From positions 2,666,001 through 2,730,000 of the forward strand of contig NZ_AP014936.1 in NCBI RefSeq assembly GCF_002355415.1: 64,000 nt of DNA, read 5' to 3'. Below the pieces are notes generated by a model. It ran no database searches, had not been told where the DNA came from, and saw only the letters and a program-made list of their open reading frames with translations. The position numbers were made by a program, and so were the translations under genes. This DNA comes from Sulfurifustis variabilis. Its GTDB lineage: Bacteria; Pseudomonadota; Gammaproteobacteria; Acidiferrobacterales; Sulfurifustaceae. This document shows positions 1 through 64,000 of the stretch, piece by piece. Positions within the stretch are counted from its first letter, which is position 1; every line of letters starts with the position of its first letter.

Positions 1-298
1 ATGAACACCGGTCAAGCCCAAGCGCCGGGCGGGAATATTAGGGAAAGCTGTGATCTGACCCGAATTGCTGGGGCGCGGGGGGATTCGAAGTGCAACACAT
101 CCGGCCTCTATTTACTACGGGTAGCTCGCTTCACCATTGTCGTGAACCCTCGCAAACCATTCAGTACACCTTCGCTTTAAGCACGACTCACAGGCCCCGA
201 GCAATAACGTCGATGCAACCGAAAAAGTAGGGAATGAATAATGCCGGAGTCTTCATTAGCTACTTCGTGCATGATGAGCCGCTCGAGAACAATCGGTG
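1..298. other. Non-coding left edge, no gene seen
   Basis: I see no convincing coding frame or RNA gene here. Base composition is lower in GC than the DNA right of 6.4 kb and matches the Dnd island that follows, so the left boundary of the island lies outside the window. A short stretch near 71-90 looks superficially like the 3' part of a tRNA on the minus strand, but it cannot form a T-stem. Confidence 0.4.
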
Positions 299-958
299 CT
301 AGAGACCAGTTGTTGCTGATATTAGAATCAATTCCTCTCTGGTACCGATTTTCTCTTGTTCGATAAGACTTCTTTCGTCCCTAATGCGTTCTTCTCGATA
401 TCCTTCGCGATCTTTTTGGCGCACCTCCGCAATCACCGCTTCGACATAGAGAGCACGAGAGCGAAGCCCAATGTTGTGGCTGTGGTACCCAACAACAACT
501 GAGAGAATGAAGGACACGGTGACCGCCATGCCTGCTGCTAACTCATTAAAGTCCGCTCCAAAGGTAACGTATGCGGCTATGATGAATACGATGAAAGCAA
601 GGAAGCTAGCAAGGTTGGAGACCATTTCTTGTTGTTTATTAAGAAAGGAACGAAGCTCCGCTGTGAAAGAGGTATTTGTCATGCAGATGGTTATCGACAA
701 AATAGCCAGTCCTATCACAAGCTGCTTGGTCTCAATCATCGGCTGCGATTTCGCTAGCAGGTAAGAAACCAGCGACATAATGGCAGTGATCAGACCAAAA
801 AAAACATTCCGGTATAACCAGTTCAACAAAGCAAATACGTGTTCCTTCGGAGAGGACGGGAACTCAGGGATAGAAGTAGTTGCGGGTGGCTCTATGCCCG
901 AAGCCTTTGAAGTATCAATCTCCATATAGCGTTCCCATTTGCAGATACATTGCAGCAC
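299..958 (-). CDS. Four-helix membrane protein of a defence island
   Basis: A 219-residue protein I do not recognise. It has a polar N-terminus, then four hydrophobic segments in two pairs (about residues 50-68, 78-96, 117-136 and 143-160). A highly charged, probably helical tail rich in Arg and Glu follows (about 175-205). An alternative start at 925 (MEIDTSKAS) has a GGGAA-like ribosome site; the 958 start has AGGGGG in front. It lies about 125 bp downstream of the HerA-type gene on the same strand and may be co-transcribed with the Dnd cluster. Small multi-helix membrane proteins next to defence modules are often membrane-damaging effectors, but that role is inferred from position only. 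Confidence 0.6.
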   Translation of the reverse strand: MLQCICKWERYMEIDTSKASGIEPPATTSIPEFPSSPKEHVFALLNWLYRNVFFGLITAIMSLVSYLLAKSQPMIETKQLVIGLAILSITICMTNTSFTAELRSFLNKQQEMVSNLASFLAFIVFIIAAYVTFGADFNELAAGMAVTVSFILSVVVGYHSHNIGLRSRALYVEAVIAEVRQKDREGYREERIRDERSLIEQEKIGTREELILISATTGL

Positions 959-1081
959 GCCCCCTATGCGAGCGCCATTTGTCAGCCTTTATGCGCTTGG
1001 CGTTGACCTTCTGAGATCAAGCAAAGCTATCGGGCAATCAGCCGTTGGTATCACGATTCCTCCTGAACATCCGGCGCCCCT

Positions 1082-2668
1082 TCATTTCCAGGACAATATT
1101 TTGCGTGCGTTCTGACCCGGAAACTTGACCAGGGCAATCCCTGGGGGAAGAGCGCGATCTGAGAAGTCCTCTATGCGCATGCGTCGGCCGAAGGCACCGT
1201 CCAATGTTTTTACGCTCGATGAGCTTAGCGAAAAGACCCCAACCGTTCCCATCTGCTCCAAGAAATCATCCTCTTCCTGGTCGAAATCATCCGCGCTTTG
1301 AGACAAGAGCATGACGATCCCGCCTTTAGACGCTGACTTTCTTACAAGCGAGCTAAGTGCTCCGTGCCGATAGCGCAAGATTTCGACTGCCTCATCGACA
1401 ATTAAGAGATGTCTCAACAAACGGTTGCCGGCTTTGTCTACGCCACTATCGGGCAGCGACATAAAGAATGAGTTGAGTGCGTCAAGAATCAAGAAGATAG
1501 CGAGCCGCTTCGGCTCGTCAGATGCGCTCCCGAAGCTGATAACCCACCTCTTTGAGAAAAATTCGGCCGGTGACATCGTCGGCCGCATCATATTCAGCGA
1601 CGTGATGGCGTTGAGTTTCGCACCAATACTGCCGATTGATTGGCGTGATTGCTCCGCTACGTCTGTAAGCGCCTGCAAAACATCGTCCAGGGTAATGGGT
1701 CGACGCTGTCCCCCGCGGCTTTCTAGCGCTCGTCTTCCTTCAAGTAGGGCCAAGACCGCCTGACGCAGTAGATCTAGTTTGATGTCACCTTTGGCCCGTA
1801 TGCATTTTTGAAAGGAGTCTTGGAACCCAATTGCAAGCTGCGCGAGTTGCTGTTCTTCAGCCGTCGGCGAAGACCAAAGAAAGTCAAGAGGAACCGGGAC
1901 TTTGGGTACATCCAGCGCGCGTATCCCGGGAAAAAACGCCTCTAGCGTTCGATCGCCCCATTCCGACTTGCGAACCAGTGCCCCGTCTTTTACGAACTCA
2001 CCTTTCGGGTCAATAAGTAACAGCGGGAGGTCCGCTGTTACTATCACCTGCCGGGCTATGTCTAATCCTGTCCGGGTCTTACCTGATCGGGTTTTGCCGA
2101 GAATCGCTAAGTGCGGGGAAACGCCTGGCCGATTAACGGTGTAGCTTAACTGTTCTCCCGAGTCAGGATCGATGCTTTCCGATCCGAAGCGAATGGAGAG
2201 GGCGCCCTCCTTTTCTTTGAACGTGTCGATGCTACCACTTGTTCGAGTGCCCGTAGGTACCATGCCTGCGAGTCTCACAACGAAATCCACGTCAGCTTTC
2301 TTCACGTCTTCGTAGTCTTGCTTGAGGAGCATTGCACCACGATGCCAATGTCCCTCGACTAAAGAGCGAAAACTCGCTGCGTCAGCAGGTGGCGCTTCCG
2401 AAGCAATGGCGATTAAGCAAGACCAGATATCAGCATCGTCACCAAACAGGTGGGTGCCCTCGATCGCGTTCCCCATCTCGGCATCTTGAGGAAGGCGGAT
2501 ATCGCCAGTGTTTAATTGCTCGGACAGGCTTCTCCCTATTGCGAGCTTCGCCACCGTGGCCTTATCCCCGGGGATGAGCGTGGACCGAAGATCACCGAGA
2601 AATTCCTCCGCTTCCTTGGTCGGGCGATAACGAAGACGATCAATTCGGGTCAAGTTAAATTCGGTCAT
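1082..2668 (-). CDS. DndE-like domain fused to HerA/FtsK-type ATPase
   Basis: A 528-residue protein. The C-terminal two thirds is a HerA/DUF87-type DNA-translocating ATPase: Walker A GKTRSGKT near residue 190, the IDPKGEF motif near 220, Walker B LLIVDEAVEIL near 425, and a sensor-like LLSQSADDF. The first roughly 135 residues resemble DndE: an N-terminal LRYRPTKEAEEFL segment, an AIGRSLSEQ helix, EMGNAIEG, and HWHRGAMLL. DndE is normally a separate protein of about 110-120 residues that binds nicked DNA in phosphorothioation. The gene starts 2 bp after dndD stops, so it is the last of four tightly packed genes. The ATPase call is firm; the DndE assignment rests on motif resemblance and needs a profile search. 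HerA-like pumps also occur in DNA-degrading defence systems such as DptH. Confidence 0.8.
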   Translation of the reverse strand: MTEFNLTRIDRLRYRPTKEAEEFLGDLRSTLIPGDKATVAKLAIGRSLSEQLNTGDIRLPQDAEMGNAIEGTHLFGDDADIWSCLIAIASEAPPADAASFRSLVEGHWHRGAMLLKQDYEDVKKADVDFVVRLAGMVPTGTRTSGSIDTFKEKEGALSIRFGSESIDPDSGEQLSYTVNRPGVSPHLAILGKTRSGKTRTGLDIARQVIVTADLPLLLIDPKGEFVKDGALVRKSEWGDRTLEAFFPGIRALDVPKVPVPLDFLWSSPTAEEQQLAQLAIGFQDSFQKCIRAKGDIKLDLLRQAVLALLEGRRALESRGGQRRPITLDDVLQALTDVAEQSRQSIGSIGAKLNAITSLNMMRPTMSPAEFFSKRWVISFGSASDEPKRLAIFLILDALNSFFMSLPDSGVDKAGNRLLRHLLIVDEAVEILRYRHGALSSLVRKSASKGGIVMLLSQSADDFDQEEDDFLEQMGTVGVFSLSSSSVKTLDGAFGRRMRIEDFSDRALPPGIALVKFPGQNARKILSWK

Positions 2669-2670
2669 AT

Positions 2671-4746
2671 TCAGGCGCCAAAATAGCTATCTTCGATCAC
2701 GGTTGATTCCCCGCTACCCTCTTCCTTGCTTTCGAAAGTCACTAGAAATGTCTTTAAAATCTTTGGATCGAGTCGCTCTCGGTAATAGTCTGATATCTCC
2801 TCGTCGTGCGACAGGAAGATCACTTGCCCCCGAGCGGCTTCGGCTACGTATCGCAAGACTCTTTCGCGATACTTGGAGTCCATGTTGCCAACAGGCGTGT
2901 CAATCACAATCGGTGCCTCCTGCTCTGACACATCAGCGACAGCAAGAGTGAAAGCTAATCCGAAAGCACGTTTCTGCGCTCCCGACAGACTGGAAACCAA
3001 TACGATTTCGCCCGACGGCCCCTCTAGTCTTGGTGGAGTATCGGGATCAAACCTCACGACAAAATTCCGATACTCGTCCGAAACCATTTGCCTGAAGTGT
3101 TCTGTGCACCTTTCCTCTAGCGATTCCTTGCAAAGCGGGACAAGATTGTCTTTTGCTTCGTCCACCGTCGCTCTCACTCGGTGCGCCACATCGAGTTTCT
3201 CTAGCACTGGCCTTTCGACTGCTCGACGTTTCTCCATCTGCCCTATTGAGCCCTTGAGGTCCCGGATTCTTTCTTGAAGTCCTCGTTCTCTGGTTTCTAG
3301 GCCAAGCAATTCCGAATCAATCGATTTAGCGGTTTCTCGAGTTTCGTCAACCGATTTCGTGAGCGCCGCGAGCTGTGGTTCTATGTCCTTAATTCGCTCG
3401 TACTTTCGTTCTGTTTCTCTTCGTCTCGTAACAGTGTTATCCCAACGAATTGCAGCGTCGGCTAGCGCGCCTCCGCCGATCGCCTGACAACGTCCAAGCT
3501 TACTCAATACCGCTGCGCGATCCGCCTCTCGGAGAAAATGAAGTTTATATTCCTCGGCGCATCCGTCTGGCGGCGGACTCCACAATGCCTCGAGAGCCTT
3601 TTCCAGTTTGCTTCGCAGCTGATGGATCTGCTGCTCGCTAAGAGGCGGCTCTACATCACCTGCCCCCTTGGTCGGCAGCACAGACTCAATAATTTTTGAG
3701 GCCTTGCCACTCGCTTCTTCCTTGAGAATTAGCCACCGATCCCGAATTTGCTCAGCACGCAGGTTTGATCGAAGTAACTCGATATTGCGGCTCATAGCTA
3801 AAGGCAGCGCAATAGAGGCTAAGCCCGTAATCAGCTCCTGCTTAACGGCTGCTTCCTCGGACTGTAATGCCGCCAGTGTGCGAGCGTACTCTTCGATATC
3901 GGCCGTCGAGTCACCTAATAGCTGCCGCAAATCATTCAACAGTCGCTGATGGTCCGCATCTGTCGCATCCATTTGCTTCCGCTTCTTGGTCAGTTCGTTT
4001 TCTATTTCTTTCAACTGATCCTTGGCTTCTTCGAGCTCCTGACGTTTCTGGTCTAGCTCGTCAATTCGTACGTTCCCTGTCTCGCGGCGCAAATTAGTCG
4101 TCTCGTTCTGTATAAACGTTCGGAGGCTATCGCTTAACCTGTCGAGAATCCCAGTTCCATAAAGCGTGTTAACCGCATCCAGAAGAGCTCTGTGACCCGC
4201 GGCATCAACCCGCTCTTGTGCCTGTTCCCCGTCAAAAAAGAAGCATGCCATTACGTTCCAGGGAAAAAGAAGATCCGAAATCTTGTCATTGGCGTCCTGC
4301 CAGGTGGGATAGATTTTCTTTTGCGAGTTGACTTCAATTAGGACCTCTTCGCCGTCCCTGCTGTTCAGATCGCGAATCCTTCCACCTTTGTTGAAGTTCC
4401 AGCGACGTTGGATAAGAATCGTGTCGCCTTCGTTCTCAAACCGAAGTGACACTGAACAATGTGGTTCGTCCTGGCGTCTTGCGGGTCGATGGATTATCTG
4501 CTCCATCAGACTCTTGTAATTTCGATTCTGATCCTCATCTATTCCGGATAACCGTACCCCTTCAATCAAATGCATAGCCTCTCGCCCGAAGAGACCAAGA
4601 TAGAGTGCTATCAAGAGGGAGGTCTTTCCCGTTCCGTTCTGTGCACCGACGAGAATAATGTTTTTGCGAGAGCCAGGTCTCGGTAGGGTAAATATGGCAT
4701 TCCGATAGCTTCGCCAATTTCGTACATGCACTTCCTTAAGAAACAT
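2671..4746 (-). CDS. dndD: DNA phosphorothioation ATPase DndD
   Basis: A 691-residue SMC/Rad50-like ATPase, close to the usual DndD length. Walker A is GAQNGTGKT (residues 34-42). A long charged coiled-coil centre covers about 200-560. The ABC signature-like SSLSGAQKRAFGLA, Walker B APIVIDTPVGNMD and the H-loop VIFLSHDEE are near the C-terminus. DndD is thought to power DNA remodelling or nicking for sulfur insertion by DndC. Its start overlaps the small upstream gene by 11 bp, indicating translational coupling. GC content is below that of the flanking chromosome, consistent with acquisition by transfer. An RloC-like or RecF-like ATPase is less likely given the DndC partner. Confidence 0.93.
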   Translation of the reverse strand: MFLKEVHVRNWRSYRNAIFTLPRPGSRKNIILVGAQNGTGKTSLLIALYLGLFGREAMHLIEGVRLSGIDEDQNRNYKSLMEQIIHRPARRQDEPHCSVSLRFENEGDTILIQRRWNFNKGGRIRDLNSRDGEEVLIEVNSQKKIYPTWQDANDKISDLLFPWNVMACFFFDGEQAQERVDAAGHRALLDAVNTLYGTGILDRLSDSLRTFIQNETTNLRRETGNVRIDELDQKRQELEEAKDQLKEIENELTKKRKQMDATDADHQRLLNDLRQLLGDSTADIEEYARTLAALQSEEAAVKQELITGLASIALPLAMSRNIELLRSNLRAEQIRDRWLILKEEASGKASKIIESVLPTKGAGDVEPPLSEQQIHQLRSKLEKALEALWSPPPDGCAEEYKLHFLREADRAAVLSKLGRCQAIGGGALADAAIRWDNTVTRRRETERKYERIKDIEPQLAALTKSVDETRETAKSIDSELLGLETRERGLQERIRDLKGSIGQMEKRRAVERPVLEKLDVAHRVRATVDEAKDNLVPLCKESLEERCTEHFRQMVSDEYRNFVVRFDPDTPPRLEGPSGEIVLVSSLSGAQKRAFGLAFTLAVADVSEQEAPIVIDTPVGNMDSKYRERVLRYVAEAARGQVIFLSHDEEISDYYRERLDPKILKTFLVTFESKEEGSGESTVIEDSYFGA

Positions 4747-4960
4747 CGCGGACCCCGGCCTGGTGTTCTTCGATGAAGTCGCTTATTGCGGCACTGAACT
4801 CTTGTGAGATTCCCACCTGCCGTCCTCGGCCCAAATTATCTCGCTGAATTTCAATCAGGCTGCGGAGTAGGTCGAGACTGACGTTGTGTTCCTGACAAAT
4901 TCGTTGAAGCACGTTTTTTGCCTTTTTGTCCGCAAGCAGCGGCAACGCTCTACGTGTCAT
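4736..4960 (-). CDS. Small Dnd-associated helical protein
   Basis: A 74-residue, mostly helical protein (LLADKKAKNVLQRICQE, then LDLLRSLIEIQRDN) placed between dndC and dndD. It overlaps dndC by 4 bp and dndD by 11 bp. It is too short for DndE and shows none of that family's basic surface motifs. It resembles the roughly 75-residue products that databases label DNA modification system-associated small protein; this is from memory and unverified. The tight overlaps argue that it is a real gene and probably a subunit or adaptor of the DndC-DndD machinery. Its function is unknown. Confidence 0.75.
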   Translation of the reverse strand: MTRRALPLLADKKAKNVLQRICQEHNVSLDLLRSLIEIQRDNLGRGRQVGISQEFSAAISDFIEEHQAGVRDVS

Positions 4961-6081
4961 CTCCCCTCCCCGATAAGTTGGAGCAAGCGATTTGCTCTAT
5001 TCAGAACGTGTTGGGACGCATCGTCTCGCCAAATTTCTTCGATGCGGCGTATTTCAGCTGATGAAATAAGTTGTACCTTCACCTCGTCTTGCAGAGCGAG
5101 CAATCTGTCCAGCACGGTCTTCCTTGCGTCGAACTTAAGCGGGCCCAGTCCAGCTTGCCCGTTTCGACGTTCCGTCATCCGGTTTTCTTCGGTGTAACAG
5201 AAATCTTTGAGCCAATCCCTGAAATTGGCCATCGGCTCTAGGCGCTCAAACCCCTTCTCCATGGCATTCCTGAACGACTTATCTTTGTCGACAACCGTGC
5301 AGGTCCAACAACCAAAACGGATCGAATTGCTGCCGCAGGACGGTTGAGTATCGGTATCTATAACAACCGGACATTCCCCGCCCGTGGCGTCTCGATACAA
5401 TTTCATTAGCGCTTGGTGGGACCCTGCCCAGGGTGGCGCGCAAGCAAATAAGTATTCCCAAACTTCATCTGTCGTCAGCTCGAGAATCGGGCGGAAGACA
5501 AAACAGCCGGGCAGGTCGTTATGCGGGTTTAACCGGCCGGTCCCATCGTACCGCTTTGCCGATTTTGCGCGGGCGGTCGACTCGGACCGTCTGACCCCAA
5601 GAAGGAGGATTACTTCTCCGCTCTCTGTAATACGCTCCCGGATATAGTCAGTCGTTGGCCGAATCTTCATTCGATCGGTACACCAACGGAAAAACCGAGT
5701 GGGCGGCGGATAACCGCGGCCAATAAGGTTCACCCAAAAGGTCTGGTCTACTAGTGGTGTCGTTTTATGGATTTCGATCGGCAGACTGAGGTCCGGAAGA
5801 GACGTGGAGAGCGCAGAAAGAAGGGATTCCACATATGTTTGAACGATTGGCGATTCAACAAGCGTATCGTTTGCAATTACATGAACTCGGCGGGAACGTT
5901 CCGACCATGGAAGTTCGAGAAGCGTTTCAACAACTAGCTGCAGGACAAGCGTGGAATCCTTTCCCCCCGAGAATCCGATTATCCACGGCTTGTTGTGTGC
6001 AGCGCGATACTCCTCCTTAATGTCTGTCTTGATGGCTAGGATCTTCGCGGATAGTTCATCTATCTCTGGTCCGCCCTTCAT
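4957..6081 (-). CDS. dndC: DNA phosphorothioation sulfurtransferase-like DndC
   Basis: A 374-residue PAPS-reductase-like PP-loop protein. The ATP-binding SGGKDS loop is at residues 38-43. Cysteines able to hold the DndC iron-sulfur cluster lie in RFFRWCTDRMK and in CGSNSIRFGCWTC. DndC acts with DndD, DndE and a cysteine desulfurase to replace a non-bridging backbone oxygen with sulfur. I chose the ATG at 6081 because a GGAGC ribosome site precedes it; an in-frame ATG at 6138 would add 19 residues. It is the first gene of the minus-strand cluster. No dndA (desulfurase) or dndB (repressor) is visible here, so sulfur delivery must come from elsewhere, for example IscS. Confidence 0.95.
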   Translation of the reverse strand: MKGGPEIDELSAKILAIKTDIKEEYRAAHNKPWIIGFSGGKDSTLVLQLVVETLLELPWSERSRRVHVIANDTLVESPIVQTYVESLLSALSTSLPDLSLPIEIHKTTPLVDQTFWVNLIGRGYPPPTRFFRWCTDRMKIRPTTDYIRERITESGEVILLLGVRRSESTARAKSAKRYDGTGRLNPHNDLPGCFVFRPILELTTDEVWEYLFACAPPWAGSHQALMKLYRDATGGECPVVIDTDTQPSCGSNSIRFGCWTCTVVDKDKSFRNAMEKGFERLEPMANFRDWLKDFCYTEENRMTERRNGQAGLGPLKFDARKTVLDRLLALQDEVKVQLISSAEIRRIEEIWRDDASQHVLNRANRLLQLIGEGR

Positions 6082-6294
6082 CTTGCTCCGCTCTTTTTGG
6101 ATCGTTGCTGGGAAGGCTGGCCCCCGAGAACTGAGCATCCAGCCGGCCTATTTCCCCGCCAGGTGGCGGGAAACTGTAACACAAAGGACGCGGACTGAGC
6201 GCCGCCTTTATCTGCTGGCTCGCAAATCCCGGCCACTCGGACGGTGCGCCTAAGGGATTAATTCGACGTGCTTTTACTGCGCAAAACCAAAGTC

Positions 6295-6384
6295 GGGCTT
6301 GAGCGCCTGACAGATGTGGCGGGCGGCGCCCGCGGGTCGCCCATGTCGTGCAAGGCGTCGAAGGAGGTGACCAGGCCGTAGTCC
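6295..6384 (-). pseudogene. Decayed fragment of SAM-methyltransferase gene
   Basis: About 90 bp aligns in the same orientation with positions 15047-15137 of the methyltransferase gene further right. This is the region coding the DLVTCFDALHDMGDPAGAARH part. There are scattered mismatches and a 1-bp deletion, so it cannot be functional. It marks the right edge of the Dnd island and the left edge of the C-protein/CsrA cassette. Confidence 0.7.
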
Positions 6385-6505
6385 CGCCTCGGTGAGTGCT
6401 GAGCTAGTTTCTGTCCCGTGCTTCTTGGCCCTGCGCCGCCTTCTTCAACAACCGAACTTGGCCCGCCCGCCGTACCTACCGTATCTGACCTCTCTCTAAA
6501 ACGGC

Positions 6506-6518
6506 GTGACTATAGTCC
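6506..6518 (+). promoter_or_regulatory. C-box-like half operator upstream of controller gene
   Basis: GTGACTATAGTCC is identical to the left arm of the palindrome at 6862-6889 and contains the 10-bp palindrome GACTATAGTC (6508-6517). It sits 57 bp before the likely controller start. No well-matched second half-site follows it. Controller proteins of restriction-modification systems bind GACT-AGTC type boxes, so autoregulation is likely. Confidence 0.65.
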
Positions 6519-6574
6519 GTCGACCGACGAGACAGACCTGCCCTACCTTACCCCACCTCTTCCGGGGCAAAACG

Positions 6575-6808
6575 TTGAAAGTCGAGAAAGCGTTCGCTCT
6601 TGTTCTTCGGGATATGAGAAAGAAGAAGAACCTGTCTCAGGAGCAATTGGCTCTTAACAGTAATCTCGACCGAACGTTTATTTCGCTTCTGGAACGCGGA
6701 CTGCGGCAGCCCTCCCTTACCACCATCTTCCAACTGTCCCGCGCACTCGATACGTCGGCTACCGAGTTGATTTCGACCGTCGAGACGAAGGTCCACGCGC
6801 GGTCCTGA
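6575..6808 (+). CDS. Restriction-modification type controller (C) protein, Xre family
   Basis: From a TTG start at 6575 (GGGGC in front) this gives 77 residues, the normal size of C proteins such as C.Esp1396I (79). The helix-turn-helix spans LSQEQLALNSNLDRTFISLLERG, and the SNLDRTFIS recognition-helix region is typical of C proteins. Earlier in-frame starts would run through the operator at 6506 and are unlikely. No restriction or methyltransferase gene of an RM system is adjacent: Dnd lies to the left and a CsrA-like gene to the right. Operators with the same core occur before this gene and before csrA, so it probably regulates itself and csrA. A plain Xre regulator is the alternative. Confidence 0.85.
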   Translation: MKVEKAFALVLRDMRKKKNLSQEQLALNSNLDRTFISLLERGLRQPSLTTIFQLSRALDTSATELISTVETKVHARS

Positions 6809-6861
6809 AGGCACGTCCCTTTCGTTTCTGTGGCCCTCACGAGGTTAACGATCTCGCTTGC

Positions 6862-6889
6862 GTGACTATAGTCCCCGGACTATAGTCAC
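6862..6889. promoter_or_regulatory. Perfect C-box palindrome in front of csrA-like gene
   Basis: The arms GTGACTATAGTCC (6862-6874) and GGACTATAGTCAC (6877-6889) are perfect inverted repeats separated by CC. Each arm contains GACTATAGTC, so two dimer sites lie 14 bp centre to centre. That is the layout of controller-protein tandem boxes known from C.Esp1396I/C.AhdI operators. The site is 42 bp upstream of the csrA-like start. Confidence 0.85.
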
Positions 6890-6930
6890 GGCGACGAGCA
6901 GGTCAATTAACGTGACACGGGAGGGCGCGG

Positions 6931-7143
6931 ATGCTGATACTGGGCAGGAAACGCGGCGAGACCATCAGAATCGATCTGATGGAGGACACGAACCCGCTGA
7001 CACCTGTCGGCGAGATATTTGGGCGAGGACCGATTCAGATTCTGGTGCTGAGTGTAAGAGGGAGGCAGGTGAAGCTTGGCATTCAGGCGGGCCCGGGCTT
7101 TCGCATCCTTCGGAATGAGCTTTCCGAACAGTTGGTCTCGTAA
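6931..7143 (+). CDS. csrA: Divergent CsrA/RsmA-type RNA-binding regulator
   Basis: A 70-residue protein beginning MLILGRKRGETIRI and ending with VKLGIQAGPGFRILRNEL. It matches CsrA in the N-terminal beta strand (Leu4), in VRGRQVKLGI, and in the Arg of the C-terminal RNA-binding strand. Canonical CsrA is about 61 residues. The extra length is an insertion of about 12 residues after the first strand (MEDTNPLTPVGEI). A strong GGGAGGG ribosome site precedes the ATG. It follows the perfect C-box pair, so transcription is probably set by the upstream controller protein. It is probably an accessory paralog rather than the housekeeping CsrA, comparable in principle to CsrA paralogs carried by integrative elements. 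Confidence 0.88.
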   Translation: MLILGRKRGETIRIDLMEDTNPLTPVGEIFGRGPIQILVLSVRGRQVKLGIQAGPGFRILRNELSEQLVS

Positions 7144-7149
7144 CCGTTC

Positions 7150-7212
7150 CCAGCGGCCATCCAGGTGCCGTCGCGTTTGAGCGCGCTGCGGATGTGGCGG
7201 GCGGCGCCGGGG
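7150..7212 (-). pseudogene. Second decayed methyltransferase fragment
   Basis: On the minus strand this reads AARHIRSALKRDGTWMAA, which parallels AARHIHQALKPGGAWMIV of the methyltransferase at 14792-15843. It shares an exact 18-bp stretch (GATGTGGCGGGCGGCGCC) with the fragment at 6295-6384, so the C-protein/csrA cassette lies between two related direct repeats. It is short and degenerate. Confidence 0.55.
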
Positions 7213-7249
7213 TGAAGGGTGAAAGCATGGCGTTTTCCCCCTCACCCTA

Positions 7250-7303
7250 CCCTCTCCCCAAAGGGGAGAGGGGTGGATTCAGCTCTCCCCAGAGGGGAGA
7301 GGG
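7250..7303. repeat. Pair of palindromic CCTCTCCCC hairpins
   Basis: Two adjacent perfect stem-loops. The first has arms CCCTCTCCCC/GGGGAGAGGG around AAA (7250-7272). The second has CTCTCCCC/GGGGAGAG around AGA (7283-7301). Related hairpins recur at 16013-16037 and 28663-28685. They behave like REP-type extragenic palindromes or terminators. Confidence 0.7.
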
Positions 7304-7358
7304 ATGTCTTCAGCTCCGGCGCCGACCTGCTCTGGCCGCATTGCCACCGACGCGGTGC

Positions 7359-7904
7359 TCACACTCGAAGCGAGGCGCGGAAGCCTCTCGCCGCGTAGTA
7401 CGACTGCGCGCCGTTGTGATACACGAACACCTTGCCGTAGCGTCGGTCGCAGAAGAGAGCGCCGCCGAGCGAGCGAATGTCGGGCGGTGTCTTGACCCAG
7501 CTGGAGGTCTTCGTATCGAACTCACCGAGTCTCTGCAACTCTCGGTATTGTTCCTCCGTCAGCAGCTCGATTCCCATTGCGGCAGCCATCTCGACGGCGC
7601 TGCCCTTCGGCTTGTGCTCCTTCCGCGAGTCCAGCGCTTCGCGGTCGTAGCAGACACTCCTGCGACCTGTCGGGCTCTCCGGGGAGCAATCGCAGAACGT
7701 GAAATGGCCCGGTTCCGGGTCCTGGCCAATCACGTCCGGCTCGCCGCCGGTCACCTCCATCTCACGAAGCGACCTCAAAGCATCGGGATTGCCTTCGAGC
7801 CTGGCCTGCACGTCGGCCCAGGCGATCCCTTTGTGTCGATGCATGTTCTTCTCGAAGCGAGCCTTCAGTGCCTGTAGCAACTCCTCTCGTTCTTGCGCCT
7901 TCAT
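7359..7904 (-). CDS. DUF4256 family protein
   Basis: A 181-residue protein with the characteristic blocks of DUF4256: FEKNMHRHKGIAWADVQ near the start, MEVTGGEPDVIG, CSPESPTGRRSVCYDREAL, AAAMGIELLTEEQYRELQ, and the C-terminal DRRYGKVFVYHNGAQSYYAARGF. The family is strongly conserved across bacteria but its function is not established. There is no signal peptide, so it should be cytoplasmic. It stands alone between repeat elements, which suggests a mobile accessory gene. Confidence 0.9.
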   Translation of the reverse strand: MKAQEREELLQALKARFEKNMHRHKGIAWADVQARLEGNPDALRSLREMEVTGGEPDVIGQDPEPGHFTFCDCSPESPTGRRSVCYDREALDSRKEHKPKGSAVEMAAAMGIELLTEEQYRELQRLGEFDTKTSSWVKTPPDIRSLGGALFCDRRYGKVFVYHNGAQSYYAARGFRASLRV

Positions 7905-7942
7905 GGTCGTGTCCTGAGGACGGTCCGATTTACGACTGTTCT

Positions 7943-8050
7943 GTCATTGCGAGCGTAGCGAAGCAATCCGATGCGAAGTGTCGTCCCTCGCGCTGCTCGG
8001 GATGACTGCTGCGCAGTCAGATTGCTTCGTCGCTTCGCTCCTCGCAATGG
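7943..8050. repeat. Interspersed inverted-repeat element of the GTCATTGCGAG type
   Basis: The left arm (7943-7968) begins GTCATTGCGAGCG and ends GAAGCAATC. The right arm (8020-8049) begins GATTGCTTCGTCGC and ends CTCGCAATG. The roughly 50-bp centre includes CTGCTGCGCAGTCAG. Such roughly 100-bp elements are dispersed in many genomes and have the layout of a MITE-like or REP-pair element. It contains no coding sequence. Confidence 0.8.
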
Positions 8051-8194
8051 CAACTTGTTCAGAGGTTTCCTAAGGAAAAAGGTGACCAGATTTTATCTTG
8101 CGGATACCAAGCGGGTCCGGCATTCGCCGGGTCCGCTCTGCCGCCTCACGATATGCACAAGCGACGGTAGTCGGGAATCACTTCCTGCATGCGG

Positions 8195-8533
8195 TTAGCC
8201 AGCGGCACGGGAGCGTCCGGAGGCGGCAATTACCCGCGCAAGATCACGTTTGTTCGCGCCAAGCGAAAAGAACGAGCGCACGATGAGATCAAGCGATACG
8301 GAGGGATCTCCGGCCTCGATCTTGGCGACGCGCGACTGGCTGGACTTCAGGTGCCGTGCCAGCTCCACCTGCGTCATGTTGCGCGCCTCTCGGCGCTCGC
8401 GCAGCTTGCGTCCGAGCTGTTGTTTGAGCTCGATGTAGCGCGACTCCTCGGGGGAGAGGCCGAGAAAATCGTTCGCGTTACCGACTTTCCATCCTTTGCG
8501 CTCCAACCGCTTTCTCTTGGCTCTATTCCTCAT
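8195..8533 (-). CDS. higA: HigA-type Xre antitoxin
   Basis: A 112-residue protein from the ATG at 8533 (MRNRAKRKRLERKGW). A helix-turn-helix covers NMTQVELARHLKSSQSRVAKIEAGD in the middle. Its start overlaps the end of the upstream toxin gene by 11 bp. Toxin-first gene order, a Gp49-type toxin and an Xre antitoxin define a HigBA module. The antitoxin neutralises the toxin and represses the operon, most likely through the palindrome at 8869-8896. Confidence 0.88.
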   Translation of the reverse strand: MRNRAKRKRLERKGWKVGNANDFLGLSPEESRYIELKQQLGRKLRERREARNMTQVELARHLKSSQSRVAKIEAGDPSVSLDLIVRSFFSLGANKRDLARVIAASGRSRAAG

Positions 8534-8858
8534 ACAACCCCAATCTGCGCTTATACACCTCAATGACCTCGGCTGGCGTCTGGCGCGTGCTGTTCTTGAA
8601 GACTTCCAGTATCACGATGGCGTCCGGATCGATTCGATACACAATACGCCAGCTCATACGCTCATCATTGGCCCGCAACTCGTGGCATCGGGGTCCGATC
8701 GACGGCATCGGCCGCGAGTGCGGCATTCCGATCCTGTCTCCTCTCTGCAAACGGCGGAGGAGAAATCCCGCTTCCAATCGGGCAGCCGGCGAGAAGGGCG
8801 GCGTTTTCACCTCTCCCTTGAGCCAGACTAGAGGCTTGTCCTTATTCTTCTCTCCCAT
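8523..8858 (-). CDS. higB: HigB/Gp49-like (RelE superfamily) toxin
   Basis: A 111-residue protein with the phage Gp49-like domain: RRLQRGDRIGMPHSRPMPSIG, HELRANDERMSWRIVYRID and IVILEVFKNSTRQTP. The family comprises ribosome-dependent mRNA interferases. It is first in the two-gene operon, and a perfect operator palindrome lies 11 bp upstream of the start codon. Nothing looks truncated. Confidence 0.9.
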   Translation of the reverse strand: MGEKNKDKPLVWLKGEVKTPPFSPAARLEAGFLLRRLQRGDRIGMPHSRPMPSIGPRCHELRANDERMSWRIVYRIDPDAIVILEVFKNSTRQTPAEVIEVYKRRLGLYEE

Positions 8859-8868
8859 ACGCGAAGGA

Positions 8869-8896
8869 GAGTATATGTCTGATCTGACATATACTC
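8869..8896. promoter_or_regulatory. Operator palindrome of the higBA operon
   Basis: Perfect 11-bp arms GAGTATATGTC and GACATATACTC flank TGATCT, directly upstream of the toxin start on the minus strand. Position and symmetry fit the autoregulatory site of an Xre antitoxin dimer. Confidence 0.8.
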
Positions 8897-8958
8897 AAGC
8901 GAACAGAAGAGCTACAACAAATCCGTGCCAGAGGGCGATATTTGAAATCGATTTCTTC

Positions 8959-9951
8959 TCAATGCTGCCGCCGAATGAAATTGCTTATCTCCCGCCAAGC
9001 CTCCGCCTCGTGCCCTGCCAATAGATGGCCTCCGGTCGGGTAGCCGATGAAGCGGGCGTTGGGGATTTGTTTCGAGATCGATTGCGCGGGGGCGTAGGTG
9101 CGGAAAAGATCGTTCTCGGCACTTATTAATAGCGTCGGCGTTTCGATCGCTTTGAGCTCCTCGGGTCCCGGGGCATTGGCGATCGAGGCCGCTTCGTGCC
9201 GCAGCCCGTCGGCGCGGCGCCTCACGGGCAGGATGTGCCACAGCATCTCGCGCACGCGCGCCTGCTCGTCGGGGCTTGCGCGCTTCACGTCCTCCGGCGG
9301 CGTGGCCAGGATCATGCGGGTCATCGTGTCCGGCGCGATGGAGATCAAGGTCCAGAAGATGAAATCCGAGCGCAGCGTGGTCTCGAGGAAGAACCGCTCG
9401 AACGCCGTTAGCTCCCGCTGCTCGCCCGTCGGCGTCGCCGGATACGCGGGCACCATCAGCACCAGCGTCGAACAGCGCTCCGGCCGCTCGAGGCAAAACC
9501 GCATCGACGACGGCGCACCCGCCGAGACACCGAGCACGGCCACCCTGGAGAGCTCGAGCGTGTCGAGCAGACAGGCGTGCGCACCGGCCTGCGTCTCGGC
9601 CAGACGACCGCGCTTCTCGGGCATCGGCGTGCGCAGATACCCGAAGCGCGACGGCGCGATCACCTGAAAGCCGCCTTCGACGAGGAGCCGCGCGACCTTC
9701 AGCCCCTGGTCGAAACCGCCCCCTGCCCCGTGCACGACCAGCACCGGCGGGCCGTTGCCCGCGGTTGCGTATTCGACTGGGCCGCAGTGGGTTTGCGCGA
9801 TCTGGCTGCCTGCACTCACCCGCCCGTGTGCCTGATCTACGTCCTTCCGATACGCGAAGTAAACCAGCGCCAGCAAGGCGACGAATACGGCCAGCGCCAC
9901 GCGGGTAAGGCGTAAGGAGCGAGAGCGGATGGGTTTCGTTTGACGCGCCAA
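8959..9951 (-). CDS. Membrane-anchored alpha/beta hydrolase
   Basis: A 330-residue protein. An N-terminal hydrophobic anchor (about residues 17-33, LALVYFAY) is followed by an alpha/beta-hydrolase fold. The oxyanion region is VVHGAGGG, the nucleophile elbow GVSAGAP, the likely acid the Asp in SAENDLF, and the catalytic His lies in GGHLLAG. The catalytic domain is probably periplasmic. The substrate cannot be read from the sequence; esterase or lactonase activity is possible. It stands alone, with higBA on one side and a DUF6151 gene on the other. Confidence 0.85.
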   Translation of the reverse strand: MARQTKPIRSRSLRLTRVALAVFVALLALVYFAYRKDVDQAHGRVSAGSQIAQTHCGPVEYATAGNGPPVLVVHGAGGGFDQGLKVARLLVEGGFQVIAPSRFGYLRTPMPEKRGRLAETQAGAHACLLDTLELSRVAVLGVSAGAPSSMRFCLERPERCSTLVLMVPAYPATPTGEQRELTAFERFFLETTLRSDFIFWTLISIAPDTMTRMILATPPEDVKRASPDEQARVREMLWHILPVRRRADGLRHEAASIANAPGPEELKAIETPTLLISAENDLFRTYAPAQSISKQIPNARFIGYPTGGHLLAGHEAEAWREISNFIRRQH

Positions 9952-10027
9952 GGTGCGTCCTTGCTGATCAGCCTGGTTTCGGACCCTCTGCTTATCAAGA
10001 AACTAAGGTGACGTTACCTGGCGCGTT

Positions 10028-10624
10028 CTAGGCATCGCCTCGCAGTGCTCGACGCTCAGGGGATGAAAGCACGTGCGGCGCCACGATGGGTTCAGCGACG
10101 TCCTGTCGGAAAAACGGGTTCTCCTTGTATTTTCCACTCAGGCGAGAGCCGGACACGTTCCGGACGATCTTGAGAACGGCCCGGAATGTCGCCCAGGGCG
10201 TCGGACTGACCTTTCCCCTTGCCGAGCCGGTATTCACCGCCACCCTTGCCGGCCCGAATGCCGCATTAATTTCAGCGTATGAACCGGCGAGGCAGTTGTG
10301 GACCAAACTGATGTAGGGCACCTTCGGATCGCGCGGTGTGTTGCCGATCGGAGTACGACAGCAGCCCGCATACCAGCGAAGGATCCCCTTCTCGCTCAGC
10401 GACATGCACCGCAGGTGCTCGAGACCGCGCGTGATGTGGACGTGCCTTGGGCTGGTGGCGACGACGTCGGTGCCGCCAAGCGCGTTTAACGTCTGCGCGG
10501 GCTTCCCCAGGTATCGGGCGAACGCCTGACAGTCGCGGCAGTAGCAGATGGCACGAGCGGCGCGGTGAGGGGATGCCAGGTAACCTTCGACGGAGCCGCA
10601 GTTGCAGCGCAAGGGGAAGTTCAT
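10028..10624 (-). CDS. DUF6151 (GFA-like zinc-binding) family protein
   Basis: A 198-residue protein with the CNCG, CYCRDCQAFARYLG and YAGCCRTPIGNT motifs typical of DUF6151, which is related to the glutathione-dependent formaldehyde-activating enzyme fold. The cysteines probably bind zinc. It is cytoplasmic and its function is unproven. It appears to be a single gene. Confidence 0.85.
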   Translation of the reverse strand: MNFPLRCNCGSVEGYLASPHRAARAICYCRDCQAFARYLGKPAQTLNALGGTDVVATSPRHVHITRGLEHLRCMSLSEKGILRWYAGCCRTPIGNTPRDPKVPYISLVHNCLAGSYAEINAAFGPARVAVNTGSARGKVSPTPWATFRAVLKIVRNVSGSRLSGKYKENPFFRQDVAEPIVAPHVLSSPERRALRGDA

Positions 10625-10793
10625 CGGGGTCCTATCGTACCGCGGCCTGCTCCGTCCGTGATTGCTCGAGAGATGGCCGCCTGCCGTCCACGGTCACGAC
10701 CCCCGCGTCAGGGGCGCCTGCACGAGCCAGCGAAGAAGAGCGACACCGTGCGGCATCCCCTGCACGGCCGTTGTTTGGTCCGCACAGGATGCG

Positions 10794-11711
10794 TCAATGG
10801 CTACGCCAGCGGGGTGACGAGGCAAGCGCATCCGCCAAGGCCTCGGCGAAGGTCCGCAGCGTCGAGCCGTCGCTTTCGCCGTGGTCGGGGTTGAGCTCGC
10901 AGACCGTGAGCGCCGTCCAGTTCGGCGCGCGCAGCAGCGGCCGGAGCGACGCCATGAGCTGATCGAACCGCAGGCCCACGTTGCGGCGGTTGTTCTCCGC
11001 GAGCGGCATATCCAGGTAGTCGAGCACGTCGACATCCAGATGGACGAGCAATCGCTCGAACTGCCGCGCCCAGCCCCTCACCACCGCCTCTGCGGCACCC
11101 GAGGGATCGGCGACAACTTCCGCCAGCCGAACCTCGGCAATGCCGAGATCTTCGATGATCCGTCGCTCGAACGGCTCCACGTTGTCGTTCGCGAAGAAGA
11201 GCACCTGCTCCGGGCGCAGTAGCGGCACGCGCGGACCCAGCGCGGCGAGCTCCGGCACCGTACCCTCGACACCCAGCATATGGGCAACGCCCATCCAGTC
11301 CAGCGCGCCGTCCCGGGTGCTCTCGGGGGTGTTGAGGTCGGTATCGAGGTCGATATACACGACACCGACGCTTTGCGTCCCGCGAAGCGCGCCGGCGACG
11401 GTACCGAGCTCGACCGTGCAATCGCCGCCCAACACGAGCGCCCCCGCATCGATCGCGAGTGCCGAGGCGACCTGCTCGGCGCCCGCTTTCGCGACTCTGG
11501 CGACCACGCCCGCATTCATCGCGCGCGGGTTCGCCTTGTCGACACGCCAGCGAAACCCGGAAACATCTCCACGATCGTCGACCGATATGCCGCGCACGGC
11601 CAGAAGGTCCGGCAGCCCGGCGGCGCGGAGCGCGGCCGGGGCCTTTTCCTGACCCGGCGCATACGCTCCCGCGCTGCTCGGCGCACCGATGATCGCCAAG
11701 TGACGGGGCAT
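10794..11711 (-). CDS. Arginase/ureohydrolase family protein
   Basis: A 305-residue protein of the arginase-agmatinase-formiminoglutamase fold, covering the whole family length. Metal-site motifs can be aligned but are altered. GGDH is GGDC, DAHxD is DLDTD, while LDVDVLD is kept. The missing His ligands make a standard bimanganese arginase activity uncertain, although some family members carry GGDC. It starts MPRHLAIIGAPSSAG. Neighbours give no pathway clue. Confidence 0.85.
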   Translation of the reverse strand: MPRHLAIIGAPSSAGAYAPGQEKAPAALRAAGLPDLLAVRGISVDDRGDVSGFRWRVDKANPRAMNAGVVARVAKAGAEQVASALAIDAGALVLGGDCTVELGTVAGALRGTQSVGVVYIDLDTDLNTPESTRDGALDWMGVAHMLGVEGTVPELAALGPRVPLLRPEQVLFFANDNVEPFERRIIEDLGIAEVRLAEVVADPSGAAEAVVRGWARQFERLLVHLDVDVLDYLDMPLAENNRRNVGLRFDQLMASLRPLLRAPNWTALTVCELNPDHGESDGSTLRTFAEALADALASSPRWRSH

Positions 11712-12031
11712 GGCTGAAGCGATCTTTGATCTGTCCGAGTATCTCGCCGATTGGGGAGTCCCGCATCACGCACTTCCTTGTCGAGTTTGGACCGAACCAA
11801 TCCCGAACGGCTCCACCGGTGGAATCCCTTTCTTCCCAAAAAAGCAGGAAGGAACGAAAACCGGTGCGAACAAGCCCGTGCGCGACCAGTGCCTTTTGTC
11901 CCGCAGGTTGAAATTGACCGATTCGGTTTCCGAATGACAAAGGGCCCGGCAGTGGCCGCCGCCGATCAAGAGCTCGTGCGGTCATCCCCCGTCGGTGCCC
12001 CGCCTCGAGGTGCTGTTCCTGCGCCGCCGAT
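11712..12031. other. Intergenic region, nothing recognised
   Basis: About 320 bp upstream of the arginase-like gene and downstream of the lipoprotein pair, both on the minus strand. It should carry the arginase promoter, but no clear element or repeat stands out. Short open frames here have no family resemblance. Confidence 0.4.
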
Positions 12032-12568
12032 TCACTCGAAGCGGTAGCTCCACCACTCCCCTTGGTGACAGGTGAAAACGACGATATCACCCGGACGGGA
12101 GCTGACGATGTGCTCGTTCGGCAGATCGATGCCACCGGCGAGCGGCGGCGCATTCTGTCCGTCGGCGCGCGTGAAGCCGTTGAGGCTGTCGATGAAGCTC
12201 GCACTGCCGATCGAGAGGCCGCCGATGGGGAGCGCAGTTTCCAGCTCCTTGCGGCAAGAAAAGCTGCTTTCGGGAGCGCGAATCAAGAGCACGTTACGGC
12301 GCTGGCCGCCGTATGTGCGGTAACACCACGTCGCGACGCCATCGCGTTGCACGAATCCGTAGGCATAGGGCGGCTTGGAGCCGGGGCGCCGACTCTTCAT
12401 CGCGGCGGGATCCGGCCGGCAGCCGTGTTCCGTCATGTAGGCGACGAGGTCGGCTGGGTAGTCGGTGTCGAACTCCGGGGATCGCACCGGAGTTTGCGCG
12501 CAGCCTCCGATGCAGAGCGCGGCGGCCGCCGAGGCGGCGGCCAGCCCGCGCGGACCACGTCGGGTCAC
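12032..12568 (-). CDS. Putative lipoprotein
   Basis: A 178-residue protein with an N-terminal signal and lipobox CIGGC (Cys about residue 23), followed by a secreted domain containing several cysteines (GCRPD, TWCYR, FSCRKE, VFTCHQ). I do not recognise the family. It ends in a WWSYRFE-type strand. It lies 4 bp downstream of another lipoprotein gene, so the two probably form an operon and work together in the envelope. Confidence 0.7.
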   Translation of the reverse strand: MTRRGPRGLAAASAAAALCIGGCAQTPVRSPEFDTDYPADLVAYMTEHGCRPDPAAMKSRRPGSKPPYAYGFVQRDGVATWCYRTYGGQRRNVLLIRAPESSFSCRKELETALPIGGLSIGSASFIDSLNGFTRADGQNAPPLAGGIDLPNEHIVSSRPGDIVVFTCHQGEWWSYRFE

Positions 12569-12572
12569 GACG

Positions 12573-13358
12573 TTACTTCACCTTCGCAAGAAATTGCCCG
12601 CAGTTTTCGATCATCTTCGGTGTGGCCGCGTCGAAAAGCTGCTTGGCCTTTTCCTGCGACTTGATGACCTCCGGGAACGGGAAGTCGATGTCCATCTGCA
12701 CGTTGTTCACGCCACACGCGTTCTGCCACACGCGCTTATACACCCCGCTCGCGTCGCGCTTGTAAGCGCTCAGCTGCACGTAGCCCTCCACGGTCACGTT
12801 CTTGGTGTTGGTGCCCATGGTGAAGCCGGCGGCGAAGGCACGGCCGATCGTCTGCCGTTCGGTGAGCATGACGTGGTAAGGCGCGACGACCAGGACGACG
12901 TCGGACATCGGATTGAACGCCTTGAAGGTGCCGTCCTCGGTCTCGAGCGGCGTGCCGTGCTCCAGGACTCGCAAACGCGAGGGCTCGTAGTCCACCCCCC
13001 ACGCCGCGGCGAGCTTCGGCATGACCCCGGCGCTCACCCGATCCGCCATCGGATTCTTGTTGTACAGCCAGCGCATCACTTCGGTGACGGTCGGTGCGCG
13101 CTTCTCACTTTCGGCCCTGCCACTTGCTTCCAGACCGGTCCATAGCGCGCCGCCGCCGAGCTGCGCGGACACGCCGCCGCCATACGCGGCCCAGAAACTG
13201 CTGGTGTCGACGACCCCGAAGGAGTAGCGCTGCGGCTCCTTGCCGTATTGGACGAACGTCGCGGTGCGGGTGCCGGTCCGCAGTTCGGATATGCTCGGGC
13301 CGCCGGCGCAGCCGGCGAGCAACAGACTGACTGCAGCGAGGGTAGCAACGCGCGACAT
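12573..13358 (-). CDS. Putative lipoprotein
   Basis: A 261-residue protein from the ATG at 13358, which has AGGAG in front; a start at 13379 is less likely. The signal peptide ends in the lipobox LLLAGC. The mature domain has no motif I recognise. It contains a Gly-rich segment near VSAQLGGGALWTG, which may contact the membrane. It is the first gene of the two-lipoprotein operon. Confidence 0.7.
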   Translation of the reverse strand: MSRVATLAAVSLLLAGCAGGPSISELRTGTRTATFVQYGKEPQRYSFGVVDTSSFWAAYGGGVSAQLGGGALWTGLEASGRAESEKRAPTVTEVMRWLYNKNPMADRVSAGVMPKLAAAWGVDYEPSRLRVLEHGTPLETEDGTFKAFNPMSDVVLVVAPYHVMLTERQTIGRAFAAGFTMGTNTKNVTVEGYVQLSAYKRDASGVYKRVWQNACGVNNVQMDIDFPFPEVIKSQEKAKQLFDAATPKMIENCGQFLAKVK

Positions 13359-13557
13359 CCCTATTCTCCTTCGGGGCAAGTGTTAAAAACGATTAGCACA
13401 AGCACCGTGTATAGCAAGATCTTGTATCGCGCCGTCCCTTTCCCGCGCCCGCTGCGCCGTGGCGGAGAAAAATCGGGACAGGAGGACAGAGGCAGATCTA
13501 TTTTTAAGGCGAAGCGGGACCGGCGCGACCGGGCGTGCGCGGTTACACCGGTCGCGA

Positions 13558-13945
13558 TCAGTGCCGCGCCTCCAGAATGAGATTGAACGGCGTCTCCGCC
13601 GCCCGGCGGAACTGCCGGAACCCGCCGGACTTCGCCACCTCCCGCAGCCTCCCCTCCCCCGCCTGCGCGCCGAGCGCCGTGCCCACTTCCTGGTTGAGCG
13701 AGGTGGGCACGCAGACCAGCGTCGAGGCGGAATAGTAGAGGCGGCCGACCGGGTTGATGTTCTGCTCGAGGGCGTCGTGGGCGAAGGGCTCGACGATCAT
13801 CCACGCGCCGCCGGGCTTGAGCGCCTGGTGGATGTGACGCGCGGCGCCGGCCGGGTCGCCCATGTCGTGCAGGGCGTCGAAGCAGGTGACGAGGTCGTAG
13901 TCCTTGCCCGGGAAGTCCTTGGCGGTGGCGACTTCGAAGCGGACG
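13558..13945 (-). pseudogene. Truncated duplicate of the methyltransferase 3' region
   Basis: This 388-bp segment matches 14792-15179 except for one substitution that I found by eye (13852 versus 15086). It begins exactly at the methyltransferase stop codon and covers the last 129 or so codons. It has no start and no cofactor-binding GCGHG motif. On the right it breaks abruptly into the HEPN/MNT module. Confidence 0.9.
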
Positions 13946-14009
13946 CGCTGCGAGCACGTCGACCTCTCGACATTCTCGCGTCGTAGGCCGACGCCTGGCC
14001 CGATCGCGA

Positions 14010-14345
14010 CTACTTCAACTGCTCTTTGACCAGACGAGAGAGAACAGGCAGATCGGTTTGCACGACGCCCCAAACGGTGTCGTTGCGAATCGTGGCGTAC
14101 CCATGAATTAGGATATTGCGAAAAGCGATGATGCGGCGGTAATCCGGGATGCGTTCGGCGAGATCGGCGTCCACTTTATGCAGTCGACTCAGCGCTTCGC
14201 CCACGACTTCGAACTGGCGTTCCACGGCCGATCGCAGCATTTCGTCCGAGAGATAATCCTCCAGCGATCGCCCTTTCGTGAAAGTCTCCAGCTTTCGGCA
14301 GGCCTCCCGAATGTCGTAGAGATACTTCTGTACTTCAGGCTGCAT
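14010..14345 (-). CDS. HEPN-domain toxin (DUF86)
   Basis: A 111-residue protein beginning MQPEVQKYLYDIREA. The HEPN active-site motif FRNILIHGY (R-x4-H) is followed by a Tyr-containing turn, and the ERIPDYRRIIAFRN helix is typical of DUF86. It pairs with the nucleotidyltransferase gene upstream, whose end overlaps this start by 11 bp. In HEPN/MNT modules the HEPN protein is an RNase toxin and the MNT partner inactivates it by (oligo-)adenylylation at the Tyr near the motif. A longer frame extends upstream to 14564 but only as an overlap with the partner. Confidence 0.92.
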   Translation of the reverse strand: MQPEVQKYLYDIREACRKLETFTKGRSLEDYLSDEMLRSAVERQFEVVGEALSRLHKVDADLAERIPDYRRIIAFRNILIHGYATIRNDTVWGVVQTDLPVLSRLVKEQLK

Positions 14346-14643
14346 AGAGCAGAGCCTTGGACCGCTCGACCGATCGCAGGAAATAGGGATTGTCGCTTGC
14401 CCCTTCTTCAACGAGGTCGATAGGCCTGTGGAACAGGTCCTGGAGTGCCAGAAGAAGTCCGAAATAGGCATCCGCGCGCTCTGCCGGCGAAAGCGGATGA
14501 AATTCGACCAGGAAATCGAGGTCGCTCCGGCCCGGTTCGAACTTGCCGGTAGCCGCCGAACCAAAGAGCGCCAGCCGGCGGACCTGGTGCCGCCGACATA
14601 GATCCTCCAAGGCGGAGTGCTGTTCAGCGATGAGCGGATGCAT
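14335..14643 (-). CDS. MNT-type nucleotidyltransferase antitoxin
   Basis: A 102-residue minimal nucleotidyltransferase starting MHPLIAEQ. The family signature is present as LALFGSAATGKF followed by SDLDFLVEF, giving the GS-x(n)-D-x-D active site. A third acidic residue lies in RPIDLVEEG. It is translated first and overlaps the HEPN toxin by 11 bp. The pair sits between two 388-bp direct repeats of a methyltransferase gene, so it looks like a cassette inserted or trapped there. Confidence 0.92.
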   Translation of the reverse strand: MHPLIAEQHSALEDLCRRHQVRRLALFGSAATGKFEPGRSDLDFLVEFHPLSPAERADAYFGLLLALQDLFHRPIDLVEEGASDNPYFLRSVERSKALLYAA

Positions 14644-14791
14644 AACCGGGTCCTCGATTAAAGCTAAAGATAACCGATAACACGCCTGCCCGCGCGGGTC
14701 CCGGGATGAAAAAACATCACCTCGAGGGCAAAGGCGCGTAATGGGGCCCGGGAGTGAGCCGGGCCCCGACAACAAGCGGATTCGGAAAGCC

Positions 14792-15179
14792 TCAGTGCCG
14801 CGCCTCCAGAATGAGATTGAACGGCGTCTCCGCCGCCCGGCGGAACTGCCGGAACCCGCCGGACTTCGCCACCTCCCGCAGCCTCCCCTCCCCCGCCTGC
14901 GCGCCGAGCGCCGTGCCCACTTCCTGGTTGAGCGAGGTGGGCACGCAGACCAGCGTCGAGGCGGAATAGTAGAGGCGGCCGACCGGGTTGATGTTCTGCT
15001 CGAGGGCGTCGTGGGCGAAGGGCTCGACGATCATCCACGCGCCGCCGGGCTTGAGCGCCTGGTGGATGTGACGCGCGGCGCCGGCGGGGTCGCCCATGTC
15101 GTGCAGGGCGTCGAAGCAGGTGACGAGGTCGTAGTCCTTGCCCGGGAAGTCCTTGGCGGTGGCGACTTCGAAGCGGACG
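14792..15179. repeat. Right copy of a 388-bp direct repeat
   Basis: Matches 13558-13945 at an offset of 1234 bp with one visible mismatch. The HEPN/MNT module and its promoter (13946-14791) are enclosed between the copies. Recombination between the repeats would delete the module and leave one intact methyltransferase end. Confidence 0.9.
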
Positions 15180-15843
15180 TTGTCGCCCGCGCCGTGCTTT
15201 TTCGCGTGCCCTCTCGCCTCCTCGATCGAGGCGTCGTGGAAGTCGAAGCCGATGAACTCCGAGTTCGGGAAGGCGTCGGCCATGATGAGCGTCGAGAAGC
15301 CGTGGCCGCAGCCCACGTCGGCCACGCGGGCGCCGGCTTTCAGCTTCTCCACCACGCCGTCGAGCGCGGGGAGCCACTTCTCGACGATGTTCGCTTCATA
15401 GCCTGGGCGGAAGAACCGGGCGATGGCGCAGAAGACGCACCCGGGCTGGTCGCCCCAGGCGACGCCGCCGCCGGTCCGGAAGGCCGCCTGCACCTTGGGC
15501 CGGTTCTCGACGTACCCCGCGGCGCAGTCGAAGGCGCCCACGACGTAGTACGGGCTCGTCTCGTCCACGAGCACGGGCGCGTGCTCGGGGGTAGCGCGAA
15601 GCGCTTCGTCGTCGGATCATATTCGAAGTAGCGGGCGGCGGCGTGGGCCGACAGCCACTCGCGGAGATACCGCTCCGCGAGGCCCGTGGCCTGCGCGAGC
15701 TCGACGGAGGTCATCGGACCGCGTTCGTGCAGGGCCTTGTAGATGCCGAGCTGCGAGCCGATCTGCACCAGGCCGATGGCGTAGGCGCCGCCGAGGTCGT
15801 TCATGACCCGGCCGAGGAAGTCGTTCAGCTTCTGTTCGTTCAT
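14792..15843 (-). pseudogene. SAM-dependent methyltransferase with one frameshift
   Basis: The protein is complete if one base is restored. The N-terminal part (from 15843, MNEQKLNDFLGRVMNDLGG, AAGGAGA ribosome site) contains a winged-helix/dimerisation domain. It is in a different frame from the C-terminal catalytic part, which runs from about 15590 to the stop at 14792 and carries VADVGCGHGFSTLIM for cofactor binding and an FNLILEARH end. Near 15592 the reading CCCCCGAGCAC lacks a G: CCCCCGGAGCAC would restore PPEHAPVLVDE. It could be a genuine inactivation or a sequencing error. Target unknown. The AraC regulator at 16270 is divergent and may have controlled it. Confidence 0.85.
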
Positions 15844-16012
15844 GGCGTTCGTCTCCTTGCGAGGGTTCGTCAAGATCGTCTTCTTTCCGGCGCGCACTAT
15901 GGCGTGAGCGGGGCGCCGGCCCCATGGCCGATGCGCCGCATCTCTTGACCGGGACGCCGGGAGGCTGCTGTTCTTTGCCAGCTGCGCTTCGATGAGTGCC
16001 CCCTCTCCCCTT

Positions 16013-16231
16013 CCCCTCTCCCGCGAGGGGAGAGGGGGAGTTGGTTCGCTGCGCGGTTCGGGAGCGGCGGCGTTTGGATGGGCGCCCCCTCTCCCCTTGC
16101 CTTTCCCGCTATGCTTCCTGCTTCGCGGGAAAGCCCGGGGCAACCGTCCCTGGTTGCCCGCTCGCCGGGCGAACGATTCGCTGGATCGTTCGCAGATCTC
16201 CGGCTCGCCCCCCCCACAAGGGGAGAGGGGG
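16013..16231. repeat. Array of nested palindromes upstream of AraC gene
   Basis: A 10-bp hairpin at 16013-16037 (CCCCTCTCCC arm) comes first. A 15-bp perfect inverted repeat then spans 16084-16098 and 16217-16231 (CCCCCTCTCCCCTTG). Inside it are three further hairpins: CTTTCCCGC/GCGGGAAAG (16100-16132), GGGCAACC/GGTTGCCC (16137-16158) and GCGAACGAT/ATCGTTCGC (16168-16192). It looks like a compound REP or MITE-type element and carries no coding sequence. Confidence 0.75.
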
Positions 16232-16269
16232 AGTCGGGCCGGCGCGGCTTATCGACGGAGGTTCTTGCG

Positions 16270-17247
16270 GTGGATGCGTTGTCCGACGTGTTGCGCACGA
16301 CGCGCCTGAAGGGCGGCGTCTACCTGCACGGGGAATTCACGGACCCGTGGTGCCTGAGCACGCGGCTCCTGCCCGAGACGTGCGTGCCGTTTCTCGGGGA
16401 GAAGGTGACCGACATCATCCCCTACCACTACCTGCTCGAGGGCCGCATGCGTGTCCGGGTCGAGGGCGGGCCGATGCAGGAGCTCGGGGCGGGCGAGCTC
16501 GTGCTCTTTCCGCACAACGACTTTCACCTGATCGGCAGCGATTTGTCCGTGCCGCCGACGCCGAGCGAGCGGGTGGTGCAGCGCTCGGGCGACGGCGGCA
16601 TGCTGACGGTGCGGATCGACGGCGGCGGCGGGACGCGCACCCGGATGGTGTGCGGGTTCCTCGCCGGGGACCGGATGCAGGCGAACCCGGTCCTGAGCAC
16701 GCTCCCCCCGCTGCTGCGCCTGGACTATAAAGATGGCCCTTCGGCCGACTGGATCCGCAGCACCTTCCGCTACGCCGCGGACGAGATCGCGGCCGGCCGC
16801 ATGGGCTCGGAGACGGTGTTCGCCAAGCTCTCCGAGCTGCTCTTCGTCGAGGCGATCCGGCGCTATGCCGAGTCGCTGCCCGAGGGCCAGACCGGGTGGC
16901 TCGCCGGCCTCAAGGATCCGTACGTCTCGCGCGCCCTCGCGCTCCTGCACGGGAAGCTCCGGCATCCGTGGACCGTGGACGAGCTCGGGCGCGCGATCGG
17001 CCTCTCGCGCTCGGCGCTCGCGGACCGGTTCGTCGAGATCATCGGCGTGCCGCCGATGCAGTACCTCGCCAACTGGCGCATGCAGGTCGCCGCGCAGGAG
17101 CTGCTCAACAGCAACAAGTCGATACTCCAGATTGCCGACGAGGTGGGTTACGAGTCGGAGGCGTCCCTCACGCGCGCGTTCAAGCGCTGCATGGGCGTGC
17201 CGCCCGCGACGTGGCGGCGGCAGCGAACGAATCGGGATATGACGTGA
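16270..17247 (+). CDS. AraC-family regulator with N-terminal cupin
   Basis: A 325-residue protein from the GTG at 16270, with GGAGG about 8 bases upstream; a longer frame to 16078 would run through the palindrome array. The N-terminal half is a cupin-type sensor (HYLLEGRMRVRVEGG, ELVLFPHNDFHLIGS). The C-terminal half holds two helix-turn-helix motifs (VDELGRAIGLSRSALADRF and SILQIADEVGYESEASLTRAFKR split across the AraC core). It is divergent from the frameshifted methyltransferase, which may be its original target. The ligand is unknown. Confidence 0.88.
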   Translation: MDALSDVLRTTRLKGGVYLHGEFTDPWCLSTRLLPETCVPFLGEKVTDIIPYHYLLEGRMRVRVEGGPMQELGAGELVLFPHNDFHLIGSDLSVPPTPSERVVQRSGDGGMLTVRIDGGGGTRTRMVCGFLAGDRMQANPVLSTLPPLLRLDYKDGPSADWIRSTFRYAADEIAAGRMGSETVFAKLSELLFVEAIRRYAESLPEGQTGWLAGLKDPYVSRALALLHGKLRHPWTVDELGRAIGLSRSALADRFVEIIGVPPMQYLANWRMQVAAQELLNSNKSILQIADEVGYESEASLTRAFKRCMGVPPATWRRQRTNRDMT

Positions 17248-17309
17248 GCGTTTGCGGATAGCCCGCGCCGGCTCGGGGTGCGATCATTCGGCAGCGTCGG
17301 AGGAAAGCA

Positions 17310-18200
17310 ATGGACGAGCTCAGACAAATCGCGCGGCGTGTCGAGTCGCTGATCTCCGGCGCGGACGGAAAGCGCGCCGTGCAGGACCTCGGCTTCATCT
17401 CCTGCGCCCGCGCGGTGCACCTGAAGCACGTCCCGTTCTACGACCCGTGTCTCATTCTCGTGCTGTCCGGCCGCAAGACGCTGTTCCAGGATCGACGCCC
17501 CATCCCGGTCGAGACCGGTTTCCTGGCGACCGTTCCGGCGCCCTCCAGCATCGACCTGCGCAACGAGCCGGACCCGGTGAGCAGGCGCTATACCGCGCTG
17601 CTCATTCCGTTCAAGATCGAGCACCTCGAGCGGCTGATGCGCTCGCACAACCTGCTCTACGAGGTCAAGCGCGACGGGGCCGGTGTGCTGACGTTCGCGC
17701 CGGACGAGACGCTGTATGCCTCGATTCGCCACTACCTCACGACGGTCGGCAACCCGCGCCTGCTGAACCATCGGCTGATGGAGATCCTGCTGCTGCTCGC
17801 GACCAAGAACCCCGCGCTGCTGTCCTACTCGCTCCACCGCGAGAGCTGGAGCCAGCGGGTCCGTGCGGTCCTCGCGACCGATCTCGCCCACTCCTGGGAC
17901 CTGGCCGAGGTGCGCGCACGCCTCGCGACCACCGAGAGCACCCTGCGCCGCAACCTCAAGCGCGAGGACGCAAGCTTTCGGGCGCTGCTTCAGGAGCTGC
18001 GCCTGTCGACGGCGCTCATGCAGCTCATGCAGACGTCGCTGCCGGTCTACCGCATCGCGTACGACTGCGGCTACCAGTCGGTATCGCGCTTCACCAGCAA
18101 CTTCCACAAGCGTTTCGGCGTTCCGCCGAAGCGGTTTCGCGAATCCGCGAGCGAATCCGAACGCACTGTGACCGGTTCCGGCAATCCCCGGCAGACCTGA
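17310..18200 (+). CDS. AraC-family transcriptional regulator
   Basis: A 296-residue protein. The N-terminal sensor domain (FYDPCLILVLSGRKTLFQD) is followed by a C-terminal DNA-binding domain with LAEVRARLATTESTLRRNLK and IAYDCGYQSVSRFTSNFHKRFG. The latter is the classic AraC second-helix region. A GGAGG-like site precedes the ATG. It lies upstream of, and in line with, a YbhB-like gene that it might control. The effector is unknown. Confidence 0.88.
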   Translation: MDELRQIARRVESLISGADGKRAVQDLGFISCARAVHLKHVPFYDPCLILVLSGRKTLFQDRRPIPVETGFLATVPAPSSIDLRNEPDPVSRRYTALLIPFKIEHLERLMRSHNLLYEVKRDGAGVLTFAPDETLYASIRHYLTTVGNPRLLNHRLMEILLLLATKNPALLSYSLHRESWSQRVRAVLATDLAHSWDLAEVRARLATTESTLRRNLKREDASFRALLQELRLSTALMQLMQTSLPVYRIAYDCGYQSVSRFTSNFHKRFGVPPKRFRESASESERTVTGSGNPRQT

Positions 18201-18262
18201 GCTGCCATCATGACCTCCACGCAGCCATGAGGCTGCGCACACGGTTAATCCCATTGGAGATC

Positions 18263-18817
18263 ATGATGAAAAAACTGATTCCGGCCGCTGTCGTGGGCCT
18301 TTTCTGCACCCAGAGCGCGCTTGCCGCGGACTTTACGCTCACCAGTCCGGACATCCGCGAGGGTGGCACCGTTTCCGAGCAGCACGTCTTCAACGGATTC
18401 GACTGCCAGGGGGCCAACCTCTCCCCCGCTCTATCGTGGAGCGGCGCGCCGGCCGACACGAAAAGCTTCGCCGTGACGGTGTACGACCCGGACGCGCCGA
18501 CCGGCAGCGGCTGGTGGCATTGGGTGGTGTTCAACATCCCGGCGAGCACCAAGCAGCTTCCGAGAAACGCCGGCGACGCGCAGTCGAACAAGCTGCCGGC
18601 CGGCAGCATCCAGAGCCGCACGGACTTCGGCAAGCCGGGCTACGGCGGGCCGTGTCCGCCGGCCGGCGACAAGCCGCATCGTTACCAGTTCACGGTCTAT
18701 GCGCTGAAAACGGAGACGCTGCCGCTCGATGAGAACGCGCCGGCCGCGATGGTCGGCTTCTACCTGCACCAGAATCTCATCAAGAAGGCCGTACTGAACG
18801 CCCGCTACGGACGGTAA
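18263..18817 (+). CDS. Secreted YbhB/YbcL (PEBP) family protein
   Basis: A 184-residue protein. A cleavable signal peptide (MMKKLIPAAVVGLF to about residue 24, ending SALAA) is followed by a phosphatidylethanolamine-binding-protein fold. Its marks are ANLSPALSWSGAP, VYDPDAPTGSGWWHWVVFNIP, GYGGPCPPAGDKPHRY and FTVYALK. GGAGA lies just before the ATG. The family is called Raf-kinase-inhibitor-like, but bacterial roles are unclear. Export to the periplasm is likely. Confidence 0.9.
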   Translation: MMKKLIPAAVVGLFCTQSALAADFTLTSPDIREGGTVSEQHVFNGFDCQGANLSPALSWSGAPADTKSFAVTVYDPDAPTGSGWWHWVVFNIPASTKQLPRNAGDAQSNKLPAGSIQSRTDFGKPGYGGPCPPAGDKPHRYQFTVYALKTETLPLDENAPAAMVGFYLHQNLIKKAVLNARYGR

Positions 18818-18833
18818 GCGGCTCGGATCCGGT

Positions 18834-18852
18834 GCCCGGCAGTCGGCCGGGC
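18834..18852. terminator. GC-rich hairpin between convergent genes
   Basis: GCCCGGC/GCCGGGC arms around AGTCG lie between the ends of the convergent YbhB and methyltransferase genes. No U-tract follows, so termination activity is plausible but not certain. Confidence 0.45.
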
Positions 18853-18886
18853 GCCGGGCCGGCGCCCTGTCACCGACGTTCGGGCG

Positions 18887-19690
18887 CTACGCCTTCGTCG
18901 CCGTGACGATGTGCGCCGACAGATCGAAGACGACGGTTCCGTCGGAAGCGATATACGGCCCAAGGACCTGTTCGGATTCCTCGAGTATCGCGGCGACCTG
19001 TTCCTCGGAGAGGACGACGCCCATGACGGGCAGCCAGCCGCGGAGGTCGGCCTCGACCATGACCCGGGCACTCGGGAATCGCGCCGTGCCCGGTCGGGTG
19101 TCGATCGCGACGGAGGTCGCGCCGGCATTCGCGAACAACGCCGCGAGCGCGTCGCGGTCGCCGAGCACGAACGGCGCGCGCAGCGCGTCCGCCGCCTGCC
19201 GGCCGCCGATCCTCTCGAGCAGCGCTACCTCGGCGGCGTACGCCGGTATCCGGTCGAGCGCATCCCACACCGCGATCGCGGCGCGCCCTCCCGGAACCAG
19301 CACGCGCAGCGCCTCGCGCACGGCCTGGATGCGATCGTCGAAGAACATCAGCCCGAACTGACTGACGACGGCGTCGAAGGACCGGTCCGGGAACGGCAGC
19401 GACTCGGCGACGCCCTGCCGCCAATGCACGGCGGGCGCGAGTTGCCTCGCCACCGCCAGCATGCCGGGGTTGGGATCGAGCCCGATGACGAGGTCGGCCG
19501 CGGCGTGGCGGGAGGCGATCTCCCGGGCGACGACGCCGGTCCCGCACGCGACGTCGAGCACGCGCTGGCCCGGACGGACTCCGGCGGCATCGAGCACCGT
19601 CTTCGCCCATTGCCCGAAGAGCGCGGGCACCATCAACGCTTCGTACGCGCGCGCCGCGGCGATCTGCTCCTGCGATGGGGAATCGCCCAT
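18887..19690 (-). CDS. Class I SAM-dependent methyltransferase (UbiE-like)
   Basis: A 267-residue protein with motif I VLDVACGTGVVAREIA, an acidic IGLDPNPGML, FDAVVSQFGLMFFDD and LVPGGRAAIAVW. The fold is that of methyltransferase type 11/25. It is not closely similar to the frameshifted methyltransferase nearby. No domain hints at the substrate. It is divergent from the PAS histidine kinase, with about 210 bp between the two starts. Confidence 0.88.
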   Translation of the reverse strand: MGDSPSQEQIAAARAYEALMVPALFGQWAKTVLDAAGVRPGQRVLDVACGTGVVAREIASRHAAADLVIGLDPNPGMLAVARQLAPAVHWRQGVAESLPFPDRSFDAVVSQFGLMFFDDRIQAVREALRVLVPGGRAAIAVWDALDRIPAYAAEVALLERIGGRQAADALRAPFVLGDRDALAALFANAGATSVAIDTRPGTARFPSARVMVEADLRGWLPVMGVVLSEEQVAAILEESEQVLGPYIASDGTVVFDLSAHIVTATKA

Positions 19691-19900
19691 GTCGTGTCTC
19701 CCTTCTTTCCGGAAATGGTAGTTCGATTCGTCGGGCGCTACGACCGGCGGGCGCGGGCGACCCTCGAGCCGCCTGATGCGTGCGACCGCACGGACAGAGT
19801 ACCGTCGCCCGACCGCGCAGTCTTACCCATGGACGGCCCACGGTTTATGCGCTGCCCATCGCGCGTCGAGCCCGCGACACCGTCCTGTATGATCTGCGCA

Positions 19901-22192
19901 ATGGACGACGTCAAGCAGCCCGCCGAGCCAGGGCATGCGCCCGACCCGGCCACGCTGCGCGCCCTCGTCGACCTCGCGCCCGACGGCATCTTCGTCACCG
20001 ATCCCGCGCTTCGCATCACTTTCGTGAACAAGGCGGGCTGCCGCCTGCTGGGGTATGGCTGCCAGGAAATCATCGGGATGACGGTCATGGACCTCGTGTC
20101 CGAGGAGGACCTCGATCGCGTCGGCAGCGTAAAAGAGGAGATGCTTCGCGGCAACGCGCACGTCGGCGAATGGCGGGCGCGGCGCAAGGACGGGACCTGG
20201 CTCGCGCTCGAGGTGCACGCGAAGTTCCTCCCCGACGGGCATTTGCAGGCGATCGCGCGCGACATCTCGGAGCGCAAGGCGAACGATGCCGAGCGCGACA
20301 CCCTGCTCCAGAAAACCGAGTCCGACCGGCAATGGCTGCGCACCCTGGTGGAGACGTTGCCGCTTGCGGTGATGCTGTTTCGACCGGACGGGCAGGTGTA
20401 CTTCAATCGTCGGACCGAGGCGTTGCTCGGCATGACGCTCTTGCCCGACCGAGGCAGCGCGCAGTACGCGAGCGGCATCCACTTTCCCGACGGCAGACCG
20501 GTTCCCCCCGATCGGATCGTGTCGGCGCGCGTGATGCGCGACGGCGAAACCGTGATCGGCGAGGAGTACCTGTACGTGCGGCCGGACGGTTCGCGGGTGC
20601 CGGTGCTCGTCAGCGCCGCGCCGCTCAAGGACGCCGACGGACGCGTGGTCGGCGTCGTCGGCGCATTCCAGGACATGAGCGAGCACATGCGCCTCGAGCA
20701 GGCGGTCCGCGCCAACGAGCGCCTGCTTCAGAGCATCTTCGACATCCTTCCCGTCGGGGTCTACGTCGCCGACAGGACTGGTAGCCTCGTGCGCGCGAAC
20801 CCGGCGGGCGAGCGGATCTGGGGCGGCACTCGTTTGGTTACCCTCGAGCGATACGGCGAGTACAAGGCCTGGCACGTCGACACCGGGAAGCCGTTCGAAA
20901 CCGACGAATGGGGGATGACGCGGGCCATCAAGCGCGGCGAGACGTCCCGCGGCGAGCTCGTCCGCATCCAGTCCTTCGACGGCGCGCTCAAGACGATCCT
21001 CCACTCGGCGGCGCCGCTGCGCGACGAGAACGGCGAGATCGCGGGCGGCATCGTGGTGATCGAGGACATCACGGCGCTGCACGAGGCGCAGGAGAAGCAG
21101 CGCGCCAGCGAGCAGCTGATGCGCGCGGTCATCGATCTCATCCCGGTCGGCGTGTGGATCACGGACCGGGAGGGCAACATCACGCTCGCCAATCCGGCGG
21201 GCGAGCGCATCTGGGGCGGTGTCCGGTACGTCGGCGTCGAGGGCTACCCGGAGTACAGGGCCTGGTGGGCCGAGACCGGCGAGCCGATCGAGGCCGAGGA
21301 ATGGGCCGCCTCGCGCGCGGTCCGTTACGGCGAAACCTCGCACAGCGAGCTGATCCGCATCCAGACGTTCGACGGCTCCTTCAAGACGGTGATCAACTGG
21401 GCGGCGCCGATCCGCTCCGACGCCGGCGAGATCGTGGGCGCGGTCGCGGTCAACGAGGACGTCACCTCGCTGATGCGCGTCGAGGAGCAACTGCGCCAGG
21501 CGGTGCGCGACCGGGAGGAGATCCTCGCGATCGTCTCGCACGACCTGCGCAATCCCCTCAACGCGCTGATGGTGGCGGCGACCGCCGCCGAGCGGAAGGC
21601 GCGCATGCTGCCGGGCGGCGAGCCCGTGCAGCAGCTGGCGGAATCGCTGGTCGACATGTCGCGACGCATGGCCGGCCTGGTGGACGATCTGCTGGCCATC
21701 GCGGTGGCGGGGAACGGCGGCCAGTCGATGTTGAGCTTCGCCCCGGTCGCGCCGTCGGGTCTGCTCGGGCGCGCGGCCGACGCGGCGCGGCCGCTGGCCG
21801 CCCGCCAGCGGCTCGAGCTCGTGCTCGACGTCAAGGAGGAGCTGCCGATGGTCGCCGCCGACTCCGACCGCATCCTGCGCGTGCTCGCGAACCTGCTCGA
21901 CAACGCGATGAAGTTCACGACGCCCCCCGGTCGCATCACGCTCGCCGCCGAACGAACCAACGGCACCGTGCGCTTCTCCGTGGCCAACACCGGGCCGGCG
22001 CTGCCGCCCGAGCAGCTCGAGACGATGTTCAAGCCGTTCTGGCAGGCGGGGCGCGACCGGCGCGGCGCGGGGCTGGGCCTTTCCATCTGCCGCTCGGTCG
22101 TCGAAGCCCACGGCGGCAGCATCTGGGCCGAGCCGGCCCTGGGCCAGCGCGTACGCGTCTGCTTCGTGCTGCCGCGCGCGGTCGGCATGTAG
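19901..22192 (+). CDS. Soluble multi-PAS sensor histidine kinase
   Basis: A 763-residue protein from ATG 19901 (MDDVKQPAEPGH). Four PAS domains (about residues 25-130, 145-275, 280-410 and 410-535) are followed by HisKA with the phosphorylated His in VSHDLRNPLNAL. The HATPase domain has an N-box LANLLDNAMKF and the G-box GAGLGLSICRSVVEAHGG. No membrane segment is seen, so signals are intracellular. PAS3 and PAS4 are clearly duplicated: both contain ANPAGERIWGG and RIQ-FDG. A response regulator is not adjacent. The open frame extends far upstream to 18911, but that part is antisense to the methyltransferase. Confidence 0.9.
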   Translation: MDDVKQPAEPGHAPDPATLRALVDLAPDGIFVTDPALRITFVNKAGCRLLGYGCQEIIGMTVMDLVSEEDLDRVGSVKEEMLRGNAHVGEWRARRKDGTWLALEVHAKFLPDGHLQAIARDISERKANDAERDTLLQKTESDRQWLRTLVETLPLAVMLFRPDGQVYFNRRTEALLGMTLLPDRGSAQYASGIHFPDGRPVPPDRIVSARVMRDGETVIGEEYLYVRPDGSRVPVLVSAAPLKDADGRVVGVVGAFQDMSEHMRLEQAVRANERLLQSIFDILPVGVYVADRTGSLVRANPAGERIWGGTRLVTLERYGEYKAWHVDTGKPFETDEWGMTRAIKRGETSRGELVRIQSFDGALKTILHSAAPLRDENGEIAGGIVVIEDITALHEAQEKQRASEQLMRAVIDLIPVGVWITDREGNITLANPAGERIWGGVRYVGVEGYPEYRAWWAETGEPIEAEEWAASRAVRYGETSHSELIRIQTFDGSFKTVINWAAPIRSDAGEIVGAVAVNEDVTSLMRVEEQLRQAVRDREEILAIVSHDLRNPLNALMVAATAAERKARMLPGGEPVQQLAESLVDMSRRMAGLVDDLLAIAVAGNGGQSMLSFAPVAPSGLLGRAADAARPLAARQRLELVLDVKEELPMVAADSDRILRVLANLLDNAMKFTTPPGRITLAAERTNGTVRFSVANTGPALPPEQLETMFKPFWQAGRDRRGAGLGLSICRSVVEAHGGSIWAEPALGQRVRVCFVLPRAVGM

Positions 22193-22211
22193 CCGCCGAC
22201 CGAGCCCCCGC

Positions 22212-22775
22212 ATGGACACCGAACATCATCGCGACCTCGCCCGCGAGTTTCCCGACCTCAGGCACCGCATCCACGAGCTCAAGCTCGCGAGCGCGCGATT
22301 CCGCGATCTCTACGAGGAGTACCGCGAGGTCGACGACGAGGTTTGCCGCATCGAGCGGGACATCGAGACGCCGTCGGACGAATACACCGGGGCGCTGAAG
22401 CGCCGGCGCGTGCGCCTCAAGGACCGCCTGTACGGCATGCTCACCGGGCGACTTCCGGTCGAGGCGCCATCGGACGAGTACGTCACCCGCGACAGGTTCC
22501 GGCGCCCCGTGGATCACGGCGAGGTGGCGCGCGACTGGATACAACGCGGGTTTTCGTGCGGCGCCTTCACCGACCCGCCCGGGTGCGAGTGGCGCGACGA
22601 CGTGCACGACGCGGACGAGCTGATCACGGTCGTCGAGGGCCGGCTCGAAGTGCTGGTGCACGGCGAAGCGTACGCGCTCGAAGCCGGCGACGAGCTCTAC
22701 ATCCCGCGCGGCGCGACGCACACGGTGCGCAACGTCCACGCCGGCGCCACGCGCTGGCTGTACGGCTACGACTGA
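22212..22775 (+). CDS. YdcH/DUF465-cupin fusion protein
   Basis: A 187-residue protein. Residues 1-80 form a helical hairpin resembling DUF465/YdcH, ending in LKRRRVRLKDRLYGML. Residues 100-187 form a cupin: DADELITVVEGRLEVLVHGEAYALEAGDELYIPRG, written here only to mark the domain limits by its ELITVVEG and GDELYIPRG motifs, followed by HTVRNVHAGATRWLYGYD. It starts 20 bp after the kinase, so it may be in the same operon. Function unknown. Confidence 0.8.
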   Translation: MDTEHHRDLAREFPDLRHRIHELKLASARFRDLYEEYREVDDEVCRIERDIETPSDEYTGALKRRRVRLKDRLYGMLTGRLPVEAPSDEYVTRDRFRRPVDHGEVARDWIQRGFSCGAFTDPPGCEWRDDVHDADELITVVEGRLEVLVHGEAYALEAGDELYIPRGATHTVRNVHAGATRWLYGYD

Positions 22776-22842
22776 CCCGAACGGCCCTACACCCGCCTTC
22801 GCCTTCCTGGCTGCCCGCGTTTTCTCGGGCTTCCTGCCCGCA

Positions 22843-23493
22843 TCACACCCCGCGGCGTCCGGTCCCCGCGCGGAGCGCCCCGATCTGCTGGATGGCCTCG
22901 GGCGGAAGCGTCGTCAGGGACGGGCCGTTGATGAGGACGACCTGGCAGGCCAGCTCGAAAAACTCGGCGTTCTGGATGGCGCGGTCGAGGTCCGCGCCCA
23001 CGGTCACCTGGCCGTGGTTCGCCATGATCACCATGTCGTGCTCCCGCATCGCTTCCGTGACCGCCGCGGCGAGCTCCGCGGAACCCGGCAGGAGATAGGG
23101 AACGCGGGCGACCGGCCCGACGTAGAACGGGATCTCCGGGATGACGGCGTAGTCGATCGCATCGGCGGGCCGGCACGCGAGCGCGGTGGCGAACGGGGTC
23201 TGGAAATGCAGCACGGCGTTCACGTCGGCGCGGCTCCGGAGGATGCCCGCGTGGAAGCCGACTTCGCTGCTCGGCTTCCTGCCGTTCAGCACGGCGCCGT
23301 CCGCGATGCGGCAGACCGCGACCTGCTCGCGGGTGAGCTTCCCCATCCAGCTTCCGGTGGCGGTGATCAGCATGCGCGCGGCATCGACGCGCAGCGACAG
23401 ATTGCCGCAGCTGCAGCGCAGCAGGCCGCGCCGGTCGACGTCATGGCACGCCTCGACGAACCGGTCGTAAACCTCGTTGGGAACGTCTCTCAT
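22843..23493 (-). CDS. Class II aldolase/adducin family protein
   Basis: A 216-residue protein from the ATG at 23493 with GGAGG in front; a longer frame to 23619 is less likely. Family marks are RCSCGNLSLRV, KPSSEVGFHAGILRSR, VLHFQTPFATALA and MVIMANHGQVTVG. In fuculose- or ribulose-phosphate aldolases the zinc is bound by HxH plus a distal His. Here HFQ replaces HxH, although a Gln at this place also occurs in other family branches. An aldolase or decarboxylase reaction on a sugar-like substrate is possible. Confidence 0.85.
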   Translation of the reverse strand: MRDVPNEVYDRFVEACHDVDRRGLLRCSCGNLSLRVDAARMLITATGSWMGKLTREQVAVCRIADGAVLNGRKPSSEVGFHAGILRSRADVNAVLHFQTPFATALACRPADAIDYAVIPEIPFYVGPVARVPYLLPGSAELAAAVTEAMREHDMVIMANHGQVTVGADLDRAIQNAEFFELACQVVLINGPSLTTLPPEAIQQIGALRAGTGRRGV

Positions 23494-23642
23494 CGCGCCT
23501 CCTTCGGCCGTTGGGCCGGAAGCGAAGCCTAAACGGCGGCGACCGGCCATCCTCTTGATCCGCGTCAAGTCGCTTTCCGTCCGGATGCAGTTAAGTACGC
23601 GGTGCGGACGCCCCGCCAAGCGCGTTCCCGTGAGGTGCCGAG

Positions 23643-24077
23643 ATGCTCGACAAAGAGTGGATCCCGAAGGTCGCTCTCGATGAGATGAACGCGGTTCACG
23701 ACGAGGAAGTCGACCTCCTCATCGAGCTCCTGAACCGGCTGGACGGCGTCGCCGAAGGCAAGCTGCCGCCGCGGGCCCTGGACGCCCCGCTCGCCGCCCT
23801 GCTCGAGCACATGCGCAACCACTTCGCCGGCGAGGAGGAACGGATGGCCGAGGCGCGATTCCCGGCCTATGCCGTCCACAAGGCGGCGCACGACCGCGCG
23901 CTGGCGGAGGCGCATTTCATATATCAGGCGTGGTTGACCGGGCGGGACGAAGCGGCGCTGTACACCTATCTGCGCCGCACGTTCCCCGCCTGGATGATCC
24001 AGCACGTCACGACGATGGACGCCGTCACCGCGCGTTTCCTGGCGTCGCAGGGCGAACCGTACCGAACGGCGAGCTAG
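23643..24077 (+). CDS. Bacteriohemerythrin
   Basis: A 144-residue four-helix protein with the oxygen-binding diiron ligands of hemerythrin: MNAVHDEEVDLL, HMRNHFAGEEERM, VHKAAHD and IQHVTTMD. It probably binds oxygen (or NO) in the cytoplasm, for storage, sensing or delivery. The second copy follows 64 bp downstream on the same strand, probably as an operon. Confidence 0.92.
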   Translation: MLDKEWIPKVALDEMNAVHDEEVDLLIELLNRLDGVAEGKLPPRALDAPLAALLEHMRNHFAGEEERMAEARFPAYAVHKAAHDRALAEAHFIYQAWLTGRDEAALYTYLRRTFPAWMIQHVTTMDAVTARFLASQGEPYRTAS

Positions 24078-24141
24078 TTCGCCGCCGCGCGACCGAACGG
24101 CCGCAGGGCCGGCGCGCCGCGATGCGTTTCCGAGGTAACCG

Positions 24142-24600
24142 ATGCTGAAGAAGGACCAGATCCCGAAGGTCGAGCTGGAAGAGATGAACGTGGTGCACTA
24201 TGAGGAGGTCGAGCTCCTCATCACGCTCCTCAACCGGCTGGACGCCGTGGCGGACGGCGAGCTGGCGCCCGAGACGATCGATACCTCGCTCGAGACCCTG
24301 ATCGAGCACATGCGCGCGCACTTCGCCCGGGAGGAACAGCAGATGGTCGGGGCGGGGTTCCCGGCGCACCCGGCGCACAAGGCGGAGCACGATCGGGTGC
24401 TCGCCGAGGCGCGCTCTATATATGATGCGTGGCGGAGCGACCGCGACGAGCGGACGCTGGCCCGCTACCTCGAGCGGACCCTGCCCGCCTGGATGATCCA
24501 CCACATCACCACGCTGGACGCCGACGCCGCGCGGTTCCTGGCTGCGCGGGGTCCCCGGCGCGCCGGCGCGGGCGCGGCGACCGCCGAAACGGAAACCTAA
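24142..24600 (+). CDS. Bacteriohemerythrin, second copy
   Basis: A 152-residue paralog of the preceding gene. It keeps the same ligand pattern: MNVVHYEEVELL, HMRAHFAREEQQM, AHKAEHD and IHHITTLD. It has an additional Ala/Arg-rich tail. The N-termini (IPKVELEEMN versus IPKVALDEMN) show recent tandem duplication. Its stop overlaps the convergent mscS stop. Confidence 0.92.
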   Translation: MLKKDQIPKVELEEMNVVHYEEVELLITLLNRLDAVADGELAPETIDTSLETLIEHMRAHFAREEQQMVGAGFPAHPAHKAEHDRVLAEARSIYDAWRSDRDERTLARYLERTLPAWMIHHITTLDADAARFLAARGPRRAGAGAATAETET

Positions 24601-25973
24601 CTCTCCCCGCTGGCGCGGGGCAGAGGCGGCCGGTCCAGGTCCTCTCCCGCGGGCCGCCCCGCGGCCGTCTCCACCCTCACCACCCGCTGCGGGTACGGGA
24701 TGGTGATCCCCCGGTCCCTGAACGCCCGCCAGATCTTCCGGTGCAGGCGCGAGCGCAGGTCGAGCATGCCGCTCTCCGGATCGCCGATCCAGATCATCAG
24801 CTCGAGATTGACGCCGTTGTCCCCGAAGCCGATGACGAAGGCCTGCGGCGCCGGGGCCGGCAGGATGCGCGGCTCGGAGCGGCCGATCTCCTCGAGCAGC
24901 GCGATCGCCTCGTCGGGGTCGACGTCGTAGCCGATCTGCACGGGAACGCGCAGGCGCACGTTACGGTCGCCGTAGGACCAGCTCGTGATGCGGTTGGTCA
25001 CGAGCTCCTCGTTCGGCACCAGCACGTCGAGGCCGTCGCCCGTGCGCACGACGACGTGGCGCGAGTTCAGCTCCTGCACGATGCCGAAGGTATCGCCCAC
25101 CGTGATCACGTCGCCCGGGCGCACCGACTCCTCGAAGATCAGCACGAAACCGGCCACGTAGTTGCTGACCGTCTTCTGCAGGCCGAGGCCCACGCCGACG
25201 ACGAGCGCGCCGCCGATCACCGTGAGCGTGGTGATGTCGATGCCGGCCGTCACCAGGGCCACGACCACGACCGACGTCAGCAGCACGAGCTTCGTGAGCT
25301 TGATCGCCGCCGCCTTCATGCTCGCGTCGAGGTTCTGCGTGCGCCGGATGCGCATCGAGAGCGCCTTGACGATCCAGAGATAGAGGATCAGCAGGAGCGC
25401 CATCGAGAGCGCGAAGCTGGTGACGGTGAGGAGCGAGACGCGCGTCGCGCCCACCTGCATCCCGTACTCGTCGAGCGCCCGGCTCACCACGGGCAGCCAG
25501 CCGAAGATGTGCAGCGCGAGCAGTCCCCAGATCGTGAGCGTGAGCGCCCCTTCCCACGCCTTGAGCCGGCTGCCGGGGCTGAACGTGTGGCGCAGGACGA
25601 ACACGCCCATGCGCACCAGGGTGAAGGCGCCGACGGCGAGGATGAGGTAATGCAGCAGGTCGCCGCGGATGCCGAGCGCCTGGCGCAGGAGCGCGCTGCC
25701 GGCGAGGAGCCACAACCATAATAGAAGGGGCACCGTCACCAGCGCCCCGGTACGCACCGCCACCCGCCGCAGCCCGTCCCTGGTTGGCGGGCCGACGGCC
25801 GCCTGGAGCCGGCTTTGCAGACGCTGTCCCAGCCAGAGCGCCAGGACGAGGCCGCTCAGGAGCACGCCGAGCTGCCACCACATGGCCGGCTCCTGCAGGC
25901 GGGGCCAGAGCGACATCAAAAGTTCGGTGAGCGGTACGGGACCTGCGTCCTGCGAGGCGGAGAGGCGAGCCAT
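24597..25973 (-). CDS. MscS-family mechanosensitive channel
   Basis: A 458-residue inner membrane protein from the ATG at 25973. About five to six hydrophobic helices lead to the MscS pore helix and the adjacent beta domain: TLTVIGGALVVGVGLGLQ, NYVAGFVLIFEESVRPGD, VPNEELVTNRITSWSYGD. A C-terminal alpha/beta domain follows. It acts as an osmotic safety valve or a related small-conductance channel. The open frame continues upstream to 26177 but lacks family similarity there. Confidence 0.92.
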   Translation of the reverse strand: MARLSASQDAGPVPLTELLMSLWPRLQEPAMWWQLGVLLSGLVLALWLGQRLQSRLQAAVGPPTRDGLRRVAVRTGALVTVPLLLWLWLLAGSALLRQALGIRGDLLHYLILAVGAFTLVRMGVFVLRHTFSPGSRLKAWEGALTLTIWGLLALHIFGWLPVVSRALDEYGMQVGATRVSLLTVTSFALSMALLLILYLWIVKALSMRIRRTQNLDASMKAAAIKLTKLVLLTSVVVVALVTAGIDITTLTVIGGALVVGVGLGLQKTVSNYVAGFVLIFEESVRPGDVITVGDTFGIVQELNSRHVVVRTGDGLDVLVPNEELVTNRITSWSYGDRNVRLRVPVQIGYDVDPDEAIALLEEIGRSEPRILPAPAPQAFVIGFGDNGVNLELMIWIGDPESGMLDLRSRLHRKIWRAFRDRGITIPYPQRVVRVETAAGRPAGEDLDRPPLPRASGES

Positions 25974-26392
25974 AGGCGGGAGTATAGTCGGCGGCCGGGC
26001 GTGCCCTTTTTCGGGCGCCACCAGCCGGAAAGCCAGCCGGCGACGCCCGTCGGGATCGGTTCCGCCGCCCCCGGGTTCGCTCGGAAAAACCGCCGTTTCG
26101 GGCCGGTCCGATGCGCGCTCTTTTGCGGATGGCCCGCGAACCGGATCGCCGGTTCGGCCCGCCCTGCCCGGCGGCAATCACGCGATGCAGCGTTCGCGCA
26201 AAGGTCTTTGCCGTTTTGGGCAAAACGACCCATGTGCCTTTTTTCCCAAAACCGCTAGAAGACTAGCCGTTACTCCGAACCGCCGGTGCGGGACAGGGAC
26301 GGCGCCGCGTCGTTTCGCGCAAGCAGCGGTTCTCTCCCGGTCACAGTCGACAGGAACACGCCCTGAACACGCAATCCAGGCTCGCCGGCGCG
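25974..26392. other. Divergent intergenic region
   Basis: About 420 bp between the divergent mscS and DUF6502 genes, so it should hold both promoters. A short perfect inverted repeat, CGTTTTG/CAAAACG (26212-26227), may be an operator. No other gene or repeat is recognised. Confidence 0.45.
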
Positions 26393-27205
26393 GTGTCCTC
26401 GGCCCTTTACGCGGCGTTGCGGCCGCTCGTCCGGGTACTCCTGCGCCATGGGTTCAGCTTCAAGAGCTTCGCCCAGGTCGCGAAGCGGCTCTACGTCGAG
26501 ATCGGCATGAACGAATTCGGGATCGAAGGGAGGCCGCAGACCATTTCCCGCGTCGCCGTCCTGACCGGACTGACGCGCAAGGACGTCCAGCGCGTCCTGA
26601 ACCGCGGATCGTTCGACGATCCGCAGGCGCGTGAGCGCTACAACCGTGCGGCGCGCGTCGTGGCCGGTTGGGTCCGCGACGCCGACTTCGCCGACGAGAA
26701 CGGATCGCCGGCCAGGCTGGCGATGGACGGGAACCCGGGCTTCGGCATGCTCGTGAAGCGATACAGCGGCGACGTTCCGGCGCGGGCCGTGCTGGACGAG
26801 CTCCTGCGCGTCGGCACCGTCCGGCGCCTCGCGGACGGCCGGGTCGAGCTCATGTCGCGCGCCTACGTGCCCCGCACCAGCGACCTCGACAAGATCGCCA
26901 TACTCGGCACCGACGTCGCGGACCTCATCACGACCATCGACCACAACCTGCAGCAGGGCGAGTGGAACCCTTTCTTCCAGCGGAAGGTGATGTACGACAA
27001 CCTGCCGAAGGAAGCGATTGCCGAGTTCCGGCAGCTCTGCGCCGAGCAGGCGCAGCATCTCGTGGAGCATCTGGACAAATGGCTGTCGCGCCACGACCGC
27101 GACATGAACCCGCGCGTGAAAGGCACCGGCCGGACGCGTGCCGGACTGGGTCTCTTCTATTTCGAGGAAGATCTGTCGGACCGCACATGGAAAAAAACCA
27201 GATGA
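26393..27205 (+). CDS. DUF6502 family protein
   Basis: A 270-residue protein with the conserved N-terminal block LRPLVRVLLRHGFSFKSFAQ and a helix-turn-helix-like stretch QTISRVAVLTGLTRKDVQRVL. This pattern is typical of DUF6502. The rest (GDVPARAVLDELLRVG, LGTDVADLITTIDHNLQ) is also family-like. It may be a DNA-binding regulator. The start is uncertain: the GTG at 26393 has no obvious ribosome site. It overlaps the next gene by 19 bp, and DUF6502 genes are often next to DUF5666 lipoproteins. Confidence 0.8.
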   Translation: MSSALYAALRPLVRVLLRHGFSFKSFAQVAKRLYVEIGMNEFGIEGRPQTISRVAVLTGLTRKDVQRVLNRGSFDDPQARERYNRAARVVAGWVRDADFADENGSPARLAMDGNPGFGMLVKRYSGDVPARAVLDELLRVGTVRRLADGRVELMSRAYVPRTSDLDKIAILGTDVADLITTIDHNLQQGEWNPFFQRKVMYDNLPKEAIAEFRQLCAEQAQHLVEHLDKWLSRHDRDMNPRVKGTGRTRAGLGLFYFEEDLSDRTWKKTR

Positions 27206-28647
27206 CGCTTGCGGCGTGCAGGCGCCGGGCATGGGGGATGATCGCGGCCGCCGTCCTGGCCGGATGCGGAGCCGGCGTCGAGGAGAGCAGCGTCGCGGAC
27301 GGCGGCACGGGCGGTACCGGCATCGCGTACGGCAGCGTGACCGGGTTCGGGAGCGTGTTCGTCAACGGCGTCCGGTTCGACACGACGAGCGCCGCCGTCC
27401 TCCTGGACGGCCTGCCGGGACCCGATCCGATGTCGGACCCGCGCCGCGGCCTCGCCGAGGGCATGGTGATCCGGGTGGAAGGGACGATCGACCCCGGCGG
27501 CTCGACCGGAAACGCGAGCCGGATCACGTACGGCCGGAACCTGGCGGGACCGATCGGCGATCTCGCCGACGTCGACGCGAACACGCGACGGGCGACGGTG
27601 CTCGGTCAGACGGTGATCCTCGACGGACAGACCGTCTTCCGCGGAACGGGCCTCGGAGGGTTGACGACCGGCAACGTGATCGAGGTGAGCGGCCTCGTCG
27701 ACGAACAGGACCGCATCCACGCGACCTATGTCGAATGGAAGGCGGATGCGTTCCAGCCGGGCATGGCGATCGGGGTGACCGGGACCGTCGAGGGGCTGAA
27801 CGAAGGCCGCAGGACCTTCCGCCTCGGCTCCCTGACGGTCGACTACGCCTCCGCCGACACCGGCGATCTGCCGGGCGGCGTTCCCGCGAACGGGTCGTAC
27901 GTCGCGGCGAACGGTTCGAGCTTCGGGCCCGCCGGCGCGCTCGTGGCGACCCGGGTCGGGCCGGAGGTCGAGGGCATCGGCGTGCCCGACGCGGAAGCGG
28001 CGGAGATCGAAGGCTTCGTCACGGCCGTGAACGGACCGAACGACTTCGTCATCGGCAACCAGCGCTTCGTCACGACCGCCGCGACCTTCTTCAAGGGCGG
28101 CCTCGTCACCGATGTCGCGGTCGGTACCCGACTCGAAGTCGAGGGCGCCCTCATGGCCGGCCTGCTGACCGCCGACAAGGTCGAGTTCCGCGACGGCATC
28201 GCGCTCGAGTCCGCGGTCGCCGCCGTGTACGACGACGGCAGCCTCACGCTGAAGGGGCTCCCGGAGATCGCCGTTTACCGGAACCCCCTCACCCGCATCG
28301 ACGGGTTCGATCCGGGCAAGGCGATCGCCCCGGACGATCGCGTGAAGATACGTGCGCGCGTGACCGGCGGCCGCGTCGTCGCCTCGAAGATCGAAGAGAA
28401 GGACGTGGATCCGGAGAAAACCAAGGTCGAGCTGCAGGGCCCGGTCGGCGCGATCGCCGGTTCCGCGCTCGTCATCCTCGGCGTGGAGATCGATACGGCC
28501 GGGACCGTCCTGCGCGATGCGGCCGGGCAGCCGCTTGCTCCGGAACAGTTCTTCGCCGCGTTGTCGCTCTACGATCTGGTGGAGGCCGAGGGCCTGCTGG
28601 AGGGCGACGGCACGGTGCGCTGGAGCGAAGTCGAGCTCGAGGATTAG
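27187..28647 (+). CDS. DUF5666-repeat lipoprotein
   Basis: A 486-residue protein with a signal and lipobox VLAGC (Cys near residue 26). Several DUF5666-like beta repeats follow, each with a pattern like GMVIRVEGTID, GNVIEVSGLVD or GTRLEVEGALM. A Gly-rich N-terminal link GGTGGTGIAYGSVTGFGSVFVNG marks the family and is given here by its GSVTGFGSVFVNG core. It is probably anchored in the outer membrane facing the periplasm or cell surface; its function is unknown. Its start overlaps the upstream gene. Confidence 0.82.
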   Translation: MEKNQMTLAACRRRAWGMIAAAVLAGCGAGVEESSVADGGTGGTGIAYGSVTGFGSVFVNGVRFDTTSAAVLLDGLPGPDPMSDPRRGLAEGMVIRVEGTIDPGGSTGNASRITYGRNLAGPIGDLADVDANTRRATVLGQTVILDGQTVFRGTGLGGLTTGNVIEVSGLVDEQDRIHATYVEWKADAFQPGMAIGVTGTVEGLNEGRRTFRLGSLTVDYASADTGDLPGGVPANGSYVAANGSSFGPAGALVATRVGPEVEGIGVPDAEAAEIEGFVTAVNGPNDFVIGNQRFVTTAATFFKGGLVTDVAVGTRLEVEGALMAGLLTADKVEFRDGIALESAVAAVYDDGSLTLKGLPEIAVYRNPLTRIDGFDPGKAIAPDDRVKIRARVTGGRVVASKIEEKDVDPEKTKVELQGPVGAIAGSALVILGVEIDTAGTVLRDAAGQPLAPEQFFAALSLYDLVEAEGLLEGDGTVRWSEVELED

Positions 28648-28662
28648 CCGGCGCGTTGCGCG

Positions 28663-28685
28663 CCCTCTCCCTCGACGGGAGAGGG
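28663..28685. terminator. Bidirectional hairpin between convergent genes
   Basis: The perfect stem CCCTCTCCC/GGGAGAGGG with loop TCGAC lies between the DUF5666 gene and the minus-strand exporter operon. It resembles the hairpins at 7250 and 16013, so it is also part of the repeat family. Confidence 0.65.
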
Positions 28686-28694
28686 TGACAACCC

Positions 28695-29900
28695 CTACTC
28701 GTGCCGCAGCGCCTCGATGGGGTCGAGCCGGGCGGCCTTGCGCGCCGGAAAGTACCCGAAGACCACCCCGACCGCCGCGGCGAACAGGAACGCGACGACC
28801 ACGATCCCGGCGTCGAAGATGAAGGGCACCTGCAGGGCGCCGGCGAGCAGGAGCGAGGTCCCGAGCGCGATCGCGATGCCGAGCAGGCCGCCGAGGGACG
28901 ACAGCACCACGGCTTCGACCAGGAACTGCAGCAGCACCTCGCGCTCGAGCGCGCCGATCGCGAGGCGGATGCCGATCTCCCGGGTGCGCTCGGTGACCGA
29001 GACCAGCATGATGTTCATGATCCCGATGCCGCCGACGAGCAGGCTCACCGCCGCGACGGCGCCGAGGAGCGCGGTCAGCACCTTCGTCGTCCCGGAGATC
29101 ATCTGCGCGACCTCCTTCATGTCCATCACGTTGAAGTCGCTGTCCTCGCCGGCCGAGAGATGGCGGCGCGCGCGCATCAGCCGCTCGATGTCCTCCTGCA
29201 CGCGCGCGGTCGCGGCGCCCTCCCGCACCGAGACCTGCAGGACGCCGACGTCCTCGTTGCCGGCGATGCGGCGCTGGAAGGTGCGCAGCGGCACGACGAC
29301 GATGTCGTCCTGATCGGTGCCCATCGTGGACTGGCCCTTCGGGGCGAGCAGGCCGATCACGTCGCACGAGAGCTTCTCCAGCCGGATCTGGCTGCCGACC
29401 GGGCTCTGGCCGCCGAAGAGCTTGGCGCGCACGGTCTCCCCGATGACGCACACCGCCGCACCGGAGCGCACCTCGCCCTCCGTGAAGAGCCGGCCTTCCT
29501 TCACCGTCCAGTTCCGCACCGGGAAGTACGCCTCCGTGCTGCCGCTGACGAGCGTCGACCAGTTCTCGTTGCCGTAGATCGCCTTGACCGAGCGGCTGGC
29601 CGCCGGCGCGACGGCCGCGACGTCCGGCACGTCGCGCGCGATGGCCTCGGCGTCGGCCAGCCTGAAGCTCGCGGCGCCGGCGCTCATGCCCGGGCCCAGG
29701 CGCTTGCCGGGCGTGATCATCAGCAGGTTGCTCCCGAGGCTCGCGATCTGCTCGCGCACCTGGGCGGTCGCGCCGCCGCCGAGGGTCACCATGATGATGA
29801 CCGCGGCGACACCGATGACGATGCCGAGGACCGTGAGAAACGAGCGCAGCGAGTTGCGCCGGATCGCGCGCAGGGCGAGCAGCAAGGCGTTCCCGAGCAT
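28695..29900 (-). CDS. MacB-type ABC exporter permease
   Basis: A 401-residue permease with one N-terminal helix ([24 protein letters not shown]), a large periplasmic MacB-PCD domain, and three C-terminal helices of the FtsX/MacB core ([30 protein letters not shown] in family terms, seen from its [13 protein letters not shown] and [10 protein letters not shown] parts). It is the last gene of a four-gene operon (outer membrane factor, adaptor, ATPase, permease). It transports no substrate across the inner membrane itself but drives a tripartite export machine. Confidence 0.92.
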
Positions 29901-30622
29901 CAGGCCACCCTCCCCGCCCGGCGCTCGTCGGCCGCCACGCGCCCGTCGTGGAAACGCACGACGCGCGCCGCGTACTCCGCCATGTCCGGTTCGTGCGTCA
30001 CCATGACGATGGTGATGCCGTGGTCGCGGTTCAGCCCGACGAGGATGTCCATGATCTCGCGGCTGCGCGCGGAGTCGAGATTGCCCGTCGGCTCGTCGGC
30101 GAGGAGCACCGCGGGCTGCGTGACGATGGCGCGCGCGATGGCGACGCGCTGCTGCTGGCCGCCCGAGAGCTCGCCGGGCGTGTGGTCCTCCCATCCGGTG
30201 AGCCCGACCGCCGCGAGCGCCGCGCGCGCCCGGGCGTGCCGCCCGGCCGCGGGCTCGCCGCGGTAGATCAGCGGCAGCTCGACGTTCTCGAGCGCGGACG
30301 TGCGGGCGAGCAGGTTGTAGCCCTGGAACACGAAGCCCAGGTAGTAGCGCCGCAGGAGCGCGCGCTGGTTTCGGGAGAGCCCCCCGACCTCGACGTCCTT
30401 GAAGCGGTAGCGGCCGGCGGTCGGGGTATCCAGGCAGCCGACGATGTTCATGCAGGTGCTCTTGCCCGACCCGCTCGGTCCCATGACGGCGACGAACTCG
30501 CCGGTGTCGATGCGCAGGTCTACGCCGCGCAGCGCCGGCATCGCGGCGGCGCCGCTGCCGTACACCTTGGTCACGCCCTCGAGGGCGATCAGGCCGGAGC
30601 CGCCGTTGCCGCTTTCAAGCAT
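29900..30622 (-). CDS. MacB-type ABC exporter ATPase
   Basis: A 240-residue ATPase. Walker A is GPSGSGKST, the Q-loop VFQGYNLL, the signature [14 protein letters not shown], Walker [14 protein letters not shown] and the H-loop MVTHEPD. It is the separate nucleotide-binding half of a MacB/LolD-like exporter. Its stop overlaps the permease start by one base (TGATG), so the two are translationally coupled. Confidence 0.94.
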
Positions 30623-30628
30623 GTCCGC

Positions 30629-31915
30629 TCACTTCGCGCTCACGGCGTCGGTCACCACGGCGGTGCCCGCCTCGAGCGGGCCGCCGGTCACCACGGTCAT
30701 GACGCCGTCGGTGGAGCCGATGGCGATCTCGACGGGCTCGGGCGCGCCCTCGCGCAGCACCCAGACGCGCTGCGTCCTGCCCTTCACCTCGGCCGCCGGG
30801 AGCCGCGAGGGCGTCCGCGGCGGCCGCGGCAGGAGCCGCTGGATGATGCTGCGGTCGTCCGCCGCATCCGGCGCGCCGGCGGCGGGCGGGGTGAAGCGCA
30901 GCGCGGCGTTGGGGACGAGCAGCGCATCGTCGATCTTCTCGACGGTGATCACCGCGGTCGCCGTCATGCCGGGACGCAGCGCCAGCGCCGAGTTGTCGAC
31001 CGCGAGCACGGTCTCGTACGTGACGACGCCTTCCACGGTCTGCGAGCCGAAGTGCACGCGCGTGATGCGGGCGGGAAAACGCCGGTCGGGATACGCGTCG
31101 ACGGTGAACGCCGCTTCCTGCGCCTCCTGCACCCGCCCGACGTCGGCCTCGTCCACGTCCACCTGCAGCTCCATCTGCGCCAGGTCCTCGGCGATGGTGA
31201 ACAGGACCGGGGCCTGGAACGCCGCCGCCACCGTCTGGCCGGGCTCGACCGAACGCGCGAGCACGATGCCGTTGATCGGCGAGCGGATCACCGCCTTCGC
31301 GAGGTCGGTGCGGTTCGCGCGCAGCGTCGCCTGCGCCTGCGCCACGGCCGCCCGGGCGGCGATCTCGTCCGCCTGCGCCCGCTCGAGCGCCGCCTCGGCC
31401 GCGTCGAAGTCGCTCGGCGACGGCACCTTGCCGCCGCTGATGTCGCGCACCTGGGCGAGTCGCGCGAGCGTGGCCTTGGCTTCCTTCGCGGTCGCCTGCG
31501 CCTGGCGCACCTTCGCCTCGGCCGAGGCGAGCGCGGCCTCGGACTGCCGGACCTGCGCCTCGAGCTTGGTGGTGTCGAGCCGCGCCAGCACCTGGCCGGC
31601 CTTCACCCGCTCGTTGTAGTCGACGTCGACGGTCTTGACGATCCCGGAGAGCTCGCTGCCCACGTCGACCTGGTTGGTCGGCTCCAGCGTTCCGGTCGCG
31701 GTCACCGTCACGGTCAGATCGCCGCGCTGCACGGGCTGCGTCCGGTACTGCACCTCCGTGCCGTCGCCGATCAGGGTCCACGCGATCGCCGCCGTCGCGA
31801 GGACCGCCGCCAGCGCCCCCCAGCCGAGCCAGCGGCGGCGGCGCCGCGCGCGCTCGCTCCCGGCGTCGACGCCGAGCTGTTGGGCGACCTCGCCATTCAC
31901 GTTCAGCTCGTTCAT
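30629..31915 (-). CDS. MacA-like periplasmic adaptor (HlyD family)
   Basis: A 428-residue membrane-fusion protein. An N-terminal anchor (about residues 30-48) is followed by a lipoyl half (GTLEPTNQVDVGSELSGIV), a long alpha hairpin (about 120-200), the second lipoyl half (VIRSPINGIVLARSVEPGQ) and beta-barrel/membrane-proximal domains. It links the inner membrane ABC complex to the outer membrane channel. Its start overlaps the preceding outer membrane factor gene by 4 bp. It could also serve the nearby RND pump, which lacks its own adaptor. Confidence 0.92.
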   Translation of the reverse strand: MNELNVNGEVAQQLGVDAGSERARRRRRWLGWGALAAVLATAAIAWTLIGDGTEVQYRTQPVQRGDLTVTVTATGTLEPTNQVDVGSELSGIVKTVDVDYNERVKAGQVLARLDTTKLEAQVRQSEAALASAEAKVRQAQATAKEAKATLARLAQVRDISGGKVPSPSDFDAAEAALERAQADEIAARAAVAQAQATLRANRTDLAKAVIRSPINGIVLARSVEPGQTVAAAFQAPVLFTIAEDLAQMELQVDVDEADVGRVQEAQEAAFTVDAYPDRRFPARITRVHFGSQTVEGVVTYETVLAVDNSALALRPGMTATAVITVEKIDDALLVPNAALRFTPPAAGAPDAADDRSIIQRLLPRPPRTPSRLPAAEVKGRTQRVWVLREGAPEPVEIAIGSTDGVMTVVTGGPLEAGTAVVTDAVSAK

Positions 31916-33360
31916 CGTGCTTCTCCTTCCTTCGCCGCCGCGTCGGCCGCCGCCAGCGGGGTCCACCCTCCGCCCAGCGCCTTGTACAGCCGGATCAGGT
32001 TCGAGCTCACTTCGCCCTCGCTCGCGGCGAGCCGGTCCTGCAGCGACAGGAGCGAGCGCTGCGCGTCGAGCACCACCTGGAAGTCGATCAGCCCGGCGTT
32101 GTACTGCTGGGTCGCGAGGTTCGCCGCGAGCTCGGCCGCGCGCGTCGCGTCGACGAGCGCCGCGCGGCGTGCCTGCTCCTCGCCGAACGCGACGAGCGCG
32201 TTCTCGACGTCGTTCAGGGCCGTCAAGACCGCCGCTTCGTAGCCGATCAGCGCCTGCTCGGCGAGCGCGCCCTGCACCTCGACGTTCCGGCGCAGGCGCC
32301 CGGCGTCGAAGACCGTCCAGCTCGCGTTCGCGGCGGCCGTGCTCGTGCGCGCGGCCGAGGTGAAGAGCCGGGAGCCGGTCAGCGCCTCGAGGCCGATCGA
32401 CCCGAGCAGCGCGAAGCCCGGGTAGCGGGCGGCGGCCGCCACGCCCACCTCCGCGGTCTGCGCGGCGAGTCTCCGCTCGGCGGCGCGGACGTCGGGACGG
32501 CGCCGCAGGACATCGGCCGGCACCCCGACGGCCACCTCGGCCGGCACGACCGGGATCGCCGCGGGCGCGTCCAGCTCCGGGGCCAGCGCGCCGGGCCGTT
32601 CTCCCAGCAGCACCGCGAGACGGTTCTTCGCCTGCTCGAGCCCGCTCCGGAGCGACGGGATCTCCGCGCGCGTCTGCTCGAGATTGAAGCGGGCGCGCTG
32701 CACGTCGAGCTCCGTGGTGAGACCGGCCTGCGCGCGCCAGCGCGTGATGTCGTAGGTCTCCGTCTGCGTGCCGAGATTCGCCTCGGCGATCGCGAGGCGG
32801 GTCTGGAACGAGCGCACCTCGACGTAATTCAGCGCCACCTCGGCGAGCAGGCTCACGTACACGTCCTGCGCGTCGGCGACACTCGCCTCCAGTCCGGCCG
32901 TGGCCGACTCGAGCGCGCGCCGTTTGCTTCCGAAGAGGTCGAGCTCCCAGCGCGCATCGAAGGCCGCGGCGTAGAGCTCGGTCGTCGCGCCGGTGCCCGT
33001 CTCTTCGCTGCCGCGCACGCGGCTCGCCGACGCCGCCGCCGCGAGCGTCGGAAAGCGGTCGGCGCTCGCGATGCCGCGCCGCGCCCGCGCCTCGCGCACG
33101 CGCGCCTGCGCCTGGCGCAGGTCGAGGCTGCCGCTCGCCGCGCGCTCGATCAGGCGCGTCAGGACCGGGTCCTGGAGCACGGACCACCATCGGGCGAGCG
33201 TCGCCGGGTCGGTCGGCGCCGCGCTCGCGCCGGCCGCGGCCCCGGCGCGCCACGCTTCCGGAGCCTGCGTCGCAGGCGGCGCGTAGTCCGGACCGACCGT
33301 CACGCATCCACCCAGCGCGAGCAGCGCCCCGACCGCGCAGAACCTCGATACCAGTCGCAT
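31912..33360 (-). CDS. NodT-type outer membrane efflux lipoprotein
   Basis: A 482-residue protein with a signal and lipobox LALGGC (Cys about residue 19). Two outer membrane efflux repeats follow, with the typical GPDYAPPA start and WELDLFGSKRRALE block. It forms the outer membrane channel of the tripartite exporter encoded downstream. It is the first gene of the four-gene operon. Confidence 0.92.
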   Translation of the reverse strand: MRLVSRFCAVGALLALGGCVTVGPDYAPPATQAPEAWRAGAAAGASAAPTDPATLARWWSVLQDPVLTRLIERAASGSLDLRQAQARVREARARRGIASADRFPTLAAAASASRVRGSEETGTGATTELYAAAFDARWELDLFGSKRRALESATAGLEASVADAQDVYVSLLAEVALNYVEVRSFQTRLAIAEANLGTQTETYDITRWRAQAGLTTELDVQRARFNLEQTRAEIPSLRSGLEQAKNRLAVLLGERPGALAPELDAPAAIPVVPAEVAVGVPADVLRRRPDVRAAERRLAAQTAEVGVAAAARYPGFALLGSIGLEALTGSRLFTSAARTSTAAANASWTVFDAGRLRRNVEVQGALAEQALIGYEAAVLTALNDVENALVAFGEEQARRAALVDATRAAELAANLATQQYNAGLIDFQVVLDAQRSLLSLQDRLAASEGEVSSNLIRLYKALGGGWTPLAAADAAAKEGEAR

Positions 33361-33823
33361 CGCCTCTCGAAACCGGGACGGTTTACGGGGGAACTGTCGG
33401 CGCCGGCGGCCCGTCCCGTTCGAACCGCAGGTTACGGATGCCGCGTAACGGGCGTGTGTCGCGCGCCCGTCGCTTTGTAACGATCGGCAACGTCGAGCGG
33501 CCCCGATTTCCGCCCCGCGCCGGCCGTCGGCCCATGCGGTAACCAGCCTAGGGGGCCAGGGGATTCACTGCTTTGACGCAGGACAAGGGACGGTTGCGCG
33601 ACTCCGGCCTGTCTAACCGATGAAGGGTGTCCCACCCACGATCCGCACGCGTGGCCCCGAAGGGCACGGGCGGCGTGGCTCCCGACCCTGCCGGCGCAAG
33701 CGTTATAGCCGGCGGACCCCCCGGGATGCCCGTCCGTCCGAAGTCGCTGGTGTCCCATCGGCGCGCGAACCCTAGAATCGTGGGTGTAAACACGTGCTCC
33801 GCGCAGGAAGCGCAGAGGACCCA
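33361..33823. other. Divergent promoter region, no gene
   Basis: About 460 bp between the minus-strand efflux operon and the plus-strand kinase. It contains a short inverted repeat GTTACG/CGTAAC (about 33432-33450) and a hairpin-like CGGGCG/CGCCCG (about 33450-33470) that could be operators. No coding sequence is convincing. Confidence 0.45.
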
Positions 33824-35317
33824 ATGGCCACATCCGGGGAGCAGGAAGCGCGGGTTCGTGCCGAAAGCACGCGCCTGCTGCTCAAGCAGATCCCGGTGGC
33901 GCTGATCGTCAACATCGCCAACGCCACGCTGCTCGCGCTCGTCCTGTCCCGCGTCCAGGCGCGCGACCTCTTCGTTTTCTGGTGGCTCGCGCTGGTCACG
34001 CTCTCGAGCGTCCGCCTGCTCGCGTGGTGGCGACTCTCCCGCACGGAACCGCTGACCGCCGATCGCCTGGGCCTCTGGCGCAGGCGCACCGTGTCCGGCT
34101 CGGTCGTCTCCGGGACGCTGTGGGGCGTCGGCGCATTCGTCCTCTTCCCGGAGGAGCCGTTCCACCAGGTCTTCGTGGCCTTCGTGATCGGGGGCATGGC
34201 GGCCGGCGCGGCCGCCGGCCTCTCCTACTCGCTGCCCGTCTATTACGGTTACCTGCTCCCGAGCGTGCTTCCCCTCGCGGGCCGGTTCTTTCTCGAAGGG
34301 ACGTTCGTGCACACGGTCATGGGCGGCATGGTGCTCATCTACGCGCTCGCCCTCTCCCTCTTCGCCGGCAACCAGCACGCGGTGCTCACGTCGGCGCTGA
34401 CCCTGCAGCAGGACCGCGCGCGGCTCTCGGACGAGCTGAAGAGCCTCCTTCAGAACCTCGAGCAGCGCGTGCAGGCGCGCACGCGCGAACTGCGCCTCGC
34501 GAACGAAAAGCTGACGAACGAGATCGCGGAGCGCGAGCGGGCGGAAGCGGCCGAGCGGCAGGCGCGGGCCGAGGCCGAGGAGGCGAACGCGGCGAAGTCG
34601 GTCTTCCTGGCCGCGGCGAGCCACGACCTGCGCCAGCCGTTCCAGAGCCTGCGGCTTTACCTCGAGGTGCTGAAGCGCGAGCTCACCGCCGAGAGACAGC
34701 AGGACATCGCGCGGCAGCTGACGTCGATCCTCGACAGCACGCAGGAGCTGCTGGATACGCTGATGAACCTCTCGGCGCTGGAGACCGGAATGGTGAAGCC
34801 GGCCGTGCAGGAGTGCGCCCTGCAGAGCCTCATCGATCCGATCGCGAAGGAATGCCGGATCGCGGCGCAGAAGAAAGGTCTGCAGCTGCGCACGCGCCCG
34901 TGTCCCGGGACCTCGGTCTCCACCGACCCGGTGCTGTTCAGCCGGATGCTGCGCAACCTGGTGATCAACGCCATCCGGCACACGATGACCGGCGAGATTC
35001 TCATCGGCTGCCGGACCCGCAGGGACCACATCCGCGTCGAAGTGTGGGACACCGGGCTCGGGATCCCGGAGGACAAGCTCGCGGAGGTGTTCGGCGCGTT
35101 CTACCGGCTGCGCGAGCGCCAGCAGCTGCTCGACAAGGGACTGGGGCTCGGCCTCTGGATCGTGGCGCGCACCGCGCAGCTGCTGCGGCACGATGTCGGC
35201 GTGCGCTCGCGGGTCGGCCGCGGGTCGGTATTCTGGATCGTGGTCCCGCGGCCCGGGCGGACGCCCACCGCGGCGCGGGACGACGCGGGCCCGGGCGGAC
35301 AGCGGGCGCTGAGCTGA
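33824..35317 (+). CDS. Membrane sensor histidine kinase
   Basis: A 497-residue protein from ATG 33824 (GAGGA upstream). About six hydrophobic segments lie in residues 20-200. A coiled coil follows (QNLEQRVQARTRELRLAN), then HisKA with SHDLRQPFQSLRLYLE and a HATPase with RNLVINAIRHT and GLGLGLWIVARTAQLL. The HDLRQP box is typical of hybrid-kinase-like groups, but no receiver domain is attached and no response regulator is adjacent. It ends 11 bp before the convergent RND gene. Confidence 0.9.
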   Translation: MATSGEQEARVRAESTRLLLKQIPVALIVNIANATLLALVLSRVQARDLFVFWWLALVTLSSVRLLAWWRLSRTEPLTADRLGLWRRRTVSGSVVSGTLWGVGAFVLFPEEPFHQVFVAFVIGGMAAGAAAGLSYSLPVYYGYLLPSVLPLAGRFFLEGTFVHTVMGGMVLIYALALSLFAGNQHAVLTSALTLQQDRARLSDELKSLLQNLEQRVQARTRELRLANEKLTNEIAERERAEAAERQARAEAEEANAAKSVFLAAASHDLRQPFQSLRLYLEVLKRELTAERQQDIARQLTSILDSTQELLDTLMNLSALETGMVKPAVQECALQSLIDPIAKECRIAAQKKGLQLRTRPCPGTSVSTDPVLFSRMLRNLVINAIRHTMTGEILIGCRTRRDHIRVEVWDTGLGIPEDKLAEVFGAFYRLRERQQLLDKGLGLGLWIVARTAQLLRHDVGVRSRVGRGSVFWIVVPRPGRTPTAARDDAGPGGQRALS

Positions 35318-35328
35318 GACGGGCCGCG

Positions 35329-38300
35329 CTAGGCCACTTCCTTCGTGGCCTCGACGATCTCCCGCCGCCGCGTTTCGACGGCGCCGCGCTCGCGCTCGAA
35401 GCGCGCGAGCAACTCGTACACGCACGGCACGACGAGCAGCGTGAGCAGCGTCGAGACGAACACGCCGCCGATCACGGCGATCGCCATCGGCGCGCGCAGC
35501 TCGGCCCCCGGGCCGAAGGCGAGCGCCAGGGGCAGCGCGGCGGCGATCGTCGCGAACGACGTCATGAGGATCGGGCGCAGCCGGATCGGGCACGCCTCGA
35601 GCAGGGCCGCGCGCACCGGGAGACCCTGGTCGCGCATCTGGTTGGTGAAGTCGACCAGCAGGATCGAGTTCTTCTTCGCGATGCCCATGAGCAGGATCAG
35701 GCCGATGAAGCTGAAGATGTTGAGCGAGTGGCCGAAGGCGAGCAGCGTGAGGAACGCGCCGGACACGCTGAACGGCAGCGCCATCAGCACCGTGAACGGG
35801 TGCACGAAGCTGTTGAACTGCGACGCCAGCACCATGTAGGCCACGATCACGCCGAGGATCAGCACGAACCACAGGCTCTGGAACGACTCCTGGAACGCCT
35901 GCGAGCCGCCGACGAAACGCACGCGGTAGTCCGGCGGCAGGACCTCCCGCGCGATCTCCCGCGCGCGCGCCAGCGCCTCCTGCTGCGACTTCCCGGCCGC
36001 GACGTTCGCGAAGATCTTGATCGCGCGCTCGCGGTCGTGCCGGTTGATCTGCGCCAGGCTCTTGCCCTCGCGGATCTGGACGACCTCGGACAGCGGGATG
36101 CGCTCGCCGCGGTTGTTGCGCACGGTCAGGCGCTTGATCTGGTCGATGCGGTCGAGCTCCTGCTCGCGCAGGCGCACCCGCACGTCGTAGCGGCGGCCGC
36201 CCGAGGAGTACTGCCCGGCGACGACGCCGCCGACCAGCGCGTTGACCGTCTGGGAGATCGCCTGGACGCTCACGCCACGCTCGGCGGCGCGCACCCGGTC
36301 GGGCAGGATCTGCACCTCCGGTTTTCCGAGCAGGTAATCGCTGTCGGTGTCGGTGACGAGGCCGGTGGCGTCGAGCTTCCGGATGATCGCGTCGGAGTAC
36401 TCCACCAGCTTGTCCCAGTCGCGCCCCTGCACCGCCATCTCGACCGGGAAGCCGCGCGAGGCGGTGAAGCCGCGCTGCGAGAGGTCCTGCACCGAGACCT
36501 TGAGGTCGAGCTTGCGCAGCGCGTTGCGCGTGAGCGCCATCAGCTCCTGTTGGCTCAGCTCGTGGCCGGCCTCCGGGTCGATGCCCCGCTCGCCCTTCGG
36601 CTTCATGCTGACGAAGATGTTCGCCAGGTTCGACTGGCCGCCCGTGCCGAAACCGCCGACCGCCACCATGTAGCGCCGCACCTCCGGCCGGCCCGCCAGG
36701 AACTTCTCGGCCTCGCGCGCCTTGGCGTCGGTGTACTCCATCGAGGAATCCACCGGCGTCTGCATCCGCACGATGAAGATGCTCTGGTCCTGCACCGGCA
36801 TGAACTCCTTGTTGAGCAGGTTCATCGTCCACATCGAGCCCACGAAGAACAGGGCCGAGATCGCGATCACCGACCACGGATGGCGCAACGCCACGGCGAG
36901 CACCCGGCGGTAGACCGCGGCCACGCCGTGGAACACGAAGTCCGCGGCGCGGCCGATGCGCGTGGTGCGGCTGCCGGCGGTCACGAACTGCGAGGCCCGC
37001 ATCGGGGTGAGCGTCAGCGCCTCGAGCAGCGACAGCAGCACGGCGACCGTCATGGTGATGCCGAACTGGAAGAAGAACTTGCCGATCACGCCGGTCATGA
37101 ACGCCACCGGCAGGAAGATCGCGACGACCGCGAGCGTCGCCGCGAGCGCCGCGAAGGTGATCTGGCGCGCGCCCACGAGCGCGGCCTGCACCCGGTTCTC
37201 GCCCTTCTCCTGGTGGCGCACGATGTTCTCGAGCACCATGATCGCGTCGTCGACCACGATGCCGATCGCGAGGCTGAGGCCGAGCAGCGTGAAGGTATTG
37301 AGCGTGAAGCCGAAGAAGTACAGGACGATGAAGGTGCCGATGATCGAGGTCGGGATCGCGAGGATCACGTTCAGGGTCGCGGTCCAGCTCCCGAGGAACA
37401 GCCAGCACACCAGCGCCGTGACCAGCGCCGACAGCACCAGCGCGAGCTTGAACTCGTCGACCGAGTCCTCGATGAACTGGGTGCTGTCGAAGTTGACGTC
37501 GATCTCCATCCCTTCCGGAAGCTGCTTGCGCACCTCGGCCATGCGTTCCTTGACGGCATGCGCCACCGCCACGGTGTTCGCCCCGCGCTGCTTGCGGATG
37601 CCGATGCCGACGGCGCGCTCGCCGTTCGCGCGCGAGATGCGGCGGATGTCGTCGAGGCCGTCCTCGATTTCCGCCACCTGGTTCAGGAGGATGCGCGTGT
37701 AGACCGGCTGGCCCCCGCGCTGGTTGATCACGATATGCCCGAACTCCTTGGCCGTCTTGACCTCGCCCAGCGTGCGCACGTCGTACTCCTGGCGCCCGAG
37801 GCTCAACTGCCCGGCCGGGAGCTCCGAGTGCTCGGCCTTGATCGCGTCGAGCACGTCGGTCACGGCCAGGTCGTACTGGCGCAGCTTCCGCCCCGAGACC
37901 CACACCCGCAGGTTCGGCTCGACGTAGCCGCCGTAGCCGAGCTCGCCGACGCCGGACACCGACGAGAACCGGTCCTTGAGCGTGTCCTTGACGTAGCGCA
38001 TGAGCTCGCGCAGCTCGTGCCGGTCGCTCGTGAGCGACATCCACAGGATCGGCTGGTCCTCGGGGTTGGTCTTGCTGATCACCGGCGGCTCGATGTCGGC
38101 CGGCAGGTAGCGCTGTGCGCCCGAGACCTTGTTCTGCACCTCCTGCTGGGCGTCGGCGATGTCGCGCGACAGCTCGAACTCGACGCTGATCGAGGCGGCG
38201 CCATAGCGCGAGGTCGAGGTGACGCTCTTCACGCCCTCGACCGTCATGACCGCGTCCTCGATCACGTCCACGACGTTGGTCTCGACGACCTCCGGCGCGG

Positions 38301-38460
38301 CCCCGGGCCACTCGACGCGCACCGAGACGACCGGGAAGTCCACGTCGGGCAGCTGGCTGATCCCCATGCGGTCCGCGGAGATCAACCCGAACAGGATCAG
38401 CCCCGCCATGAGCATCCAGGCGAACACCGGGCGGCGGATGGCGATCTCGGGCAGGTTCAT
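35329..38460 (-). CDS. RND-family efflux permease (HAE1-like)
   Basis: A 1043-residue inner membrane protein of normal RND length. It has twelve membrane segments and two large periplasmic loops. It begins with EIAIRRPVFAWMLMAGL and carries the conserved GLSLAIGIVVDDAIMVLENI (TM4, proton-relay Asp-Asp) and GIAKKNSILLVDFTNQMRD (TM10 Lys region). It exports toxic compounds with an outer membrane channel and an adaptor. It overlaps the tolC-like gene by 4 bp. A periplasmic adaptor gene is missing from the operon. Confidence 0.93.
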   Translation of the reverse strand: MNLPEIAIRRPVFAWMLMAGLILFGLISADRMGISQLPDVDFPVVSVRVEWPGAAPEVVETNVVDVIEDAVMTVEGVKSVTSTSRYGAASISVEFELSRDIADAQQEVQNKVSGAQRYLPADIEPPVISKTNPEDQPILWMSLTSDRHELRELMRYVKDTLKDRFSSVSGVGELGYGGYVEPNLRVWVSGRKLRQYDLAVTDVLDAIKAEHSELPAGQLSLGRQEYDVRTLGEVKTAKEFGHIVINQRGGQPVYTRILLNQVAEIEDGLDDIRRISRANGERAVGIGIRKQRGANTVAVAHAVKERMAEVRKQLPEGMEIDVNFDSTQFIEDSVDEFKLALVLSALVTALVCWLFLGSWTATLNVILAIPTSIIGTFIVLYFFGFTLNTFTLLGLSLAIGIVVDDAIMVLENIVRHQEKGENRVQAALVGARQITFAALAATLAVVAIFLPVAFMTGVIGKFFFQFGITMTVAVLLSLLEALTLTPMRASQFVTAGSRTTRIGRAADFVFHGVAAVYRRVLAVALRHPWSVIAISALFFVGSMWTMNLLNKEFMPVQDQSIFIVRMQTPVDSSMEYTDAKAREAEKFLAGRPEVRRYMVAVGGFGTGGQSNLANIFVSMKPKGERGIDPEAGHELSQQELMALTRNALRKLDLKVSVQDLSQRGFTASRGFPVEMAVQGRDWDKLVEYSDAIIRKLDATGLVTDTDSDYLLGKPEVQILPDRVRAAERGVSVQAISQTVNALVGGVVAGQYSSGGRRYDVRVRLREQELDRIDQIKRLTVRNNRGERIPLSEVVQIREGKSLAQINRHDRERAIKIFANVAAGKSQQEALARAREIAREVLPPDYRVRFVGGSQAFQESFQSLWFVLILGVIVAYMVLASQFNSFVHPFTVLMALPFSVSGAFLTLLAFGHSLNIFSFIGLILLMGIAKKNSILLVDFTNQMRDQGLPVRAALLEACPIRLRPILMTSFATIAAALPLALAFGPGAELRAPMAIAVIGGVFVSTLLTLLVVPCVYELLARFERERGAVETRRREIVEATKEVA

Positions 38461-39743
38461 CGGGCGTCGGCCTCGGGGAGCGCGGGGCGGCGCACCGCCG
38501 CGGCCTCCAGGCGAAGGTAGTTGAGCTTGGCCATGTAGCGCGCCCGGTCGAGCGCGCGCTGATTCTCCTGGAAATCGGTCAGGGCCTGCAGCACGTCGAG
38601 GTTCGTGACCAGGCCCAGGCGATAGTCGCGGCGCTGGGTCTCGTAGTTCTTGCGCGCCGCGTCGGTGGAGCGCTGCAGCGCCTCGAGCTGGCTTCGGTCC
38701 AGCACGGCGATCTGGTGGAACGAGCGGATCTCCTGATCGGCGAGCCGCCGCACGCGGTTCGCATCGAGCTCGGCCTGCGTGCTTTGCGACAGCGCCTCGC
38801 GCAGCTGCGACTGCAGCCCGCCCCCGGCGTAGAGCGGCACGGTGAGCGCGAGCTGTACGTCCCAATCCACGTCTTCGAGCGTGCCGTCGCGCTCGAGATA
38901 GCGGTTGGCATTGAGATCGACCGACGGCAGGCGCGCCCCCCGGGCGACGGCCACGTTCTCCTGCGCGGCCTGGAAGCGCCCCTCGGCCGCCTTCACGTCC
39001 GGGCGCGCCGCCACGCGCTCGAGGTATTCCTCGAGCGGCGCCGGCCGCGCGGGCAGGGTCTCGATGTCGAGCAGCGGCGTCTCCGCCGGGAGGCCGCTCA
39101 GGAACGCGAAGACGTCGCGCGCTGTGGCGAGCTCGGCGCGCAGCTGCTCGACCCGGGCGCGCAGCGTGCTGATGGTGCTCTGCACCGTCAGCACCTCGCC
39201 GATGCGCGAGCGGCCGATGCGCACCCGCCCCTGCAGCTCCTTCTCGCGCTCGCGGTTCTGGCCGATCTGCTCGGCGTAGTTGCGCAGGTCCTGCTCGAGC
39301 GCGAGCACCTCGTAGAAGTTCTGAACCACGTCACGGAACAGCTGCACGCGCGCGTTGAGGTAATCCCCGGTCTGCGCGCCGATGAGCGCCTGCGACTGGC
39401 GGATGGCGGCGAACTCCCGGAAACCGCGGAACAGGGGCTGCGTGGCCGTCAGGCGCGCGAGCGTCTGGCGCGTGGGGAAGTCCGAGGCGTCGCGCGCCCC
39501 GGTGTCCGTGCGCGTGTACGCGCCCACGCCGTCCACCCGCGGGCGCACCGCGGCCTTCGCCTGGACGTAGCGCTCCTCCGCCTGGCGGATCAGCTCCGCC
39601 TGGCTCGCCACCACCTCGCTGCGCCGGAGCGCGGCGGCGAAGTAGTCGTCCAGCGTCAAATCCCCGGCCCGCGCGACGAGCGGCATCGTCGCCGTCAGGG
39701 CCGCCGCGACGACGGTCGCCCGCAGCGCCTTACGCGCCTTCAC
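38457..39743 (-). CDS. TolC-family outer membrane efflux protein
   Basis: A 428-residue protein with a cleavable signal (MKARKALRATVVAAALTAT, cleavage near VARAG). Outer membrane efflux helices follow (ATQPLFRGFREFAAIRQSQ, VPLYAGGGLQSQLREALSQ). It starts with LTLDDYFAAALRRSEVV as in TolC proteins. It overlaps the MarR gene by 14 bp and the RND gene by 4 bp, so marR-tolC-RND is one transcript. Confidence 0.92.
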   Translation of the reverse strand: MKARKALRATVVAAALTATMPLVARAGDLTLDDYFAAALRRSEVVASQAELIRQAEERYVQAKAAVRPRVDGVGAYTRTDTGARDASDFPTRQTLARLTATQPLFRGFREFAAIRQSQALIGAQTGDYLNARVQLFRDVVQNFYEVLALEQDLRNYAEQIGQNREREKELQGRVRIGRSRIGEVLTVQSTISTLRARVEQLRAELATARDVFAFLSGLPAETPLLDIETLPARPAPLEEYLERVAARPDVKAAEGRFQAAQENVAVARGARLPSVDLNANRYLERDGTLEDVDWDVQLALTVPLYAGGGLQSQLREALSQSTQAELDANRVRRLADQEIRSFHQIAVLDRSQLEALQRSTDAARKNYETQRRDYRLGLVTNLDVLQALTDFQENQRALDRARYMAKLNYLRLEAAAVRRPALPEADAR

Positions 39744-40179
39744 GAAACAGCTCCTGAAGGGCCGCCAGGCCCGTCGCCAGGGCGCGTTTGTCCGAGCGCG
39801 CCAGCGCCGCGACGTGTCGGGCGATCCGCGCCTCGATGGCGGTCCGCAGCTGGCGGAACACCGCCTCGCCCTGGGCGCTCAGCCGCAATTGCACCTGACG
39901 GCGGTCCGCGGCATCGGGCCGGCGCACGAGCAGCTTTCGCCGCACGAGATAGCTCACCATGCGCGACATCGCCGGCACGCTCACGCCGTGCCACTCGGCG
40001 AGCTGCTTGCTCGTGCACGGCTGCAGGGACACGAACCCGAGCACCCGGAACTGCGGAACGGTGAGGCGCGACGTCTTGAGGTCGCGCATGGCGGCGCGCA
40101 CCACGCGGATGATGGGCGGAATGACGTCGAGGAGATCTCCGCTGAGGGCGCGGTCGGTTTCCGATGCGGCGGTCGGCAC
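39730..40179 (-). CDS. MarR-family repressor of the efflux operon
   Basis: About 149 residues from a GTG at 40179 (start uncertain; the open frame reaches 40275 but would run through the operator). The winged helix has LTVPQFRVLGFV, TSKQLAEWHGVSVPAMSRMVSYLV and the wing RRPDAADRRQVQLRLSAQG. It probably represses marR-tolC-RND until a toxic ligand binds, acting at the AT-rich palindrome at 40208-40226. Confidence 0.88.
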   Translation of the reverse strand: MPTAASETDRALSGDLLDVIPPIIRVVRAAMRDLKTSRLTVPQFRVLGFVSLQPCTSKQLAEWHGVSVPAMSRMVSYLVRRKLLVRRPDAADRRQVQLRLSAQGEAVFRQLRTAIEARIARHVAALARSDKRALATGLAALQELFREGA

Positions 40180-40207
40180 GAGTTCCCGGGCGGGTCGACT
40201 GCGGCGA

Positions 40208-40226
40208 TAGTAAACATTGTTAACTA
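40208..40226. promoter_or_regulatory. MarR-type operator palindrome
   Basis: TAGTAAAC and GTTAACTA flank ATT: an inverted repeat with one mismatch in an AT-rich patch of an otherwise GC-rich region, 29 bp upstream of the likely marR start. This is a good candidate for the autoregulatory MarR site overlapping the promoter. Confidence 0.65.
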
Positions 40227-40297
40227 ATTTGTCATGCGAGCGCCCGGCGGAGCCGCCGGCCTGCCGTCGACGCAATCGCGCCCTGCGTCGGCCCCCG

Positions 40298-42010
40298 CTA
40301 ATCGGGCAGGCCCGCCTTGCGCAGCCCGTCGAGCAGGTGATCGAGGTGCGCGGGATCCTTGAACGGGAAGGTCACGGGCAGCCGCGAAAGCGACATCCCG
40401 GGATAGAGCAGGGTGAGCTGCTCGATCATCCAGCGCGCGTCCGAGATCCGATCGGCGCGCACATAGGCGGCCGCGAGCAGAAGCTGTATGCGGGGGTGCG
40501 CGGGGCTGATTTCGAGCGCCTGTTCCAGTGCGGCGATCGCATCGGGATAGCGCGCCTGAACGAGGTCGAACTCGCCGCGCATCATCAGGTACGCCGACGG
40601 CACGCGCGGGTTGAGGCGTGTCGCCCGATCGAGCGCCGGGCGCGCCTGCTCGGGCCGGCCGGCGAAGTAGAGCACGTACGACAGCAGGCCATGCGCGTCG
40701 GCATAGCTCGGACGCAGCGCGAGCGCCCGGTCGAGCTCGCGGATCGCACCTTCGTGATCCCGACGGAACAGCGCGACGAAGGCGTTGACGAAATGCACTT
40801 CGGCCAGCTCCTCGTCGAGATCCAGCGCCTGCCGGGCCAGCGCTTGCGCTCGATCCAGCGACGTCTGCGGGTCCTCGTCCCAGCCGCCGATGACCTGCTG
40901 GAGATGCGTGAGCCCGAGGTTGGCATAGGCTCGCGCGAACCTCGGGTCGAGCGCGATCGCGCGCTCGTAGTACGCCTTGGCCGAGCCCATGTCGTCGGGC
41001 GAGCGGCGCCCGTAGTGGTCGAGGCCGCGCAGGAAATGGTCGTACGCCTCCACACTGGCGGTGTACTTCCCCGCCACGCCGCCCGGGTGCGTGGCGAGCC
41101 GGACCTCCAGCACCTCGGCGATCTCACGGGTGATCGACGACTGCAGGGCGAGCGTGTCCTCGAGCGTGGCGTCGTAGCGCTCGGCCCAGAGATGCCGTCC
41201 GTCGACGGTATCGATGAGCTGGGCGTTGACGCGGACGCGTGCGCCCTCCCGACGTACGCTTCCGCGCACGGCATAGCGCACGCCGAGCTCGTCACGCACG
41301 CGCTCGAGGCTGTCTTCGCTGCGGTAGGCGAATGCCGAGCCCCGGGCGATGACCGACAGCGCCGGGATCCTGGAGAGCTCGGTGATGAGGTCCTCCGTGA
41401 TGCCGTTGCTGAAGTAATCCTGCCCCGGATCGGCGGCGAGGTTGGCGAAAGGAAGGACGACGATCGACGCGCCCCCGGGAGCCCGCACGGCCCGTTCGCC
41501 ATTGCCCGACGTCTGCAGCCACCAGGCCACGACGAGGGCGAGCGTCAGCAGTCCGGGGAGCGCCCAGGCGACAGGCTTCTTCCTGTACAAGGGATCCCGG
41601 CGGGCGGCTGCCGGTGGCGGCGCGGGCCGCGCCATGGCGGGCGGACGCTCGGGGATCGGCTCGACGTCGGCGATCAGTCGATAGCCCTTCTTCGAGAGGG
41701 TCTCGATGATCTGCGGGTGGCGGGAGTCGTCGCCCAAGGCGCGACGCAGCTTGATGATCACGTTGGTGACGGCGTCGTAGCTCACCACTCTGCCGGCCCA
41801 GACCGAGGCTTCCAGCTCCTCGCGGCCGACGACCCGCCCCTTGTGCCGGGACAGGTACACGAGCACGTCCATCACTTTCGGCTCGAGCGCGACCTCGTGG
41901 CCGTCGCGGGAAATACGGCTCGTGGCGGGCTCGACCGCCCAGCCGGCGATCCGGAACCGGCGGATGTCCTCCCCTGCCGTCTTCGGCTCTTCGTGCCCGG
42001 TCGTCGACAC
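40298..42010 (-). CDS. CadC-like membrane regulator with TolB and TPR domains
   Basis: A 570-residue protein. An N-terminal OmpR-type winged helix (ALEPKVMDVLVYL, ETLSKKGYRLIADV; residues 18-115) is followed by one membrane helix (about 147-165), a TolB-like domain (SIVVLPFANLAAD, GSVRREGARVRVNAQLID) and at least four TPR repeats. Such CadC/ToxR-like proteins bind DNA in the cytoplasm and sense in the periplasm. It is divergent from soxY with 110 bp between the starts, so it is a candidate regulator of the sox genes. Confidence 0.87.
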   Translation of the reverse strand: MSTTGHEEPKTAGEDIRRFRIAGWAVEPATSRISRDGHEVALEPKVMDVLVYLSRHKGRVVGREELEASVWAGRVVSYDAVTNVIIKLRRALGDDSRHPQIIETLSKKGYRLIADVEPIPERPPAMARPAPPPAAARRDPLYRKKPVAWALPGLLTLALVVAWWLQTSGNGERAVRAPGGASIVVLPFANLAADPGQDYFSNGITEDLITELSRIPALSVIARGSAFAYRSEDSLERVRDELGVRYAVRGSVRREGARVRVNAQLIDTVDGRHLWAERYDATLEDTLALQSSITREIAEVLEVRLATHPGGVAGKYTASVEAYDHFLRGLDHYGRRSPDDMGSAKAYYERAIALDPRFARAYANLGLTHLQQVIGGWDEDPQTSLDRAQALARQALDLDEELAEVHFVNAFVALFRRDHEGAIRELDRALALRPSYADAHGLLSYVLYFAGRPEQARPALDRATRLNPRVPSAYLMMRGEFDLVQARYPDAIAALEQALEISPAHPRIQLLLAAAYVRADRISDARWMIEQLTLLYPGMSLSRLPVTFPFKDPAHLDHLLDGLRKAGLPD

Positions 42011-42120
42011 GCGCGGCTCCCCGTCGTCAAAAAAGCGTCGGATCGTCGGTCTTTCTCGATCACTTTAACCCCGGGCGGGAATACAACAGAAGCGGTTCCA
42101 TCGTGACCCAGGAGACCGCC

Positions 42121-42597
42121 ATGACAAATCGCAAACGCAGGACTTTTTTGAAGCAGGGCCTTGCCTCCGCGCTCGTCGGCGCGGGGGCCTCGGCCGGACT
42201 GCTCGCACCCGCACGACTGCTGGCGGAGTGGCCACGCCAGGCGTTCGAGGCCAAGGGCGTTGACGACGCCCTGAGGGGCCTTTACGGCGGAGCGTCGCCG
42301 CAGGCGGCGCCCGAGGGTGCGATCACCATCAAGGCACCGGGCGAAGCGGAGAACGGCGCAGTCGTGCCCATCACGATTACGACGAATCTCCCGAACGTCC
42401 GGCAGGTCGCGATCCTCGGCGAGAAGAATCCGATTCCCCTCATCGCGAGCGCCGCGTTCAGCGGCGCGCTGCCCTACCTCGCGATGCGCATCAAGATGGG
42501 CGAGAGCTCGGACGTGCACGTGGTCGTGGAGACGGCCGACGGCCTCTATCGGGCGCGCCGGAACGTGCGCGTCGCGGTCGGCGGCTGCGGCGCCTGA
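42121..42597 (+). CDS. soxY: Sulfur carrier SoxY
   Basis: A 158-residue protein from ATG 42121, with AGGAG before it. A twin-arginine signal (RKRRTFLKQG) directs folded export. The C-terminus carries the swinging-arm motif GGCGA with the sulfur-binding Cys156; the usual form is GGCGG. SoxY holds thiosulfate-derived sulfur covalently as SoxYZ in the periplasm. soxZ follows 25 bp later. No soxXA, soxB or soxCD is visible in the window. Confidence 0.94.
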   Translation: MTNRKRRTFLKQGLASALVGAGASAGLLAPARLLAEWPRQAFEAKGVDDALRGLYGGASPQAAPEGAITIKAPGEAENGAVVPITITTNLPNVRQVAILGEKNPIPLIASAAFSGALPYLAMRIKMGESSDVHVVVETADGLYRARRNVRVAVGGCGA

Positions 42598-42622
42598 GCG
42601 CGCCGCGATACAGGAGGCAACC

Positions 42623-42943
42623 ATGAGCAGAAGCATGAAGGTACGCAGCCGCCCGCACGAGGGCGGCGAGGTCGAGCTGGTCGTCCTGGTCAACCATCCG
42701 ATGGAGAACGGCCTGCGCATCGACAAGCAGACCGGACAGAAGATCCCGGCCCACTTCATTCAGGAGATCGCCGTCGCGCACAACGGCCGTGTCGTCGCGA
42801 CCGTCGCGACGGGCGGCGGCGTCTCGCAGGATCCGCTGCTCGGCTTTCGGATTCCCGGGACCAGGCCCGGCGACACCCTGACGGTTTCCTGGCGCGACAA
42901 TCGGGGCGAATCGGACTCCGTCGAAACCACCGTGTCGCCCTGA
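42623..42943 (+). CDS. soxZ: Sulfur carrier partner SoxZ
   Basis: A 106-residue protein with the SoxZ immunoglobulin-like fold: VELVVLVNHPMENGLR, KIPAHFIQEIAVAHNGR, LLGFRIPGTRPGDTLTVSW. It has no signal peptide of its own, as is usual, and is co-exported with SoxY by the Tat pathway. AGGAGG precedes the start. Confidence 0.95.
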   Translation: MSRSMKVRSRPHEGGEVELVVLVNHPMENGLRIDKQTGQKIPAHFIQEIAVAHNGRVVATVATGGGVSQDPLLGFRIPGTRPGDTLTVSWRDNRGESDSVETTVSP

Positions 42944-43055
42944 TGCCGGGGGGCGCGGGCCGGCGCGATTTTCGTTAAGCTCGCGCGGGCGCCGGCGCGC
43001 CGCGACGACACCCTCGGCCCGCGCCTGGCGCGAACCAACCGAATGGAGGAGACGC

Positions 43056-44102
43056 ATGATCCATGAGCGCTCGGGACGCCGGCCGGGCATCGCTGCCCGG
43101 TGGCTGGTCGCCCTGGTCCTGGCCGCAGTGGCAGCGACAAGCGGGCTCGCGGCCGAGACGCCGCGCGGCCGCCTTGCGGGCGGACAGGCCTACGATCTGC
43201 CGCCCTGGTTCAAGAAGAGCTTCCTCGCCGTGCGCGACGACGCCCGGGAGGCCGGCGCGCAAGGACGCCATGCGATGCTGTTCATGCATCTGAAGGAATG
43301 TCCATACTGCGCGCGGATGCTGGACGAGAACTTCCGCGCGGGCGGGACGAAGGAATTCATGGAGCGGCATTTCGACGTGATCGCCATCGACATCCGGGGG
43401 AGCAGTCCCGTCGAGTGGCTGGACGGCAAGAGCTATACCGAGCGGGAGCTGGCGGAGGCGACGAAGGTCGTCGCGACGCCGACGGTGGTGCTCCTGAACG
43501 CCGAAGGAAAGGTCGTGCTCAGGCTCAACGGCTACCGCCAGCCGCCGGCCTTCCGCCACGCGCTCGAGTACGTGCAGGGACGCCACTACGAGAGACAGAC
43601 GCTCGCACAGTTCGTGGAGCAGCGGAGTAACGAGACGGTTTACCGGTTTCGGACCCACCCGAAGTACGTCGAGATGACGAACTTCAAGGGCTACGCCAGG
43701 CCCCTCGCCGTCGTCTTCGAGGACGGGGACTGCACCGACTGCGACGAGTTTCACGACAAGGTGTTCACGCATCCGGAGGTGCGGCCGGAGCTCGACGAGT
43801 TCACGGTCGTCCGGCTCGACGCGTACTCCACTTCGCCGATCGTCGACATCGAGGGGCGCAGGACAACGCCGAAGGACTGGGCCAAGCGGCTCAACCTCGT
43901 CTACCGCCCCGGCATCGTGCTCTTCAACGAGGGCAAGGAACGCGCGCGCATGGACGGCATGCTCTACCGCTTCCATTTCAAGGAGCTGCTGCGCTACGTC
44001 AGCGGGCGGTACTACTACCAATACCCGACCAAGACCCAATACAACGCGGCGCGGCGGGAGGAGCTGCTGAAACAGGGCGTGGTGATCGACTACTCCCAAT
44101 AA
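43056..44102 (+). CDS. Double thioredoxin-domain protein, SoxW-like
   Basis: A 348-residue periplasmic protein. The signal peptide ends near SGLAAETP. The first thioredoxin-like domain has C82-P-Y-C85 in LKECPYCARM and the cis-Pro motif ATPTVVLL. The second has C226-T-D-C229 in GDCTDCDEF. SoxW of sulfur oxidisers is a single-domain thioredoxin that keeps SoxYZ reduced, so a two-domain form is unusual. Being third in the soxYZ operon argues for the same task. Confidence 0.85.
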   Translation: MIHERSGRRPGIAARWLVALVLAAVAATSGLAAETPRGRLAGGQAYDLPPWFKKSFLAVRDDAREAGAQGRHAMLFMHLKECPYCARMLDENFRAGGTKEFMERHFDVIAIDIRGSSPVEWLDGKSYTERELAEATKVVATPTVVLLNAEGKVVLRLNGYRQPPAFRHALEYVQGRHYERQTLAQFVEQRSNETVYRFRTHPKYVEMTNFKGYARPLAVVFEDGDCTDCDEFHDKVFTHPEVRPELDEFTVVRLDAYSTSPIVDIEGRRTTPKDWAKRLNLVYRPGIVLFNEGKERARMDGMLYRFHFKELLRYVSGRYYYQYPTKTQYNAARREELLKQGVVIDYSQ

Positions 44103-44243
44103 TCGGCGGCGGCGCAACCGGGTATCGGGAAAGCAAGGGGGCGCGCCTCCCCGAATACCGCGCGGCGGCCAGGGGCCGGCGCTTCGTTTGCCTTTCCCGA
44201 ACGGCGATAATCGGGAACCGAACCGGAAGTTCCTCGCGTTCTC

Positions 44244-45677
44244 GTGTACACGGACGTACTGATCATCGGCGGCGGGATCGCCGGACTCGCGTGCGGCGTC
44301 GGGCTTTGCGGTAACGGGCTGCGCGTCGTCGTGGTCGAGCAGAGCGCGGCGCTCGGCGGGCGCGCGCGGAGCTGGGTCGACCGGGAGACGGGCGACGTCG
44401 TCGACATCGGCCCGCACATCCTGTTGAGCGAGTACCGCAACATGCTCCGGCTGCTGGAGCTGCTCGGCACGCGCGAGCGGATCGCGTGGCGCACCGACCG
44501 CTTCATCACCCTGTTCGAGAAACCGCACGCCGTGCCGGTACGCATGGGCCGGCTACCCGCCCCGCTGCACTTCGTGCGCAGCATCCTTTCGGCGCCGACC
44601 ATCTCGATCGCGGACGCGAACTCGAACGCCCGCACAACCTGGACCGCGATGCGCCTCACGGAGGACGACGTGCAGCGGCTCGACGGCGTCGCGGCCGCCG
44701 ACTTTCTGCGCGGCCAGGGCGTGACGAAGCGCTTTCGCGACTGGTTCTGGGCGTCCACCGCCATGTCGATCATGAACGTGCCGCTCGAGCGCTGCTCGGC
44801 CGGCGCGCTCCTGCGCTTCTACCAGCTCCTGCTCGGGCACAACGATCTGCGGATGGGCTTCCCCGCCATCGGACTGAGCGAGCTCTACGTGCCGCAGGCG
44901 ACGAGGCGCATCGAGGCGGACGGCGGGCGGATCCTGACGCAGTCCGGCGTGAAGCGGCTGACCGGCGCCGACGGCGCGCCCGTCGGTGCGGTGCTCGCCG
45001 ACGGCACGCGCGTCGACGCGCGCTGGTGCGTCAGCGCCGTCCCGCCGCAGTCGCTCGGGGAGATCCTGCCACCCGAGTGGCGCGGTCGCGACCCGGCTTT
45101 CGCGGAGCTGTCCGCCTTCGAGCCGAGCCCCTACGTCAGCACCTATCTCTGGTTCGACCGCAAGCTCACTCGCGAGCCGAGCTGGGCGCGCGTGTGGTCG
45201 CCGTCGAACCTCAACTACGACTCGTACGACCTGTCGAACATCCGTTCCGGATGGGAGGCCCGGCCCTCCGTGATCGCCAGCAACATCATCTACAGCCACC
45301 GCGCGGACGGCATGAGCGACGAGGCGATCGTCGACGCGACGCGGCGCGAGATCGCGGAGTACCTGCCGGAGGCCGCGTGGTCGACACTACGCCACGCGCG
45401 GGTGCACCGCATCCCGATGGCGATTCCCTGCCCCTTCCCCGGCACCGAGCGCAAGCGGCCGCCGACGCGAACCGCGCTGCCCGGGCTGCTCCTCGCCGGA
45501 GACTGGACGCGCACCGGTTTTCCCGCCTGCATGGAGAGCGCGGTGCGCTCGGGATGGCTCGCCGCCGAGCAGATTCTCGCCGAGGCCGGCCGGCCGCGGC
45601 GCCTCGCGCTGGGGCTCGACGCGCGGGAGGGGATCACGGGGCTGGTACAGCGTCTGCGCAGGGCGACCGGGACCTGA
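44244..45677 (+). CDS. FAD-dependent desaturase/amine oxidase-like (HpnE-type)
   Basis: A 477-residue protein from GTG 44244. A dinucleotide-binding GGGIAGLACGVGL lies at the start, followed by GGRARSWVD and a DVVDIGPHILLSEYR block. Near the C-terminus GLLLAGDWTRTGFPACMESAVRSG contacts FAD. It belongs to the phytoene desaturase/protoporphyrinogen oxidase superfamily and resembles the hydroxysqualene dehydroxylase HpnE. The other hpn genes are not in the window, so the pathway is uncertain. Confidence 0.75.
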   Translation: MYTDVLIIGGGIAGLACGVGLCGNGLRVVVVEQSAALGGRARSWVDRETGDVVDIGPHILLSEYRNMLRLLELLGTRERIAWRTDRFITLFEKPHAVPVRMGRLPAPLHFVRSILSAPTISIADANSNARTTWTAMRLTEDDVQRLDGVAAADFLRGQGVTKRFRDWFWASTAMSIMNVPLERCSAGALLRFYQLLLGHNDLRMGFPAIGLSELYVPQATRRIEADGGRILTQSGVKRLTGADGAPVGAVLADGTRVDARWCVSAVPPQSLGEILPPEWRGRDPAFAELSAFEPSPYVSTYLWFDRKLTREPSWARVWSPSNLNYDSYDLSNIRSGWEARPSVIASNIIYSHRADGMSDEAIVDATRREIAEYLPEAAWSTLRHARVHRIPMAIPCPFPGTERKRPPTRTALPGLLLAGDWTRTGFPACMESAVRSGWLAAEQILAEAGRPRRLALGLDAREGITGLVQRLRRATGT

Positions 45678-45742
45678 GGCCCGACGGGTCGGCGGGCGGC
45701 GCCGCTCCCGCCCGGCTCGCACATGCGCTCCTTCGCCCGACG

Positions 45743-46648
45743 TCAGTCGTACCCCCACTGGTTTTTCAGGTATGCCCCGAGGCCGGCGTACTCGACGTTC
45801 GCCGCGCGCGCGAAACCCTTCCCGCCGCCGTACACCGCGCGGAACCGCGCGGTCGCCGCCTCGCTGGCCGGCGACATGAGGGCTTCGGCGATCCGGTTCT
45901 GCTCCTCGAGGGACAGGCGCGGTCCCGCCGACAGGGCCTGGTTGGGCAGGGCCCGATGGCGATAGACGATGCGGGTCCGCCGGCCGCCGTGGTCGAACTT
46001 CTCGAGATGCCGCAGGGACAGCATCGCCGCGGTGCATTCCCCGTTCAGCAACGACTCGTAAACGCGGTCGTAGCCGTTGCGGACGACGACCGAAGGCTGT
46101 CGGGAGGGGTTGTCGAACTGGCCCAGCAGGATCAGCGTGCCGAGGTGCGGCGGCGCATGGGCGCAGATCGTATGGCCGGCAAGCTGCTTCAGCCCGGTGA
46201 CCCTGGTGTTGTCGCTGCGCACGAAGGCGACGTACGTGTAGTCGCCCGGAATCTTGACGAGCACGTTGTGGCCGAGCTTTTCGAGCCGCCAGCCGTTCAG
46301 GTGAGGTGCGTCGAAGACGAGATCGTAGTGGCCTTTCTGCATGTCGGCCTGGTAGGCGCCCCACGTCAGCGGGTGCTCGTACACCACCCTGCGTCCCAGC
46401 ACCTCGGTCAGGTAGGACGCGATCGGGCCGAACCGGGCTTCGCCCTCCGTCGCGTTGTCGCGAGGCGGCGCCGACAGCACGATCGGCGCCACATCCTTCA
46501 GTGCGACGGCGACGGCAGGCTTTCCCGGAAGCTGGTAGGCGACTTTCGCGGCACCCGGCTGCGGAACCGAATCGTCCGCCGCGAGACCGCCGGCCGAAAG
46601 CGCGAACAGCATGGACGCGCTGCAAGCAAGAAGCGATGGCTGGTTCAT
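45743..46648 (-). CDS. PhnD-like solute-binding protein without transporter
   Basis: A 301-residue periplasmic protein from ATG 46648 (GGGAG upstream; the frame continues to 46699). After the signal peptide the domain matches PhnD-type binding proteins: VLSAPPRDNATEGEARFGPI, YDLVFDAPHLNGWRL, AHAPPHLGTLILLGQF and LSAGPRLS. No permease or ATPase gene is adjacent. It is similar to the protein at 59661-60512. It is probably an orphan binding protein of the phosphate/phosphonate type; the ligand is unknown. Confidence 0.82.
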   Translation of the reverse strand: MNQPSLLACSASMLFALSAGGLAADDSVPQPGAAKVAYQLPGKPAVAVALKDVAPIVLSAPPRDNATEGEARFGPIASYLTEVLGRRVVYEHPLTWGAYQADMQKGHYDLVFDAPHLNGWRLEKLGHNVLVKIPGDYTYVAFVRSDNTRVTGLKQLAGHTICAHAPPHLGTLILLGQFDNPSRQPSVVVRNGYDRVYESLLNGECTAAMLSLRHLEKFDHGGRRTRIVYRHRALPNQALSAGPRLSLEEQNRIAEALMSPASEAATARFRAVYGGGKGFARAANVEYAGLGAYLKNQWGYD

Positions 46649-46913
46649 CGTCGAATCTCCCTTCGTGTTGTTGATTCCCTGCGGCGACAGCGGCCGCAAT
46701 CACTCAAGCTAGCTCCTCGCGCACGCCGCGCGCCGACTGCCCGATGAGCGCGGTGATTCCGCACACGAACGCGCCGCAAGAGCGGTTCGCCGACGCACGC
46801 GCGCAGCGCGCGAACGGTCTATTCCTGTTTCGCGGTACGGGACTTCGTATCCGGGAAAAGCGCGTACGCGCGGCGGCGCACGGTCGCGCCGCCGGGCGCC
46901 GCTCGGGGCGGGA

Positions 46914-47639
46914 TTACTTCAACTCGCTGCGCACGCTCTGCTCGTGCCAGGCGCGCACATGGCTCAGATGCTCCCCTTCTTCCTTGAGCGCCTGGCGAAA
47001 GTTCTTCGCCATCTCGTCCTGGCCCATGTCATCGGCCAGCTTGATCAGAAGCTCCCAGCCGTCGTGGTCGGCCAGCTCGGCGACGAGGAGCGCGTGCAGG
47101 GACTGGGAGAGCGTCGTGCGCGGGTCGTCCATCACCTGCATGATCCCCATCGACTCGATGCCGGTGACGTCGGCCCCCGGCGTCTGCGCGGTCGGGTCCG
47201 CGCCCAGCGACTCCAGCGCCTCGGCGACCCAGCGGAAGTGCTTGGCCTCCTCGTCGCGGAAGTGCGTGAGCTGCTCGGTCGACATGCCCGGAATCTTCTC
47301 CGGCGTCGCCTGGCACTTGGTCAGCATCGATTCGTACAGCCGGACGCCGCCGCGTTCGAAGGCCAGCCGCTCGCCGAGCATGTCGAGGAATACTTCCGGG
47401 CTCTTCCCGGTGAGCTTCTTCACCCCCGCCTTCGCCGCGCCCTTGACCGTCCCCGGCATCGGCACGGTGCCGACCGGCTCCGCTTCGGTGATGTAGCTCG
47501 TGCGCACCGCGGCGATGCCCGAGCCGTCCCCCGCCTCGGCCCCGCTTTCCTCGACGTTCTTCAGCATGCGTTCGATGTCCTTGGGCGACATCTGCACGCC
47601 GGTCTTGTTCATGCCCATCTCACTGCCTGTCTTTTCCAT
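46914..47639 (-). CDS. Ferritin-like domain protein
   Basis: A 241-residue protein. Its helical core carries E and H residues able to bind two metals: FRDEEAKHFRWV and LKEEGEHLSHVRAWHEQ, with ERLAFERGGVRLYES before. The N-terminal 80 residues are polar and variable. It shares an operon with the ferritin-like gene at 47682. Its role could be iron or peroxide handling; the exact family is not recognised. Confidence 0.75.
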   Translation of the reverse strand: MEKTGSEMGMNKTGVQMSPKDIERMLKNVEESGAEAGDGSGIAAVRTSYITEAEPVGTVPMPGTVKGAAKAGVKKLTGKSPEVFLDMLGERLAFERGGVRLYESMLTKCQATPEKIPGMSTEQLTHFRDEEAKHFRWVAEALESLGADPTAQTPGADVTGIESMGIMQVMDDPRTTLSQSLHALLVAELADHDGWELLIKLADDMGQDEMAKNFRQALKEEGEHLSHVRAWHEQSVRSELK

Positions 47640-47681
47640 GACGCCTCCGTTGGGAATCCGATTCCTTGCTGCCGTCGTTCC

Positions 47682-48851
47682 TTACAGGTTCGCGACCTTG
47701 CGCCGCAGCTCCGTGCCGGGCGCCCACTGGTATCCGGCCGCCACGGTCTCGCTCGGCGAGCCGTCCGCGTTCACCTGCTCGCGGTAGCGAAGGGTCGCCT
47801 CGGTCTCCTGGTCGATCGGGACGAACTCGCCGTCCTTCGCCCGCAGGTCGACCTCCTGCTTCAGCGTCTTGCGCACGAAGTCGCGGTTGCTCTCGTACGG
47901 GAACGGATCGGGCAGCTTGTCGGGCAGGATCTCGGCCGGGTCGCGGCGCTCGACGTTCTTGAACATCTCCAGCGCGATCTGCAGGTGCCCGAGCTCGTAG
48001 TCGAGCATCCGCTCCCAGATCGCCTTGATCCGCGGGTTCGACTCCTGCTGGACGCAGCCGTAGTAGTTGTAGGCCTCGTTCGCCTCGTGCAGCACCCACT
48101 TCTCCAGCCACGACTCGTTCGGGTCGATGATCGACTCGTACTGGGTGACGTGCTGCTCCTCGATGGAGGCGATCTCGGCGTAGAGCTGGCGCGCGACCGG
48201 GTCGGTGAACAGCGGGCCGACGTGCGCGTAGTAATCGTGCGTCTGGTGCTCGCCGGCCATGATCGTGAGCGCGTGCAGCTTGGAGAGCGCATGCGCCTTC
48301 TTGCGGTCGTAGGGGCGGCGCACGTCGTCCTCCGGGGCGCGGTGCTCCACCACGGTCGGCCGCCCCGCCATGATGTCGCTGTAGCTCTGCGTGATGTTGT
48401 TCGCGTCCTTTCCTTCCGTGCGGTCGAGCAGCGCCGCGTAACGATAGAGGTGATCGAAGTCCTCGAGCAGGCCGAACCGGTACACCTGCGCCAGGTACGG
48501 GTCGGGCTCGCGCTGCGCGATGGCGGCGGTGACCTCGATCGCCACCTGCTCGTAGCCGATGGTGGTCTCGAGCGGCGAATGATCCGCGCCGATGAGCCAG
48601 TTCACCATCGTCTGCTGATGTTGCTCGATCCGGCGCACCCGGGCGAGCGGGACCTGGAGGTCGCCGTTCATGCGCGCGCACGCGTGGCTGAAGCGCAGCG
48701 CTTCGGTCTCCTGGCCGTTCATGAGGATAACGCGGACGCGGGTGAACGCGTCGTCGTTCAGCTTGCTGATCGGCTTCTGCACCATCTCCTTCCAGCTGAA
48801 ATGCTGCCGGTCGAGCGGCGTTCCCTTTGAGTCCATCAACGACAGGGCCAT
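47682..48851 (-). CDS. Large ferritin-like protein
   Basis: A 389-residue mostly helical protein without a signal peptide. Ferritin-like pairs of acidic and His residues occur in LEDFDHLYRY, IASIEEQHVTQYE, KWVLHEANEAYNYY and YELGHLQIALEMF. I do not know the family. It lies upstream of the smaller ferritin-like gene with 42 bp between them, so the two are probably co-expressed, maybe in oxidative or metal stress. Confidence 0.7.
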   Translation of the reverse strand: MALSLMDSKGTPLDRQHFSWKEMVQKPISKLNDDAFTRVRVILMNGQETEALRFSHACARMNGDLQVPLARVRRIEQHQQTMVNWLIGADHSPLETTIGYEQVAIEVTAAIAQREPDPYLAQVYRFGLLEDFDHLYRYAALLDRTEGKDANNITQSYSDIMAGRPTVVEHRAPEDDVRRPYDRKKAHALSKLHALTIMAGEHQTHDYYAHVGPLFTDPVARQLYAEIASIEEQHVTQYESIIDPNESWLEKWVLHEANEAYNYYGCVQQESNPRIKAIWERMLDYELGHLQIALEMFKNVERRDPAEILPDKLPDPFPYESNRDFVRKTLKQEVDLRAKDGEFVPIDQETEATLRYREQVNADGSPSETVAAGYQWAPGTELRRKVANL

Positions 48852-49069
48852 GCGAATCTCCTTTTCGATGAGCCGAGTGGCGGTGATCTCCTAGACAGAA
48901 GTGCTTCTTCCCCGGTTCCGCCTCGAGCGCGCGTGGATCAAAGAAAGCGCCGTGGAACATCAAGCACACGGCGCGACGGCGGTCTTCGCCGCGCGGTCCG
49001 CGCGGCATTGGCCGGGCGGGTCGCGACCGGCCGCGGCGAGGCGCACAATGCGGGCAGGCAGGAGACCCA

Positions 49070-49687
49070 ATGGAAGAGATACTGCCAGGCCTGTTCCACT
49101 GGACGACTTTCCACGAAGGCATCGGCGAGGACGTGCATTCTTATTATGTGGCCGCCGCCGACCCGCCGGTGCTGATCGACCCGCGCGTGCCGGAGGACGG
49201 TCTCGAATGGTTTCGGGGACGGCCGCCGCCGGCGCACGTCTTCCTCACCAACCGCCTGCACTACCGCCACAGCGACGCGTTCGGCAAATCGTTCCGGGCG
49301 ACGGTGTGGTGCCACCGCGCGGGCCTGCATCACTTCGACCGGAAGCGCCCGGTAAGGGGCTTCGAGCACGGCGATTCGCTGCCGGGCGGCGTCCGCGCGC
49401 TCGAGGTCGGTGTGCTTTGCCCCGAAGAGACGGCGCTTTACTGGCCGGAACGCGGCGGCGTGCTGTCGATCGGCGACGCGATCGTCCGCCTGGACGGCGC
49501 CCTCGGGTTCGTGCCCGACGGGCTCATGGGAGACGACCCGGAAGGAGTGAAACGCGGATTGCGGGGAATCTTCCGCCGGCACCTCGCGCTGGAGTTCGAT
49601 ACGCTGCTTTTCGCCCACGGCGCGCCGTGGGTCGGGCACGGCAAGGCGGCGCTCGCGGGGTTCCTCGCGCTGGCGGACGACGCGTGA
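49070..49687 (+). CDS. Metallo-beta-lactamase-fold protein with altered metal site
   Basis: A 205-residue protein with the order of a small MBL-fold hydrolase: VLIDPRVPEDG, FLTNRLHYRHSDAFG (where THxHxDH is expected), GGVLSIGDAIVR and LFAHGAPWVGHG. The first metal motif is changed to TNRLHYRHSD, so the usual His-x-His pair is lost while later His and Asp remain. Reduced or different metal binding is likely. It is probably cytoplasmic, with unknown substrate. Confidence 0.75.
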   Translation: MEEILPGLFHWTTFHEGIGEDVHSYYVAAADPPVLIDPRVPEDGLEWFRGRPPPAHVFLTNRLHYRHSDAFGKSFRATVWCHRAGLHHFDRKRPVRGFEHGDSLPGGVRALEVGVLCPEETALYWPERGGVLSIGDAIVRLDGALGFVPDGLMGDDPEGVKRGLRGIFRRHLALEFDTLLFAHGAPWVGHGKAALAGFLALADDA

Positions 49688-49721
49688 GGCGCGACGTCGA
49701 CGGCCCGGGGCAGGACGGCAG

Positions 49722-49748
49722 CGGGCGCCGCGCGCGGGGCGGCGCCCG
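49722..49748. terminator. Strong GC hairpin between convergent genes
   Basis: A ten-base stem, CGGGCGCCGC/GCGGCGCCCG, with loop GCGCGGG is followed by TCGTTT on the plus strand. It lies between the ends of the MBL-fold gene and the zinc-ribbon gene and can stop both. Confidence 0.65.
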
Positions 49749-49757
49749 TCGTTTCCG

Positions 49758-50129
49758 TCACGTCAGGTGCGCGGCGACGGCGATCGCGACCGCCGCCAGA
49801 ACGAGCGTGAGAACCGTCCAGGCGATCGACCGGCGCCGCGCGCGCCTTCGCTCGTTCTCTGCGCTCCATGCCCGCCAGGCGGCGACGGCGCGCTGCTCTT
49901 CCCGGGGATCGAACTCGTAGAAGCGGCCCGCCTGGATCTGCGCGGCCACCGCCTTCAGGGTCGACGCATCCCGGCCCACGGACAGGCCGCCGACGGTCCG
50001 CGTCAGCGAGAGGATGAGGGCCCGCGCCATCTGATATTCGGTCTCGGGCAGGAAACCGCACGCGCGACAAGGCCCGAAGACCTTCGTCTTCGGCTTGCCG
50101 CAGCAGACGCAGATCGCCTGGATCGCCAT
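49758..50129 (-). CDS. Zinc-ribbon membrane protein
   Basis: A 123-residue protein. An N-terminal four-Cys zinc ribbon (ICVCCGKPK and GPCRACGFLP) is followed by a helical linker, an Arg-rich stretch (RRRARRRSIAW) and one C-terminal membrane helix (TVLTLVLAAVAIAVAAHL). The bulk faces the cytoplasm. Function unknown. Confidence 0.7.
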   Translation of the reverse strand: MAIQAICVCCGKPKTKVFGPCRACGFLPETEYQMARALILSLTRTVGGLSVGRDASTLKAVAAQIQAGRFYEFDPREEQRAVAAWRAWSAENERRRARRRSIAWTVLTLVLAAVAIAVAAHLT

Positions 50130-50208
50130 GCCTTGCCGTTGCGCACGTGGTGATTCCCCGAGTATAGGTGCTCGAATCCGGGCGGCGTCGAACCGAAAGG
50201 CGCCCTCG

Positions 50209-50230
50209 CCCCTCCGCGAGCGGGGAGGGG
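50209..50230. terminator. Hairpin behind the recQ-mpg operon
   Basis: CCCCTCC/GGAGGGG arms with an 8-base loop, 8 bp downstream of the mpg stop on the minus strand. It has the same sequence style as the genome's other CCCTC-type palindromes. Confidence 0.5.
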
Positions 50231-50237
50231 ACGCGTA

Positions 50238-50857
50238 CTAGGGTTTAGAGACGAACGGGTTGCCGCGGATATAGAAACGCAAGAGCCTTTTCGCCCAATG
50301 ACCCGCGTAGTCCACGCCCACGCGCGGGCGCTTCACCATCACGACCGGCTCGGCCCTCGGGGGTGCCGCGATATAGAAGTGCTCGCTCACCAGGTCGTGC
50401 CCGTGCAGGCGCCGGTCGATCGCCATCGCCCGGCACAGGAGACCGGGCCCCTGGGTGGGGCCGGCGACGTTTCGCACCGGTTCGAGCGCGCGCAGGAGCA
50501 CCGCCGAGGCGTGGCCCTCGCGATCCGTCACGACGTTCATGCAGTGGTAGATGCCGTAGATGAGGTACACGTAGGCGTGGCCCGGGGGGCCGAACATCAC
50601 CTTCGTCCGGGGAGTCATCCCCTTCGCGGAATGCGCCGCGAGATCGTGCGGACCGAGATAGGCCTCGACCTCGACGATCCGCCCCACGCGCTCGACGCCG
50701 CCCGAGACGTGCACCAGGTACTTCCCGAGGAGATCGTGTGCGACCTCGATCGCCGGCCGGTTGTAAAAGACACGGCCAAGCCGTTTCATGGCGATCGCGG
50801 CCGGCTTGCCTGCCGCCGCCGTGGCCCTCGGTGCGCCGGCGGCGCGTCTCTTGCCTT

Positions 50858-50861
<4 letters not shown>
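50238..50861 (-). CDS. mpg: 3-methyladenine DNA glycosylase (MPG/AAG type)
   Basis: A protein of 207 residues if it starts at the GTG at 50861, which overlaps the recQ stop (GTGA). An ATG at 50789 would give 183 residues and still contain the whole domain. It carries the Aag/MPG signatures LGRVFYNRPAIEVAHDLLGK, RIVEVEAYLGPHDLAAHS, PGHAYVYLIYGIYHCMNVV and GPGLLCRAMAID. It removes alkylated purines in base-excision repair. Pairing with recQ suggests a small DNA repair operon. Confidence 0.92.
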
Positions 50862-52702
<1,841 letters not shown>

Positions 52703-52822
52703 TCTTATGATTGTTTTCGCTCCCTCGGCGCAGGCACGGCCGCCAGTTTAAACGCGGCCGGGCGGCTCTCCTAGACCGGGACCGCGCGCCGGCGGACCGT
52801 TCGGCGGCCGGTCGGTCCGCAG

Positions 52823-53383
52823 TCAGGCGGTCGCCGTCTTCGGGATGAACTTGAGCGCCACGCCGTTGTTGCACCAGCGCTCGCCCGTGGGCGGCGGGCC
52901 GTCGTCGAAGACGTGCCCGTGGTGGCCGCCGCAGCGCACGCAGTGGTACTCCGTGCGCGGAAAGATCAGGAAGTAATCCTTCTTCGTCTCGAAGGCGCCC
53001 GGGATCGTGGTGAAGAAGCTCGGCCAGCCGGTCCCGCTGTCGTACTTCATCGCGGAGGTGAATAGCGGGAGGCGGCACCCGGCGCAGACGTAGACGCCGG
53101 GGCGCTTCTCCTCGTTGAGGGGGCTGGTGTAGGCGCGCTCGGTGTCCTCCTCGCGCAGCACGCGGTACTGCGCCAGGGGCAGGATCTTCTTCCACTCCTC
53201 GTTCGGGCGCCTGAGCGGTTCGGTCGAGAGCTCGACGTCGGCACCCTCGGCGAGGAGCTCCCTCCAGTTCCGCCGCAGCGCCTCGATGTCCGCGGACGCC
53301 GGCGGCGCGGCCCATCCGCGGAAGGCGGGCAACGCCAGGACGGGCGCGCTCGCCAGGACCTTGAGGACGTTTCGCCGCTTCAT
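52823..53383 (-). CDS. msrB: Exported peptide-methionine (R)-S-oxide reductase MsrB
   Basis: A 186-residue protein. The leader MKRRNVLKVLASAPVLALPA points to export, possibly by the Tat route. The MsrB domain follows with zinc pairs CAGCRLPLF and CVRCGGHHGHVF, the SGTGWPSF block, and the catalytic Cys in GERWCNNGVALKF. It repairs oxidised methionine in envelope proteins. Confidence 0.93.
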   Translation of the reverse strand: MKRRNVLKVLASAPVLALPAFRGWAAPPASADIEALRRNWRELLAEGADVELSTEPLRRPNEEWKKILPLAQYRVLREEDTERAYTSPLNEEKRPGVYVCAGCRLPLFTSAMKYDSGTGWPSFFTTIPGAFETKKDYFLIFPRTEYHCVRCGGHHGHVFDDGPPPTGERWCNNGVALKFIPKTATA

Positions 53384-53560
53384 GGGACCTCCATGCGGGT
53401 GGTCACGGTCCCCTATTCGACCGGATCGCCGGCGCCCTGTTCGGCCGGCACACCGGTCGGCCGGGCCGGTCACATCGTCGGAAACGGCTTCTGGACCGCG
53501 TGATCCGACTTAGCATGTACTTATCGACCGATTCAACCGGCTGCACGCGGAGGTACGACA

Positions 53561-54070
53561 GTGACGAACACCGGATTCACGACCTGCATCCCCCTGGCGC
53601 GGAACGGCGCCGCCATCCTGCTCGCCGCCGGCATGCTGCTCGCGCCCGCCGCCCAGGCCGACTGGTACTTCGGCGCCAAGACCGGGCCCATGATGATCGA
53701 CGTCGGCGGCTTCGACGACCCGACCAACGTCGGCGTGCTGGTGGGTCACGAGTGGGGCGTGGTCGCGGGGGACATCGGCGTCGAGGCCGAACTGACCCGG
53801 ACGCTGGACGACGGCGAGTTCGCCGGGCAGGACGTGAAGGTCGACACGCAGGGGCTCTATGCCGCGTTCCGCACGGCGGGGCCCGTCTACCTGATCGGAA
53901 AGGCCGGCGTGGTGCGGAACGAGGTCGAGGTCGGCTCGTCCTCCGGGTCGGATACCGGCACCGCCTTGGGCGCGGGCGTGGGCTTCAGCATCGGTATCGC
54001 GCAGTTCGAGCTCGAGTACACCCGGATCGACGACGACATCGACTTCCTGAGTCTGGGCCTGCGCTTCTAG
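53561..54070 (+). CDS. Small outer membrane beta-barrel protein
   Basis: A 169-residue protein from GTG 53561 (GGAGG upstream). The signal peptide ends near AAQADWYFG. The mature part has alternating hydrophobic strands (DWYFGAKTGPMMIDVG, VGVLVGHEWGVVAGDIGVEAE in family terms, seen from WYFGAKTG and GVEAELTRTL) and ends in a C-terminal aromatic strand FLSLGLRF, typical of outer membrane insertion. It is an OmpA/opacity-like barrel of about eight strands, function unknown. Confidence 0.8.
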   Translation: MTNTGFTTCIPLARNGAAILLAAGMLLAPAAQADWYFGAKTGPMMIDVGGFDDPTNVGVLVGHEWGVVAGDIGVEAELTRTLDDGEFAGQDVKVDTQGLYAAFRTAGPVYLIGKAGVVRNEVEVGSSSGSDTGTALGAGVGFSIGIAQFELEYTRIDDDIDFLSLGLRF

Positions 54071-54151
54071 ACCCAGACCCGCCCGCGAGTAGCAGCGCGG
54101 TCCTCGCGGGCTCAGGGCGACCCGATCGCCCGCGATGCCGAGCCGGCGCCG

Positions 54152-54187
54152 GTTCCTGCGGTCCAAGGAAGCACGGACCGCAGGAAC
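54152..54187 (+). promoter_or_regulatory. Long hairpin directly before a ribosome site
   Basis: A perfect 13-bp stem, GTTCCTGCGGTCC/GGACCGCAGGAAC, with a 10-base loop is followed without gap by AGGAG and the start of the proline-rich gene. Such a stable structure at the ribosome site may control translation, or it may act as the terminator of the upstream beta-barrel gene. Confidence 0.7.
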
Positions 54188-54198
54188 AGGAGATGCCG

Positions 54199-54372
54199 AT
54201 GAAGGCGCAAAAGCCGCTCGAGATTCCTCCCGGCACGCCGCCCGAGGAACCGTCCCCGGACCTGCCCCTCGAGTACCCTCCGGGCAATCCGCCGGAAGAG
54301 CCTCCTCCGGACGTGCCGCCCGGCTACTCCCCGGAGCACCCGACCGAAATCCCGCCTCCGCCGTCGGAGTGA
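54199..54372 (+). CDS. Small proline-rich protein
   Basis: A 57-residue product rich in Pro and Glu. It is built from imperfect repeats such as PPGTPPEEPSPDLP, PPGNPPEEPPPDVP and PPGYSPEHPTEIPP. The ATG at 54199 follows AGGAG at a good distance; an alternative ATG lies at 54193. It has no signal or membrane helix. Regular repeats and a good ribosome site support a real gene, but there is no known family. It could be an extended linker-like or wall-interacting peptide. Confidence 0.55.
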   Translation: MKAQKPLEIPPGTPPEEPSPDLPLEYPPGNPPEEPPPDVPPGYSPEHPTEIPPPPSE

Positions 54373-54519
54373 TCGCATTCCGGACCCCGGGAGTCACCGC
54401 ACGGGCAGGAGCCGCGCGGCCGACGCTCGACTTTCGGATGCCCGGCTTTCGGAGAATTGACCGAAGCGCCTCCCCGTGGTCGGATTCGGACGTAGGGAAA
54501 CCAATAACCAGGGGGGCAC

Positions 54520-55278
54520 ATGAAGGCACCGCATTTCCTTTCCGTTTCCGTCGCGCTGCTCGCGCTCGGGTTCATCGCCGAGAGCCGGGCCACGGTCCTC
54601 ACGTTCGATGAAACGCGCAGCGCGACGGGCTCCACCGTCATACCGACGACCTCCGGCTCGAGCGTCCAGCAGGACTACGGCGACAACGTGACCGGCTCGT
54701 CGATGGACGTGACCGGCGGCCAGTTCACCTACGGCAACGACGGCGAGGGCTTCACGCCCAACGTCGTCGTCGACTACTCCTCGGGGACGGCCGTCAGCCT
54801 CTGGACCACCCAGTACGGCGATCTGACGAACGTCGCCTTCGCCAATTCGCTGCCGGGCACCACGCCGAACGCCCTGAACGTGCTCCTGACCGCCGATCCG
54901 GGATACGAGGTGCAGCTCTACCACTTCGACCTGGCCGGCTGGTCGAACACCGATTACGTCATCGACGGCGTGAGCGTCTTCGGCGACTCGCTGGCGCTGT
55001 ATTCCCAGGCCGACGTGCTGGTGCAGGGCGACATCGTCGGGCCCCGGCACACGGCGTTCGACTTCGCCACGCCGCTCAGCGCCCAACAGCTCCTCATCGA
55101 GATCGACTTCGGCAACCTCGCGGGCGGCTTCCAGGACAACATCGGGATCGACAACATCCGCTTCGGGCAGACTCCGCCGGTCGTGGTGCCCGTCCCTCCG
55201 GCCGCATGGCTCTTCTTCTCCGCACTGGTGGGGCTGGCGGGCATGGCCCGCAGGAAGACGGAAAAGGCCCCGGGGTGA
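54520..55278 (+). CDS. PEP-CTERM sorted exoprotein
   Basis: A 252-residue protein. The N-terminal signal (VALLALGFIAESRA) is followed by a Thr/Ser/Gly-rich extracellular domain (LTFDETRSATGST, GNDGEGFTPNVVVDYSS). The C-terminal sorting signal is VPVPPAAWLFFSALVGLAGM followed by ARRK, a PEP-CTERM variant. Exosortase would cleave it and attach the product at the cell surface or in extracellular polysaccharide. No exosortase gene is in the window. Confidence 0.88.
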   Translation: MKAPHFLSVSVALLALGFIAESRATVLTFDETRSATGSTVIPTTSGSSVQQDYGDNVTGSSMDVTGGQFTYGNDGEGFTPNVVVDYSSGTAVSLWTTQYGDLTNVAFANSLPGTTPNALNVLLTADPGYEVQLYHFDLAGWSNTDYVIDGVSVFGDSLALYSQADVLVQGDIVGPRHTAFDFATPLSAQQLLIEIDFGNLAGGFQDNIGIDNIRFGQTPPVVVPVPPAAWLFFSALVGLAGMARRKTEKAPG

Positions 55279-55326
55279 GCGAAGCGCCCGCGGCGTCAGG
55301 CCACGCCGTAGATCCCGCGCGCCGGG

Positions 55327-56952
55327 CTAGGCGGTGCGCAACCGCGTGAGGCGCACGTACAGGATGGCGGCGAACGGCAGCGCCAGACCGAGGATCACCT
55401 GCGCGATCAGCAGGTCGCCGAGCTGGCCGTAGTCCGCGGGCACCGTCACCGCCTTCGTCGCCGGATCGCGCACTTCGCGCGTGACGACGAAGATCTGGTT
55501 CAGGTACTTCGTCCCGAGCTGGCTCAGCGAGAGCGCGAGGTTCGTGAACGAGGCCATCACCGCGAAGAACGTCGCCTTCAGGTTCGCGGGTGCGCACTGC
55601 GCGATCCAGGCGAGCATCGGGATCATCGCGATCTGCCCGAGCGGCGACTCGACGGCCGTGTCGACCAGCGCGATGAAGCGCGCGTCCACCACCCCGCCCG
55701 TCACCGCCGCCGTCCACTCGTGCAGGCCGTAGTACATCCCGACGATGGGCAGCGCGAGCACGAAGGCCGCGAGGGTGAGAAATCCGACGACGTAGGCGAT
55801 CGAGTGCTCGGCCATGAAGCGGCGGAAGACGAACATCCCGGCCAGCGTCAGGGCGCTCCCGATGAGCGAGAGCACCGAGAGGAAGTGCTGGTCGAAGCCG
55901 AGCTCGTCGATCATCCACCAGGTGAGGCCGGGGCCCGGCGTGGGGATCGCGCGATAGACGAAGATGACGGCGGCCGTGCCCACGAGCGTGGCGCGCCCTT
56001 CCGCGTCGAGCTCCCGCGTGATCTGCGCGATCAGGAACACCACGATCGCCATCGAGCCGGCGAAGACGATCTCCTCGCTGTACGGCGCCTGTCCGAGCCC
56101 GACGGTGAGCGTGAACGCGACGAAGAGCAGGCTGCCGCCGAGGATCCACCAGTTCGGCCGGGTCGGCTCCGTCCGCTTGGTCACGAGCTCCTCGATCTTT
56201 TCCGCGCTGAAGCCCTGCGACCGCAGCCGCCGGCGGTCGCGCGCCTGCACCCCCGCGGCCAGAAGCACGCCCGACACGGAGATCGCCGGAATCGCGAGCG
56301 CCATCAGGTACACGTTGCGGTAGATGCCGGCGATCGCCTCGGGCGGCAGGCCGGCGACCCCGCGGAAGAGGTAGAGGTTGATCACCGCCACGAACACGCT
56401 GCCGCCGATGATCGCGACGCGGCCGAGCGTCTGCATGGTCGTGTGCATGAGCTTGCGCTTGGCCGGGTCGATGGGCCGGCCCTGTTCGTCCACGCGCGGC
56501 ACGGCCTCCACCGTCATCGCGTCGGCGACCGCATCCTGGACCACGTACCCGACCGGCGCGAGCAGCACCGAGAGCACGTACCATGCCCCGGCGGACATGA
56601 CCGCCGTCATCGCCTCCCGGTCCGTGAGGAGACCCACCATAATAAGAAGGCTCGTCGCGATGAGCCCGGCGCCGAGGTAGACGAGCCAGCCCTTCCAGCG
56701 CCAGACGAGGTCCACCAGGTGCCCGAGCGGCATTTTCAGGGCCCACGGAATCCCCGCCCAGAAGCCCAGGGCCGCCAGGAACGCGGCCGACAGATCGAGG
56801 TATTCCTTGACGAAGAAGGTCCCGACGATGGCGGTGAGGCCCGACACGCCGGCCGCCATGTAGACCATGAGCGGCGGCAGGTAGGAAAGCCGCATCTCCC
56901 GCCCCAGCTCGAGGATGTTGCGGTCGATCCAGCGGCGGGCGGCGGGGAACAT
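55327..56952 (-). CDS. MFS/BT1-type membrane transporter
   Basis: A 541-residue protein from ATG 56952. About twelve hydrophobic helices are interrupted by a cytoplasmic loop (about residues 130-165, DEQGRPIDPAKRKLMHTT). EMRLSYLPPLMVYMAAGVSGL at the start and GYVVQDAVADAMTVEAVPRV resemble the BT1 folate/biopterin transporters known from cyanobacteria and protozoa. The general MFS fold is certain; the substrate is not. Confidence 0.75.
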   Translation of the reverse strand: MFPAARRWIDRNILELGREMRLSYLPPLMVYMAAGVSGLTAIVGTFFVKEYLDLSAAFLAALGFWAGIPWALKMPLGHLVDLVWRWKGWLVYLGAGLIATSLLIMVGLLTDREAMTAVMSAGAWYVLSVLLAPVGYVVQDAVADAMTVEAVPRVDEQGRPIDPAKRKLMHTTMQTLGRVAIIGGSVFVAVINLYLFRGVAGLPPEAIAGIYRNVYLMALAIPAISVSGVLLAAGVQARDRRRLRSQGFSAEKIEELVTKRTEPTRPNWWILGGSLLFVAFTLTVGLGQAPYSEEIVFAGSMAIVVFLIAQITRELDAEGRATLVGTAAVIFVYRAIPTPGPGLTWWMIDELGFDQHFLSVLSLIGSALTLAGMFVFRRFMAEHSIAYVVGFLTLAAFVLALPIVGMYYGLHEWTAAVTGGVVDARFIALVDTAVESPLGQIAMIPMLAWIAQCAPANLKATFFAVMASFTNLALSLSQLGTKYLNQIFVVTREVRDPATKAVTVPADYGQLGDLLIAQVILGLALPFAAILYVRLTRLRTA

Positions 56953-56959
56953 GAGAACA

Positions 56960-56990
56960 GTGATAAGTGATAAGTGCGAAGTGATAAGTG
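56960..56990. repeat. Short degenerate repeat of GTGATAA units
   Basis: Three TGATAAGTG-like units lie directly upstream of the MFS gene start on the minus strand. They may result from slippage. No function is claimed. Confidence 0.4.
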
Positions 56991-57054
56991 GATGAACGCG
57001 CGAAGCGCGCACTATAACTTAGAACTTGTCACCTGGAACTTTTCACTGGTTTTT

Positions 57055-58107
57055 TCAGTGCCGGTGACGGTGGTGCGCGTCCGGGTAGTGCGGGTGCGAA
57101 TGCGTGATCGGCTCGTGCCGGTGCGGGTGGGCGTGGGGGGTGCGGCCGTCCCAGGGGAAATCGTGCGCGTGCTCGTGGTGCCCGTCGTCGTGACGGTGCG
57201 CATGGTCGTGAACGAGCGGCTCGTGATGGTGGAGGTGCGCGTGACGCTCGCTCAGGTGCAGCCATACGCCCAGCGCCATGAAACTGCCCGCGAGCAGGAA
57301 CCGGACGCCGGCCGGCTCGTCGAGCCACGCGACGGCGACCGCGGCGCCGACGAAGGGCGCGGTCGAGAAGTAACCGGACGTGCGCGCGGCCCCCAGGCCC
57401 CGGAGCGCGAGGACGAACAGCGCGAGGCTCGCACCGTAGCCGAGCGCGCCGACGACCAGCCCGCCGAGCACCGCCGGCGGGGCCGGCAGCGCCGCGCCCA
57501 CGATCAGGGCGAGCACGGTGTTCACGGTTCCCGCCGCGAGGCCCTTGATCGCCGCCAGCCGTACCGCATCGGCGGTCGCAATCCGGCGGGTGAGATTGTT
57601 GTCGAGCGCCCACGCCAGGCAGGCACCGGCGACGCCGAGCGCGCCCGGCGAGATGCGGAACGGCGTCCCGGGCGTGTAGCTGAGGAGTACGCCGCCGGCC
57701 ACGATGCACGCGAGGCCGAGCGCGATGCGGCGGCCGAGGTGCTCGCCGAAGAACGCCGCGGCGAGCAGCGCCGTGAAGACGCCTTCGAGGTTCAGCAGCA
57801 GCGAGGCCGTCGCGGCCGGCGTCGCCCGCAGGCCGTACAGCAGGAGCACGGGTGCGAGGACGCCGCCCACGGCGATCGCGCCGATCAGCCAGGGCAGCTC
57901 GTCGCGCGTGAAGCCCGGTCGACGCTCGCTTTCCCCCGTCGACAGCCGGCGCGAGGCGAGCCGCCACGCCCAGAGCCCGAGTCCGGAGCCGAGGTACAGC
58001 ACGCCGGCAAGCAGGAGCGGCTCGACCTCGCCGAGAAGCCGCTTCGCGAAGGGCGTACTGAGGCCGAAAAGCAACGCCGCGAGCAGGGCGGCGAGCGCGG
58101 GGTTCAT
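57055..58107 (-). CDS. EamA/DMT permease with histidine-rich tail
   Basis: A 350-residue protein. Ten hydrophobic helices in two EamA halves (LFGLSTPFAKRLLGE at the start, LGAARTSGYFSTAPFVGA in the second half) are followed by a roughly 60-residue C-terminal tail. The tail is composed of repeated His pairs and triples (HAHLHHHEP, HDHAHRHDDGHHEHAHD). EamA proteins export metabolites. A tail of this kind can bind zinc, nickel, cobalt or copper, so the transporter may serve metal homeostasis; this is inferred. Confidence 0.85.
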   Translation of the reverse strand: MNPALAALLAALLFGLSTPFAKRLLGEVEPLLLAGVLYLGSGLGLWAWRLASRRLSTGESERRPGFTRDELPWLIGAIAVGGVLAPVLLLYGLRATPAATASLLLNLEGVFTALLAAAFFGEHLGRRIALGLACIVAGGVLLSYTPGTPFRISPGALGVAGACLAWALDNNLTRRIATADAVRLAAIKGLAAGTVNTVLALIVGAALPAPPAVLGGLVVGALGYGASLALFVLALRGLGAARTSGYFSTAPFVGAAVAVAWLDEPAGVRFLLAGSFMALGVWLHLSERHAHLHHHEPLVHDHAHRHDDGHHEHAHDFPWDGRTPHAHPHRHEPITHSHPHYPDAHHRHRH

Positions 58108-58193
58108 GCGTTCAGTGTAATCGCGCAGGGCGCGCGCTGTCCCTTGTCCCGCTGTTGAACGGCGTCCGTGGCCGGGCGCACAGTATCGGACCC

Positions 58194-58775
58194 ATGCCGA
58201 GACGCATCCTGATCATCGAGGGTCATCCCGACCCGAGCGGCACGCGCTTCGGCAACGCGCTCGCGGCCGCCTATGCCGCAGCGGCCGAAGACGCCGGCCA
58301 CGAGGTCGCCCGGATCGTCGTCGCCCGGCTCGACTTCCCGCTGCTCCGCACCCAGAAGGAGTTCGACGCCGGTGAGCCGCCGGAGCCGATCCGCGCCGCG
58401 CAGGAATCGATCCGCTGGGCCGATCACCTCGTCCTGTTCTATCCGCTCTGGCACGGCGACGTGCCGGCCCTGCTCAAGGGCTTTCTCGAGCAGGTGTTCC
58501 GCCCGGGCTTCGCGGCGGAGACGCAGCGGGGCAAGCTCCCGAGGAAGGGATTGACCGGGAAGTCCGCGCGCATCGTCGTCACGATGGGCATGCCGGCGTT
58601 CGTCTACCGCTGGTACTTCGGCGCCCACGGCCTGAAGAGCCTCGAGCGCAACATCCTCCGCTTCTCCGGCGTGCGGCCCGTGCGCGCGACGCTGATCGGG
58701 CTGGTCGAGGGCAGCCCGGCGCGGCGTCAGCACTGGCTCGAGCAGATGCGCCGCCTGGGCCGAAGCGCGCGCTGA
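58194..58775 (+). CDS. Flavodoxin-fold NAD(P)H dehydrogenase (quinone)
   Basis: A 193-residue protein from ATG 58194 (MPRRILIIEGHPDPSG). It has the NQO1/KefF-type flavodoxin-like fold with the FMN/FAD-binding HPDPSGTRFGNAL region, HLVLFYPLWHGDVPALLKGFLEQVF and GMPAFVYRWYFGAHG. It reduces quinones or related electrophiles with NAD(P)H. Single gene, divergent from the EamA gene. Confidence 0.88.
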   Translation: MPRRILIIEGHPDPSGTRFGNALAAAYAAAAEDAGHEVARIVVARLDFPLLRTQKEFDAGEPPEPIRAAQESIRWADHLVLFYPLWHGDVPALLKGFLEQVFRPGFAAETQRGKLPRKGLTGKSARIVVTMGMPAFVYRWYFGAHGLKSLERNILRFSGVRPVRATLIGLVEGSPARRQHWLEQMRRLGRSAR

Positions 58776-58818
58776 ACGTCGCTGGCCTTACGCCGCCGGA
58801 TACGGAGATAATTTCCGC

Positions 58819-59139
58819 ATGCTCGAACAGGCGCTGATCTCTTTCTTCGAGCAGGCGGCTCGAAGGAACGAGACGCTGTTGAACAAGCTGAGGCAGGAAC
58901 CGCGCTTCACCGTGGAGCCCGGGCGCTGGTGCTTCACCCTGCCGGACCTTCATTCCTTTCTGCAGGAGCAGGACGCCGAGTTCCGCTCGCTCGACTACCG
59001 GCGGTTTCGAAAAGCGCTCTTCAACAGCCCGATCAACGAGACCGCGAAGTCGTGCGGCGCGGAGATCACGATCGTCGACAACCAGGGCAAGGTCGATCGA
59101 TCGCGCTATGCCCTCGTCTGGAAGGCCGGCGTGAAATGA
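58819..59139 (+). CDS. Conserved-looking small protein, unknown
   Basis: A 106-residue protein with no signal or membrane segment. Two helices (QALISFFEQAARRNETLLNK) come before a mixed alpha/beta region (DLHSFLQEQDAEFRSLDYRRFRKAL in parts, then ITIVDNQGKVDRSRYALVWKA). The family is not recognised. It starts 43 bp after the quinone reductase and may be co-transcribed. Confidence 0.6.
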   Translation: MLEQALISFFEQAARRNETLLNKLRQEPRFTVEPGRWCFTLPDLHSFLQEQDAEFRSLDYRRFRKALFNSPINETAKSCGAEITIVDNQGKVDRSRYALVWKAGVK

Positions 59140-59660
59140 GGCGTCGTCCTCGTTCCCGCTGCGAGATTCGAGCGAGACGCGGGGCTTCGCCGGAGGCGCT
59201 GGCGCCGACACGCGCACAACTCAATCCGCTATCGAATCCCCTCTCCTCTTCTCCCCTCCCCTCCGGAGAGGTCCGGGTGACGGGGAAGCGGACTTCCCCC
59301 GTTTCCATGGCATGAGCCGCGCGCGAGTTGCCGCGGCGAGGCGATGTTGCTCACGTGCCGCGCGCTCGCCTCGCGCTCCTGGGTCGTCGTACGACCTATG
59401 CCGCGTCATAACCAGGCCCTCCTGGAGCGTCAAGTGCCTTCTTTCTTCCTTCATTTCGGTCCGGTCGTTACCGCTGCTTCGTAGAGCGTTGGCGCTGAGC
59501 TGCACGGCCCCCTCGTGAGCACAGGGCCCTATGCCCGTCCTGCTGATCTCGGTAATCTTCTGGCGCTTTTCCTCAAAAGCATCGATGGCCAGGGTCCGAT
59601 CGCCCGCCGGGGACAGACCGGCCGACGCCCTCGTCGTTGGCCGAGCTCGATCTCGGCTGA
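59140..59660. other. Intergenic region, no recognised gene
   Basis: About 520 bp between convergent genes. It contains a C-rich stretch with CCTCTCCTC/CTCCGGAGAG-like hairpin potential (59235-59275), reminiscent of the other palindromic repeats. The remaining sequence shows no protein or RNA family I recognise. Confidence 0.45.
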
Positions 59661-60512
59661 TCAGCGCACCGTTGGGTCGGCCGCGGTCGCCGAAAGGTCG
59701 AAGCCGTACGTGTTCTTGAGGAGCCGGGCCACGCCTTGGTACTCCGCATGCGACGCGCGCTGCAGGTTCTTGTCCTTGCTCCAGGTATCGAAGAACCTTG
59801 CGAGCTTCGTCCGGGCCTCGGGGGCAACGAGCGCATCCGCCATCTTGGTCCGGTCCTCGGCCGAAAAGCGCGGGCCGGCCGAGAACCCTTGGTTCGGCAC
59901 GCCGTCACTCTCGTAGATAATCCTCATCACTCCTTCATTGGCCAGTTTCTGGGCGATCCCAACCGGAACGGCGGCACCGACGCAGCTCTTGCTGATCACA
60001 CCCTCGTATGTCGCCGTGTAGGACTGTTTCTCGACGATGAGCGGCTCGCGGGCCGGGTTCTCGAACTGCGCCATGAGCGTCAGGGTGGCAATGTTCGGTG
60101 GCACGAGTGCGCACACCGGCCGGCCGATCAGGTCCCTGACGTCGCTCACCTCGTTGTTGTCATTGCGCGACACGACCGCGAATACCAGTTCTCCGGGGAG
60201 CTTGGCAAGCGGCGTGTGCTGCAACTTGACCATACGCCAGGACACAAAGTGCGGATCATCGAATGCCAGATCATACGTCCCTTTGCGCATCTGCTCTGGA
60301 TAGGCGAGCGAGTTGTCCGAGCGACGGTACACGATCTTCTTGCCAATGACCGCCGACAGATACTCGGCGACCGGCCCATATACCGCTCTATCGTCGATGG
60401 GGTCCGCGAGCGGAGGCGCGGAGAAGACGTAGTCAGCCGCTCGGGCGGGCACGGCGAGGGCGAGCGCGAGGGCCGCAATGCAGAGAGATTGGAATCGGGT
60501 AAGCGCAAACAT
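59661..60512 (-). CDS. PhnD-like solute-binding protein, second orphan
   Basis: A 283-residue protein with a signal peptide ending near PARAADYVF and the same architecture as the protein at 45743-46648: FSAPPLADPIDDRAVYGPV, YDLAFDDPHFVSWRM, ALVPPNIATLTLMAQFENPAREP and FSAGPRFSAED. It lies 535 bp from cynS on the same strand, and no ABC permease or ATPase is adjacent. The two paralogs suggest a family of stand-alone sensors or binding proteins. Confidence 0.82.
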   Translation of the reverse strand: MFALTRFQSLCIAALALALAVPARAADYVFSAPPLADPIDDRAVYGPVAEYLSAVIGKKIVYRRSDNSLAYPEQMRKGTYDLAFDDPHFVSWRMVKLQHTPLAKLPGELVFAVVSRNDNNEVSDVRDLIGRPVCALVPPNIATLTLMAQFENPAREPLIVEKQSYTATYEGVISKSCVGAAVPVGIAQKLANEGVMRIIYESDGVPNQGFSAGPRFSAEDRTKMADALVAPEARTKLARFFDTWSKDKNLQRASHAEYQGVARLLKNTYGFDLSATAADPTVR

Positions 60513-60854
60513 GAGTATTTCCCCTTTTTCTTATTGAGTTACCTCGACGGTCCAACCGTCGGATTTCGTGTGGATCGACTCTACTTCAGGAAACCGGCAC
60601 ACCGGCGTCCCGGACCGCTCCAAACCGCACGGACGAACCCCACTGTAAGAATAGCTGCCCGGCCGTTGCACGGGCCAAGTCGGTGAACGCGAGCGCGTCG
60701 CGGCTCAATGCGTTAATGCCCTGATGCTCTCGCCGATGCGAAGAACAGCACCGGAGTGTCGGGTGTCCGTGAGCTTCACGGAATCGCGATCGCATTGCGC
60801 GGCCGCCGCCCGCTCGCGATCGCGCGCCTGACGGTAAGCAGCCAGAGCAACCCG

Positions 60855-60966
60855 CCGTTGCCGAGCAGATTACCCAGGACTTGGATCAGCCGCGCCCGGT
60901 CGCCGCGGACCCGGACCCGATCGGGCGGCAGGCGGTCGCGCAGCGTCTGGTGCTCGGCATCGACAG
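60855..60966 (-). pseudogene. Relic of a histidine kinase ATPase domain
   Basis: On the minus strand the frame reads EHQTLRDRLPPDRVRVRGD and then ARLIQVLGNLLGN. This matches the start of the HATPase region of hybrid kinases, where LIQVLGNLLGNA holds the N-box Asn. The sequence diverges immediately afterwards and no other kinase domain is near. It is a remnant. Confidence 0.6.
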
Positions 60967-61047
60967 TCTTGGGCGTGGGCGCGCAAGACTTCGGCCGGGC
61001 GACCCGATGTCGCTCGTTGCCGAAGGGCCTGTTGGCCAGGAAGACAG

Positions 61048-61488
61048 TTAGAACACCTTGTACGGAAGAAACTTCCCGTTCATCGTGATGACCACGCGGT
61101 CGCCCTTGGGATCGGGCTGCTTGTCGATCGTCATCGAGAAGTCGATCGCGCTCATGATGCCATCGCCGAACTTCTCGCCGATCAGCAGCTTCATGGTCTC
61201 GCCGTACACGTTCAACGCCTCGTAGAACCGGTAGATCACCGGATCCGTCGGGATGGTCTTGTCCCACGCCTTGTGCGGGAAGGCCTGGAGCGCCTCCGAT
61301 ACCTCGCCCGGCAGACCGAGCGCCGCGCACAGCTTGTCGGCATGTTCCTTCGGCATGCTGTTCATGCCCAGGCACGCGGACGTGGTGAATACCGGGGACA
61401 GCCCGGTCTTTTCGGCGATCTGTTCCCAGGCGAGCTTCTTCCGGGTCTTGGCAGCCAGGATGGCTTCGGTCATTTCGGACTTTTTCAT
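61048..61488 (-). CDS. cynS: Cyanate hydratase (cyanase)
   Basis: A 146-residue protein, near the usual 150-156. The N-terminal helical domain (MTEAILAAKTRKKLAWEQIA) is followed by the catalytic core with the Arg and Glu of VIYRFYEALNVYGE and the Ser of GIMSAIDFSM. It converts cyanate plus bicarbonate to ammonia and CO2. In sulfur oxidisers it is useful when thiocyanate is degraded through cyanate. It follows the sulfur genes at 61695-64000 on the same strand. Confidence 0.95.
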   Translation of the reverse strand: MKKSEMTEAILAAKTRKKLAWEQIAEKTGLSPVFTTSACLGMNSMPKEHADKLCAALGLPGEVSEALQAFPHKAWDKTIPTDPVIYRFYEALNVYGETMKLLIGEKFGDGIMSAIDFSMTIDKQPDPKGDRVVITMNGKFLPYKVF

Positions 61489-61694
61489 CGGGACTCCTCG
61501 GGCGCGAAACGGGTCGTGGACTGGATGCGTGCGAGCGGGCGCGCCGGGTGGATCGAAAGCGGCCGCAGCCAGCGCTCACTGCGGCGCTTTCGATACGTCG
61601 GCGGACGTCCCGGTCGTACTCCGCGAGCGGATCGGTGCATGTTCGGTCGCCTGCCGCCGTGAAACGCCGCGGAGCTCGACGGAAGGGGGCGCGT

Positions 61695-62132
61695 CTAACC
61701 GCCCTGCCGGTGCAGCTCCCGCAGGCTCTCGCTCCAGTACTTACCGAGCAGCGAGAGCGACCGGAGTCCCTCCTGCGTGCCGGGGTCGCGGGCCACCTTC
61801 AGCAGGCCGCCGATGCCGCCCTTGGCCGGCGGCGCGGTCGCGAGGTCGCGGCTCATCGCCGCGAGCGCATCGCCGAAGCTCATGAGCAGATACTGCACCT
61901 CCGGGCGATCCAGCACCTGGAGCAGGCGCATCAGGCCCTGGTTGCGGGTGAGGCGGTCGAGCAGCGTCATGCCCTCGCTGAACGTGCCGGCGAGCCGGGC
62001 AACGATCTCGTCGGACATCGCATCCTTCGCCGACGCGACGAAATTGATCGTCTCGACGAGGCTGTTGATGGTCGCCTCGTCCAGCATGGGCGGGAGCTCG
62101 GGCGGGAGTTTCGGTGTTTCGTTCGCCTTCAC
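61695..62132 (-). CDS. DUF1641 protein
   Basis: A 145-residue helical protein, with the GTG at 62132 preceded by GGAG; a TTG at 62147 also gives an open frame. LVETINFVASAKDAMSDEIV, GMTLLDRLTRNQGLMRLL and the KGGIGGLLKVARDPG segment match DUF1641, a family regularly encoded beside SQR-like flavoproteins. It starts 12 bp after the SQR-like gene ends. It is probably an accessory or membrane-docking partner, role unproven. Confidence 0.88.
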   Translation of the reverse strand: MKANETPKLPPELPPMLDEATINSLVETINFVASAKDAMSDEIVARLAGTFSEGMTLLDRLTRNQGLMRLLQVLDRPEVQYLLMSFGDALAAMSRDLATAPPAKGGIGGLLKVARDPGTQEGLRSLSLLGKYWSESLRELHRQGG

Positions 62133-62143
62133 GAGGGTCTCCT

Positions 62144-63277
62144 TCAAAGCAGTCCACGCACCGTGGTCCAGTACATCTTGTTGTATGCCACCTTGAACCA
62201 GTGGATCGCTTTGGACGGCGGCTTCAGTTCGGGCAGATTGACGTAGTCGAAGGCGTTGTAGGTGGCGCGGTCGTAGCCCGCTTCGATGAAGCAGTACACG
62301 CGGCCGTCGTACTCCCGAACCGGCGTGCCGGTCTTGATCATGGAGGCGATGTTCTCGGCCACCACTTCCGCCTCGAAATGCGCCGCCGACCCGGTCTTGC
62401 TGACCGGTATGTTGGTGGCGTCGCCGATCACATACACGTTGTCATGACCGGTCATGGTCAGCTTGAAGCGGTCGGTCGGGATCCAGCCGCCCTGCGCGAG
62501 GTCGTTGCGCTCGACCATTTCCATCCCGCGATGCGGCGGGATCGCGATCAGCAGATCGTACTTGCACTCGGTGCCCTCTTCGCTGTAGACGACCTTGTTG
62601 ACCGGATCGACCTCTTTCACGTTGAACAGGGTCTCGTACTCGATGCCGGCCTTGTCGAACTCCGGCTTGGCCCAGCGGGCGACGTTCGCCGTGGCATGGA
62701 CGTGGTTGACGGGATACTTGTATTGCAGCTTCACCTTGTCGCGGATGCCGCGCGCCTTGAAGAAGTCGTGGAGCATGAAGATCGCCTCGACCGGCGCCAC
62801 GGGGCACTTGTGCGGTATCGATACGACCATGGCCACCGTGCCGCCCTTGAACTCCATCAGGCGCTTGTGCAGGCGGACGGCGCCCTCTTCCGTGTAGAAG
62901 GTCTCCGCCCCTTCGCTCATGCCCGGCACTTCCTCCGGCACGATGCGCGCGCCGGTGGCGATGACGAGCAGGTCGTACTCGTGGGTCTTGCCGCTCCGCG
63001 TCCTGACCTGGTTCCGGCCGAGGTGGAAATCGGTGACCGGGTCGACATGGAAATCGATGCTCGGGTCGAGCAGGCTCGCCTCGTCGCGATAGAGCTGATC
63101 CGGCGTCATCTGGCCGAACGCGACGTACAGGAGGCCCGGCTGGTACATGTGCCGGTCGGTGTCCGAGATCAACGTGAGCCGGACCTTGCCGGCACGGACC
63201 TCGCCGGCCAGCCGGCGCGCGAGGTTGTTCGCCACAATGGTGCCGCCCGTGCCGCCGCCAACGATTAGGATTCTCAT
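62144..63277 (-). CDS. Sulfide:quinone oxidoreductase-like flavoprotein
   Basis: A 377-residue flavoprotein. FAD-binding RILIVGGGTGGTIVANNLA is at the start, VIATGARIVPEEVPGM and the NVYVIGDATNIPVSKTG second FAD motif follow. Possible redox cysteines lie in IPHKCPVAPVEA and RVYCFIEAGY. The C-terminal amphipathic part (IHWFKVAYNKMYWTTV) suits membrane contact. It oxidises sulfide or a persulfide and passes electrons to quinone, or it belongs to a related SQR-like group. Confidence 0.88.
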   Translation of the reverse strand: MRILIVGGGTGGTIVANNLARRLAGEVRAGKVRLTLISDTDRHMYQPGLLYVAFGQMTPDQLYRDEASLLDPSIDFHVDPVTDFHLGRNQVRTRSGKTHEYDLLVIATGARIVPEEVPGMSEGAETFYTEEGAVRLHKRLMEFKGGTVAMVVSIPHKCPVAPVEAIFMLHDFFKARGIRDKVKLQYKYPVNHVHATANVARWAKPEFDKAGIEYETLFNVKEVDPVNKVVYSEEGTECKYDLLIAIPPHRGMEMVERNDLAQGGWIPTDRFKLTMTGHDNVYVIGDATNIPVSKTGSAAHFEAEVVAENIASMIKTGTPVREYDGRVYCFIEAGYDRATYNAFDYVNLPELKPPSKAIHWFKVAYNKMYWTTVRGLL

Positions 63278-63362
63278 TACTTCTCCTGTTCGGATAGCCG
63301 GGAGCGCTTCCCGGTAAGCGCCCGGTAAGGACCGGACGCGGTCGAGTGATGACGCCGACTGC

Positions 63363-63626
63363 CTACTTCGCCTTGCGAACCTTGATGTGCCAGACCTCGC
63401 CGACCTTCTCGCTGCTGATCATCTCGTGGCCCACCTTCTTGATCCATTCCGGCACGTCGGTGGCCGAGCCCTGGTCGGTCGACAGCAGCTCCAGCGTCTC
63501 CCCCACCTTGGCCTGCTTCATGTAGGTGATGAGTTCCATCAGTGGCCCGGGGCAGAACGTGTTGCGTGCGTCGATGACCTTGCACTGACCCATTACCGTT
63601 TCCTCTTGTAGCTTGGTGTTGCTCAT
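63363..63626 (-). CDS. tusA: TusA-family sulfur carrier
   Basis: An 87-residue protein from ATG 63626 with the TusA core VIDARNTFCPGPLMELI. The Cys of CPGP carries persulfide sulfur. LELLSTDQGSATDVPEWI is also typical. It is cytoplasmic. It lies between the DsrE-like and SQR-like genes and probably hands sulfur between them toward oxidation (sHdr/Dsr) or tRNA modification. Confidence 0.93.
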   Translation of the reverse strand: MSNTKLQEETVMGQCKVIDARNTFCPGPLMELITYMKQAKVGETLELLSTDQGSATDVPEWIKKVGHEMISSEKVGEVWHIKVRKAK

Positions 63627-63643
63627 GATTTCCCCTTCCCGAA

Positions 63644-64000
63644 TCAAAAAGTGAGAAGCTGGCCGCCCTCGGCATCGCTGAGAAAGCGCGTCAGCCCCGT
63701 CGGCGGACCGAACTCCGGGTCCAGCTCGTCTCGCGTGATCTTGAGCAGGTCCATGGCCATCGAGCACGGCAGCAGCTTGGCGTCCCCGAGCTCCGCGGCC
63801 TGCTTGAACAGCTGCTTGAAGGGCGGCACGCCGTGCTGGTTCATCAGCGTCCCGAACTCCCCTTCGGACGGCGCGTCTCCCGCCGCGCCTTTGACGAAAT
63901 GCTTCAGCGCATTCATCGAAAAGAACACCGTCACCGTGTCCCCGGTGGCGGCAGCGACCGACGCGAACATCGCCGCCATCTGCAGCTTCTCGCGCGTGCC
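63644..64000 (-). CDS. DsrE-family sulfurtransferase-like protein (partial)
   Basis: The C-terminal 118 residues of a protein that continues beyond the right edge. [24 protein letters not shown] is the nucleotide-like DsrE fold beginning, seen here from its [20 protein letters not shown] part. [15 protein letters not shown] contains the conserved Cys that carries sulfur. It belongs to the DsrE/DsrE2-like group found with tusA in sulfur oxidisers. It is upstream of tusA by 17 bp. Confidence 0.88.

Follow-up and report, generated by a model that had tools for sequence, protein, structure and literature searches.

Dnd-type gene clusters in which the DndE component is joined to a motor ATPase raise the question of what a motor contributes to DNA phosphorothioate (PT) modification, and whether such a unit could both mark DNA and act on DNA that lacks the mark. 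We analyzed this question for a four-gene locus of Sulfurifustis variabilis that lies within a window of 64,000 nt (positions 2,666,001-2,730,000 of NZ_AP014936.1); coordinates below are window positions unless another locus is named.

Organization and genomic setting of the cluster

Four minus-strand open reading frames (ORFs) that encode a DndC-like protein, a small protein, a DndD-like ATPase and a DndE-HerA fusion are packed, in this order, between positions 6081 and 1082 (Table 1). The genes for DndC and the small protein overlap by 4 bp, those for the small protein and DndD overlap by 11 bp, and a gap of 2 bp separates the DndD gene from the fusion gene. The GC content of 1082-6081 is 0.52 versus 0.69 in the part of the window beyond 9 kb, and this low GC relative to the surroundings suggests an island-like region that was acquired horizontally. 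The first-pass annotation, made from the sequence alone, had described a compact Dnd-type cluster in lower-GC DNA, and this description holds, with all four ORFs present.

Table 1. Genes of the cluster and of its surroundings in the window
Feature	Coordinates	Strand	Matches and remarks
DndC-like PP-loop sulfurtransferase, 374 aa	4957..6081	-	TIGR03183, SGGKDS, five cysteines
Small protein, Sp-DndD family, 74 aa	4736..4960	-	PF20306
DndD-like coiled-coil ABC ATPase, 691 aa	2671..4746	-	TIGR03185, PADLOC PbeC/DndD
DndE-HerA fusion, 528 aa, single frame	1082..2668	-	PF08870, DUF87, structural matches
Hydrophobic 219-aa protein, 123 bp downstream of the fusion	299..958	-	no convincing family
XRE-type HTH regulator	6506..6808		divergent from the cluster
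CsrA-family protein, 70 aa	6931..7143		longer than the Pfam model (53 positions)
HTH antitoxin	8195..8563		toxin-antitoxin-like pair (8195-8858)
Gp49/ParE-type toxin	8523..8858		toxin-antitoxin-like pair (8195-8858)

On the other side of the divergent XRE regulator, the cluster is followed by a gene for a CsrA-family protein and a toxin-antitoxin-like pair. IS3-type transposase ORFs (L010, 17741-18964) adjoin the window on the left, beside the low-GC cluster, and end about 40 bp from the window edge. No Rfam match was detected in the window or in its left flank. The hydrophobic protein encoded downstream of the fusion is possibly a passenger or an effector of the cluster; it has no detectable relation to the membrane protein encoded downstream of one of the related units (L021), and so was rejected as a conserved partner.

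The DndC-like protein, the small protein and the DndD-like ATPase

The DndC-like protein scores 354.1 bits with TIGR03183 (cut-off 290.4), contains the SGGKDS motif at residues 38-43, and shares this motif along with five cysteines (134, 237, 249, 258 and 261) with all 14 DndC proteins compared, three canonical ones included. Its frame is open to position 6138, and the DndC profiles do not start before residue 27 of this extended version. A sequence search of the PDB with this protein produced no match. The cluster contains the sole DndC match and the sole Sp-DndD match in the genome. At 374 aa, this DndC is markedly shorter than the canonical DndCs compared (493-544 aa), with a C-terminal tail of about 120 aa missing.

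The small protein belongs to the Sp-DndD family (PF20306, 40.8 bits, cut-off 27.2) and had been listed in the first-pass annotation as a 74-residue protein. A profile built only from such small proteins matches canonical DndC at residues 400-450 and 419-464 (E ~1e-11, in a search of three sequences of which the third, L044, was hardly matched) as well as the DndC of E. coli at residues 437-484, and PF20306 itself matches an archaeal canonical DndC at residues 418-462 with 38.4 bits, above the cut-off. In E. coli B7A, residues 433-482 of DndC dock on the globular domain of DndD, according to an AlphaFold3 prediction and supporting pull-down results (PMC12193691); the numbering of this segment and of the matched E. 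coli residues may differ slightly between strains. Because the small-protein profile and PF20306 both match canonical DndC tails, the former at the DndD interface reported for E. coli, the small protein is, as judged by profile comparison, the DndD-docking C-terminal segment of DndC encoded by a gene of its own, that is, DndC is split in this cluster, and there is no need to view the small protein as an extra or new component. Small proteins of this kind are found also in loci that combine the DndD and DndE-HerA genes with an N6-adenine methylase gene in place of dndC (group B, see below), which suggests that the small protein could be a general adaptor of DndD.

The third protein of the cluster aligns over its full length with TIGR03185 but, at 189.2 bits, scores below the equivalog cut-off of 245.85, hence the designation DndD-like. 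The best PADLOC models for this protein are PbeC (337 bits) and DndD (235 bits). The ATPase signature LSG is located at residue 587 and the Walker B motif VIDTP at residue 614.

The DndE-HerA fusion and the exchange of motors

The fusion protein consists of a DndE domain (residues 1-137, approximately 2258-2668 in the window) and a HerA/DndH-type motor (residues ~147-528). The profile comparison proposed in the first-pass annotation was clear for the motor, with 27.4 bits for DUF87 against a cut-off of 23.2, and marginal for the N-terminal part, where PF08870 (DndE) aligned with residues 17-120 at 24.1 bits, 0.9 bit short of the cut-off of 25. With the same Pfam model, five HerA-type homologues score 27.8-53.6 bits, and FtsK-type fusions score 21.4, 27.5 and 35.4 bits. 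The canonical DndE equivalog TIGR03184 yields 19.4 bits vs a cut-off of 71.85, and the domain is fused to the motor rather than being a separate protein. Modeled with AF2, residues 1-137 (mean pLDDT 88.4) display the DndE fold of two ribbon-helix-helix units, and the top matches of the model among PDB structures are those of DndE (7x4e, Z 12.7; 4lrv, Z 11.4; 5wtu, Z 10.8), followed by chains of the F-plasmid relaxosome (8.7); this agrees with the resemblance between DndE and the F-plasmid protein TraY that is reported in PMC10853773. Given that solved DndE structures match the model first and that homologues exceed the Pfam cut-off, the DndE identity of the N-terminus, as modeled, can be considered secure.

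The full-length model of the fusion has a mean pLDDT of 75.6, and a PDB sequence search with the fusion produced no match. The best structural match for motor residues 152-528 is the C-terminal domain of DndH (7es4, Z 35.6 over 350 residues), followed by VirB4 (26.1), TrwB (22.7) and HerA (21.2). The Walker A motif GKTRSGKT (191-198), the Walker B motif LLIVDEA (421-427, with D425 and E426), Q457 and R443 are invariant in 13 homologues, so that both the fold and the catalytic residues place the motor in the HerA/FtsK superfamily, DndH type. With DndH as its nearest solved structure, the fusion joins DndE to the type of motor that is found in the restriction protein. Many unrelated records contain full-length homologues (about 500-517 aa) in which both domains are present, which rules out a chance, frame or assembly accident; together with the structural matches, these homologues bear out the identification of the fourth gene as a DndE-HerA fusion.

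Six loci (group A: L016, L017, L020, L021, L024 and L025), one of them on the megaplasmid of M. extorquens AM1 (L016), contain these four genes in identical order, with a small protein of 66-70 aa following DndC. The gene order is also the same in three plasmid-borne loci, from Aureimonas (L040), Burkholderia glumae (L041) and Rhizobium phaseoli (L042) (group C), where the RefSeq annotation reads dndC, DNA modification system-associated small protein, dndD and 'DNA translocase FtsK'. Thus, the cluster recurs as a unit, and the recurrence of the four-gene order, in alphaproteobacteria and on plasmids, implies that the arrangement is more than chance. The identity between the window proteins and those of group A is 51-56% for DndC and 26-34% for DndD and the fusion; for group C, it is ~46% for DndC and 32-36% for the DndE domain. 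Judging by these comparisons, the S. variabilis cluster is a divergent new member of the DndE-motor fusion group. Among 369 genomes of the class, a relative of the fusion was detected at E<=1e-10 in just four, S. variabilis included; in 398 genomes of the phylum, there were three matches besides that of the window, in frames of 986-1796 aa, lengths that make them probably DndH-like proteins and not fusions of this kind. No relatives were found in viral contigs and phage records.

The neighborhoods of these units are diverse. An Mrr-type restriction endonuclease is encoded one gene downstream of the unit in L017 (4815-5756), and GmrSD is encoded about 6.6 kb from the unit in L016. In L021 (11450-13227) and L025 (8898-10651), the fusion gene is directly followed by genes for a small protein, which in L021 is a membrane protein, and for a DndB-family protein. 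A gene for a TusA-family sulfur carrier comes after the DndE-FtsK fusion gene in L040 (12929-13165) and L042 (12935-13138); DGQHR-type (DndB-family) proteins are encoded near both units, and an HNH protein in L042. In L024, a resolvase gene lies upstream of the four genes, and neither a nuclease nor another Dnd gene was recognized adjoining them. The nuclease neighbors therefore vary from locus to locus. On a Mesorhizobium amorphae plasmid (L038, 6811-16657), two modules are stacked, the first encoding a desulfurase, DndC, DndD and a motor-free DndE, and the second a small protein, another DndD-like ATPase and a fusion of DndE to FtsK. Decayed copies are seen in L023 (9892-10975; DndC and fusion fragments without DndD), L036 (6938-10456) and L037 (10010-11535), the latter two with split frames.

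In group B (L019, L026, L031, L032, L034, L035 and L036), an N6-adenine methylase gene precedes the genes for DndD and DndE-HerA, and no DndC relative was found in these loci. The methylases are large and well conserved, 66-80% identical to the L032 copy, with the L036 copy split into two frames, and an HsdS-like specificity subunit was detected, at the threshold used, in all these loci except L035. In L032 (1892-10318) and the homologous loci, the DndD/DndE-HerA pair is sometimes accompanied by a small protein or a RAMA-domain protein. This sister lineage thus pairs DndD and DndE-HerA with an N6-methylase in place of DndC.

The motors of group C contain FtsK_SpoIIIE with FtsK_alpha, and align with those of group A at 19-28 bits, which is the noise level, compared to 64-117 bits for the alignments between groups A and B. 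The trees join the groups differently: group A clusters with group C and with the DndD/motor-free DndE pair of L038 both in the DndD tree (clade support 100; A+B rejected, p-AU 0.00015) and in the DndE-domain tree (support 93; A+B rejected, p-AU 0.013), these being quick searches, with long branches in the DndD tree and the A+B grouping named after the motor comparison. A single, simple inheritance of the HerA and FtsK fusions was rejected on this discrepancy. Because the DndE and DndD trees unite A with C whereas the motors of A align only with those of B, a single DndC/DndD/DndE lineage carries DndE with a HerA motor, with an FtsK motor or with none, that is, the motors appear to have been exchanged; the quick trees give no order of gain, loss and replacement.

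Relation to known systems and predicted function

Fusions of HerA/FtsK domains to DndE in a subset of Dnd systems are reported by Rakesh, Aravind and Krishnan (2024, PMC10853773, who cite their ref. 24), so the fusion is already known in silico, and together with the RefSeq plasmid loci, this report rules out a unique or previously unreported fusion. Like the fusion described here, the reported ones carry DndE and a HerA/FtsK motor on a single chain, beside a DndD-type ABC ATPase; the group C loci share the gene order and differ in the FtsK-type motor with FtsK-alpha and in the TusA gene that follows two of them. The literature searched yielded no experimental paper on a DndE-motor fusion. The main text of PMC10853773 devotes one sentence to the fusion and mentions neither a DndC in two parts nor an exchange of motors on DndE nor four genes that form a unit by themselves; going by the texts covered, the split-DndC reading and motor exchange on DndE have apparently not been stated before. 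The cluster does differ from canonical DndBCDE/DndFGH, as the first-pass annotation had suggested, but the fusion itself is not new.

The cluster shares with canonical DndABCDE the DndC chemistry and the DndD and DndE components, but the canonical systems have a full-length DndC, tail included, and a separate DndE, and often contain dndB and dndA. Genome-wide, in the single contig of 3.96 Mb and by single-family searches, no match was found to DndB (PF14072) or to DndH (one DndH profile), both at E<=0.001, or to DGQHR, GmrSD_N or Mrr_cat. These results extend to DndB and DndH in the whole genome the earlier statement that dndA, dndB and dndFGH are missing from the window, where we likewise found none. 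Cysteine desulfurases are encoded outside the cluster only: a NifS/DndA/IscS-like protein (L003; NifS 446 bits and DndA 393 bits, both below the equivalog cut-offs) and a SufS (L002; 610 bits, above the cut-off) encoded beside other SUF-type genes. Given that IscS is reported to replace DndA (PMC11662687; PMC10853773), a dedicated dndA is not required.

DndFGH, which is reported to nick DNA in a manner coupled to translocation and to have an ATPase that PT represses (PMC11662687), resembles the cluster in the motor domain, but DndF, DndG, a restriction endonuclease and inactive methylase domains are missing from the window cluster, where the motor sits on DndE. PbeABCD, one of the CxC-ATPase systems, similarly combines a coiled-coil ABC ATPase with a small protein and a relative of DndE; however, the small protein of the CxC systems is PF20304 (Sp-CxC) as opposed to PF20306, and in PbeABCD the counterpart of DndE (PbeD) is not fused, with a helicase-nuclease, PbeA, as a further component (PMC10853773). 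No ORF of the PbeA type was seen beside the S. variabilis cluster. The similarity to MADS is that the PADLOC mad8 (HerA-like) profile matches the motor (38.5 bits), but the window cluster lacks a methylase and other mad genes were not seen.

We predict, with a probability of about 0.6 and on the basis of sequence comparison, that the four genes comprise a horizontally acquired PT modification unit with a motor-bearing DndE. A housekeeping cysteine desulfurase of the NifS/IscS or SufS type would feed sulfur to DndC, the small protein would couple DndC to DndD, and DndD together with the DndE domain would locate the target sequence. The HerA part could form a ring on DNA and translocate, loading or moving the modification complex, with hexamer formation and translocation predicted from the fold of the motor. 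The most likely direct output would be marking of the host DNA; a role in defense is likely too, but would require action on unmarked DNA, either by the motor or by a nuclease encoded elsewhere. Against PT modification counts the distance of DndD and DndE from the canonical equivalogs (the cut-offs of TIGR03185 and TIGR03184 are missed), and since the related group B core sits beside an N6-methylase, the core alone does not prove PT.

The idea that one unit both modifies and restricts was strengthened in one respect, the joining of a restriction-type motor to the modification side, because the nearest solved structure of this motor is that of the DndH C-terminus; restriction itself is hypothetical, as profile searches recognized no nuclease domain in the four proteins and the nuclease neighbors differ between loci. 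A self-contained PT restriction-modification system, in which the DndE-anchored DndH-type motor would block, strip or hand over unmarked invading DNA and be stopped by host PT in the way that PT represses DndFGH, is a doubtful although serious candidate. It is consistent with the DndH-like structure of the motor, the PT-repressed ATPase of the DndFGH nickase (PMC11662687), the recurrence of the group A unit without a fixed nuclease partner and the lack of matches to DndB, DndH, DGQHR, GmrSD and Mrr in the single-family searches of the genome. On the other hand, no nuclease domain was recognized, a motor alone need not restrict, and the motor-free DndE of the same lineage in L038 implies that the modification chassis can do without the motor. 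That the modification instead serves a separate restriction partner encoded elsewhere in the genome would fit the varied neighbors of the relatives (Mrr in L017, GmrSD in L016, DndB-family proteins in L021, L025, L040 and L042, HNH in L042), but is improbable given that the families searched in S. variabilis, DndH, GmrSD_N, Mrr_cat and DGQHR/DndB, produced no match. Least probable is a decaying or inactive island gene set, which the low GC, the adjacent transposase ORFs and the degraded copies in other genomes (L023, L036, L037) might suggest; all four frames are uninterrupted, with overlaps or a minimal gap between them, and the catalytic residues are conserved.

Taken as a PT modification unit with a motor-bearing DndE, the cluster also admits a broader and rather unlikely scenario, in which DndE would be a docking platform for exchanged motors, the DndC tail or small protein a general DndD adaptor, and the four-gene unit a complete PT system that contains no nuclease, is driven by its motor, marks the DNA of the host and by translocation hinders invading DNA without the mark. 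For the PF20306 small protein, the analysis provides a specific function that is open to testing, that of the DndC part which docks on DndD. One question in the phosphorothioate field is what makes DndH-type motors pass from restriction modules to modification modules or the reverse. Nature offers the chassis in versions with a HerA motor, with an FtsK motor and without a motor, along with a sister core that has methyl in place of sulfur chemistry, and comparing these versions directly is a way to test what the motor does.

Follow-up and report, generated by a model that had tools for sequence, protein, structure and literature searches.

Controller (C) proteins of restriction-modification (R-M) systems first activate their own promoters and later repress them (PMC4824078). 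In C.Esp1396I, the residues that contact the bases are R35, T36 and R46 (PMC4041747), and the contacted bases are the GAC and GTC flanking TATA together with an outer TG (PMC3758141). Transcription factors encoded next to CsrA paralogs are known from a different setting: the lvrRABC cluster of Legionella consists of four genes, among them lvrR, whose product has SOS-regulator-like domains, and it is tied to type IV secretion islands (PMC3864950). In the open-access library that was searched, we found no paper that links a controller protein to CsrA; the single co-mention of the two (PMC9144972) is incidental.

We analyzed a stretch of 64,000 nucleotides from the genome of Sulfurifustis variabilis (hereafter the window; positions refer to it unless another locus is named), in which a first-pass annotation had proposed that an orphan controller of the R-M type, with operators before its own gene and before a csrA paralog, controls an RNA-binding regulator. 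The proposed arrangement appears to be supported by the operator boxes, which are found only here in the genome. We consider it probable that an orphan controller of the C.BamHI class supplies the transcriptional component of a two-gene cassette that has an insertion-type CsrA as its output, and that the controller regulates itself and gates csrA, probably by repression. The features of the locus are collected in the table.

Table. Features of the C gene and csrA locus, in positions of the window
Feature	Position	Strand	Evidence or remark
C gene operator	6508..6525	+	strong C-box GACTATAGTC at 6508-6517, CGTC, then GAC of the degenerate second box
Degenerate second box of the C gene operator	6522-6531	+	second box visible in relative L208
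Putative C gene without R-M partner, 77 aa, TTG start	6575..6808	+	HTH_3, PDB matches, PADLOC models, tree
Possible csrA -35, TTGCGT	6858..6863	+	abuts C-box 1; spacer 17; consensus match only
Imperfect palindrome enclosing both csrA C-boxes	6861..6890	.	28/30 positions symmetric
C-box 1, csrA operator	6864..6873	+	1 of only 3 exact copies in the genome
C-box 2, csrA operator	6878..6887	+	14-bp period, as in L026
Possible csrA -10, TATAGT	6881-6886	+	core of C-box 2; consensus match
Insertion-type csrA, 70 aa	6931..7143	+	PF02599, E 1e-12
Codons for the insertion of about 18 residues between strands 1 and 2	6976..7029 (approximate limits)	+	alignments; conserved P.TPVGELF..GP

The HTH gene at 6575-6808 is, on sequence grounds, a genuine controller gene. 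Its product is a small single-domain XRE/HTH protein (HTH_3, E 5e-15, residues 11-65). C.AhdI, C.BclI and C.Esp1396I are its best matches in the PDB, and the top-scoring PADLOC models describe control proteins of R-M systems. Of the relatives whose role is known, the closest is the C gene that belongs to a BamHI-type R-M system of the Desulfocapsa plasmid NC_020305.1 (53% identity, E 9e-17). The operator of that gene, GACTATAGTCCGTCGACC, agrees in all 18 bp with window positions 6508-6525. The Desulfocapsa operator lies 69 nt before the ATG and the C-box of the window 67 nt before the TTG at 6575, and for this reason the gene most likely starts at that TTG and not at 6506. A gammaproteobacterial relative (L208, 54%) carries GACTATAGTCCGTCGACTGACAGTC, with a second box 14 bp on that is degenerate in the window. 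In a tree of 31 XRE domains, many other branches of which lack resolution, the window protein pairs with the Desulfocapsa C protein (94/84) and the pair falls within a group of C-like plasmid proteins (95/92). The three base-contacting residues of C.Esp1396I are conserved in the alignment as R33, T34 and R44, Y37 corresponds to F35, and the boxes of the window contain the contacted GAC-TATA-GTC and outer TG.

As had been claimed, the gene lacks a restriction or methylase partner among the neighbours examined (dndC on one side, csrA and a DUF4256 gene on the other), and since no R-M gene was seen adjoining it, we take it to be an orphan controller and not a component of an R-M system. The character of a fast-switching timer ascribed to it is taken over from R-M theory and would apply by analogy. 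Close relatives of the protein are present in 12 other genomes, in none of which the relative stands beside a csrA, a finding that weighs against the cassette.

The motif GACTATAGTC, claimed to occur once before the C gene and twice before csrA, was indeed recovered by a motif search of the window at 6508-6517, 6864-6873 and 6878-6887. A search of the whole genome (3,958,814 bp in one contig) yields exactly these 3 copies. With at most one mismatch allowed, the window contains 4 matches compared to a mean of 0.43 in shuffled sequences. Base composition leads one to expect about 1.3-1.7 single sites per genome but only about 1e-4 per 380 bp, which excludes chance as the source of the clustering of all three. 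The two boxes before csrA had been described as a perfect 28-bp palindrome; the 28-mer at 6862-6889 is symmetric at 26 of its 28 positions, with an asymmetric centre CCCG. We also looked for palindromes dispersed through the genome without a linked C gene; this possibility is ruled out, as the exact search finds this locus alone and so does a search for paired boxes that tolerates up to 3 mismatches.

The csrA gene, previously read as divergent, is co-directional with the C gene. Its product scores 48.3 bits against PF02599 (cut-off 27) and 41.9 bits against the NCBIfam csrA equivalog TIGR00202, below the cut-off of 70.1 bits. The MLIL.R..GE start and the C-terminal LR.EL are conserved, and the canonical spacing of strands 1 and 2 is absent, being interrupted by the insertion. 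R6 and R61 (the equivalent of the R44 region) are invariant across eight homologs, which is only suggestive of dimeric RNA binding to GGA motifs. For the insertion-type protein, the predicted structure is of low confidence (pLDDT 58.6) and was set aside. The P.TPVGELF..GP insertion defines a CsrA subtype that is present in other Acidiferrobacterales and appears to be uncharacterised. The genome contains six csrA genes, three canonical and three of the insertion type, and an XRE gene adjoins all of the latter and one of the former. At a threshold of E 1e-10, insertion-type CsrA was detected in 22 of 369 sampled Gammaproteobacteria genomes, including Sulfurifustis variabilis and two others of Acidiferrobacterales; no homologs were found on plasmids. 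Insertion-type CsrA proteins with the motif MTV.ELF..GPI and without an XRE neighbour occur in scattered families of the sampled Gammaproteobacteria (for example, L162-L171).

Within Acidiferrobacterales, an XRE gene lies at most 300 bp from 22 of the 26 strong insertion-type csrA loci (E below 1e-19), mostly as an XRE-csrA operon, and most of these XRE partners are not of the C-box type; among the sampled insertion-type loci outside the order, only L161 has an XRE gene within 300 bp. Besides the window there are three csrA loci with C-boxes, and in two of them the boxes are degenerate. In L026 (MAG ES_Gamma_002, genome G423) the XRE gene, whose product is closest to C.BclI, is divergent from csrA and three perfect copies of ACTATAGT with a 14-bp period lie between them; the csrA copy itself is broken by short repeats. 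L161 (genome G577, from another family) has a similar divergent XRE gene and 3 boxes with a 15-bp period, 2 of them degenerate. The remaining locus, a second pair in the same genome as the window (at 901 kb), has a divergent XRE gene nearest C.AhdI (E 8e-16) and the degenerate intergenic boxes GACTATGGT, GACTATAAGT and GACTATAGGT. Pairs of a C-like protein and CsrA, which the first-pass annotation had suggested seeking elsewhere, thus recur in other genomes at L026 and L161.

A search of the 369 Gammaproteobacteria genomes for ACTATAGT-N6/7-ACTATAGT matched 4 genomes. In both genomes with a 14-bp period the double box precedes an insertion-type csrA; for the pairs with a 15-bp period, in G508 and G491, the surrounding 1.5 kb contain no match to CsrA. 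Reversed-pattern controls also match four genomes and, consequently, single matches of the double-box pattern are near chance level. Viral contigs contain double C-boxes at 15 places; none of these adjoins a CsrA match, and one adjoins an unrelated HTH gene. Four types of XRE protein are separated in the tree: that of the window, the C.AhdI-like one of the second pair, that shared by L026 and L161, and that of the operons. This separation suggests more than one recruitment of C-like partners, with support limited by the short sequences.

These comparisons bear on the idea that the C gene is left over from a BamHI-type R-M system since lost and stands beside csrA by chance, the boxes before csrA being dead operators of lost genes. 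A gene that is R-M-like together with its own operator, and partnerless, fits this idea, but all 3 boxes are intact and occur nowhere else in the genome, and the same csrA subtype is accompanied by C-boxes and a C-like XRE gene at other loci, an outcome that chance decay would not yield. We therefore regard a relic as improbable.

Several arrangements were noted in passing at related loci. In L017 (9013-9706, genome 3151 kb) a canonical csrA has a divergent XRE gene with a C-box-like CGACTATAGCG upstream. GC-rich short repeats (CGCTCCTGCGCATCC..TGCGCCCGCGGCATT) break up csrA and the downstream XRE gene in L022, L024 and L026 (MAG CAMYII01), in several copies. An excisionase-like HTH_17 gene followed by the palindrome AATAGCACGATATCGTGCTATT lies ahead of the operon-type XRE-csrA pair in L016 (9987-10298); this arrangement precedes many operon-type pairs and is similar upstream in L021, L132, L135 and L137.

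The direction in which the controller would act on csrA can be approached from the position of the boxes relative to candidate promoters. At three loci (the window, L026 and L161) the first box is immediately preceded by a TTGC.. hexamer, and 17-18 bp downstream of this hexamer (18 in L026 and L161) comes the TATAGT of the second box. In the second pair of the genome a box overlaps the region just past the best -10. Promoter-like matches at csrA in the window are weak, at 8-9 of 12, and have competitors: in another candidate promoter the first box serves as the -10, and the strongest match at the palindrome (10 of 12) is on the opposite strand and points leftward, away from csrA. At the three loci with the abutting hexamer the boxes would overlie the promoter of csrA, which makes repression by the C protein the likelier reading. 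The opposite possibility is that the box-bound C protein, as at the C/R promoters of R-M systems, brings RNA polymerase to a weak promoter lying downstream, ahead of csrA, so that CsrA would appear with a delay after entry into a new cell. The csrA operator shares the two-box, 14-bp period of the operator of the C gene, C proteins of R-M systems begin by activating their own promoters, and there is space for a promoter between 6887 and 6931. However, this space showed no good -10, the in-box TATAGT is a possible -10 at three loci, and both csrA boxes are perfect, whereas a weak second box is usual in the activating layout. Activation consequently seems to us doubtful, if well worth keeping in mind.

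In the reading that we prefer, that of a controller gating csrA, a dimer of the C protein would bind the GAC-TATA-GTC boxes, as the identity of residues and operators indicates. At its own promoter, the strong box and the degenerate box 14 bp on would provide concentration-dependent autoregulation as in R-M systems, and at csrA cooperative binding to two perfect boxes with the same period would gate the promoter, more likely by repression, given that the TATAGT core of the box could serve as the -10 here as well as in L026 and L161. The CsrA-like protein would then act on mRNAs. The cassette would be a variant of a widespread Acidiferrobacterales module in which the same CsrA subtype is accompanied by an XRE gene, usually in an XRE-csrA operon, and C-protein types have apparently been taken into this module more than once. 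A broader proposal, which we advance tentatively, is that the insertion-bearing CsrA subfamily has repeatedly taken over R-M-type controllers, with their C-boxes, as its transcriptional input, the result being a portable DNA-then-RNA switch and possibly a closed loop in which CsrA acts on the controller mRNA. GGA motifs in the leaders are uninformative because ribosome-binding sites contain GGA.

The neighbourhood on the left offers another candidate target. The interval 1082-6138, on the minus strand, is a compact Dnd-type island that encodes DndC, a small Sp-DndD protein, a DndD/PbeC-like ATPase and a 528-aa protein in which a weak N-terminal match to DndE is followed by a HerA-type domain, possibly a DndE-HerA fusion. 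The GC content is 52% in the dnd-type genes, 53% in the C gene, 56% in csrA and 62-68% to the right of csrA; as the C gene and csrA are intermediate, they may have arrived together with the dnd genes. It had been suggested that the Dnd island could be the real client of the controller. In such a reading the C gene would belong to the island and regulate the dnd operon, and csrA would be incidental or act on dnd mRNA. The divergent orientation of dndC (4957-6138, minus strand) and the C gene and the tract of lower GC that spans the dnd genes through csrA are in line with this suggestion. Against it, dndC has no extra C-box, the nearest being that at 6508, and the interval separating it from the C gene yielded nothing promoter-like. 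Relatives of dndC occur in only 2 of 57 Acidiferrobacterales genomes, including Sulfurifustis variabilis. In the other genome dndC and csrA are on separate contigs, and the 1.5 kb around dndC contain no match to CsrA and nothing for XRE beyond a marginal match (11 bits). XRE-CsrA pairs, moreover, are common in genomes without dndC. With neither conserved linkage nor boxes to support it, we rejected the Dnd operon as the client and consider this explanation very improbable.

Two further observations concern the window to the right of csrA. Adjacent genes of the HTH_31 and Gp49 families (8195-8858, minus strand) are likely a toxin-antitoxin pair. At 13361-15574 a nearly identical methyltransferase reading frame, read from the translations, occurs twice (13558-14073 and 14792-15574), and the segment between the copies (14010-14775) contains nucleotidyltransferase- and HEPN-like ORFs.

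C proteins are known as timers of restriction. If an intact C circuit indeed has an RNA-binding global regulator as its output, the switch is portable beyond restriction. The finding would also draw attention to a CsrA subfamily, apparently uncharacterised, whose members in one order usually come with a transcription factor of their own, and the C/CsrA pair would be a ready test system for the coupling and re-partnering of regulators at the DNA and RNA levels.

Compared with known systems, the C gene of the window resembles those of the R-M controllers C.BamHI, C.AhdI, C.Esp1396I and C.PvuII in size, fold family, base-contacting residues and box sequence, and in having its own operator at a similar distance from the start codon. 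It differs in that no endonuclease or methyltransferase gene accompanies it and in that a second, stronger operator precedes the gene of an RNA-binding protein. The output protein is like the CsrA/RsmA family (including RsmN/RsmF) in matching PF02599 and keeping the conserved termini, and unlike it in carrying the insertion and scoring below the NCBIfam cut-off for csrA. The extra element of RsmN is placed elsewhere than the insertion between strands 1 and 2 of CsrA of the window type. Plasmid integrase loci (L156, NZ_CP071900.1; L158, NC_010679.1) share with the window a C-like HTH gene and paired C-boxes without an R-M system, but there the next gene, directly after the boxes, is a site-specific recombinase of the integrase type and the boxes, GACAATAGTC/GACTATAGTC, have a 17-bp period; at these loci controller proteins apparently govern recombinases. 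The L156 locus adjoins the shufflon gene pilV. Legionella lvrRABC is alike in that the gene of a repressor-type transcription factor is clustered with a CsrA paralog, and unlike in that no C-boxes are reported there (PMC3864950); linkage to type IV secretion or to an integrative element was not seen among the annotated neighbours in the part of the window that is annotated. Set beside these systems, the C/csrA pair looks like a recurring two-layer regulatory cassette.

Follow-up and report, generated by a model that had tools for sequence, protein, structure and literature searches.

Within a 64,000-nucleotide stretch of Sulfurifustis variabilis DNA (NCBI RefSeq contig NZ_AP014936.1, positions 2,666,001 to 2,730,000 of the forward strand; hereafter the window), an additional soxYZ pair is followed by a gene for a predicted secreted protein with two tandem thioredoxin domains. 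This double thioredoxin is best explained, by inference, as a periplasmic thiol/persulfide reductase acting where SoxCD is absent. That periplasmic thioredoxins can serve SoxYZ is already known. In the open-licence literature, no published description was found of the tandem form, its spread, or its association with DsrA rather than SoxC. Many sulfur oxidizers without SoxCD must shift SoxYZ-bound sulfane sulfur into the cytoplasm, and passages of recent papers describe this step as proceeding "by unknown means" (PMC11582611) or as "still a mystery" (PMC10451225); a figure of a Thioalkalivibrio model gives sulfane dissociation from SoxYZ with its mechanism unknown (PMC6382920). The double-thioredoxin family is a concrete, testable candidate for this poorly understood step of sulfur oxidation. 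Its pairing with soxYZ is a lineage-specific detail, and the local finding is modest.

The gene order at the locus is soxY, soxZ, double-thioredoxin gene, all on the + strand. This third genomic copy of soxY (42121..42597, ATG at 42121) encodes 158 aa that pass the NCBIfam model TIGR04488 (130.6 bits against a cut-off of 125) and score 100.6 bits with the Pfam SoxY model. The N-terminus contains a twin-arginine-type (Tat-type) signal, RRTFLK, and the sole cysteine, the carrier Cys156 (codon 42586..42588, +), is residue 3 from the end. The C-terminal tail reads GGCGA, while both paralogues in the genome have GGCGG; compared with the GGCGG swinging arm, the window protein thus retains the cysteine and GGCG, with Ala rather than Gly as its final residue. 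Identity to the two paralogues is 53-57%, and no closer SoxY turned up among 57 genomes, so that a recent duplication of the window pair is rejected. The partner soxZ (42623..42943, +, ATG at 42623) begins after a gap of 25 bp, and its 106-aa product, which has no cysteines, passes TIGR04490 (105.2 bits; cut-off 76). A spacer of 112 bp (42944..43055, +) separates soxZ from the thioredoxin gene, and a pattern scan found neither a terminator nor a sigma-70-like promoter in this gap. The divergent gene upstream of soxY (40298-42010, - strand) encodes a CadC-like regulator that combines a winged-helix domain with TPR repeats. Past the thioredoxin gene, at a distance of 141 bp and on the same strand, lies an HpnE-like (hydroxysqualene dehydroxylase) gene (44244-45677, +), whose product passes its model at 296.3 bits (cut-off 283).

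The double thioredoxin (43056..44102, +; 348 aa) begins with what, by eye, resembles a signal peptide. It matches Pfam PF13098 (Thioredoxin_2, residues 67-170) and PF13899 (Thioredoxin_7, residues 215-263). Only four cysteines are present: C82 and C85, in the first active site, CPYC (residues 82-85; 43299..43310, +), and C226 and C229, in the second, CTDC (residues 226-229; 43731..43742, +). At each site all of the 21 members aligned have both cysteines. When domain 1 is aligned with domain 2, CxxC falls on CxxC and Pro on Pro, with a local score of 115 versus 28.1 +/- 4.8 for shuffled sequences, none of which reached it in 500 trials; the same self-alignment gives z > 3 in 102 of the 104 family members amenable to splitting. 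The two domains are the product of a duplication. The AlphaFold model likewise has two thioredoxin folds (mean pLDDT 88.9). Thus, profiles, model and self-alignment agree with the sequence-only reading that soxYZ is followed by a two-domain thioredoxin with CPYC and CTDC sites. The nearest solved folds are DsbC/DsbD-like domains, the VIA-align rows covering almost only domain 1, and SoxS was not recognised among the structure matches listed. Two thioredoxin folds per chain are also found in the protein disulfide oxidoreductase (PDO) of Pyrococcus furiosus (1a8l) and in the a0a fragment of ERp72 (3idv). These two are matched over 272-285 alignment columns at 13-15% identity, but over the whole chain the TM-scores are low, at 0.26-0.28 when normalised by query length and 0.36-0.40 when normalised by target length; the Foldseek match to the PDO has an E-value of 8e-7 and an rmsd of 14.8. 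Elsewhere in the genome, at C1:2555206-2555667 (L014 7180-7755), there is one single-domain relative, 27% identical and with a CPWC site; a TolC-like gene adjoins it.

Gene neighbourhoods were scanned at 120 loci from named, order and class sets, in which some genes are represented twice. Neighbours of the double thioredoxin vary within the order, and at all 11 loci of its closest relatives soxYZ is absent from the vicinity of the gene. A conserved soxYZ-thioredoxin synteny within the order is therefore rejected; the pairing in the window is lineage-specific and could be due to chance. Across the whole scan, any of the chosen neighbour genes is near the double thioredoxin in 30 of the 120 loci. 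Direct adjacency to sox genes is seen four times, namely in the window, at L108 (soxB 64 bp away), at L207 (soxA about 120 bp away) and at L208 (downstream of soxYZAB, same strand), compared with 0.28 expected, or 0.83 on a generous estimate; this expectation is rough, as it rests on assumed gene, copy and cluster numbers, and L207 and L208, chosen for close thioredoxin/SoxY coordinates, are not blind finds. At a further locus (L209) sox genes lie 11 kb away. In Thiothrix eikelboomii (L094) the thioredoxin gene is followed by genes for a SoxT-like PF04143 protein and DsrE and then by a sox cluster in convergent orientation (soxB to soxY), and at L092 (the same locus as L216) the next genes likewise encode a transporter of the SoxT-like PF04143 kind and a protein of the DsrE type. 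S. variabilis itself has a SoxT-like protein of 400 aa, 46% identical to that of T. eikelboomii, encoded at a site other than the window.

In four loci of Bathymodiolus/Thioglobus-type symbionts (L083, L086, L214, L222), the gene directly downstream encodes DsbD, and in five Sulfuricaulis-type loci (L048, which is also L068, and L060, L061, L064, L065) a convergent dsbB adjoins. Upstream of the gene in seven SUP05/Thioglobus-type loci (L097, L099, L101, L102, L104, L105, L106) is a gene for a rhodanese-metallo-beta-lactamase protein (L097 6579-7886 and its six like loci), which is probably a periplasmic fusion of the two domains. A physical link between the double thioredoxin and dsr genes is rejected: when the ORFs of the dsr region were compared with the 120 loci by tblastn, the one match came from an ORF upstream of dsrA and from no dsr gene. 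At one locus of the order (L210 2901-8271, genome G024), a single-domain relative of the double thioredoxin adjoins soxY, soxZ and soxB, much as a SoxW would.

Some match to the double thioredoxin is present in 30 of the 57 genomes of the order, and in 12 of them, including S. variabilis, identity is at least 52%; the order members read retain both CxxC sites, with one exception, which is interrupted by masked sequence. In a class sample of 369 genomes, the double thioredoxin is found in 115 (matches at E 1e-30 or better), SoxY in 190, SoxC in 50 and DsrA in 117. SoxY is present in 106 of the 115 carriers versus 84 of the 254 non-carriers (Fisher p = 1e-28, uncorrected for kinship). When the sample is reduced to one genome per family (157 genomes, G057-G213, selected by the family labels shown, which corrects for kinship only in part), the association persists for SoxY (47 of 51 carriers versus 35 of 106 others, p = 4e-13) and is also seen for DsrA (41 of 51 versus 13 of 106, p = 4e-17). 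Among the 190 genomes with SoxY, carriers of the double thioredoxin more often have DsrA (86/106 versus 20/84) and more rarely SoxC (11/106 versus 36/84). The one-per-family genomes with SoxY agree for both DsrA (39/47 versus 11/35, p = 3e-6) and SoxC (5/47 versus 15/35, p = 0.0014). However, when the comparison is confined to the 106 genomes with SoxY as well as DsrA, carriers and others no longer differ in SoxC (7/86 versus 2/20, p = 0.68); thus, the scarcity of SoxC may follow indirectly from the family's link with Dsr. Nine of the 115 carriers have no detected SoxY, and six of these nine have DsrA.

In a tree of 106 members the family falls into two clades, each of 53 members (support 100/99) and each with Sox-linked ones; the tree places the window protein with its Sulfuricaulis relatives; at least two CxxC motifs occur in 104 of the 106. 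Clade A accounts for 14 genomes of the class sample, chosen by E-value and backed by the tree. DsrA is absent from three of these 14, and two of the three (G163, G279) have SoxC. The association with SoxY and DsrA and the scarcity of SoxC are as expected for removal of sulfane sulfur without SoxCD, whereas the loss of the SoxC effect among genomes with SoxY plus DsrA, the nine carriers without SoxY and the three clade-A genomes without DsrA speak against this reading.

We tentatively propose, while granting it somewhat less than an even chance, that the three genes serve truncated Sox as an accessory module, in which the double thioredoxin strips sulfane sulfur from SoxYZ for import and for Dsr. 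SoxXA and SoxB would put thiosulfate sulfur on SoxYZ and free sulfate, so that SoxY-S-S(-) remains. Without SoxCD, a reduced CxxC of the double thioredoxin would attack the SoxY persulfide and free SoxY, and the double thioredoxin would then give off HS-/polysulfide or bear the sulfur as its own persulfide. Domain 2 might hand electrons from a DsbD-type donor to domain 1, or might hand the sulfur on, and a SoxT-like transporter would import the sulfur for TusA/DsrE and reverse Dsr. The adjacent extra SoxYZ could provide more carrier capacity or a dedicated donor. All of these catalytic steps are inferred. A wider version, which we consider possible but doubtful, is that the tandem thioredoxin family as such is the missing periplasmic step from truncated Sox to Dsr, a persulfide reductase or two-site relay feeding SoxT-like importers, with one CxxC taking the sulfur, the other supplying electrons that come from DsbD, and the protein being coupled in Sulfurifustis to a SoxYZ of its own. 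The sequence-only reading had suggested that the double thioredoxin does both reduction and sulfur release. The co-occurrence with SoxY and DsrA, the scarcity of SoxC, and the sox, SoxT-plus-DsrE and DsbD neighbours make this a reasonable hypothesis.

The same chemistry would serve mere repair of SoxYZ. The double thioredoxin may therefore be a maintenance protein of the SoxS/SoxW kind, which resolves faulty mixed disulfides or disulfide dimers of SoxYZ and maintains the carrier cysteine in its reduced form but delivers no sulfur, and this reading, although less likely, retains real weight as the chief alternative. The DsbD genes downstream of the symbiont thioredoxins resemble a SoxV-SoxW arrangement, and the linkage to sox clusters at L108, L207 and L208 fits maintenance. 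However, maintenance predicts that the protein should be equally present with complete Sox, whereas SoxC is depleted among carriers that have SoxY, and it gives no reason to expect an association with DsrA.

It is rather unlikely that the double thioredoxin is instead a general periplasmic protein of the Dsb type, a disulfide isomerase or helper of c-type cytochrome maturation, required by sulfur oxidizers for their many periplasmic redox proteins, such as DsrJ, and placed near soxYZ in Sulfurifustis by coincidence. The lack of conserved neighbours in most relatives, the adjoining dsbB of the Sulfuricaulis-type loci and the DsbC/DsbD-like character of the nearest solved folds are all consistent with such a helper. 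Yet so strong a dependence on SoxY and DsrA would not be expected of it, nor would four direct sox neighbours where a rough estimate of chance gives less than one.

When the genome was searched for SoxB and SoxC, every match lay outside the window. A core cluster, soxXYZAB, is located at about 3.035-3.039 Mb: the only full SoxB match is at C1:3037271, and genes for SoxA, SoxY, SoxZ and a SoxX-like protein, the last being an upstream frame that contains CxxCH, adjoin it. The best SoxC match genome-wide reaches 211.7 bits, below the cut-off of 420. Consequently, the earlier observation of soxYZ with "no soxXAB or soxCD" is correct for the window, as far as SoxB and SoxC were searched, and incorrect for the genome with respect to soxXAB; the local absence of soxXAB is not genomic, and the absence of SoxC is. 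The possibility raised at that time, that a complete sox cluster with its own soxYZ and soxW would make the window genes redundant, is half borne out, as soxXYZAB is present but none of the core-cluster ORFs was recognised as SoxW-like. A SoxB-related protein at C1:2582635-2583873 falls short of the SoxB cut-off (275.5 against 550 bits) and is possibly a relative of the 5'-nucleotidase type.

SoxY and SoxZ are each present in three copies, at the core cluster (3.035 Mb), in the window and as an orphan pair at 1.168 Mb. The orphan pair (L013 8297-9110) seems to be common to S. variabilis and Sulfuricaulis limicola (L252 7039-7942), and both orphan pairs stand after genes that, by eye, are Nudix-like and of an efflux type. 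Upstream of the core cluster (L012, C1:3026000-3045000, at 3034-6903) are genes for DsrE-family (PF13686) and TusA-like proteins and, as read by eye, for lipoate-ligase-like and radical-SAM proteins. Lipoate genes of this type usually accompany sHdr. The published genome accounts, in the portions available, report soxXYZAB, Dsr and Soe for S. variabilis, and in those portions sHdr, the further soxYZ copies and the double thioredoxin do not appear (PMC5024460; PMC6397845).

Because soxXYZAB and reverse Dsr are present in the genome, the window soxYZ, one of three copies, need not run a separate route, and the sequence-only suggestion of a carrier outside classic Sox is not upheld. That it carries another sulfur compound in such a route is very improbable, although there are divergent SoxY copies in different gene settings that may bind further sulfur compounds (PMC11237559, in the part available) and its tail is GGCGA, since soxXYZAB and Dsr rule out a free-standing non-Sox route, the window SoxY passes the model for true SoxY, and no further sulfur enzyme was recognised among ten window proteins scanned by profiles. 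Reduction and sulfur release by the double thioredoxin would thus fit better within a combination of truncated Sox and Dsr than within an independent route.

Several known systems resemble parts of this arrangement. SoxS and SoxW are single-domain periplasmic thioredoxins of alphaproteobacterial sox clusters, which mostly include SoxCD. Like them, the double thioredoxin is a predicted secreted thioredoxin fold with CxxC that is genetically tied to SoxYZ; unlike them, it has two tandem domains and two active sites, and it goes with DsrA rather than SoxC. SoxS is described as targeting SoxYZ in passages of two papers (PMC10451225, PMC11582611). Symbiotic sulfur oxidizers in which SoxY families have expanded likewise have extra soxY genes at loci separate from the canonical one, but the word thioredoxin is absent from the available text of that account (PMC11237559). 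In the Sox-Dsr-Soe system, truncated Sox operates with reverse Dsr, and S. variabilis conforms to it with soxXYZAB, Dsr and Soe and without SoxC, while adding two soxYZ copies and the double thioredoxin. A further parallel is Hden_0679 of Hyphomicrobium denitrificans, a DsbA-like periplasmic protein with two CxxC motifs whose gene adjoins soxT1A, and which, according to the relevant passages, its authors consider to release the sulfane sulfur of SoxYZ (PMC11582611). Two CxxC motifs and, at L094 and L092, a SoxT-transporter neighbour are shared with the tandem family. However, Hden_0679 is DsbA-like, has one CxxC at its very C-terminus and is a partner of sHdr rather than Dsr, whereas the second CxxC of the double thioredoxin lies at residues 226-229 of 348. 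The role proposed for the tandem thioredoxin is of the same kind as that proposed for Hden_0679, and would be carried out by a different protein.
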